Of a stretch of 33,937 bases of DNA, positions 1-33,937 are shown one piece after another. The translations under genes were made by a program, and so were the position numbers. The notes under the pieces are model-generated. The model made no database searches. It was not told where the DNA came from and saw only the letters and a program-made list of their open reading frames with translations. Location: assembly GCA_003228735.1 (NCBI GenBank), contig QIFG01000033.1:1-33937 (forward strand), given 5' to 3'. Position 1 is the first letter of the stretch. The number at the start of each line of letters is the position of its first letter. Source of the DNA: Zetaproteobacteria bacterium. GTDB taxonomy: Bacteria > Pseudomonadota > Zetaproteobacteria > Mariprofundales > Mariprofundaceae.

Positions 1-290
1 ATTTGCTGTCTCTTCAACAATAAATCTACCATATCCCCTGGGAATTCAGACCTTTTTTACTGCCACCCTTTCCTTAACCGGACAGCTGTGATTTTTGACC
101 ATGAATTCTGATTGTTGATTGTTTTGAATGACCGCTTGAGTCGACAGCCGCAAACAGACATTCGCTCACTACACTAATCGTGCTTAATATATGGGCAAAC
201 ATATTGTTTTCTGCCTAAGAATGGTGCGGATGGGTGTCCGCGCTATCCGATATAGTGCAGTCCCCTTGAGTTTCCAAGCTTTTCCAGTTT
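1..290. other. Non-coding leader upstream of amt
   Basis: I see no convincing gene here. The stretch is more AT-rich than the genes that follow. It contains two short palindromes with 5-base arms and 6-base centres, ATATG/CATAT at 189-204 and GCGGA/TCCGC at 226-241. Because they lie roughly 50-130 bases upstream of a sigma-54 promoter, they could be sites for an enhancer-binding protein such as NtrC. Neither matches an NtrC consensus well, so that role is only an inference. Confidence 0.4.
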
Positions 291-306
291 TGGCACAGCG
301 CTTGCT
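291..306 (+). promoter_or_regulatory. Sigma-54 promoter of amt
   Basis: The sequence TGGCACAGCGCTTGCT matches the sigma-54 consensus (TGGCAC, then TTGC with the GG and GC pairs 10 bases apart) at every strongly conserved position. Transcription would start near 317, about 30 bases before the amt start codon. Sigma-54 control of an ammonium channel is standard for nitrogen-limitation responses, so the position fits the gene. Confidence 0.8.
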
Positions 307-346
307 TATACAAGAGTAAATATTTTGGAAGTCCTATGGGGTTGGT

Positions 347-1558
347 ATGCAAAACGCTGGTTTTGACGTCTTTTTTCTGACGATGGGTGCGGCCATGGTG
401 CTTGCCATGCATGCAGGCTTCGCCTTTCTGGAAGCCGGTACGGTACGAAAGAAGAATCAGGTTAGTGCGCTGGTGCGCGTGCTTACCGACTTCGGTTTTT
501 CCACCGTGGCCTACTTCTTTATCGGCTTTGCCGTAGCCTACGGCATCCACTTCTTTGCCCCGGTTTCCGAGATTACGAAGATCGGCGGCATCAGCAGCGG
601 CTACGAGCTGGTGCATTTCTTTTTCCTGCTGACCTTTGCTGCTGCTGTTCCGGCCATCATTTCAGGCGGCATTACCGAGCGCGTGCGCTTCTGGCCCAAT
701 GCTCTGGCAACGGTGCTGCTTGTTGCGCTCATATATCCGTTTTACGAGGGCCTTATCTGGAATGGAAATTACGGCTTTCAGTCATGGTTGAGCAACACAT
801 TCGGCGCCGAGTTCCATGACTTTGCAGGCTCCGTCGTGGTGCACGGCATGGGTGGCTTTCTGGCGCTCGGCGCTGTCGTGATGCTGGGGGCGCGCAAGGG
901 GCGTTATGGCAGGGGTGGCCAGGTCAATGCGATTCTGCCATCGAACATTCCTTTCCTTGCTCTGGGCTCGTGGATTCTGTGCGTCGGCTGGTTCGGCTTT
1001 AATGTCATGAGTGCCGGCAAAGTGGATGCCGCTTCGGGGCTTGTCGCCATCAACTCGCTGCTTGCCATGGTCGGCGGCCTTCTGGCAGCACTTGTGGCGG
1101 GAAAGAACGACCCCGGCTTTGTGCACAACGGCGCGCTGGCAGGTCTTGTGGCGATCTGTGCAGGCTCGGATATTGTGCATCCGATTGGCGCGCTGGCGAT
1201 TGGCGCCGTGGCGGGTTGTGTCTTTGTTTACGGCTTCGCCTATCTACAGAACCACCTGAAGATCGACGATGTACTCGGCGTGGTTCCGCTGCATGGCGTG
1301 TGTGGTGTCTGGGGCGGTATTGCCGCCGGCATCTTTGGCTCGACTGCTTTGGGCGGCGCCGGCGGCGTGACCTTTATGGCCCAGCTTGTCGGCACATTGA
1401 CCGGCCTTGTCATCGCTGTGGCAGGCGGGTTTGCCGTGTTTGGCGCACTCAAGGCCATGATTGGCATACGCCTGAGTGAAGAGGATGAATATCAGGGCGC
1501 GGACCTGGCCATTCACCAGATTGCAGCCAATCCTGAAGAGGATATGGCGCGGCATTGA
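347..1558 (+). CDS. amt: Ammonium transporter (Amt family)
   Basis: Trimeric inner-membrane channel that conducts ammonium/ammonia into the cytoplasm. The 403-residue protein is almost entirely hydrophobic, with about 11 predicted membrane helices, the usual length for the family. Hallmarks visible: AFLEAGTVRKKN near the N terminus; a phenylalanine in LLTFAAAVPAII followed by TERVRF (outer Phe gate); the two pore histidines in VVVHGMGG and PLHGVCGVWGG; and WFGFN. The C-terminal tail (RLSEEDEYQGADLAIH) resembles the region that PII proteins engage. There is no obvious cleaved signal peptide. It is preceded by a consensus sigma-54 promoter, and a PII gene lies 1.7 kb downstream, so nitrogen-status control of expression and activity is likely. 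Family assignment is firm; I cannot say whether it is the only Amt in the genome. Confidence 0.96.
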   Translation: MQNAGFDVFFLTMGAAMVLAMHAGFAFLEAGTVRKKNQVSALVRVLTDFGFSTVAYFFIGFAVAYGIHFFAPVSEITKIGGISSGYELVHFFFLLTFAAAVPAIISGGITERVRFWPNALATVLLVALIYPFYEGLIWNGNYGFQSWLSNTFGAEFHDFAGSVVVHGMGGFLALGAVVMLGARKGRYGRGGQVNAILPSNIPFLALGSWILCVGWFGFNVMSAGKVDAASGLVAINSLLAMVGGLLAALVAGKNDPGFVHNGALAGLVAICAGSDIVHPIGALAIGAVAGCVFVYGFAYLQNHLKIDDVLGVVPLHGVCGVWGGIAAGIFGSTALGGAGGVTFMAQLVGTLTGLVIAVAGGFAVFGALKAMIGIRLSEEDEYQGADLAIHQIAANPEEDMARH

Positions 1559-1574
1559 TGTGGTGGTAGTCTGG

Positions 1575-1594
1575 CCCCTCATCTCAGATGGGGG
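1575..1594 (+). promoter_or_regulatory. Hairpin over the nadE ribosome binding site
   Basis: CCCC at 1575-1578 and CATC at 1580-1583 can pair with GATG and GGGG at 1587-1594 across a 3-base loop, with one bulged T. The 3' arm contains the G-rich stretch that is the best Shine-Dalgarno for the TTG start at 1602. The fold would lower nadE translation. There is no T-tract, so it is not a typical terminator. The structure is seen in the sequence; the regulatory role is inferred. Confidence 0.3.
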
Positions 1595-1601
1595 ATAGGA
1601 C

Positions 1602-3227
1602 TTGAAGATTTTGCTGGCGCAGGTGGCGCCGAAGGTTGGCGATATTGGCCACAACACCACACTGGTGCTGGAGGCCATGCGGCAGGCGGAAGATGCAGGC
1701 TCTGATGTGGTTGTATTGCCGGAACTCGTCATCACCGGCTATCCGCCCGAGGATTTGCTTTATCGCTCCTCGTTTATGGATGCGGCTGAGCAGGCCGCCC
1801 GCCGGGTGATCAGCGAAGCCGGGGAAGTCGCGGTTATTTTCGGCCACCCTAAGCGCACATCCGCCGGGCTGAAAAACAGCGCCACGCTGGCCAGGAACGG
1901 GCAGGCGCTGGGTGTATACGACAAGCAGGCGCTGGCCAACTATGGTGTGTTTGATGAGCGCCGCTACTTTACGCCGGGCGATGGCCGTGAGGTGTTCGAT
2001 GTCGATGGCTGGAAGATTGGCGTCGGTATCTGTGAAGACTTGTGGGATGATGCGGTTGTGAAGGACGCTGCCCGGCACGCGCACGATGTAATCGTGAACC
2101 TCAATGCGTCGCCGTTCCATGTCGGCAAGCAGGCCGAACGCGAAGCGCTGATGGCAAAGCGGGCGCGCCAGTTTGCGGCTCCGGTGCTGTATGTGAACCA
2201 GGTCGGCGGCCAGGATGAAGTGGTGTTCGACGGCGGTTGTCATGCCGTGGATGCGGAAGGTGTGCTCATGGCGAGAGCGCCCCTGTTTGAGACGGCATGG
2301 CTGAGTATAGACTTGGCTAAACCCTGTGGTGAGATCAGCGAAATGCCGCAGCCGCTGGAACAGATTCATGATGCGCTGGTGCTCGGTGTGCGTGACTATG
2401 TGCATCGTAACGGGTGCAGGCAGGTGCTTATCGGCTTGTCCGGCGGCATTGATTCGGCTGTTACGGCAGCATTGGCCTGCGAGGCGCTGGGTGTGGAAAA
2501 TGTGCTGGGGGTGTTGTTGCCTTCACGCTATTCCAGCGATCATTCAGTATCGGATTCGCTGGCGCTGGCTGCGAACTATGGCATTGAAACGTTTACGCTG
2601 CCGATTGAGCGGGTGGTGGAGGCAGCGGAAGGCGTTTTGTCCGAGCCGTTTGCTGAATGGGATTTGGAAAAGCCGGATGTGACCGAGGAAAATGTGCAGG
2701 CGCGCATCCGGGGAATGTTGCTTATGGCCATCAGCAACAAGACCGGCCGCATGTTGCTGACGACCGGCAACAAGAGTGAGGTGGCTGTAGGTTATGCGAC
2801 GCTGTATGGCGATATGGCCGGAGGCTTTGCGGTATTGAAGGATGTGTACAAGACGCAGGTGTTTGAGCTGGCGCGGTATATCAACAGGGATCAGGAACTG
2901 ATTCCCGAGCATACGATTGCCAAGCCACCTTCGGCGGAGCTTGCACCGGATCAGAAGGACAGCGATTTGTTGCCGGATTACGCTGAACTGGATGCGATTC
3001 TGGAGGCGCATATCCATGATCGCCTGAGCCCGGAAGAGATCATCAGCCGGGGCTTTGATGCGGATGTTGTGCTGAGGGTGGTCGGCATGCTGTATCGTGC
3101 TGAGTATAAGCGGCGGCAGGCGCCTCCGGGCGTGAAGATCACACAGCGGGCCTTCGGCCGTGATCGGCGCTATCCGATTACGCATGGCTTTAAGGAATGG
3201 CAGGCATGTCGCTACAACCAAAAGTAG
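1602..3227 (+). CDS. nadE: Glutamine-dependent NAD+ synthetase
   Basis: Catalyses the last step of NAD+ synthesis, amidating deamido-NAD+ with ammonia released from glutamine. At 541 residues it has the two-domain layout. Residues ~1-260 form a nitrilase-fold glutaminase with nucleophile C144 (GVGICEDLW) and a lysine in NSATLARNG...YDKQAL context. Residues ~265-541 are the synthetase domain with the P-loop motif GLSGGIDSAV (~278-287). The start is TTG at 1602, giving MKILLAQVAPKVGD, which is the expected N terminus. The G-rich sequence upstream is partly in a hairpin. The gene follows amt by 43 bases and precedes glnB by 28. A glutamine-consuming enzyme between amt and glnB makes sense metabolically. 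The end of the gene appears to contain a promoter for glnB. Confidence 0.95.
   Translation: MKILLAQVAPKVGDIGHNTTLVLEAMRQAEDAGSDVVVLPELVITGYPPEDLLYRSSFMDAAEQAARRVISEAGEVAVIFGHPKRTSAGLKNSATLARNGQALGVYDKQALANYGVFDERRYFTPGDGREVFDVDGWKIGVGICEDLWDDAVVKDAARHAHDVIVNLNASPFHVGKQAEREALMAKRARQFAAPVLYVNQVGGQDEVVFDGGCHAVDAEGVLMARAPLFETAWLSIDLAKPCGEISEMPQPLEQIHDALVLGVRDYVHRNGCRQVLIGLSGGIDSAVTAALACEALGVENVLGVLLPSRYSSDHSVSDSLALAANYGIETFTLPIERVVEAAEGVLSEPFAEWDLEKPDVTEENVQARIRGMLLMAISNKTGRMLLTTGNKSEVAVGYATLYGDMAGGFAVLKDVYKTQVFELARYINRDQELIPEHTIAKPPSAELAPDQKDSDLLPDYAELDAILEAHIHDRLSPEEIISRGFDADVVLRVVGMLYRAEYKRRQAPPGVKITQRAFGRDRRYPITHGFKEWQACRYNQK
3198..3213 (+). promoter_or_regulatory. Probable sigma-54 promoter of glnB-glnA
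   Basis: TGGCAGGCATGTCGCT keeps the invariant GG and GC doublets with the correct 10-base spacing and differs from the consensus TGGCACG(N4)TTGCW at two conserved positions. It lies inside the last codons of nadE. The predicted start, near 3225, falls at the nadE stop codon, about 30 bases before glnB. It would give glnB-glnA a nitrogen-regulated promoter, and no comparable motif is seen just upstream of glnA. Confidence 0.5.
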
Positions 3228-3243
3228 TGCTAACAGGCCCTAG

Positions 3244-3594
<351 letters not shown>

Positions 3595-3671
3595 CCAGGG
3601 CTGGACAGGATAAGAACAGTTTTTATAAGTTGAAAATATATTTCTGATAATGGAAAAAAGGAGAGAAGAAA

Positions 3672-5087
3672 GTGAGTGATGCAGTAAAACAGGTATTTGA
3701 CATGGTGAAGGAACACGAGGTCGAATTTATCGACATCCGCTTTACCGACACGCGCGGTAAGTGGCAGCACGTGACCTTCCCGATCAGCCAGCTCAGCGAG
3801 GATTCTTTTGAAGACGGTTTTGCCTTCGATGGCTCTTCCGTTGCCGGCTGGTGCGATATCAACAATTCGGACATGGCGATTATTCCTGATCCGGCATCGG
3901 CCCAGATTGATCCGTTCACCGAGGCGTCAACCCTTGTGCTGATCGGTTCGATTATCGACCCGACCACCGGCCAGGATTACAACCGTTGTCCGCGCAACCT
4001 TGCCAGGCGTGCGCTGAGCTACCTGCAGTCGACCGGTCTTGGCGACACGGCCTATTTTGGTCCCGAACTGGAGTTCTTTGTCTTTGACGGCGTGAATTTC
4101 CATTACGAGATGGGTTCGGCCGGTTTTGAAATCGAATCCGAGGAAGCTGCCTGGAACAGCGCCAAGCGTTATGAAGGTGGCAACATGGGGCACCGGCCGC
4201 AGGTCAAGGGCGGTTACTTCCCTGTGCCGCCGGTCGATTCCCTGAACGAGATTCGTAACGACATGTCGCTGGTTATGGATGATCTGGGCCTGCAGATGGA
4301 ATGCCATCACCATGAGGTGGCGACGGCCGGCCAGTGCGAGCTGGCGATGCGTTTTGACACCCTGATGCAGATGGCCGACAACGCGCAGTGGTACAAGTAC
4401 GTTGTCCATAACGTTGCGCATGCGCATGGCAAGACGGCAACCTTCATGCCGAAGCCGCTGTTTGGCGATAACGGTACAGGCATGCATGTCCACCAGTCGA
4501 TCTGGAAGGGTGGCAAAAACATGTTTGCCGGTGACAAGTATGCAGGTATTTCACAGGAAGCCCTGTGGTATATCGGCGGCATCATCAAGCACGCCAAGGC
4601 ATTGAACGCCTTCACCAACTCTTCCACCAACTCCTACAAGCGTCTGGTGCCGGGTTATGAAGCGCCGGTGATGCTGGCCTACTCAAACCGTAACCGTTCT
4701 GCGGCTATCCGCATTCCGGTCGTAAGCTCCGATGCAGGCAAGCGCCTTGAGGTTCGCTTCCCGGACCCGACCGCCAACCCGTACCTGGCCTTCTCGGCCA
4801 TGATGATGGCTGGTCTGGACGGCATCCTGAACAAGACCGATCCGGGCGCTCCAGCCGACAAGAATCTCTACGATCTTCCGCCTGAGGAAGCCGAAGGATT
4901 TCCGACCGTGGCAGGAAGCCTTGAGGAAGCGATCAACGAGATGTCTGCGGATCGCGAATTCCTGAAGGCTGGCGGCGTATTCGATGACGACATGATCGAT
5001 GCCTTCATCGAGCTGAAGATCGAAGAGCATGATGCGGTGCGTCTGCGTACGCATCCGATTGAGTTTGAGTTGTACTACTCCTGCTAA
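3672..5087 (+). CDS. glnA: Glutamine synthetase, type I
   Basis: Forms glutamine from glutamate, ammonia and ATP; a cytoplasmic dodecamer. The 471-residue protein has the GSI hallmarks: [11 protein letters not shown] near the N terminus, [10 protein letters not shown], the ammonium/glutamate region [28 protein letters not shown], and [10 protein letters not shown]. The adenylylation site is present at Y400 ([10 protein letters not shown]), so the enzyme is of the GlnE-regulated beta subclass. The start is GTG at 3672 with AAGGAGA spaced about 8 bases upstream. There is no in-frame ATG nearby, so GTG is the best choice. Expression is likely from the promoter ahead of glnB. A strong terminator follows 30 bases after the stop. 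Confidence 0.97.
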
Positions 5088-5116
5088 TCGATCGGTTTTC
5101 GGACCGCAAAAGATTC

Positions 5117-5150
5117 AAGGCCGTCTCCATCCGGAGGCGGCCTTTTTTTT
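5117..5150 (+). terminator. Rho-independent terminator after glnA
   Basis: A 12-base stem (AAGGCCGTCTCC against GGAGGCGGCCTT, one G-U pair, ATCC loop) runs directly into a tract of eight T. It closes the amt/nadE/glnB/glnA block. Confidence 0.93.
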
Positions 5151-5221
5151 CGGGAACGCTTTGGAGCAGGGGGGGATTGCCGGGGGTATTCGCAAATACA
5201 GTTGTTTCTCAGCCAGAGCGG

Positions 5222-5249
5222 TTGAGAACATGGCCACAGGTGGTAAAGT
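5222..5249 (+). promoter_or_regulatory. Possible sigma-70 promoter of pepA
   Basis: TTGAGA at 5222-5227 and TAAAGT at 5244-5249 are separated by 16 bases, giving moderate matches to the -35 and -10 boxes. A promoter is expected here because a terminator lies upstream and pepA starts at 5327. The exact choice of boxes is tentative. Confidence 0.3.
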
Positions 5250-5326
5250 TCAGATAATTCGCGGTTTGGGGTCTTTTTCTCCGCTTACCCCGATATTTTT
5301 CATTTTTTGTAAAACAAGAGGCAATC

Positions 5327-6826
5327 ATGATTGAGATTCAGGTCAAGTCCGGTTCGGCGGTCAAGCAGCGTGATGATGCTGTGGTTATTCCATTGCTGGA
5401 GGGGAGAAAGCTCAGTGATTCCGGCAAAGCCATCAACGCAGCCAGCAACAAGTCGCTGGTGGATTATCTGCGGAAATTCGATCAGTCCGGCGATTCCGGT
5501 GAGATCGGCACCCTGTATAACGTTCAGGGGACATTGACTGCGCGTACGGTGCTGATTGGCGCAGGCAACGAAAAAAAACTGGATTTGCACAAGCTGCGCA
5601 CGCTCGCCGCCAAAGCGGCCCGGCATCTGGAAAAAAGCGGTGCACGCGATGTGTCGTTCTTTCTGTCCGAACTTGCCGTGCGCGGAAGCGGCGCGGCGGA
5701 CAAGGCGCAGGCCATCGCTGAAGGCATCTGGCTGGGCCTGTACAAATTCGAGCAATACAAAAGCGAGAAAAAGGAAAACAAGCGTGAGCTTCGCTCGGTG
5801 ACGATCATGGTGAAATCCCGCCGTGATCTGGATGCGGCGGAGAAAGCTGTGGCTGTGGCCAGAGGGGTTTGTCGCGGCACGATTTTTGCCCGCGATCTGG
5901 CCAATGGGCCCGGCAACGTCTGCACGCCTGAATACCTTGGTGACCAGGCCAGGGCGCTGAAGCATAAAAACCTCAAGGTCACCGTCATGGACAAGAAAGC
6001 CATCGAGAAGGCCGGATTCACGGGGCTGCTGGCCGTTAATCAGGGCTCAAGCAGGGAGCCAAGGTTTATTGTTTTGAATTACCAGGGGGGCAAAAAAGGC
6101 GATGCGCCGGTTGCGCTGGTTGGCAAGGGGCTGACCTTCGATGCCGGCGGCATCAGCATCAAGCCGCCTGCGCATATGGACGAGATGAAGTTCGACATGT
6201 GCGGCGCCGCCGCCGTGCTCGGCATTTTCAGGGCCGTGTGTGAATTGAGCCTGCCGGTCAATCTGCTCGGAGTGATCGCATCCACCGAGAACCTGCTTGG
6301 TGGTGCTGCCTACAAGCCGGGCGACATCGTCAAATCCTACAAGGGTATCAACATTGAAGTGCTGAACACCGATGCCGAGGGGCGGATTATTCTGGCGGAT
6401 GCATTGGCCTATGCTGCTGAGCAGAAGCCGGAGCAAATTATCGATTTTGCCACGCTGACCGGCGCCTGTGTGGTTGCTCTGGGTTCCGAGGCCTCAGGCC
6501 TTCTGGGCAATGACGACGCTTTGCAGTCAAAGATCGAGAAATCGGGTAAGCATACGCATGATCGTGTATGGCGCCTGCCGATGTATGAGGAATATCAGGA
6601 ACAGATCAAAAGCGAGATCGCCGACATCAAGAATATCGGTGGACGTGGAGCAGGAACGATTACCGCCGCCTGCTTCCTGTCCCGCTTTGTTGATGATGTT
6701 ACATGGGCGCATCTGGACATTGCGGGCACAGCCTGGGATATGAAGGGCTCGGATATTTCCGCCAAGGGGGCGACCGGCTCCGGTGTGCGCCTGCTGCTGG
6801 ATTACCTTGGCCGCCGCACAGTCTAA
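5327..6826 (+). CDS. pepA: Leucyl aminopeptidase (M17)
   Basis: Cytosolic hexameric two-metal aminopeptidase removing N-terminal residues from peptides; in some bacteria it also binds DNA. The 499-residue protein has the variable N-terminal domain (~1-170) and a conserved catalytic C-terminal half. The latter contains GKGLTFDAGGISIKP with the metal-binding lysine and aspartate, MKFDMCGAAAVLG, and the family signature NTDAEGRIILADAL. Start ATG at 5327 follows a short AGAGG. It begins the conserved pepA-holC-valS neighbourhood, here with a PAP2 phosphatase gene inserted after it. Its 3' end overlaps the next reading frame. Confidence 0.96.
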   Translation: MIEIQVKSGSAVKQRDDAVVIPLLEGRKLSDSGKAINAASNKSLVDYLRKFDQSGDSGEIGTLYNVQGTLTARTVLIGAGNEKKLDLHKLRTLAAKAARHLEKSGARDVSFFLSELAVRGSGAADKAQAIAEGIWLGLYKFEQYKSEKKENKRELRSVTIMVKSRRDLDAAEKAVAVARGVCRGTIFARDLANGPGNVCTPEYLGDQARALKHKNLKVTVMDKKAIEKAGFTGLLAVNQGSSREPRFIVLNYQGGKKGDAPVALVGKGLTFDAGGISIKPPAHMDEMKFDMCGAAAVLGIFRAVCELSLPVNLLGVIASTENLLGGAAYKPGDIVKSYKGINIEVLNTDAEGRIILADALAYAAEQKPEQIIDFATLTGACVVALGSEASGLLGNDDALQSKIEKSGKHTHDRVWRLPMYEEYQEQIKSEIADIKNIGGRGAGTITAACFLSRFVDDVTWAHLDIAGTAWDMKGSDISAKGATGSGVRLLLDYLGRRTV

Positions 6827-7601
6827 GGCGTTTTTTCCCGGCATCAGAGGGGCTGCCATCGCGGTGGCCCTCTATGTTCTTCTGTCCGCCATTTTGGCCA
6901 CCTTGAATCAGCCGGTATTTCTGGCTGTGAACGGTGCGAACAACGCGTTTCTCGACGGGTTTCTGGGCCTGGTCAGTGGTCTGGGAGATGGCCTGATCGT
7001 GGCCCTGATTTGTACCGGCGTGATGCTCTGGCGGTTTCGATTGGGTCTGGCCGGTGTGCTGGCTTTTCTTGCCTCAGGACTGATTGCCCAATTATTGAAG
7101 CGGCTCGTGGATGCGCCCAGGCCTGCCGCCGTCTTCGATCAGGTGCATGTGCTCGGTGATGCATTGCATGCGCACAGCTTTCCGTCCGGCCATGCCACCT
7201 CGCTGGGCGTATTGATTCCCCTGGCGCTTTATCTGTTCGGTTCTAAGGATTGGCGTTGCTGGTTGCTGGGGATTTTCAGCCTGATGGCCGCCTACGGCCG
7301 CGTTTACGGGGGCGTTCATTTTCCGCTGGATGTCTGGGTGGGTCTTGGCCTTGGCGTAGCCTGCATGTGGGGCATCTGGCAGTGGATCAGGATTCAGCCG
7401 GAGTGGGACTGGGAGCAATCTATCTGGGCGTGGAATGTCCCTGCTGTTTTGCTGATGGGGGAAGCCGGTGTATTGGGGCTGGGTTATCATATGCAGCCTC
7501 TCACGGCGCAGCCGCTGGCGTGGATCGCGGCAGTGGCCGCTTTGGCTTATCTTATCCGGATGTGGAGACAGCTCCGTATGAGGAGAGAATATGGACACTA
7601 A
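6783..7601 (+). CDS. PAP2-family membrane phosphatase
   Basis: Integral membrane acid phosphatase of the PAP2 superfamily; members act on phosphatidate, undecaprenyl-diphosphate or similar lipid phosphates. All three motifs are present: KRLVDAPRP (KX6RP), SFPSGHAT (PSGH), and YGRVYGGVHFPLDVW (normally SRX5HX3D; here glycine replaces the usual serine). About six hydrophobic segments flank them, and two further helices follow the catalytic core. The start is uncertain. GTG at 6783 has AAGGGGG 12 bases upstream and overlaps pepA by 44 bases. TTG at 6807 also overlaps pepA (by 20 bases) and would drop the odd cysteine-rich start. The stop overlaps holC by 11 bases, suggesting translational coupling. 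The substrate cannot be deduced; BcrC-like undecaprenyl-diphosphate phosphatase or PgpB-like activity are both possible. Confidence 0.85.
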   Translation: MCACCWITLAAAQSKAFFPGIRGAAIAVALYVLLSAILATLNQPVFLAVNGANNAFLDGFLGLVSGLGDGLIVALICTGVMLWRFRLGLAGVLAFLASGLIAQLLKRLVDAPRPAAVFDQVHVLGDALHAHSFPSGHATSLGVLIPLALYLFGSKDWRCWLLGIFSLMAAYGRVYGGVHFPLDVWVGLGLGVACMWGIWQWIRIQPEWDWEQSIWAWNVPAVLLMGEAGVLGLGYHMQPLTAQPLAWIAAVAALAYLIRMWRQLRMRREYGH

Positions 7602-8037
7602 GGTGTATTTCGAGCGGCTGGAGCAGCCCGACCGTGTGGAGGGTATCGCACGCCTGCTGCTGAAACGCGGAAGGCTGACGCCGCATGTACTGATTCTGTG
7701 TCCGGACGCCACCTTCATGGCCAGCCTCAACGAAAAGCTGTGGACGATCCATCCCGAATCATTTCTGGCGCATGGGTTGGCCTGCGAAGACGCCAAAGCC
7801 AATGCTGAGCATCCGATCCTGCTTTCCACCGAAATAGTGAGAGACAATCAGCCGGAGGTTCTGTTCAATGGCGGCAATGAAGTGCCGCCCGATGTTTCCG
7901 GCTTTCCCAGCATTGTCGATTTTGTCGATGCCTGGAGCGAACCGTTATTGGCGGCCGCGCGCGAGCGCTTCCGCACCTACCAGCAACTGGGCATGAACCC
8001 GCAATACCTTGGCCAGAAGAAAAAGAGCGAAGGCTGA
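7591..8037 (+). CDS. holC: DNA polymerase III chi subunit
   Basis: Chi links the replicative clamp loader, through psi, to single-stranded DNA-binding protein. The 148-residue protein matches the HolC layout: an N-terminal strand (KVYFERL), a first helix with RLLLKRGRL, LILCPDATFMASLNEKLWTI with the conserved aspartate and tryptophan, a mid-region HPILLSTE, and a late helix AARERFRTYQQLGM. The 148 residues are normal for chi. A good GAGGAGAG Shine-Dalgarno precedes the ATG, which lies inside the end of the PAP2 gene. The position downstream of pepA and upstream of valS is the classic holC location and supports the call. Confidence 0.88.
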   Translation: MDTKVYFERLEQPDRVEGIARLLLKRGRLTPHVLILCPDATFMASLNEKLWTIHPESFLAHGLACEDAKANAEHPILLSTEIVRDNQPEVLFNGGNEVPPDVSGFPSIVDFVDAWSEPLLAAARERFRTYQQLGMNPQYLGQKKKSEG

Positions 8038-8088
8038 ATCGTGGCCTTAACCCTTGGCCAATGCGCAATGCTTTCGTAGCATGTGACG

Positions 8089-8760
8089 ATGCAAAAAGAA
8101 GACGATATCGATCATATTCTGAACAGCCTCGATTCTCTGCTGAAAGAGGGCGCTGTTGAAGCGCCGCTCGAAACGGAGAGCCCTGAGCAGGAAGAGGAGG
8201 TTGCCGATAAGCCTTTGGCGGAGAAGCCGGAAGGTATGATCGACGAGGATATGGCAAACACCGATGCGGCTGCCGCAGACGATAAACCGCCACTCTGGGT
8301 GATTGACCCGGATGATGAGGCCGAAGAAGCGGCCAGCGTTGATGCCGCAGATGACATCCAGTTGGATACCGAGGAACCCGACTTTTCCGACGAGCGGGAT
8401 TCAGAACCGAAGCGCCTCCTGCTTACCGAGGAGATGCTCGATAACGCAGGGCAAGCTGATGCCGAAGCAGGCGCCGCCGCCGATACCAGCGAGACCTATG
8501 ACGATCTGCAGGCGGCGGATGAACTGGAGGCGGAGGACGCAGCTATTGAGCCTGGAAACGATGAACCGGATCAGGCCCGGCAGGAGACAGACGATAATGA
8601 GACGGACACCCTTCACCCCTTGCAGGATGAGCAGACACGCAATCTCCTGGTGCAACAGATATCTTCGGATGTGAGTGCGCGTCTTGCCGAAGAGCTTCCG
8701 AACCTGATCGAGGCATGCCTCAACGAAAGACTCGCCGAACTAGATTTCGACTCAAAATAA
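8089..8760 (+). CDS. Acidic protein of unknown function between holC and valS
   Basis: I do not recognise the family. The 223-residue protein is very acidic and three-part. It has an N-terminal predicted helix (DDIDHILNSLDSLLKEG), then about 150 residues rich in D, E, A and P that should be disordered, then a C-terminal helical region of ~45 residues (NLLVQQISSDVSARLAEELP and following). A short hydrophobic motif, KRLLLTEEML, sits mid-protein. The layout of end helices joined by an acidic linker recalls PopZ-type polar organisers, but that is an architectural likeness only. ATG at 8089 is chosen; an in-frame GTG at 8083 is also possible and a stop at 8077 bounds it. No good Shine-Dalgarno is present, and a small hairpin (8068-8082) sits just upstream. 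It ends 3 bases before valS. Confidence 0.75.
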   Translation: MQKEDDIDHILNSLDSLLKEGAVEAPLETESPEQEEEVADKPLAEKPEGMIDEDMANTDAAAADDKPPLWVIDPDDEAEEAASVDAADDIQLDTEEPDFSDERDSEPKRLLLTEEMLDNAGQADAEAGAAADTSETYDDLQAADELEAEDAAIEPGNDEPDQARQETDDNETDTLHPLQDEQTRNLLVQQISSDVSARLAEELPNLIEACLNERLAELDFDSK

Positions 8761-8763
8761 TCC

Positions 8764-11430
8764 ATGACTGACAGTACGACACGGCTCGCCAAGGCCTATG
8801 ACCCCCAAAGCGTGGAGCCGGCTGTGTGCGAGCAATGGCTCGAATCCGATGCGTTTACGCCGGATTATACGCATGCAGAGCTTGAGCCCTATTGCATCGT
8901 CATTCCACCGCCGAATGTCACAGGCAGCTTGCACATGGGCCATGCCTTTTCGACCACGCTGCAGGATGTGCTGATTCGCTGGATGCGTATGAAGGGGCAT
9001 CCGACGCTGTGGCAGCCGGGCACTGATCATGCCGGTATTGCGACGCAGATGGTCGTGGAGCGCCTGCTGGACAAGGAGGGCGTGCACCGCCGCGACCTGG
9101 GCCGTGAACGTTTCCTGGATCGTGTATGGGACTGGAAGGCGCATTCAGGCGGCACAATTGCCGAGCAGTCCAAACGCATGGGTTTCTCATGTGACTGGTC
9201 ACGTGAGCGTTTCACGCTGGATGAAGGCCTGTCGGCAGCCGTGCGCGAGGTCTTCGTTCGCCTGTTTGAGGAAGGCCTGATCTATCGCGGCAAGCGCCTG
9301 GTCAACTGGGATCCTGTGCTGGAGACGGCGGTTTCCGATCTGGAAGTGGCATACGAGGAAGAGCAGGGGCATTTGTGGCATATCAGCTATCCGCTCGTTG
9401 ATAACCCTTCCGAGCACCTTATCGTGGCAACGACACGCCCGGAAACCATGCTCGGCGACTCTGCCGTGGCCGTGCATCCCGATGACGAGCGCTACAAGCA
9501 CCTGATCGGCAAGCAGGTGAAGTTGCCATTGACGGATCGCACTATCCCCGTCATCGCCGATGATTATGTCGATCCGGAGTTCGGCACGGGTTGCCTGAAG
9601 ATTACGCCGGCGCATGATTTCAACGACTACGAGGTCGGCCGCAGGCATAACCTGCCCGTCATCAATATCTTCGATCCACGTGCTCATTTGTTGACCGACG
9701 AGACCATCCCGGAGAAATACCGCGGCATGGAGCGCTATGAGGCGCGCGAGTTTATCGTCGCTGATCTCGATGCCGAGGGCGTGCTGCACAAGATCGAGGA
9801 GCACAAGCACAAGGTTGGGCGTGGCGACCGTTCGCATGCGGTGCTGGAGCCGTACCTGACCGATCAGTGGTACGTCGATATCAAGCCATTGGCGGCGCCC
9901 GCCATCAAGGCTGTTGAGGATGGCGATATCGAATTCGTGCCCAGGCACTGGGAAAAGACGTATTTTGAATGGATGCACAACATCCAGGACTGGTGCATTT
10001 CGCGCCAGTTGTGGTGGGGGCACCGTATCCCGGCCTGGTTCTGCGACGATTGCGACCATATTACCGTCAGCGCTGAAACACCGGAACGTTGCGGCGGCTG
10101 CGGTGGCGCGGCGATCAGACAGGACGAGGATGTGCTCGACACATGGTTTTCCTCCGGCCTGTGGCCGTTCTCGACCCTGGGCTGGCCGCAGAAGACCAAG
10201 GAGTTGGAAACCTTTTACCCGACCAATGTGCTGGTCACCGGTTTCGACATCATCTTCTTCTGGGTGGCCCGCATGATCATGATGGGGCTGAAATTCACGA
10301 ATGATGTGCCGTTCCGGCATGTCTATATCCATGCCCTGATCCGTGATTCCCAGGGGCAGAAAATGAGCAAGTCCAAGGGCAATGTGATCGATCCGCTGGA
10401 GATGACCGGCAAACACGGCGCCGATGCACTGCGCTTCACGCTGGCGCACATGGCCACGGCCGGCCGTGATGTGAAGCTGGATGAATCGCGCATCGAACAG
10501 AACCGCAATTTCATGAACAAGATATGGAATGCGGCGCGATTCGTGTTCATGAACCGTAGCGATGCGAAGCCGGATGCGGATTTCAGGCCCGAGGCCGATG
10601 TGAATCGCTGGATTCTTTTTGAGTTGGATGCCTGTGCGCGTGATGTGGAAGCAGCGCTGGCCGAATACCGCTTCAACGAGGCGGCCGGAAGCCTGTACGG
10701 CTTTATCTGGGGCACGTATTGCGATTGGTATGTCGAGGCGGCCAAGGTGTCGCTGTACGGAGAAGACGAAGCGGCTATTGCCGAGACCCGGATCACGATG
10801 CTGACGGCCCTGGATGGCTGGCTGCGATTACTGCATCCATTCTGCCCGTTTATCTCGGAAGTCCTGTGGCAGGAGTTGCATGGCGAGGATGCGCGGCTGG
10901 TTTCATCCGGCTGGAAGCATGCGGAAGATCACGATGAGGCAAGCTGCGATGCAGCCAGGCGCATGCGCCGGGTATGGGAGGTCGTATCTGCGATCCGCTC
11001 GATTCGCGGCGAGATGGATGTGAAGCCGGGCCTGCGTATCGCAGCCTCCGTGGCCTGTGCTCACGATGTGCGCGCCGACTTGGAGGTTCAGGCCGACCTG
11101 GTCAGCAGTCTGGCGCGGCTGGAGAGCTTGGACTGGCTTGAGTCAGGTGAGGAGATGCAGGGCGCAGCCGTTGCGCCTTTGAGCGAAGCCACCGTTTACT
11201 TACCGCTGGCAGGACTGGTCGATGTCGAGGAGGAACTGGCGCGTCTGGCCAAGCAGCAGGCCAAGCTGGACAAGGAAGTCGCCAAGCTTGAAGCAAAACT
11301 TAGCAATCCGAAGTTCCGCGAGAATGCACCGGCCGAGATTGTCAGCAAGGTGGAGCAGGAACTGGTAGATTTCCGCGCCAAGCACGCTGAGATCGAAGCG
11401 GCCGTCGGTCGCCTGAAGACGATTGGATAG
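8764..11430 (+). CDS. valS: Valyl-tRNA synthetase
   Basis: Class I synthetase charging tRNA-Val, with editing of mischarged threonine. The 888-residue protein carries the HIGH motif as HMGH (57-60, in NVTGSLHMGHAF), the CP1 editing domain with TTRPETMLGDSAVAVHP, a CxxC...CxxC zinc knuckle (CDDC and CGGC, ~residues 427-446), and KMSKS at 533-537. The anticodon-binding domain follows, then the C-terminal coiled coil (~825-888) typical of ValRS. Start ATG at 8764 follows the upstream stop by 3 bases, so it is probably translated by coupling. Nothing is missing. There is no T-box or other leader upstream. Confidence 0.98.
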   Translation: MTDSTTRLAKAYDPQSVEPAVCEQWLESDAFTPDYTHAELEPYCIVIPPPNVTGSLHMGHAFSTTLQDVLIRWMRMKGHPTLWQPGTDHAGIATQMVVERLLDKEGVHRRDLGRERFLDRVWDWKAHSGGTIAEQSKRMGFSCDWSRERFTLDEGLSAAVREVFVRLFEEGLIYRGKRLVNWDPVLETAVSDLEVAYEEEQGHLWHISYPLVDNPSEHLIVATTRPETMLGDSAVAVHPDDERYKHLIGKQVKLPLTDRTIPVIADDYVDPEFGTGCLKITPAHDFNDYEVGRRHNLPVINIFDPRAHLLTDETIPEKYRGMERYEAREFIVADLDAEGVLHKIEEHKHKVGRGDRSHAVLEPYLTDQWYVDIKPLAAPAIKAVEDGDIEFVPRHWEKTYFEWMHNIQDWCISRQLWWGHRIPAWFCDDCDHITVSAETPERCGGCGGAAIRQDEDVLDTWFSSGLWPFSTLGWPQKTKELETFYPTNVLVTGFDIIFFWVARMIMMGLKFTNDVPFRHVYIHALIRDSQGQKMSKSKGNVIDPLEMTGKHGADALRFTLAHMATAGRDVKLDESRIEQNRNFMNKIWNAARFVFMNRSDAKPDADFRPEADVNRWILFELDACARDVEAALAEYRFNEAAGSLYGFIWGTYCDWYVEAAKVSLYGEDEAAIAETRITMLTALDGWLRLLHPFCPFISEVLWQELHGEDARLVSSGWKHAEDHDEASCDAARRMRRVWEVVSAIRSIRGEMDVKPGLRIAASVACAHDVRADLEVQADLVSSLARLESLDWLESGEEMQGAAVAPLSEATVYLPLAGLVDVEEELARLAKQQAKLDKEVAKLEAKLSNPKFRENAPAEIVSKVEQELVDFRAKHAEIEAAVGRLKTIG

Positions 11431-11439
11431 TGATCTGAC

Positions 11440-13239
11440 ATGCCTGTAAAAAGGAAACGTCGAGCGGAGGAGTCAGGCAAGCTTCGTATCGGCGATGACT
11501 GGCAAGCCATTACCATCATTGCCCTGTCTCAGAATAATCCGCTTAAGGCTGTGGCGGAGTTTGTGGAAAATAGCATTGATGCCAATGCAACAAATATCAC
11601 CATTGTTCGAGGCAAAGAGAAGGGAATGCCATATCTCCGCATCACGGATGACGGTGAGGGCGTGCCCCGTGATGCAAATGGCATACCCAACTTCAAGCAT
11701 GTCGCTACGCACATATGCGATTCAATCAAGCGGCAATTAAAAGCCAGCGGGGTTAAAGGCGTACAGGGTGAATTCGGTATCGGGCTGTTAAGTTTCTGGA
11801 CAGTTGGAGAAGAACTGACCATGGCTTGCACTGCCTCAGATGGCAGAACCTATGAGATGCGCATGCGCAAGGGTGATCCGGGTTATCTGGTGTCAAAGAA
11901 GCGGACGCTGTTTTCTGAACACGGAACAGAATTGACCATCAGGCCGCTGTTGCCCGGTATCAGGCATCTCAGCGGTGAAAAGATTCAGTGGTATCTTGCC
12001 TCGGAGCTGCGCGACCGCATTCGGAAATCCTCTGTTAAGGTCACTGTCATAGATCGTCAAGCCCGTAAGCAATGCACAGTGGAGCCAAGGCAGTTTGGCG
12101 GCCGGCTGCTTCATCAATTACCTCTGCCCAGATGCAGCTTTGGGGATATCTATCTTGAGTTGTATCTGGCCGACTCGGGCACATCCAATCAGGTTGGATT
12201 GTATCGCTCAGGTACGCGGGTCCTGGAGGCCATTACCCAGCTTGATGCATTTCAGCATTCTCCCTGGAGCGAAGGATTCATCCAGGGAATCGTGGATGTG
12301 CCATTTCTTAGCCTGACGCCGGGAACGCGCAGCGGCATTATCCATGATGTGGCATTTGCAGCCATGCAGGAGTGTATAAAACCCACCGAGAAAGCACTCG
12401 TTCACATCATTGAAGAGCAGAAAAAGGCTGAGGAAGAACGAGCAAGCCGCAAGATACTGAAAACAATCCAGAAAGCATTTCGAGAGGCATTGCTGACCCT
12501 TCCTGTAGAGGAATACGACTGGTTCGATATTCACAAGGGGGGGGAAGGACACAGGCATCAATCTCAGCAGGGAGTGGAAACGGTTAACGAGGGCAGTGTT
12601 TCCGTTACAGGGGCAGGCGCCGCCGAAAAGCAGAAGCAGTTTTTTGAATATGCAGGGCCACTATACAGCGTTCGCATCTCACCCTCTTCATGTGTGCTGC
12701 CAGTGGGTGAATCCAGAACGCTGCGTGCTATAGCACGGGACCGTTCACGCAACCTTGTTGAACATCACGTTCAGTTTAACTGGCAACTTGCTGAGGGCAA
12801 CGGCCACATAGAGGACGAGCACGATGAGGTGGCAACCTTTCAGGCTGCTTCTGAACCGGGCCTGGTGCGGCTGAAGGTGATCGCTAGCCAGCATGACATA
12901 TGCTGTGATGGCGAAGCGCTGATTACGGTTACCGAATCGCTCCTGCCTGAAAGCAGAGCGCCTGCTTCGGTAAGTCATGGTTTGCCCGGTTATACGTACA
13001 GGCGTGCGCCGGGAGAGTTGTGGCGGTCGAAATTTGACGCCGACCAGAATGTCATCGTCATTAATAATGGCCACAGGGATTTTGTCTATGCCTCACGAGT
13101 CAAGGCGCTTAAGCTGAGATACATCTGCCGCCTGTTTGCCAAGGAACTGGTATTTAAGAATTTTCCGGGCTATTCAGCGGAACAGTTACTGGAGCGCATG
13201 GTGGAGCTGTCCCTTTACACTGAGGAGCATCTGAAATGA
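11440..13239 (+). CDS. GHKL ATPase with coiled coil and Ig-like domain, function unknown
   Basis: A 599-residue cytoplasmic protein (no signal peptide or membrane segment). Residues ~15-200 form a GHKL (Hsp90/MutL/MORC-type) ATP-binding domain with all boxes: N-box EFVENSIDA (40-48; E40, N44, D47), G1 box DDGEGVP (70-76), and G2 box GEFGIG (110-115). A second alpha/beta region (~200-305) probably acts as the transducer. Residues ~310-355 are a charged coiled coil (EEQKKAEEERASRK). After a linker, ~405-500 looks like a bacterial Ig-like domain (VRISPSSCVLPVGESRTLRA), and the final ~70 residues form a conserved-looking helical tail (INNGHRDFVYASRVKALKLR). It starts 9 bases after valS and its stop overlaps the cysH start (ATGA). 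Codon use appears somewhat less GC-biased than in its neighbours. The ATPase fold is firm; the biological role is unknown. Confidence 0.85.
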   Translation: MPVKRKRRAEESGKLRIGDDWQAITIIALSQNNPLKAVAEFVENSIDANATNITIVRGKEKGMPYLRITDDGEGVPRDANGIPNFKHVATHICDSIKRQLKASGVKGVQGEFGIGLLSFWTVGEELTMACTASDGRTYEMRMRKGDPGYLVSKKRTLFSEHGTELTIRPLLPGIRHLSGEKIQWYLASELRDRIRKSSVKVTVIDRQARKQCTVEPRQFGGRLLHQLPLPRCSFGDIYLELYLADSGTSNQVGLYRSGTRVLEAITQLDAFQHSPWSEGFIQGIVDVPFLSLTPGTRSGIIHDVAFAAMQECIKPTEKALVHIIEEQKKAEEERASRKILKTIQKAFREALLTLPVEEYDWFDIHKGGEGHRHQSQQGVETVNEGSVSVTGAGAAEKQKQFFEYAGPLYSVRISPSSCVLPVGESRTLRAIARDRSRNLVEHHVQFNWQLAEGNGHIEDEHDEVATFQAASEPGLVRLKVIASQHDICCDGEALITVTESLLPESRAPASVSHGLPGYTYRRAPGELWRSKFDADQNVIVINNGHRDFVYASRVKALKLRYICRLFAKELVFKNFPGYSAEQLLERMVELSLYTEEHLK

Positions 13240-13952
13240 ATGGCGGCATACAGGAGTGTGGGTTGCAAGCGAAACTTGATCAAACAATCAGACTATTGGA
13301 TCAAGCGCAAGATCAGTTTGCTCCAGATATCGTCTTCGCCTGCAGCTTTGGCGCCGAGGATGTGGTGCTGATCGATTTAATCAGCAGGCAGGCGCCGTCC
13401 ATTCGAATCGTCACACTTGATACCGGGCGTCTGCCACAGGCCACCTATGATGTGATGGATGCCTGCCGGAAGCGTTATGGCGTCGATATCGATGTATATT
13501 TCCCCGATGCCGGAGAGGTTGAGCAGATGGTGCGAAAGCATGGTCTCAATCTGTTTTATCATTCTGTCGAGAACCGCAAGCGCTGCTGCGAGGTGCGCAA
13601 GATTCACCCGTTGCGGCGCGCGCTGGCCGGCAAGAAGGCGTGGATTACAGGTCTGCGCCGTGAGCAGGCAGATTCACGTCAGGCGATGGCGGCGATTGAG
13701 AATGACGGCCATTTCGGCATCAAAAAGTTCAATCCGCTGATTGAGTGGAGCCAGGATGATGTCTGGGCCTATATCCGTGAGCACGATGTGCCGTATAACG
13801 CCCTGCATGATCAGCACTATCCCTCGATCGGTTGTGAGCCCTGCACCAGAGCCATCACGGTTGGCGAGGATATAAGGGCCGGCCGCTGGTGGTGGGAGAA
13901 CGAGGAAGGCGTGGCCGAGTGCGGCCTGCACGCCAATCCGCTCAAAAAATAG
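13236..13952 (+). CDS. cysH: Adenylyl-sulfate (APS) reductase, iron-sulfur type
   Basis: Reduces activated sulfate to sulfite in sulfate assimilation, using thioredoxin. The 238-residue protein has the PP-loop-like start CSFGAEDVVLIDLI, the LDTGRLPQATYDV motif, and GLRREQADSR. It carries both cysteine pairs that bind a [4Fe-4S] cluster: C117-C118 (KRCCEVRK) and C200/C203 (GCEPCTR). The catalytic cysteine is C229 in ECGLH. The cluster cysteines mark it as the APS-using form (EC 1.8.4.10) and not the cluster-free PAPS reductase of enterobacteria. The start overlaps the stop of the ATPase gene. No other sulfate-assimilation gene is in the window, so it is isolated from its pathway partners here. 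Confidence 0.94.
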   Translation: MNGGIQECGLQAKLDQTIRLLDQAQDQFAPDIVFACSFGAEDVVLIDLISRQAPSIRIVTLDTGRLPQATYDVMDACRKRYGVDIDVYFPDAGEVEQMVRKHGLNLFYHSVENRKRCCEVRKIHPLRRALAGKKAWITGLRREQADSRQAMAAIENDGHFGIKKFNPLIEWSQDDVWAYIREHDVPYNALHDQHYPSIGCEPCTRAITVGEDIRAGRWWWENEEGVAECGLHANPLKK

Positions 13953-14014
13953 CCCCTAAATTTTTCCGGCTCTTCGTCATCAGGTGTAGGTTTGTGTAAC
14001 TAACTGAGGCAGAA

Positions 14015-14126
14015 GATTTTACCGCAGAGTGCGCAGAGGTTCGCAGAGATAGAATCAAAGATATTATCTTCTTCTCCCTTAACTGTTCTTTCTTTCGCGC
14101 ACCTCTGCGTCCTCTGCGGTAAAATC
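14015..14126. repeat. Long inverted repeat between convergent genes (element A)
   Basis: Left arm 14015-14044 begins GATTTTACCGCAGAG and the right arm 14097-14126 is its imperfect reverse complement, about 30 bases each with a ~50-base AT-rich centre. The arms consist of CGCAGAG-type units repeating every 8-10 bases, like those of the other intergenic elements in this window. It lies between cysH (+) and the hydrolase gene (-), so transcripts from either side would fold it. It could act as a bidirectional terminator, though it lacks clean T-tracts. Confidence 0.8.
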
Positions 14127-14147
14127 CACTTGAAACTACGAGGAACC

Positions 14148-14975
14148 TTATTTCCCTATATGACTGCCCAGTTTGGGCAGCCATGTTCGCCATGCCTGTT
14201 CATATGCCGGGCTTGAGGTGATGTCGAAGTCGTTGTGACCGCCGGGTAGCGCATGATGTGTTTTCGGCCCGCCTGCGGCCGAGAAAATCCGTTCGTCCAT
14301 GCCTTCTGGAACGATCTCATCGTTTTGCGCGCTGATGATCAGCAGGGGCTTTGAGTTTCCGGCAATTGATTCCAGCAGGTCGAATCTGGAACGCATAAAA
14401 AAGCGCAGCGGCAGCCATGGATAATAGTGGGCGGCCATGTCCGGCACGCTGGTGAAAGGCGTTTCCAGCGCCAGCCCTGCGGCCTGTGCTTCACCGGATA
14501 AGTTCAAGGCCACGGCACATCCCAGGCTGCGCCCGGCCAGGATGACTGACTGGGGGTTCACTTTAAGCTTGTCTGTTAATTCAGACCATGCGGCTTTGGC
14601 ATCCTCGTACAGTCCTGATTCGCTCGGTTTTCCTTCACTTTTTCCGAAACCCCGGTAGTCGAAGGCGAACACAGACAGGCCAAGCGCATGCCAGCGCCGG
14701 TACATGTGCAGCCGATGGCTGATGTTTCCGGCATTACCGTGAAAATGCAGTACGGTGAAGCGGGCGTCAGGGTGCGGCATATACCAGCCATACAGCATGA
14801 CTCCATCTGCGGTTTGGAATGCAAGCGCCTCGAATGGCAGGCCGGCATCCGCCGGGGTTTGCTGAAATTCCGAATCCGGAAAGTAAATATACTGATCCTC
14901 GAAGGCCACCATGTAAGTCAATATGCCAGCAAAGCTCAATGCAAGGATCAATATTACCCTGTAGGTCACGCCCAT
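14148..14975 (-). CDS. Membrane-anchored alpha/beta hydrolase
   Basis: A 275-residue serine hydrolase of the BEM46/ABHD13-like group. One N-terminal hydrophobic helix (~6-24) would anchor it in the inner membrane or act as an uncleaved signal. The catalytic nucleophile elbow is GRSLGCA, the acid is in SAQNDEIVP, and the histidine is in GGHNDFD. The oxyanion region is LHFHGNAGN, and FDYRGFGKSEG is characteristic of the group. It is the only complete minus-strand gene in the window and is flanked by an inverted repeat on its 3' side. The substrate is unknown; esterase or peptidase activity on small molecules is typical of such proteins but cannot be inferred further. Confidence 0.9.
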   Translation of the reverse strand: MGVTYRVILILALSFAGILTYMVAFEDQYIYFPDSEFQQTPADAGLPFEALAFQTADGVMLYGWYMPHPDARFTVLHFHGNAGNISHRLHMYRRWHALGLSVFAFDYRGFGKSEGKPSESGLYEDAKAAWSELTDKLKVNPQSVILAGRSLGCAVALNLSGEAQAAGLALETPFTSVPDMAAHYYPWLPLRFFMRSRFDLLESIAGNSKPLLIISAQNDEIVPEGMDERIFSAAGGPKTHHALPGGHNDFDITSSPAYEQAWRTWLPKLGSHIGK

Positions 14976-15112
14976 GACGTCATCCTAGCGCAGTTGCGGT
15001 CCCTGTGCCGCCAGGTTGATTCATGTCACATCATTGCATGTGTGTTCCTTTCTACCATTCACCGCTTATAACGGAAGAGGGCGGGGGAGAGAACAGGTCT
15101 GGAGGTGATGCA

Positions 15113-15328
15113 ATGGATATCCGCCGTGCAGCAGAAATTGCCGGGAACTTCTGCGACAACTCTGTATTCTGCGTTCACCAGAAAAAGAAGGGCCTGCTGG
15201 TGCGCTACAGCGGGCAGTCGGCCTACTTCGTGCATGAGGCCAGCTTCTGGCCGTTTATTTTCAGGCTTGCCGTGATCGCAGATCAGGAAAAGGCCGTCGC
15301 CGAAATCGAATCCCGTTTAGCTGCATAG
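15113..15328 (+). CDS. Small protein of unknown function (71 residues)
   Basis: I do not recognise this family. The start at ATG 15113 is supported by a near-perfect Shine-Dalgarno, GGAGGTGAT, ending 4 bases upstream; the frame is open further upstream but that sequence looks non-coding. The protein has two cysteines (C14, C20), a basic patch (HQKKKGLLVRY), a hydrophobic mid-section (FWPFIFRLAVIA) and a helical C terminus (EKAVAEIESRLAA). It may be a small cytoplasmic or membrane-associated regulator. It stands alone, divergent from the hydrolase and about 200 bases ahead of guaB. Confidence 0.65.
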   Translation: MDIRRAAEIAGNFCDNSVFCVHQKKKGLLVRYSGQSAYFVHEASFWPFIFRLAVIADQEKAVAEIESRLAA

Positions 15329-15472
15329 GCACCTGCTGCGCTATGTTTCCGAACATCAGCCAAGTGTTCATTTCGACCGGAAACAGGTATTCGCAAGTGG
15401 TGCATTTCCAGCATTCAGACCAAGTTGACAGGGCGGTGAATCATTCATCAGATACACGGCAATAATCGTTTC

Positions 15473-16999
<1,527 letters not shown>

Positions 17000-17001
17000 T
17001 T

Positions 17002-17281
17002 TGAACCACAGAGACAAAAAGGCAGTCCTGCCGTTTGGACGCACGCAAGGGCGCCCGCAGGGTGAGGGGCAGACCGCCCCGAATCACAAAAAGGCAGTCC
17101 TTTGGACGCACGCAAGGGCGCCCGCAGGGTGAGGGGCGGACCGCCCCGAATCACAAAAAGGCAGTCCTGCCGTTTGGACGCACGCAAGGGCGCCCGCAGG
17201 GTGAGGGGCGGACCGCCCCGAATCACACGAAGACACAAAGTTCTTTGTCTTTCCTCTGTGTCTTTGTGACTTAGTGGTGAG
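17002..17281 (+). repeat. Inverted-repeat element with tandem array, guaB-guaA (element B)
   Basis: The element begins as TTGAACCACAGAGAC right after the guaB stop and ends as GACTTAGTGGTGAG, three bases before the guaA start. The outer ends are imperfect inverted repeats. An inner imperfect hairpin (17224-17240 against ~17254-17270, CACGAAGACACA/CTGTGTCTTTGTG) lies just before guaA. Between them sits a three-copy tandem array. The final GGTGAG is the only Shine-Dalgarno candidate for guaA, so folding of the arm would occlude it. Function inferred. Confidence 0.85.
17021..17226 (+). repeat. Tandem ~72-nt repeats, three copies
   Basis: Copies begin at 17021, 17093 and 17160, each starting GGCAGTCC. 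The first unit is 72 bases; the second lacks five bases (TGCCG) and is 67. Each unit is rich in self-complementary pieces (GGCAG/CTGCC, GGGCGCCC, GGGGCGG/CCGCCCC), so each copy can fold into hairpins. Related arrays occur at 19567 and, inverted, at 33730. Short frames on either strand through these units are not credible genes. Confidence 0.9.
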
Positions 17282-17284
17282 ATA

Positions 17285-18832
17285 ATGGAAAAAATCCTGA
17301 TTCTGGATTTCGGTTCACAGTACACGCAGCTGATTGCGCGCCGCGTGCGTGAGGCCGAGGTTTACAGCGAATTGCATCCCTGGGATATGACTCAGGAGGA
17401 TATCCGCGCATTTGCTCCCTCAGGCATCATCCTGTCCGGCGGGCCAAACTCGGTTTATGGAGAGGAGACACCCAAGGCGCCGGAGGTGGTGTTCGAGCTG
17501 GGCGTGCCGGTGCTCGGCATCTGTTACGGTATGCAGACCATGGCGGCGCAGCTGGGTGGTGCGGTTGAAACCGGCCATGTGCGCGAGTTCGGCTTTGCCG
17601 AGATTCTGACCAGCGGCAATTCTGTATTTTTGCGTGGCATCGAGGATCGCAAAAACGGCGTGCTCGAAGTCTGGATGAGCCACGGCGACAAGGTGTCGAG
17701 CCTGCCGCCCGGCTTCCATGTGATTTGCAGCAACGATGCCACGCCGATTGCCGGCATGGCGGACGAGGCACGCCATTTCTATGGCGTGCAGTTTCATCCC
17801 GAGGTCACCCATACGCATCAGGGCAAGGCGATTGTCTCCCGCTTTGTGCACGATATCTGCGGCTGTGGCCGTGACTGGACGATGCCGCATTATGTTGATG
17901 AGGCGATTGCGCATATCCGCGAGCAGGTGGGAGACGAGGAGGTGATCCTCGGCCTTTCAGGCGGCGTGGATTCCTCGGTGGCGGCAGCCCTTTTGCACCG
18001 TGCCATCGGCGATCAGTTGACCTGTATTTTTGTCGACAACGGTTTGCTGCGTCTGGGCGAGGTCAAACAGGTGATGGATACCTTCGCCGATCATCTCGGC
18101 GTCAAGGTCGATCATGTTGATGCCAGTGGTGAGTTTTTGAAGCACCTGGAAGGTGTTTCCGAGCCCGAAGCAAAGCGCAAGGTGATCGGCCGCGAATTTA
18201 TTCATGTGTTCCAGGCCGAGGCTGAAAAGATGCCGAACGCCAAATGGCTGGCGCAGGGCACGATCTACCCGGACGTCATCGAATCGGCCGGCGGCAAGAC
18301 CAAGAAGGCGCACACGATCAAGAGCCATCACAATGTTGGCGGCCTGCCCGAAACCCTGCATTTGAAGCTGCTGGAACCGCTGCGTGATCTGTTCAAGGAC
18401 GAGGTGCGTGAGCTGGGCGTGGCCCTCGGTCTGCCGCGCGAGATGGTCTATCGCCATCCCTTTCCCGGCCCGGGCCTGGGCGTGCGTATCCTCGGCGAGG
18501 TTAAAAAGGAATATGCCGATTTGTTGCGCCTGGCCGATGCGATCTTCATGGAGGAATTGCGCGCTTCGGGCTGGTATGACAAAACATCGCAGGCATTCGT
18601 TGTCTTCATGCCGGTCAAGAGCGTCGGCGTCATGGGCGACGGGCGCACATACGAGTGGGTCGTGGCTTTGCGTGCAGTGCAAACGCAGGACTTCATGACG
18701 GCGCGCTGGGCCGAGCTGCCGCACGATCTTCTGGCCAGGGTTTCCAATCGCATTATCAATGAGGTGCGCGGCATCAACCGCGTGGTCTACGATATCTCCG
18801 GCAAACCGCCTGCAACGATTGAGTGGGAGTAA
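17285..18832 (+). CDS. guaA: GMP synthase (glutamine-hydrolysing)
   Basis: Converts XMP to GMP using ATP and ammonia from glutamine. The 515-residue protein has three parts. Residues ~1-195 are a class I amidotransferase with nucleophile C80 (GICYGMQ) and the His/Glu pair in QFHPEVTHT. The ATP pyrophosphatase domain begins near 200 with the P-loop [11 protein letters not shown] (~224-234). The dimerisation domain ends in [10 protein letters not shown], the invariant C terminus. Start ATG 17285 has only GGTGAG from the adjacent repeat as a binding site. It probably shares a transcript with guaB, but the long structured spacer could attenuate it. Confidence 0.98.
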
Positions 18833-18867
18833 CTTTCCTACGCTCAGATGAGACAGGAAAAAAGCTA

Positions 18868-18940
18868 TCACCACAAAGGCACGAAGACACAAAGAACGGC
18901 AAGGGATTTTACCTTAGTGCCTTGGTGTTTTTGTGGTTAG
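18868..18940 (+). repeat. Inverted-repeat element, guaA-glycosylase (element C)
   Basis: Left arm 18868-18893 (TCACCACAAAGGCACGAAG...) and right arm 18911-18940 (ACCTTAGTGCCTTGGTG...TTAG) are imperfect reverse complements of about 25 bases around a ~17-base loop. The left arm reads as 8-base units CACAAAGG, CACGAAGA, CACAAAGA. The right arm ends 8 bases before the next start codon. This is the simplest copy of the family, without a tandem array. Confidence 0.85.
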
Positions 18941-18948
18941 ATTAAAAC

Positions 18949-19479
18949 ATGAATCCTATTGAAAGCTTTGCAGCAGTGGCGGCGGATGACGCTGTTGTCC
19001 TGATTCTGGGATCGATGCCGGGAGTCGAGTCGCTCAGGCAGCAGCAGTATTATGCGCATCCGAAGAACCTGTTCTGGGATGTGATGGGGGAGATGTTTGG
19101 CGCGGGCCGTGATCTTGCCTATGCCGAAAGGCTTGAAGGCCTGAAGAAGAACAAGGTGGCGTTGTGGGATGTGGCGCATCGCTGTGTGCGCCGTGGCAGC
19201 CTGGATGCAAGCATCGAAACGGCCACAGTCGTTCCCAATGATTTCGTAGCGCTGTTCTGGGACTGTCCGCATATCCGTCATGTCTTTTTCAACGGCCAGA
19301 AGGCGGCTGACCTGTATCGGCAGTTGGTGGTTCCTGCACTGCCTGAAGATATGCAACAGCTTGAATACACAACCCTGCCGTCAACCAGTCCGGCCAATGC
19401 CTCGATACCAGCCGCAATCAAACACCAGCGCTGGCAGGCGATTAAACAGGCATTGGATACCGGATTGGCCGATTCTTGA
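18949..19479 (+). CDS. Hypoxanthine-DNA glycosylase (UDG superfamily, family 6)
   Basis: Base-excision repair enzyme expected to remove deaminated adenine (hypoxanthine) from DNA. The 176-residue protein has the superfamily motif 1 as LILGSMPGVESL followed by QQYYAHPKNLFWDV, which is characteristic of the HDG group; the asparagine in HPKN aligns with its key residue. VALWDVAHRCVRRGSLDASI and the late motif LPSTSPANAS complete the family pattern. It follows guaA across element C, giving an apt pairing of purine nucleotide synthesis and repair of purine deamination, although co-regulation is only inferred. Shine-Dalgarno is weak (GTGGTTAG, from the repeat arm). Confidence 0.85.
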   Translation: MNPIESFAAVAADDAVVLILGSMPGVESLRQQQYYAHPKNLFWDVMGEMFGAGRDLAYAERLEGLKKNKVALWDVAHRCVRRGSLDASIETATVVPNDFVALFWDCPHIRHVFFNGQKAADLYRQLVVPALPEDMQQLEYTTLPSTSPANASIPAAIKHQRWQAIKQALDTGLADS

Positions 19480-19546
19480 CCTGACATGCGCCGCTCCTAG
19501 TCTTCGCAGCCCTAAGCCAGCGTAGCTGGAACCAGGCAGGAAAAGA

Positions 19547-19766
19547 TTGAACCACAGAGACAAAAAGGCAGTCCTGCCGTTTGGACGCATGTAAGTGCGC
19601 CCGAAGGGTGAGGGGCAGACAGCCCCGAATCACAAAAAGGCAGTCCTGCCGTTTGGACGCATGTAAGTGCGCCCGAAGGGTGAGGGGCAGACAGCCCCGA
19701 ATCACACCAAGGCACAAAGGTGAAACCTCTTATTGATCTTCGTGACTTTGCGCCTTTGTGGTAAAG
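19547..19766 (+). repeat. Inverted-repeat element with tandem array, glycosylase-ffh (element D)
   Basis: The element starts TTGAACCACAGAGAC (as in element B) and ends CGTGACTTTGCGCCTTTGTGGT. An inner hairpin pairs CACACCAAGGCACAAAGG near 19704-19721 with the right arm at 19741-19762. A two-copy tandem array lies inside. Here the ffh Shine-Dalgarno (GAGGT, 19773-19777) lies just outside the arm. The layout matches element B almost exactly. Confidence 0.85.
19567..19705 (+). repeat. Tandem 72-nt repeats, two copies
   Basis: Copies start at 19567 and 19639, both GGCAGTCC, and are identical over nearly all of the 72-base unit. Compared with the array before guaA they share small substitutions (for example GCATGTAAGTGCGCCCGAAG for GCACGCAAGGGCGCCCGCAG). 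Each array is thus more alike within itself than to the other, a sign of local duplication or conversion. Confidence 0.9.
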
Positions 19767-19783
19767 ATAAGTGAGGTTCTTCA

Positions 19784-21136
19784 TTGTTTGAACGATTAAG
19801 CGAACAGTTTGGCAAGTTGAGCGAGCGCCTTCGCGGCGCTGCCCGCGTGACCGAGGCCGATCTCGACAAGAGCCTGCGTGAGTTGCGAATCGGCCTGCTC
19901 GAAGCCGATGTTGCACTGCCTGTAGCGCGTCACCTGATGAGTGAGCTGCGCGAAAGGGCGCAGGGCGCCGAAGTGGCCAAGAGTCTGCAACCGGGCCAGG
20001 TCATCATCAAAATTCTGCATGACGTACTGACCGAAGTGCTCGGTGGTCAGCGTCGTGAACTGGATACGTCTAGGATTCCTTCCGTGATTATGCTCTGCGG
20101 TTTGCAGGGCGCCGGCAAAACGACGACAGCGGGTAAGCTGGCCAAGCTGCTTGCCGCCCAGGGCAAGAAGGTGGCCTTGACCAGTGTTGACGTAACCCGG
20201 CCGGCGGCGCGCGAGCAGTTGCAGATTCTGGCCGGCCAGATTGACGTCCCGTATCTGGCGGGAGAGGGGAATACGGCTGCCCGCATGTCCCTGCACGCCC
20301 TGGATCAGGCCCGGAAAGAAGGCCTGCATGTGCTGATTCTGGACACGGCCGGACGTCAGGTCGTCGATGATGTGTTGATGGCCGAAATCCACGAGGTTGA
20401 GAAGGCGGTCTCGGCCAGTGAGCGGCTGCTGGTGCTTGACGCCATGACCGGCCAGATGGCGCTGGAAGTAGCCGAGAGTTTCCATTCAAAAGTCAATCTG
20501 TCCGGCTGTATCATGACCAAGACGGATGCCGATGTACGCGGCGGCGCGGCGCTTTCGGTAGCGCACGCCACAGGCGTGCCGTTGCGCTATGTCGGCACCG
20601 GTGAAAAGATTGATGCTTTTGAGTTGTTTGACCCCGAGCGCATGGCAGGCCGCATTCTTGGCCAGGGCGATGTTGTCGGACTGGTCGAGAAGATTCAGAC
20701 GCATGTGGACAAGGACCAGGCCGAGAAGCTGGTTGCGAAGGCAAAAAAAGGTGGCTTCGATCTGATGGATTTTGCCGGGCAGCTTGGGCAGATGCAGAAG
20801 ATGGGCGGCATGGGCGAGATGATGAAGATGCTTCCGGGTATGAAATTGCCGCAGGAAGCACTCGATCAGGTGGATGACAAACCGATCAGGCACATGCAGG
20901 CGATGGTGTATTCGATGACTCCGAAGGAGCGCAAGTATCCGAAGACCATCAACGGCAGCCGCAAGCGGCGTATCGCCACCGGTTCGGGCACGACGGTGCA
21001 GGATATCAACCGCATGCTGAAACAATTCTCGCAGATGCAGAAGATGATGAAGAAGATGAAGGGCGCCAAGGGTAAGCGCATGATGGCCGAGCTTGCCGGA
21101 CGGTTTGGCGGCATGCCCGGCATGCCAAAGATGTAG
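19784..21136 (+). CDS. ffh: Signal recognition particle protein Ffh
   Basis: GTPase that binds 4.5S RNA and signal sequences and delivers ribosomes to FtsY and the translocon. The 450-residue protein has the N domain, a G domain with P-loop GLQGAGKTTTAGKLAK, DVTRPAAREQ, DTAGRQVVDD and TKTDADVRGGAALS, and a methionine-rich M domain (~296-450) with the RNA-binding segment SRKRRIATGSGTTVQDINRM. The tail is GGMPGMPKM. TTG at 19784 is chosen: GAGGT lies 7-8 bases upstream and the product begins MFERLSEQFG, as in homologues. Its last 67 bases are repeated after vapC, so this 3' end may have been brought in with the VapBC module. Confidence 0.97.
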   Translation: MFERLSEQFGKLSERLRGAARVTEADLDKSLRELRIGLLEADVALPVARHLMSELRERAQGAEVAKSLQPGQVIIKILHDVLTEVLGGQRRELDTSRIPSVIMLCGLQGAGKTTTAGKLAKLLAAQGKKVALTSVDVTRPAAREQLQILAGQIDVPYLAGEGNTAARMSLHALDQARKEGLHVLILDTAGRQVVDDVLMAEIHEVEKAVSASERLLVLDAMTGQMALEVAESFHSKVNLSGCIMTKTDADVRGGAALSVAHATGVPLRYVGTGEKIDAFELFDPERMAGRILGQGDVVGLVEKIQTHVDKDQAEKLVAKAKKGGFDLMDFAGQLGQMQKMGGMGEMMKMLPGMKLPQEALDQVDDKPIRHMQAMVYSMTPKERKYPKTINGSRKRRIATGSGTTVQDINRMLKQFSQMQKMMKKMKGAKGKRMMAELAGRFGGMPGMPKM

Positions 21137-21169
21137 AAGGGAAACTTCCCCCGGATACCGGAAGTAATG

Positions 21170-21211
21170 TTGACGGCCATGACGCATGGTATAGACTCTA
21201 TGGTATATACC
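21170..21211 (+). promoter_or_regulatory. vapBC promoter and operator
   Basis: TTGACG at 21170-21175 with TAGACT at 21192-21197 (16-base spacer) is the likely promoter. Overlapping and following it are two palindromes, ATAGACTCTAT (21191-21201) and GGTATATACC (21202-21211), the latter perfect. Paired palindromes at the start site are typical binding sites for VapB/VapBC autorepression. The GGAGGTG Shine-Dalgarno follows directly. Confidence 0.6.
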
Positions 21212-21222
21212 GGAGGTGGCGT

Positions 21223-21462
21223 ATGAAAACAGCGAAACTTTTCCAGAATGGCCGCAGTCAGGCCGTGCGATTGCCCAGGGATTGCCGCTTTGAAGGCGAG
21301 GAAGTCTATGTCCGTAAGATGGGCAATGCTGTCGTGCTGCTGCCGCAAAAGCGCAGTTGGGATAGTTTGTTTGATGCGCTGGGCAAGTTCTCAGATGATT
21401 TTATGGAAGATGGCCGCCAGCAGCCTCCGCTGGAGGAACGCGACTTTTCGTGTTTTAGATAA
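21223..21462 (+). CDS. vapB: Antitoxin VapB (AbrB/MazE-type)
   Basis: The 79-residue protein starts with the swapped-hairpin AbrB-like DNA-binding domain: KTAKLFQNGRSQAVRLP is the signature of VapB antitoxins, followed by EGEEVYVRKMGNAVVLLP. The C-terminal ~30 residues (SLFDALGKFSDDFMEDGRQQ) should wrap the VapC toxin. A strong Shine-Dalgarno (GGAGGTG) and an operator-like palindrome lie upstream. It is followed 12 bases later by vapC. The pair would autoregulate. It sits between ffh and rpsP, which are usually adjacent, so it is an insertion into a core operon. Confidence 0.92.
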   Translation: MKTAKLFQNGRSQAVRLPRDCRFEGEEVYVRKMGNAVVLLPQKRSWDSLFDALGKFSDDFMEDGRQQPPLEERDFSCFR

Positions 21463-21474
21463 AAGGGCATCTTG

Positions 21475-21876
21475 ATGTATATGCTTGATACCAACATCTG
21501 TGTTTATCTGATCAGGAACAACCCTTTGCGGGTACGCAGGCATTTTGAACAGTTGCATCCCGGCGATGTGTTTATTTCCTCGATTGTCCTGGCCGAATTA
21601 ATGTTTGGCATTTCCAAAAGCCTGCACCAGCAGGAAAACACCCGTGCACTCGAAATGTTTTTGCTGCCTCTGGAGGTCGCACCGTTCGATGTGTCCGCCG
21701 CGGGTGCTTATGGCGATATTCGCTCTGATTTGGAGAAACAGGGGAGCATTATTGGCGCAAATGATCTGCTCATTGCCGCGCATGCCATCAGCCTTGATAT
21801 GACGTTGGTGACAAACAACGAGCGAGAGTTTTCGAGAGTTCCCGGGCTCAGGGTTGAAAACTGGGCAAGCGCATGA
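21475..21876 (+). CDS. vapC: Toxin VapC (PIN-domain ribonuclease)
   Basis: A 133-residue PIN-domain endoribonuclease; relatives cleave initiator tRNA or other structured RNA. Acidic catalytic residues are intact: D5 (MLDTNICVYL), E41 (SSIVLAELMFG), D97 (GANDLLIAAHA), and the TLVTNNEREFSRVPGLRVENW motif near the end. ATG 21475 is preferred over TTG at 21472 because AAAGGG is properly spaced and the product begins as homologues do. The last residues (after ENW) and the stop codon are read from a duplicated piece of ffh starting at 21863, so the C terminus is chimeric. The toxin looks functional. Confidence 0.93.
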   Translation: MYMLDTNICVYLIRNNPLRVRRHFEQLHPGDVFISSIVLAELMFGISKSLHQQENTRALEMFLLPLEVAPFDVSAAGAYGDIRSDLEKQGSIIGANDLLIAAHAISLDMTLVTNNEREFSRVPGLRVENWASA

Positions 21877-21929
21877 TGGCCCAGCTTGCCGGCCGCCTGG
21901 GTGGTATGCCGGGCATGCCGAAGATGTGA
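21863..21929 (+). pseudogene. Duplicated 3' end of ffh
   Basis: These 67 bases match the last 67 bases of ffh (21070-21136) at 55 positions, with no gaps. In the ffh frame they encode GKRMMAQLAGRLGGMPGMPKM and a stop; the intact gene has GKRMMAELAGRFGGMPGMPKM. Nine of the ten differences before the stop codon lie at third positions or in one Phe-to-Leu codon, so this is an orthologous ffh end that evolved under coding constraint. It has no start and is not expressed as part of ffh. It flanks vapBC and marks the insertion boundary. Confidence 0.93.
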
Positions 21930-21952
21930 TGAATGGAATGTTGCCTGATTCC

Positions 21953-21981
21953 TTGCCCCAAGCTCATCGCATCACTATAGT
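21953..21981 (+). promoter_or_regulatory. Sigma-70 promoter of rpsP operon
   Basis: TTGCCC (21953-21958) and TATAGT (21976-21981) are spaced by exactly 17 bases. This places the start near 21988, about 24 bases before rpsP. It would free the ribosomal genes from dependence on ffh or vapBC transcription. GGAGGT at 21998-22003 is the Shine-Dalgarno. Confidence 0.6.
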
Positions 21982-22011
21982 GCGCCGCCTGATTTTCGGA
22001 GGTAATGATTT

Positions 22012-22773
22012 ATGGCGACAGTGATTCGTCTGCAACGCGGCGGGCGCAAGAAACGTCCTTTCTACAACATCGTCGTGATGGATGAGCGCAAACGGCGTGA
22101 TGGTGTATTTATCGAGAAGCTCGGCTATTACGATCCCTGCAAGCATCCTGAGGTGCTTGAGCTTGATCAGGAACGTGCCAAGCACTGGATTGGCCAGGGC
22201 GCCAGGCCCAGCAGTCGGGTAAAAAGCCTGATGAAGGCTGTTGAGCAGGGCCCCGCTTATCTTGAGAAGGCTGAACGCAAGGCCAGCAAAAAGGCTGCAG
22301 CAAAAGCAGCTGCAAAGCCGGCTAAGGCCGTAGTCGAAGAAGCCGTTGAGGAAAAAGTTAACGAAGCCCCTGAAGAGGCTGTGGTTGAGGCCGTTGCGGA
22401 AGAAGTAGTCGAGGAAAAGGTTGCTGAGCCGGCTGAGGAAGCAGTCGTTGAAGAGAAAGTCGAAGAGGTGGCTGAAGAAGCTGCGGACAGCAAGGCTGCC
22501 GAGCCAGCCGCCGAAGTAGCTGAAGAAGCCGCCGAGGCTGCTCCGGAAAAGGAAGAAGTGAAGACCGAGAAGGTTTCAAAGAAGGCAGAAGAGCCTTCAG
22601 AAAAGGCTGAAAAGCCTGCAAAGAAGGCCAAGGAACCTGCTGCGAAAGAAAAGCCTGCTGAAAAGCCCAAGAAAGCCGCTGCAGAAAAAAAGGCTGCCAA
22701 GCCAAAGAAGAGCGCCAAAGACAAGGCTGCCGAATCTGGCTCTGATGCCGACGAGGAAAAAGCCAAGTCATAA
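22012..22773 (+). CDS. rpsP: Ribosomal protein S16 with long low-complexity tail
   Basis: Residues 1-~85 are a normal bacterial S16 ([39 protein letters not shown]), an early-assembly 30S protein. The family is usually 80-100 residues, but this one continues to 253. The tail has three zones: a short basic part (~90-105, [15 protein letters not shown]), an acidic A/V/E-rich stretch (~106-185, with repeated VVEEKV and AEEA units), and a lysine/alanine/proline-rich stretch (~186-240) like histone H1 tails, ending acidic. The codons vary among synonyms and the frame is open throughout, overlapping rimM by 29 bases. The tail therefore appears to be truly translated. Its role is unknown; it would project from the 30S subunit. 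Confidence 0.93.
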
Positions 22774-23314
22774 TCGTTTCTTTCGCCTGGGCGCCATCGT
22801 TGGCGTCCGGGGACTGAAAGGAACTCTTGTCATCTATTCAGACTGCCGCCCACCGGAAGGCATTTTTCAATACGATTGCTGGTGGCTGGGGGCTTCACCG
22901 GAACATCTGCAACAATTCCAACTTATTCGAGGCTGGACCCACGGCAAGCGGCTGCTTGCCGAGTTGCAGGGCGTTGATGATATCAATGCCGCAGAACCTC
23001 TGAAGGATCAGTCCATCTGGGTGCCGGATTCGGCTGTCGCACCGCTGGCTGAGGGCGAGATTTTCTGGGACGACCTCACTGGATGCGATGTGTTTGATAT
23101 AGAGACAGGTAAATTGGTCGGTATGGTCATCGCTTTACAGGAATTCGGCGCCCAGGATATCCTGTGTGTACGCACGTCTGATGAGGCCGAGCCGGCTGGT
23201 GAATGGATGCTACCCTTCGTGAAAGAGATTGTAGTTCAGGTCGACATCGAGAATCGACGCATAGATGTGCGCCTGCTGCCGGGGATGGAATCATGTTTTA
23301 CGCCCAAGTCCTGA
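22745..23314 (+). CDS. rimM: 16S rRNA processing protein RimM
   Basis: Assembly factor that binds S19 and helps mature the 30S head. The 189-residue protein has the N-terminal RimM barrel ([20 protein letters not shown]) and the PRC-barrel C-terminal half ([46 protein letters not shown]). ATG 22745 lies within the end of rpsP (29-base overlap) and the 3' end overlaps trmD by 22 bases, so translation is probably coupled along the operon. No strong Shine-Dalgarno is seen. Length is normal. Confidence 0.94.
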
Positions 23315-23958
23315 CCCTGTTTCCTGAATTCTTTTCTTCTCCGCTGGCGTGCTCCATTCCGGACAGGGCTATCAAGGCGAGGCTGGCTCAGGTGGATTGC
23401 ATCAACATCCGCGACTTCTCTGTAGGCAAGCACCGGCGTGTCGATGATTCTCCTTATGGCGGCGGCCCCGGCATGGTCATGAAACCCGATCCTGTCGTGG
23501 CGGCCATCCGCCATGCGCGCGAAAGCCGGCCGGAGACACGGGTGGTGTTGCTCAGCCCAACTGGAGTTCTCTTTGATCAGGCCAAAGCGCGTGAATATGC
23601 CAAATCTCCGGGCATTACCCTGGTCTGTGGGCGTTATGAAGGCATTGACGAGCGCGTCGCCGAATACGTGGATGAGCAGGTATCGGTCGGGCCTTATGTT
23701 CTGTCCGGTGGCGAGCCGGCGGCCCTGGCCATCATTGATGCAGTGATCCGCCTGCTGCCCGGAGCCCTGGGCGATGAGCGCTCCGCTGAGCAGGATTCAT
23801 TTGGTGAGGATGGCCTGCTCGATTACCCGCATTACACGCGGCCGGAAGTGTTTGAAGGCAAGCATGTACCGGAAGTTCTGTTGTCCGGCGATCATGCCAG
23901 GATCGAAGCCTGGCGCTGTGAGCAGGAAGAGAAGCGCAGCAAAAGACAAAAACGATGA
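23293..23958 (+). CDS. trmD: tRNA (guanine-37-N1)-methyltransferase
   Basis: SPOUT-fold enzyme that methylates G37 of tRNAs to prevent frameshifting. The 221-residue protein contains [31 protein letters not shown] and [17 protein letters not shown], which form the knotted SAM site, and [21 protein letters not shown] near the end. It is slightly shorter than the ~245-residue norm because the C-terminal tail is brief. ATG 23293 overlaps the rimM end; a longer frame upstream is not supported. The stop is directly followed by an inverted-repeat element. Confidence 0.96.
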
Positions 23959-24094
23959 ACCACCAAGGCACGAAGGCACAAAGAAAATGAGGGCTGATGC
24001 CGCTGAGAAGTTTTCATACTTTGGGGCTGCAAGATCAGCTCTTCTGATGGATGTAACATCACATATTAACTTTGTGCCTTCGTGTCTTGGTGGT
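23959..24094 (+). repeat. Near-perfect 25-nt inverted repeat, trmD-methyltransferase (element E)
   Basis: Left arm 23959-23983 (ACCACCAAGGCACGAAGG...) and right arm 24070-24094 match as reverse complements at 24 of 25 positions. The left arm is made of 8-base units CACCAAGG, CACGAAGG, CACAAAGA. The 86 bases between carry two small hairpins and no gene. The left arm starts at the base after the trmD stop codon. The right arm ends GGTGGT and, with the next two bases (GA), gives the only Shine-Dalgarno for the gene at 24103. Confidence 0.92.
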
Positions 24095-24102
24095 GAAAAA
24101 GC

Positions 24103-24642
24103 ATGACTGACAACCGTTTTAGCGTCGCGTTGGTGCATCACCCTGTGATCAATCGTGCCGGGGAGACAACCACGACGGCGATCACTTCCACGGACATCCA
24201 TGATTTTGCCCGCACCTGTGCCATGTTTGATGTGGCGCCGGTTTATATCGTTCATCCTGCAGAAGGCATGCGCAGTCTGGTGCGCGATATCACCGCTCAC
24301 TGGATTGAAGGGGAGGGTGGCAGGCGCAATCCGGGGCGCAAAAAGGTGCTTGAACATGTGCGTCTGGCCAGCGATTTATCTGAGGCGCTGGAACACGCGG
24401 ATGCGCAGGTCTGGTACACATCAGCAAAGCCGCCTGTGGAGGATATGACTTCGGCCGAAAAACTTACCGAAATACCGGGCAAACACCTGATTGTTTTCGG
24501 CACCGGCTGGGGGCTGGATTACCGTCATTTACCGCAACCAACGGGATGGTTGTCACCCATAGCCGGGATCGGTATGGTTCGCCACCTTTCTGTGCGGGCT
24601 GCCCTGGCTATCTATCTGGACCGGCTGCGATGCCCGCGCTAA
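24103..24642 (+). CDS. Predicted SPOUT RNA methyltransferase (DUF2168-like)
   Basis: The 179-residue protein matches, by recall, the family of predicted RNA methyltransferases found beside trmD and rplS in several phyla: [60 protein letters not shown] and a late SAM-site-like GTGWGL...[13 protein letters not shown]. The position between trmD and rplS fits. The RNA target is not known to me. ATG 24103 follows GGTGGTGA, contributed by the repeat arm. It ends 16 bases before rplS, so the two genes are probably co-transcribed. Confidence 0.85.
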
Positions 24643-24658
24643 TTGCTGGAGGCAAGAC

Positions 24659-25030
24659 ATGCGTGCTTTGGATGCTGTAACTCAGGATCAGATAAAGGCC
24701 GACATCCCTGAATTCCGTGAGGGCGATAGCGTTCGCGTCAACGTGCGCGTTGTCGACTACAAGGACATCAAGGGTGGCAAGGTTGGCAAGCGTGAGCGCC
24801 TGCAGGCTTATGAAGGCATAGTCATTGCCCGCCACAATAACGGCATTTCCAGTTCTTTTACCGTGCGCAAGATTTCGGGCGGTATCGGTGTGGAGCGCAT
24901 TTTCCCGCTGCACTCGCCGATGGTTGAAAGCATCAAGGTAGTGCGCCGCGGTGTGGTACGCCGCGCCAAGCTTTACTACCTGCGCAACCTCAGGGGCAAG
25001 GCCGCCCGTATCAGCGAGCGCCGCGTCTGA
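24659..25030 (+). CDS. rplS: Ribosomal protein L19
   Basis: 50S protein at the subunit interface. The 123-residue protein has the family pattern [48 protein letters not shown] and [24 protein letters not shown] Shine-Dalgarno lies just before ATG 24659. It closes the rpsP-rimM-trmD-rplS operon and is followed by a strong terminator. Confidence 0.97.
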
Positions 25031-25058
25031 TACCCGGAGGAACCGGATTCGAATAATA

Positions 25059-25090
25059 AGAGGGCTCCAAACGGGGCCCTCTTTGCTTTT
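25059..25090 (+). terminator. Rho-independent terminator after rplS
   Basis: A 10-base stem (AGAGGGCTCC/GGGGCCCTCT, one G-U pair) with an AAAC loop is followed by TTGCTTTT. It ends the ribosomal protein operon. Confidence 0.9.
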
Positions 25091-25092
25091 AC

Positions 25093-25121
25093 TTTCGCTT
25101 AAGCTCTGCTTTGACCATAAT
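25093..25121 (+). promoter_or_regulatory. Possible promoter of glyA
   Basis: CATAAT at 25116-25121 is a good -10 box; the best -35 at 17-base spacing, TTTCGC, is poor. A promoter is expected because a terminator precedes and glyA starts at 25169. No riboswitch-like fold is evident in the short leader. Confidence 0.25.
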
Positions 25122-25168
25122 GCGCATCCCTCACGCAAGTTAGGGCAAGCAAACCGGGAGAATATTGC

Positions 25169-26428
25169 ATGACTGACCGCTCAGACTTTTTTAATGCGCC
25201 ACTGGCGGATGCCGTTGTGAAGGAGGCCATTGCCGCCGAACTCGGCCGGCAGCAGCATACGCTGGAGTTGATCGCCAGCGAGAACATTGTCTCCAGGGCG
25301 GTGCTTGAGGCACAGGGCTCGGTGATGACCAACAAGTATGCGGAAGGTTATCCCGGCCGCCGTTATTACGGTGGCTGCGAGCATGTGGATGTGGTGGAAC
25401 GTCTGGCTCAGGACCGGGCCAGTGAGATGTTCGGCGTCAAGCACGTAAATGTGCAGGCGCATTCCGGTTCGCAGGCCAATATGGCGGTTTATATGGCTGT
25501 GCTGCAGCCCGGCGACACCATCATGGGCATGGACCTGTCGCATGGCGGCCATTTGACGCATGGCTCACCGGTGAATTTCTCCGGACGGTTGTACAACGTG
25601 GTTGCCTATGGCGTGCGCGAATCGGATGAGTTGATTGATTACGATGCCATGCAGACCTTGGCGGAAGAGCATAAGCCGAAAATCATTATCGGCGGCGCTT
25701 CGGCCTATGAGCGCGAGATCGATTTTGCCCGCATGCGTGAGATTGCTGACAGCGTTGATGCCATTCTGATGGTGGATATGGCGCACTACGCCGGCCTGAT
25801 CGCTGCCGGCGTTTATCCCTCGCCGGCCGGATTCGCGCATGTGATTACGACGACGACGCACAAGACACTCAGGGGCCCGCGTGGCGGCATGATTCTGACG
25901 GATGACGACGAACTGGCTAAAAAGATTAACAGTCGCATTTTCCCCGGTATTCAGGGCGGGCCGCTGATGCATGTGATTGCGGCAAAGGCCGTGGCATTCG
26001 GTGAGGCGCTTGGTGAGGATTTCAGACGTGATCAGGCGCAGATCGTGAAAAACGCCCGTGCCCTGGCCGAGGCGCTGACCGAAGGCGGACTGCGCATCGT
26101 TTCCGGTGGCACGGACTGCCATATGTTCCGCGTTGACCTAAGGCCGGACGGCATTACCGGCAAACAGGGGGAAGAGGCCCTGGAAGCGGCCGGCATTACC
26201 GTAAACAAGAATACGATTCCGTTTGATCCGGAGTCGCCTTTCGTGACCAGCGGCATCCGTATCGGTACGGCGGTCATCACCTCGCGCGGCATGGGCGAGC
26301 CGGAGGCCAGGCAAATTGGCAGTATGATTCTGAAGGTGCTGGCCAGTTCAGAGGATGAAGCGGTGCGTGCCGGGGTGGCTGCGGAAGTGAAACAGCTCAC
26401 TGACCGTTTCCCCGTCTACCGGGACTAA
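25169..26428 (+). CDS. glyA: Serine hydroxymethyltransferase
   Basis: PLP enzyme interconverting serine and glycine with tetrahydrofolate; main source of one-carbon units for purines and thymidylate. The 419-residue protein has the substrate region [27 protein letters not shown], and the PLP lysine K232 in [16 protein letters not shown]. The remaining family blocks ([36 protein letters not shown]) are present. Start ATG 25169 has a GGGAG upstream. nrdR follows 12 bases later, an arrangement common in proteobacteria. Confidence 0.98.
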
Positions 26429-26440
26429 CGGAGGTTTTAC

Positions 26441-26908
26441 GTGTTCTGTCCGTTCTGCCGCCATCCGGATACGCGTGTCATCGACTCGCGCGAGGTCGAG
26501 GACGGCGCTTCCGTGCGCCGCCGCCGCGAATGCGAGGACTGTAACAAGCGCTTTTCCACCTTTGAGCGCATGCAACTGCGCCTGCCTCTGGTGATAAAAA
26601 AGGATGGCACGCGTCAGGCGTTTGATGTGGAAAAGGTGCGCGGCGGCATGCAGACGGCGCTGGAAAAGCGGCCGGTATCGGCTGAGCAGTTGAATCAGGG
26701 GGTCGAGGCGGTTGTGCGCGCAGTGCAGGAGATGGGCGAGTCCGAAATACCCTCGACGGAGATCGGTGGTTTTGTCATGCAGCAGTTGCAGCAACTGGAC
26801 GGCGTGGCCTATGTGCGCTTTGCGTCGGTTTACCGCGAATTTAAGGACGTGGATGAATTTCTGGCGGCGGTGAAAAGCGTTGTCGGCAGCAAGGACGAGG
26901 AAAAATGA
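26441..26908 (+). CDS. nrdR: Transcriptional repressor NrdR
   Basis: Nucleotide-sensing repressor of ribonucleotide reductase genes. The 155-residue protein has an N-terminal zinc ribbon (CPFC...CEDC, residues 3-34) with the basic segment RRRREC for NrdR-box binding. An ATP-cone domain follows ([20 protein letters not shown] to [20 protein letters not shown]). Start is GTG at 26441 with GGAGG 7 bases upstream. The stop overlaps leuB (ATGA). It follows glyA closely. No NrdR box is visible in the window, so its targets lie elsewhere. Confidence 0.97.
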
Positions 26909-27984
26909 CATTGAAGATAGCGGTGTTGCCGGGTGACGGTATTGGTACGGAAATCGTGCGTGAGGCGCTCAAGGTTTTTGAGGCGCTGCGTGATCGGCAT
27001 GGCCTGGAGATTTCATGGCAGGAAGCCCTGATCGGCGGTGCCGGCTTTGATGAGGCCGGATCACCATTGCCGGAAGAGACCCTGGCGCTGGCCAGGGATT
27101 CGGATGCTGTCCTGCTGGGTGCTGTGGGTGGCCCGAAATGGGAGCCACTGGACAAGCCCCTGCGTCCGGAAGCGGGCCTGTTGGGCATCCGTGCCGAGTT
27201 GGAGTTGTTCGCCAATTACCGGCCGGTCAAGGTGCATCGTCAACTGATCGGAGCCTCCACCCTGAAGCCGGAAGTGATCGATGGCGTCGATATCCTGGTT
27301 GTGCGCGAACTGGTGAGCGGTATCTATTTCGGCCAGCCGCGCGGCATTGAGACCCTGGCCGATGGCCAGCAGAGGGGCATCAATACCCTGGTTTACACGA
27401 CAAGTGAGATTGAACGCATTGGCCGCAAGGCTTTTGAGGCGGCGCGCCTGCGCAGTGGCCGCGTGTGTTCGGTGGACAAGGCGAACGTGCTTGAGTGCAC
27501 CGAGTTCTGGCGCCAGGTGGTTACGAAGCTGCATCAGGAGGAATACAGCGATATCGAGTTGTCCCACATGTATGTGGACAACGCCGCCATGCAACTGATC
27601 CGCAATCCGAAGCAGTTCGATGTCATCGTCACCACGAATATGTTCGGCGACATCCTGTCGGACGAAGCCTCGATGCTGACCGGCTCCATCGGCATGCTGC
27701 CGTCGGCTTCGATCGGTGAAAAATATGCAATGTATGAGCCGATTCACGGTTCGGCGCCTGATATTGCCGGACAAAATCTGGCCAACCCGCTGGCTACGAT
27801 TCTGTCGGTTGCCATGATGCTGCGTTTTTCTCTGAACCGTCCCGATCTGGCTGACCGTGTCGAAGGCGCTGTCGACCGGGTGCTCAGCGATGGTATTCGC
27901 ACTGCTGATTTAGCAGCCGGCGGCGCATCATGTGTTTCCTGCTCGGAAATGGGCGATGCTGTTTGCGATCGTCTGGAGGATTAG
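26905..27984 (+). CDS. leuB: 3-isopropylmalate dehydrogenase
   Basis: Third enzyme of leucine synthesis; NAD-dependent oxidative decarboxylation. The 359-residue protein begins [15 protein letters not shown] and has [71 protein letters not shown], and [18 protein letters not shown]. These include the substrate- and Mg-binding residues. Start ATG 26905 overlaps the nrdR stop by four bases. asd follows after 3 bases, the common leuB-asd pairing. No other leu genes are in the window. Confidence 0.97.
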
Positions 27985-27987
27985 TGT

Positions 27988-29013
27988 ATGTCTGAATTTC
28001 TGTCCAATAAGGATGGTTATCGCGTCGCTGTCGCCGGTGCCACGGGGGCTGTGGGGCAGGTCATGCTGGAGATCCTGGAGGAGCGGAAGTTTCCGGTAAG
28101 CGAGCTTGTTCCACTGGCCTCGCATCGCAGCGCCGGCTCGCGTGTTAAGTTCAAAGGCGAAGAATTGGTCGTGCAGGACTTGGAGCAGTTTGATCCGGCT
28201 GGCATTGATATTGCCCTGTTTTCGGCTGGCGGCGGCACTTCGCTCGATCATGCACCACGGTTTGCCGAGGCCGGCTGTTATGTCATTGATAATTCCAGCG
28301 CCTGGCGCATGCATGAGGATGTGGCGCTTGTCGTTCCCGAGGTGAATCCAGAGGCGCTCGAAATGGCGCGGCACAATCGAATTATCGCCAATCCGAATTG
28401 CTCCACCATCCAGATGGTGGTGGCGCTCAAGCCTCTGCATGATGCCGTGCCGATCAAGCGCGTTGTGGTTTCCACCTATCAGGCCGTGAGCGGCGCCGGA
28501 TCTCGCGCCATTGAAGAGTTGGCCACCCAGACCCGCAACCTGCTGAACGGGAAAGAGGTCAAAGTGGACGTGTTGCCGGCCCGTATTGCATTCAATGTCG
28601 TTCCTCATATCGACGTATTTCTCGACGATGGTTATACCAGGGAGGAACAGAAAATGATCCTTGAGACCCAGAAAATCATGAATTCGGGCATTCTTGTGAC
28701 GGCGACCACAGTCAGGGTGCCTGTGTTTTATGGACACTCCGAAGCTGTGAATGTGACATTTTCCGCACCCATGAACGCCGAGCATGCCAGAGATTTACTG
28801 GCTGCGGCGGATGGCATTGCGGTGGTCGATGACCCTGCCGGAGAGGATTATCCTATGCCAATGGAAGCGGGTGGAACGGATGCGGTTTGGGTGGGGCGTA
28901 TTCGTGACGATGCCTCCTGCGCCAACAGCTTGCACCTGTGGGTGGTTGCCGATAATGTCCGTAAGGGTGCGGCGCTGAATGCCGTTCAAATTGCAGAATT
29001 ATTGGTCCGTTAA
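27988..29013 (+). CDS. asd: Aspartate-semialdehyde dehydrogenase
   Basis: Makes aspartate semialdehyde for lysine/diaminopimelate, methionine and threonine. The 341-residue protein has the NADP-binding VAVAGATGAVGQ, DNSSAWRM, catalytic C138 in ANPNCSTIQMV, the substrate region STYQAVSGAGSRAIEEL, and the active-site histidine near residue 250 (YGHSEAVNV). This is the short gram-positive/USG-like subfamily and not the 365-residue enterobacterial one. GGAGG lies upstream of ATG 27988. It sits between leuB and fimV as in pseudomonads. Confidence 0.96.
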   Translation: MSEFLSNKDGYRVAVAGATGAVGQVMLEILEERKFPVSELVPLASHRSAGSRVKFKGEELVVQDLEQFDPAGIDIALFSAGGGTSLDHAPRFAEAGCYVIDNSSAWRMHEDVALVVPEVNPEALEMARHNRIIANPNCSTIQMVVALKPLHDAVPIKRVVVSTYQAVSGAGSRAIEELATQTRNLLNGKEVKVDVLPARIAFNVVPHIDVFLDDGYTREEQKMILETQKIMNSGILVTATTVRVPVFYGHSEAVNVTFSAPMNAEHARDLLAAADGIAVVDDPAGEDYPMPMEAGGTDAVWVGRIRDDASCANSLHLWVVADNVRKGAALNAVQIAELLVR

Positions 29014-29068
29014 CATGGGCGCTGCAGGCCTGATCTGATGCTCATGGCCGCAGATTTACGAGGAGGGG

Positions 29069-32000
29069 ATGCGCGTGCGCGTTCGTAGTCTGGCTGGTGT
29101 GCTGGCCGCCGTGGCCCTGTGGCTTGGAGCCATGGGGCAGGCTTATGCCGTAAGCCTAGGCAAGATTGATGTCACCAGTCATCTGGGTGAGGCATTCTAT
29201 GCTGAGGTTCCGCTTACCCTGAAGGCGGGTGAGGGTATCTCCGACCTGAGCGTCGAGTTGGCTGCGTCTTCTGATTACCGGGTTCTTGAGGTATACCGCG
29301 ATCCTGCCATGAGCAGGCTGCGTGCGAATATTGTCAGTGACATGCGCGGTGATCGCATCGGCATCAACTCGGAGAAGCCCATTGAGGCGCCGTTTTTCAA
29401 TCTGGTGCTGAAGGTGCGCCACGGACGTGTCACCCAGTTCAAAAAATATCCCGTTTTCCTTGATTTACCTAGGCTTGATATGCGCACAACTGAGCCGGAA
29501 GCCGTTCCCGTAACCAGGCCGGTAACAACTCCTTCTTATGTGGCTCCATCCCCTGTGCCTTTCGCACTGGAGGAAGTTGAGCAGGCTGTGATTGCGTCGT
29601 CTGTCTCCGAGCAGCCGCAGGTAGTTGAAATTAAGAGCGAAAGAGAATTCAAACCGTTTGATGACTGGGCTCGTATCCGCCGTTATGGCCCCATGGTATA
29701 TGGCGACACGCTGAGCATTGTGGCGCAACGCCTGCGAACCGATGACCGCTATTCCCTTCGGCAGGTGATGGCAGCGCTGTTTTCAAAGAACAGCGATAAG
29801 TTCATTGAGCGCAATATGAACATGGTTCAGGTGGGCACCCACCTGGATGTACCAACCACCAGAGAGGTTGAAGAGAATACTCCGGAACAGGCCCGGGCCG
29901 TGGTGGCTGAGCACTCACGCCAGTGGCGGGAGTTGAAGAAACTGCCACGGTATGCGGCGATTTCAGAAGCCCAGAAACACCGCTACAGCAAGCGCGTGCG
30001 TGTGGGCAAACAGGCTACCGGTGAGCCGGCCACTCTGGACTGGCAGGCCAAGGATGAGGAGACGGGCGCTGCCCGGACCCAGGCTGGGGCGGGAGGCGGC
30101 GCAGGGGAACTGGCTGCGCTGCGTCAACAGAATGAGAAGCTGACGCAACAACTCCAGGAGTCCGAGGATGCAGTCTCACAGCTGAAATCCGGCATGGGTG
30201 CGGATGCCGATATGATGGCGGCCAGCGAACGCATCAAGAAGCTGGAATTGAAACTGGCGCGCTTACAGACAGAGTTGGCCGAAGCCCGTGAACAGGCCGT
30301 GACAAGCGGCAATGAAATGATGAACTGGATCACCTATGGCCTGGCTGGTTTGGCTGTGTTGTTGCTGATGGCGCTGGGCTTTTTGATGCGCCGGGAAAGG
30401 CCGCATCCTGCCACAGCGCCGGAATCCGGGGCTGTGGCTTCGGAGGTGATGTCTTCCCCTGACATGGCGGCCCCGGCTGCTGATCTGCAACTCAGTGAGC
30501 AAACGGTGTTTGCTGAAGAGCCCCCACAGGATCAGGTCGAACCGCTTGAACAGCCGGTTGAGAAGTCGGCGGAGGAAGAGGCGGCAGACATCTTCTCAGA
30601 CAAGGGAGATGAAGAAGTCGATCCTGATGCGGACTACCTGGTCGAGGCAGATGTGTATTTGCGCTATGGCATGGATGATGAGGCGATTCACCAGACGCGC
30701 ATGGCAATCCGCCAGCGTGAAAGCAACACCGATGCGCACTGCAAGCTTATTCAGACATTGTATGCGCAGGAAGATAAAGCGGAGATGGAGAAGGCGATTG
30801 CGCATGGCGCATCTGTGCTGAAGGGCGATAGCCTGCGGCAATTTGAGGAGGCTGTTTCCTCACTGGATATGGAGGATGAAGAGGCAGCGGAAATCGAGGC
30901 GCTGCCAACCATGGAATACAGCAGCGGCGAAGATCAGGAAGCCTCTGCCGAAGCGGATGATGAGTCAGAAGAAGGTCTGGATTTAACATCCGGCCAGGCA
31001 GGAGAAACCACGGCGTCCGGCCCGCAGCTTGAGGACGAGAACCTTGAGCTGGGCGATCTGGAGTGGGCGCCTGGGACAGAGGACGATGCGCAGGAAGACA
31101 TTGTTGCGGAAAAAGTGGTTGATGAGATTGCCCCTGGCACGGCTGAAGAGGAGCTGGAAAGTCAGCCGGAAGAGGCTTCTACCGATGATTCGGGCGATCT
31201 GGGCTTCACGCTTTCCGATGACGACATGGCCTTTTCCGGTGAGGACAAGCCTGATGAGCCAACTGAAGCTCAAGCCGGCAAGACCGGCGAGGAAGTCTCC
31301 ATAGAGGGTGAAGCGCCTTCGGATGATGCGCCTGCCGTCGAGGAAGGATTGGAGTTGCCCGAGGGTGAAATGGTGGGCGCCGCAGGCGGTATATCCATGG
31401 CCGGAGCGGTAACGGAGGATGAACAGCCCAGTCCCAATGTCGATTACCTGGCCGAAGCGGATGTATATCTGCGCTATGGCATGGATGATGAGGCGATTCA
31501 TCAGGTGCGCATGGCAATCCGCCAGCGTGAAAGCAACACCGATGCGCACTGCAAGCTTATCCAGACATTGCATATGCAGGAAAACAACGCTGAGTTGGAG
31601 AAGGCGATTGTGCATGGCGCCAATGTGTTGAAGGGCGATGACCTGAAACAATTTGAGGAGGCTGTTTCCTCACTGGATATAGAGGATGAAGAGGCAGCGG
31701 AAATCGAGGTGCTGCCAACCAGGGAATACAGCAGCGGCGAAGATCAGGAAATCCCTGCCGGAACGGGTGATGAGGCAGCAGAAGAGGGTTTGGCCGGGGA
31801 AGCTACGGTTTCCGGCATGCAGCTTGAGGACGAGAACCTCGAGTTGGACGAACTGGAATGGACACCCGAGTCAGAGACGGGCGAAGCCGGGTCCGAGCCG
31901 CAGGACGATGCGCTGGAAGATGTTGTTGCGGAAGAATCTGTTGAAGAAAGGGTTGGAGAGACTCTCCCTGCCAATGCCGAAGAGGTGCCGGAAACACAGC

Positions 32001-32716
32001 CGGAAGAGACTTCTGCCGATGAGCTGGGCGAACTGGATTTCACGCTTGCCGATGACGACATGGCAGGTGAGACAAAGCCTGTTGAGTCGGCTGAGGGTGT
32101 TGAGGAAGAACTCCTGGTCATAGGGGCGTCTGATGAGCCGGACGAAGCTCAAACTGGTGAGATCGAAGAGGACTCCATAGAGGGTGAAGCGCCTTCGGAA
32201 GATGCGCCTGCCGCCGAGGGATTGGCTGATCTGGAGCTGTCCGGGGATGAAACAGCGGCAGAAGCCGAAGGTGGTGCATTTTCAGAAGAGGTGTCCCTGG
32301 CCGACAGTCTCGAACTGGCTTCTGAAAGCGACAGTGATGAGGCAGTACAGGAACTGGATGTTTCCCATGAGACATTTGATGTCAGTAAGGAACTGGACGG
32401 CTTGCTTGCGGAGTTGAGCACGGAAGACGATAAAGCCTCAAGTGAGCAGGCGGAGGTTGATGTATCTTCCGAGTCGTTGAATGTGGATATGGCCCGCAGC
32501 CAGTTGGCAAAGGGTGATCTGGAGGCGGCCGAGCAGTCTTTTACGGCGGCACTTGACAGTGGTCAGAATTGTGAAGCATTGCTGGGGCTAGCCGATATTG
32601 CGATGCAGCGGGGTGAAGATGAGGCCGTGACGGAATTTCTGGCCAAGGCCGAGTCCCTGCTTGATGATGCAACACGGCCCTGGTACGAGCAGCTTACCGG
32701 AAAGCTGTCCGGCTAA
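29069..32716 (+). CDS. fimV: FimV/HubP polar hub protein
   Basis: Inner-membrane protein that binds peptidoglycan and organises the cell pole (type IV pili, chemoreceptors, chromosome origin). The 1215 residues read: signal peptide (cut after AQAYA-like GQAYA, ~27); FimV N-terminal domain (VSLGKIDVTSHLGEAFYAEV); LysM-like domain (~205-270, MVYGDTLSIVAQRLRTDDRY); a coiled coil (~345-410); one membrane helix (~416-437, YGLAGLAVLLLMALGFLM); then a very acidic cytoplasmic region of ~780 residues with two near-identical TPR-like blocks; and the C-terminal FimV TPR (ARSQLAKGDLEAAEQSF...). AGGAGG lies only 2 bases before ATG 29069 but 8 before GTG 29075, so GTG may be the true start. Adjacent truA is the usual neighbour. 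Confidence 0.93.
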   Translation: MRVRVRSLAGVLAAVALWLGAMGQAYAVSLGKIDVTSHLGEAFYAEVPLTLKAGEGISDLSVELAASSDYRVLEVYRDPAMSRLRANIVSDMRGDRIGINSEKPIEAPFFNLVLKVRHGRVTQFKKYPVFLDLPRLDMRTTEPEAVPVTRPVTTPSYVAPSPVPFALEEVEQAVIASSVSEQPQVVEIKSEREFKPFDDWARIRRYGPMVYGDTLSIVAQRLRTDDRYSLRQVMAALFSKNSDKFIERNMNMVQVGTHLDVPTTREVEENTPEQARAVVAEHSRQWRELKKLPRYAAISEAQKHRYSKRVRVGKQATGEPATLDWQAKDEETGAARTQAGAGGGAGELAALRQQNEKLTQQLQESEDAVSQLKSGMGADADMMAASERIKKLELKLARLQTELAEAREQAVTSGNEMMNWITYGLAGLAVLLLMALGFLMRRERPHPATAPESGAVASEVMSSPDMAAPAADLQLSEQTVFAEEPPQDQVEPLEQPVEKSAEEEAADIFSDKGDEEVDPDADYLVEADVYLRYGMDDEAIHQTRMAIRQRESNTDAHCKLIQTLYAQEDKAEMEKAIAHGASVLKGDSLRQFEEAVSSLDMEDEEAAEIEALPTMEYSSGEDQEASAEADDESEEGLDLTSGQAGETTASGPQLEDENLELGDLEWAPGTEDDAQEDIVAEKVVDEIAPGTAEEELESQPEEASTDDSGDLGFTLSDDDMAFSGEDKPDEPTEAQAGKTGEEVSIEGEAPSDDAPAVEEGLELPEGEMVGAAGGISMAGAVTEDEQPSPNVDYLAEADVYLRYGMDDEAIHQVRMAIRQRESNTDAHCKLIQTLHMQENNAELEKAIVHGANVLKGDDLKQFEEAVSSLDIEDEEAAEIEVLPTREYSSGEDQEIPAGTGDEAAEEGLAGEATVSGMQLEDENLELDELEWTPESETGEAGSEPQDDALEDVVAEESVEERVGETLPANAEEVPETQPEETSADELGELDFTLADDDMAGETKPVESAEGVEEELLVIGASDEPDEAQTGEIEEDSIEGEAPSEDAPAAEGLADLELSGDETAAEAEGGAFSEEVSLADSLELASESDSDEAVQELDVSHETFDVSKELDGLLAELSTEDDKASSEQAEVDVSSESLNVDMARSQLAKGDLEAAEQSFTAALDSGQNCEALLGLADIAMQRGEDEAVTEFLAKAESLLDDATRPWYEQLTGKLSG
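30632..31750 (+). repeat. Internal 810-nt-period duplication in fimV
   Basis: Bases 30632-30940 and 31442-31750 are near-identical 309-base copies (103 codons), each encoding DYL.EADVYLRYGMDDEAIH, the TPR-like helices, and ending YSSGEDQE. Flanking acidic sequence is also related (QLEDENLEL blocks at ~31024 and ~31819; SIEGEAPS blocks at ~31297 and ~32172). One ~800-base unit was therefore duplicated in frame. A third, shorter fragment lacks the TPR block. Confidence 0.92.
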
Positions 32717-32773
32717 TAATCCGCCCGCTTTCCCGGCGGGTTGAGGCTCCCTGCGTTTTGACCGATATCCATC

Positions 32774-33571
32774 ATGCATGACAAACCCGAGAAACAACGC
32801 GTTGTTCTGGCCATAGAATATGACGGCCAGGGTCTGTGTGGCTGGCAACGGCAGAAAAACGCACCGTCTGTGCAGGCGCATCTGGAAGAAGCACTGGCTC
32901 ATATCGAGGGTGAGAGCGTGTTGTGCGTAGCGGCCGGCAGGACGGATGCCGGCGTGCATGCCGAGGCCATGGCCGTACATGCGGATGTGGATGCTGCCCG
33001 TTTTACGCGTTCCCCCGGCGCCTATACGCATGGCCTGAACAGCTTGCTGCCGGAACAGGTGCGCATGGTTGGCGTGCGTGCTGTGAGCGCTGATTTTCAC
33101 GCCCGATTTGATTGCCGCGAGCGTGCCTACCGTTATCGGATATGGAATCGCAGCACGGCATCCGCCTTGTCGCGCTGGCGTCACTGGTGGATGCCGCGTT
33201 CGCTGAATCTGGAACATATGCGTGAGGCCGCCGGATATATGCTGGGGCGGCATGACTTCAGCGCTTTCCGCGCCAGCGGTTGTCAGGCGAACTCCGCTGT
33301 ACGCGAGCTACGGCAGCTTGATGTCGAACGGCAGGGTCATACAGTGATGGTTTACTTCCGGGCCGATGCCTTTCTGTACCACATGGTGCGCAATATCGTC
33401 GGCAGTCTGGTTGAGGTTGGTCTTGGCAACTGGCCGCCTGAGAAAATGGCCGAGTTGATGTCCATGAAGGATCGCAGGCAGGCAGCGCGCACGGCCCCGG
33501 CGCACGGCCTGTATTTTACCAATGCCGTTTATGATGACTTTTCCTCCCGCGATTTGATCAATAATCATTGA
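32774..33571 (+). CDS. truA: tRNA pseudouridine(38-40) synthase
   Basis: Isomerises uridines 38-40 in tRNA anticodon arms. The 265-residue protein has LAIEYDGQGLCGWQRQ, the catalytic aspartate D58 in AGRTDAGVHA, FHARFDCRERAYRYRIWNR, and FLYHMVRNIVGSLVEVG near the C terminus. Start ATG 32774 lacks a clear Shine-Dalgarno. A short GC-rich inverted repeat (32724-32740) lies between fimV and truA without a T-tract. The fimV-truA order is conserved in gammaproteobacteria; the trp or accD genes that often follow are absent. Confidence 0.96.
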   Translation: MHDKPEKQRVVLAIEYDGQGLCGWQRQKNAPSVQAHLEEALAHIEGESVLCVAAGRTDAGVHAEAMAVHADVDAARFTRSPGAYTHGLNSLLPEQVRMVGVRAVSADFHARFDCRERAYRYRIWNRSTASALSRWRHWWMPRSLNLEHMREAAGYMLGRHDFSAFRASGCQANSAVRELRQLDVERQGHTVMVYFRADAFLYHMVRNIVGSLVEVGLGNWPPEKMAELMSMKDRRQAARTAPAHGLYFTNAVYDDFSSRDLINNH

Positions 33572-33607
33572 GGAAGCTCTGAACAAGTCTCACATGGCCG
33601 CGACGGC

Positions 33608-33678
33608 GGCTTTGCGGGATGGGATGCATGGTGGTTCCATGCATGAGCCGAGCAACGCCGCAGACCGCCCGCAAAGCC
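33608..33678. other. Branched palindromic element after truA
   Basis: An exact 11-base pair of arms (GGCTTTGCGGG at 33608-33618, CCCGCAAAGCC at 33668-33678) encloses a second perfect 8-base hairpin (ATGCATGG/CCATGCAT, 33624-33644, loop TGGTT) plus a short third segment. The whole can fold as a branched structure. It could be part of a REP-like element, a terminator region without T-tract, or the end of a mobile element. I cannot decide from a single copy. Confidence 0.6.
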
Positions 33679-33729
33679 TTGTCCTGAAAGGTTGCGCCCC
33701 CGTGTTGCAAATAACCCGGCGCTCACTGC

Positions 33730-33872
33730 GTGATTCGGGGCATCCTGCCCCTCACCCTTCGGGCGCCCTTGTGGGCGTCCAAACGGCCTGCGGCCTTTTT
33801 GTGACTCGGGCTTTCAGCCCTCGGGGCTTGCGCCCCGCCCTTGTGGGCGTCCAAACGGCCTGCGGCCTATTT
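33730..33872 (-). repeat. Tandem ~72-nt repeats, two copies, inverted orientation (element F)
   Basis: Two units (33730-33800, 33801-33872) are the reverse complement of the units in elements B and D: they contain GTGATTCGGGGC, CGCCCTTGTGGGCGTCC and CGGCCTTTTTGTGA. The second unit is more diverged (CGGGCTTTCAGCCCTCGGGG). In minus-strand orientation the array begins at the stop codon of a possible minus-strand gene, as array B begins after guaB. Bases 33679-33729 show nothing I can name. Confidence 0.85.
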
Positions 33873-33937
33873 GTCAGGCTCCTTGGCATCGTAATGGCTA
33901 CGACCTTCGTCGCCTTCCTTGCGATCATCCCGATTGG
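33867..33937 (-). CDS. Possible 3' end of a minus-strand gene
   Basis: Read on the minus strand from the window edge, this frame gives a charged tail, NRDDRKEGDEGRSHYDAKEP then DK and a TAG stop at 33869-33867. Hydrophilic C-terminal tails of this sort are plausible, and the following sequence is a repeat of the kind that follows guaB. But only 22 codons are visible, and the opposite strand offers ATG at 33894 beginning MATTFVAFLAIIPIG with no Shine-Dalgarno. The call is weak. Confidence 0.3.
   Translation of the reverse strand, partial: NRDDRKEGDEGRSHYDAKEPDK

Follow-up and report, generated by a model that had tools for sequence, protein, structure and literature searches.

The window analysed here is the 33,937-nucleotide contig QIFG01000033.1 from the zetaproteobacterial genome assembly GCA_003228735.1. 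An open reading frame with an ATG start at 11440..13239 encodes a 599-residue ATPase in which a GHKL domain, an S5-like transducer, a long helix, an immunoglobulin (Ig)-like domain and a C-terminal domain (CTD) follow one another; this gene, its two neighbours and the features of the gene described below lie on the forward strand. The boundaries of the gene are exactly those of a first-pass annotation made from the sequence, which was also right about the 9 bases that separate it from the stop codon (11428-11430) of valS (8764..11430) and about the 4-base ATGA overlap with the PAPS/APS reductase gene cysH (13236..13952, ATG at 13236; PF01507, 5e-51). The product is soluble. As already stated in that annotation it lacks a signal peptide, and it is also devoid of a membrane segment (maximum 19-residue hydropathy 1.08). 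The proposed coupling to cysH, on the other hand, found no support. Among 80 homologues none has valS or cysH close by. In the closest relatives cysH resides elsewhere, mostly downstream of another gene, and valS has assorted neighbours in relatives. The operon-like packing is therefore private to the window genome and both flanking genes are chance neighbours. The GC content of the ATPase gene (52.0%, versus 58.9% for valS) and its GC3 (55% versus 72%) are below those of the flanking genes.

The GHKL ATPase domain comprises residues 13-175 (11476..11964) and is apparent in the AlphaFold2 model. HATPase_c_3 (E 1.7e-11, residues 36-137) is the only Pfam model matched above cut-off, and 48 of the 163 columns of the domain are invariant. 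All four ATP-binding motifs of the GHKL superfamily (E..N, DxGxG, GxxGxG and GT) were found in the alignment of 46 homologues; from the single protein, the first-pass annotation had read N44, DDGEGVP and GEFGIG as intact motifs. Motif I (11557..11571) extends from E40, the presumed general base, to N44, the presumed Mg/ATP ligand, roles that are assigned by analogy with Hsp90 and MutL. Motif II is D70-x-G72-x-G74 (11647..11661), while motif III, the lid, reads GEFGIG (residues 110-115, 11767..11784) and resembles GQFGVG of Hsp90 in the homologue alignment and in the hhalign alignment with HtpG. Motif IV consists of G162-T163 (11923..11928). E40, N44, D70, G72, G74, G162 and, in the lid, G110, G113 and G115 are invariant in 46/46 homologues, and T163 is conserved in 44/46. 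ATP binding and hydrolysis should be expected of such a module by analogy, and this activity is predicted here.

A transducer resembling S5 and the Hsp90 middle domain (residues 176-303, 11965..12348) follows, which the first-pass annotation had overlooked, as it had the invariant motif EEYDWFDI further downstream. Comparison with HtpG by hhalign extended over residues 37-310 (252 columns comprising GHKL and middle domains, E 3.8e-10), whereas the alignment with MutL was confined to 129 columns of the GHKL domain. In the former alignment 'QGIVDVPFLSLTPGTR' is paired with an HtpG stretch whose last residues are LPLNVSR, where the arginine of the Hsp90 middle domain is situated. R297 in TPGTR (12328..12330), the presumed ATP-contacting arginine, is invariant in 46/46 sequences and aligns with the arginine of HtpG LPLNVSRE. 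When the full-length model was submitted to Foldseek, 50 of the 50 best PDB matches were Hsp90 structures (about 360-390 columns), the high overall rmsd limiting this to local fold agreement.

In the full-length AlphaFold2 model (pLDDT 76) the GHKL and S5-like domains are followed by a helix of about 50 residues, a low-confidence stretch (residues 354-403), the Ig-like domain and a CTD of strands followed by helices; with a pTM of 0.43 the placement of the domains relative to each other is not trustworthy. The helix was assigned to residues 304-355 (12349..12504). What had been annotated as a coiled coil is present as this one long predicted helix (residues 304-353 in the model), the coiling itself being a prediction of the first-pass annotation only. 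EEYDWFDI (residues 357-364, 12508..12531) is located in the low-confidence stretch; E357 to F362 are conserved in 46/46 and D363 and I364 in 45/46 homologues, and the motif is possibly a docking peptide. The variable linker (residues 365-403, 12532..12648; pLDDT about 30) is likely disordered, with a mean identity of 18% over residues 365-400.

The Ig-like domain (residues 404-500, 12649..12939), of the PKD/Big-like kind, proved to be real. In a model of residues 400-599 (overall pLDDT 87) it reached a pLDDT of about 90 or more, and a Foldseek search with this model returned PKD, Big/LigA, lambda tail-tube and other Ig-like folds (E about 1e-5). Sequence profiles gave a weak PKD match in 2/46 members and weak matches to LigA/LigB. 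The C-terminal region had been described as conserved-looking, and the CTD (residues 513-599, 12976..13236) indeed exhibits a mean pairwise identity of 68%, as high as that of the ATPase domain. Seventeen of its 87 columns are invariant and the invariant polar residues include N537, N542, H545, D547, R560, R564, K568, E569 and N574, of which three belong to the sequence N542-N-G-H545-R-D547 (13063..13080; N, H and D invariant in 46/46). The domain is basic in all members (mean net charge +4.3, range +1 to +7). It is without known relative: Foldseek of the 400-599 model yielded none for this part, profile searches against PDB sequences and Pfam gave nothing convincing, and a CTD profile run across 399 genomes matched the window protein alone. 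A nuclease was found in the CTD neither by profile searches nor among the 50 best Foldseek matches.

Scanning of a collection of genomes from 84,980 species identified at least 91 further loci with relatives, a lower bound as the search patterns were derived from the window sequence alone. Eighty of these were kept for comparison and 46 full-length members were aligned. Identity of these 80 to the window protein ranges from 51 to 66%, in most cases over the full length, and the family is spread over at least eight phyla; the complete order of GHKL, S5, helix, Ig and CTD is kept together in every full-length homologue. Mean pairwise identities amount to 68% for GHKL, 62% for S5, 50% for Ig and 68% for the CTD, compared with the 18% of the linker. 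A few homologues (L040, L101-L104) are split into two frames, which may reflect assembly errors or decay. No full-length homologue was detected by sequence search in 99 other related genomes, in which matches were short and consistent with MutL, nor by profile search in 398 other sampled genomes of the phylum, and the phages, plasmids and viral contigs searched did not contain family members. Matches listed are almost all from metagenome-assembled genomes. A phylogenetic tree joins rows from different phyla with strong to full support: for instance, L034 (Deferribacterota) groups with L035 (Nitrospirota), and rows labelled Acidobacteriota fall among those from Pseudomonadota, though some phylum labels in this tree are those of metagenome bins, in which misbinned contigs are possible. 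Patchy presence, high identity across phyla, the mixing of phyla in the tree, the gene neighbourhoods and the low GC and GC3 of the window gene fit lateral spread of the family between bacterial phyla. Homology searches did not place the protein in any characterised family, none of the family libraries searched names the architecture, and it was not found in published papers within a limited, open-access search. The family is rare, unnamed, very conserved and undescribed.

When gene neighbourhoods of the homologues were mapped, no gene family common to most loci emerged. The ATPase gene is mostly solitary and its surroundings (10 kb to either side) are mostly concerned with ordinary metabolism. 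Neither the protein itself nor any gene that regularly accompanies it was recognised as belonging to a nuclease, methylase or DNA-binding family, and a methylase/endonuclease operon pattern did not appear across the neighbourhoods. The only recurring neighbour is a SNF2 helicase (PF00176) of about 740-850 residues with a SWIM-like C-x-C...C-x-H motif that was read directly from the sequence. It is encoded at 6/80 loci (L063, L070, L082, L087, L090 and L095) from three separate lineages, 23-702 bases from the ATPase gene and in both relative orientations. SNF2 genes account for 6/137 of the near genes (within 1 kb) versus 0/420 of those farther away (Fisher p 2e-4, chosen post hoc); counted as three lineages, p is 0.015 before correction, again post hoc. 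AbiEii toxin genes directly precede the homologues at L033 and L098. Otherwise, single matches to AbiE, Fic, RT and a type I S subunit do not add up to a consistent picture, and enrichment in defence islands was rejected. DUF4143/AAA_14 genes recur near the ATPase gene, yet the host genomes carry many copies, and a partner role was dismissed. At L037 an ERCC4 nuclease with helix-hairpin-helix repeats (2502-3239) is encoded 44 bases upstream of the homologue. The homologue at L090 in Omnitrophota is surrounded (3052-10855) by what appear by eye to be genes for a MazF-type toxin, an IS200-type transposase, a group II intron-type maturase and a DUF3800-like protein, that is by a mobile-looking island.

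The first-pass annotation had likened the protein to Hsp90, MutL and MORC alike. Profile and fold comparison establish Hsp90 as the nearest of these and place the N-terminal half closer to Hsp90 than to MORC. The family shares with Hsp90/HtpG the GHKL domain, the GxFGxG lid and the middle domain with its conserved arginine. It differs from it in lacking a PF00183 match (E up to 1) and the Hsp90 C-terminal dimer domain, in carrying an additional Ig-like domain as well as a new CTD, and in its patchy, laterally mobile occurrence; in NCBIfam a weak Hsp90 match to the GHKL part remained far below cut-off. Bacterial MORC and paraMORC proteins are reported to accompany SFII helicases in restriction systems and, in some cases, to stand alone (PMC2292703). 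MORC and paraMORC1-5 resemble the present family in the combination of GHKL and S5 with intact motifs, in a C-terminal extension particular to each family, in sporadic distribution and in having some solitary members (PMC2292703); the SWIM-SNF2 gene beside 6/80 loci may correspond to their SFII helicase neighbours. In contrast, the MORC S5 motif GhXhhpXXRhl and the HxH of paraMORC5 occur in 0/46 members, ExxxH in S5 (paraMORC2) in 6/46, models for the nuclease (E-D-ExK) of paraMORC3 and for the TIR domain of paraMORC4 are not matched, methylase/endonuclease operons are lacking, and the term immunoglobulin is absent from that publication (PMC2292703). The family thus has the general paraMORC architecture and none of the family-specific traits compared, which were published traits of MORC and of paraMORC2 to paraMORC5.

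Further systems with a GHKL domain resemble the family to a lesser extent. VcSduA, a GHKL-Shedu protein, carries a GHKL domain joined to a C-terminal PD-(D/E)xK nuclease (PMC12137116). It shares with our family, as does the Mesorhizobium plasmid protein P0002, the N-terminal GHKL domain and the nature of an accessory single gene; the present proteins, however, end in Ig and CTD, without a DUF4263 PD-(D/E)xK match or a nuclease among the 50 best folds. P0002 (L112:4950-6938) contains a nuclease-like IELKRP stretch and is probably of the GHKL-Shedu kind. The restriction enzyme model BbrUII/HgiDII (NF050001) scored 23 bits versus a cut-off of 550 with the GHKL part only, placing the window protein outside that family, and PADLOC returned one weak restriction-enzyme match, likewise limited to GHKL, and no other defence-model match. 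Comparison with predicted viral structures revealed that the GHKL and S5 fold is shared with phage T4 RIIA-type proteins over about 340-400 columns, but identity is about 15% and Ig and CTD are without match. This likeness, seen between models, may possibly indicate a link between clamp ATPases of phages and their hosts.

In Hsp90, MutL and MORC the module of GHKL and S5 closes on ATP as a dimer. By analogy, we tentatively favour an ATP-gated clamp that is mobile between lineages, mostly encoded by a solitary gene and DNA-directed in an accessory role, a reading to which we give a little less than an even chance. The CTD, which lends itself to permanent dimerisation or to housing an effector site, would hold two chains together. 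ATP binding would close the N-terminal ends and hydrolysis would reopen them, such that a target might be trapped in the lumen of the dimer and then released. Selecting or retaining this target would fall to the Ig domain together with the basic CTD, and EEYDWFDI could serve to dock onto either the ATPase or a partner. The target may be foreign or damaged DNA or DNA-bound complexes, sometimes handled together with the SWIM-SNF2 helicase encoded next door. By the precedent of MORC and paraMORC, such a clamp would probably serve in DNA remodelling or trapping for genome defence or maintenance. This reading is supported by the invariance of the GHKL motifs and R297, by the Hsp90-like module of GHKL and middle domain, by a CTD that matches the ATPase domain in conservation and is basic in all members, by patchiness and mobility, the SNF2 neighbour, the two AbiEii-adjacent loci and the MORC/paraMORC precedent (PMC2292703). 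Against it speak the lack of any recognisable nuclease, methylase or DNA-binding family, whether within the protein or among regular neighbours, the mostly metabolic surroundings, the lack of defence-model matches beyond the weak one to GHKL, the 74/80 loci without SNF2 and the post hoc nature of that association, and an absence from phages and plasmids, in which the family differs from many defence genes.

Proteins or sugars are the usual ligands of Ig folds, and the N-terminal half is closest to Hsp90 down to the lid and the middle-domain arginine. The foremost alternative, albeit an unlikely one, is a specialised Hsp90-like chaperone, whose Ig-like domain and CTD would bind a protein client that is folded or remodelled by the GHKL/middle engine. 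The Hsp90 C-terminal region and a PF00183 match are missing, though, the host has its own HtpG, a mobile solitary gene without conserved client neighbour would be unusual for a client-specific chaperone, and the neighbour that does recur is a helicase. Still less probable is a single-gene anti-phage effector, in which the CTD with its invariant N-x2-H-x-D, R and K-E would form a catalytic domain of a new kind that the GHKL clamp activates. The 17 invariant positions, many of them polar, the mobile and patchy distribution and the nuclease of VcSduA (PMC12137116) are in line with this proposal. The same conservation could equally reflect a dimer interface, however, searches by fold and by sequence matched the CTD to no nuclease, HxH is found in no member, no nuclease domain was recognised, and defence-rich neighbourhoods are not the rule.

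A part in mismatch repair, or a stand-in for MutL, is very improbable. Among NCBIfam models, MutL (TIGR00585) scores best with the GHKL domain (2.4e-10), and neither MutL nor MutS (PF00488) was found in the window genome, while 20/20 relatives searched carry a MutL match above cut-off. The match is restricted to GHKL and amounts to 40 bits versus a cut-off of 180, the C-terminal half is a different one without the MutL C-terminal domain, and at 95.6% completeness of the genome mismatch repair may have been lost or the missing genes may fall into a gap of the assembly. True MutL is present in 21/26 genomes with a family member, and replacement of MutL was rejected as the role of the family. Least probable of all is an accessory of sulfur assimilation working with CysH, as the 4-base overlap might suggest; this was rejected because it is contradicted by the neighbourhoods of homologues and relatives. 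Our order of preference thus runs from a DNA-directed accessory clamp over a specialised chaperone to a single-gene effector. Whereas chaperone and DNA/RNA clamp had initially been considered equally possible and a defence function conceivable, the passage of the family from phylum to phylum, together with the SNF2 helicase that recurs beside it, shifts the balance towards a DNA-related accessory role without settling the matter.

The family seems to have been overlooked because no searched family library names it and its matches derive mostly from metagenome-assembled genomes. A protein of about 600 residues that retains more than 50% identity across at least eight phyla and yet is rare and solitary points to a strong, portable function. 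The pairing of GHKL-type proteins with SNF2 enzymes has until now been known chiefly from chromatin silencing in eukaryotes. At its boldest, and we regard this as doubtful, the family could represent an undescribed, horizontally mobile prokaryotic machine for genome defence or DNA silencing, in which an ATP clamp of the Hsp90/MORC type, with intracellular target recognition by an Ig-like domain and a new CTD that locks or cuts, would act alone or with a SWIM-SNF2 remodeller as a bacterial counterpart of eukaryotic silencing by MORC and SNF2. Should the clamp indeed act on DNA, GHKL proteins of bacteria would thereby be connected with recognition of the Ig type and with remodellers of the SNF2 class.
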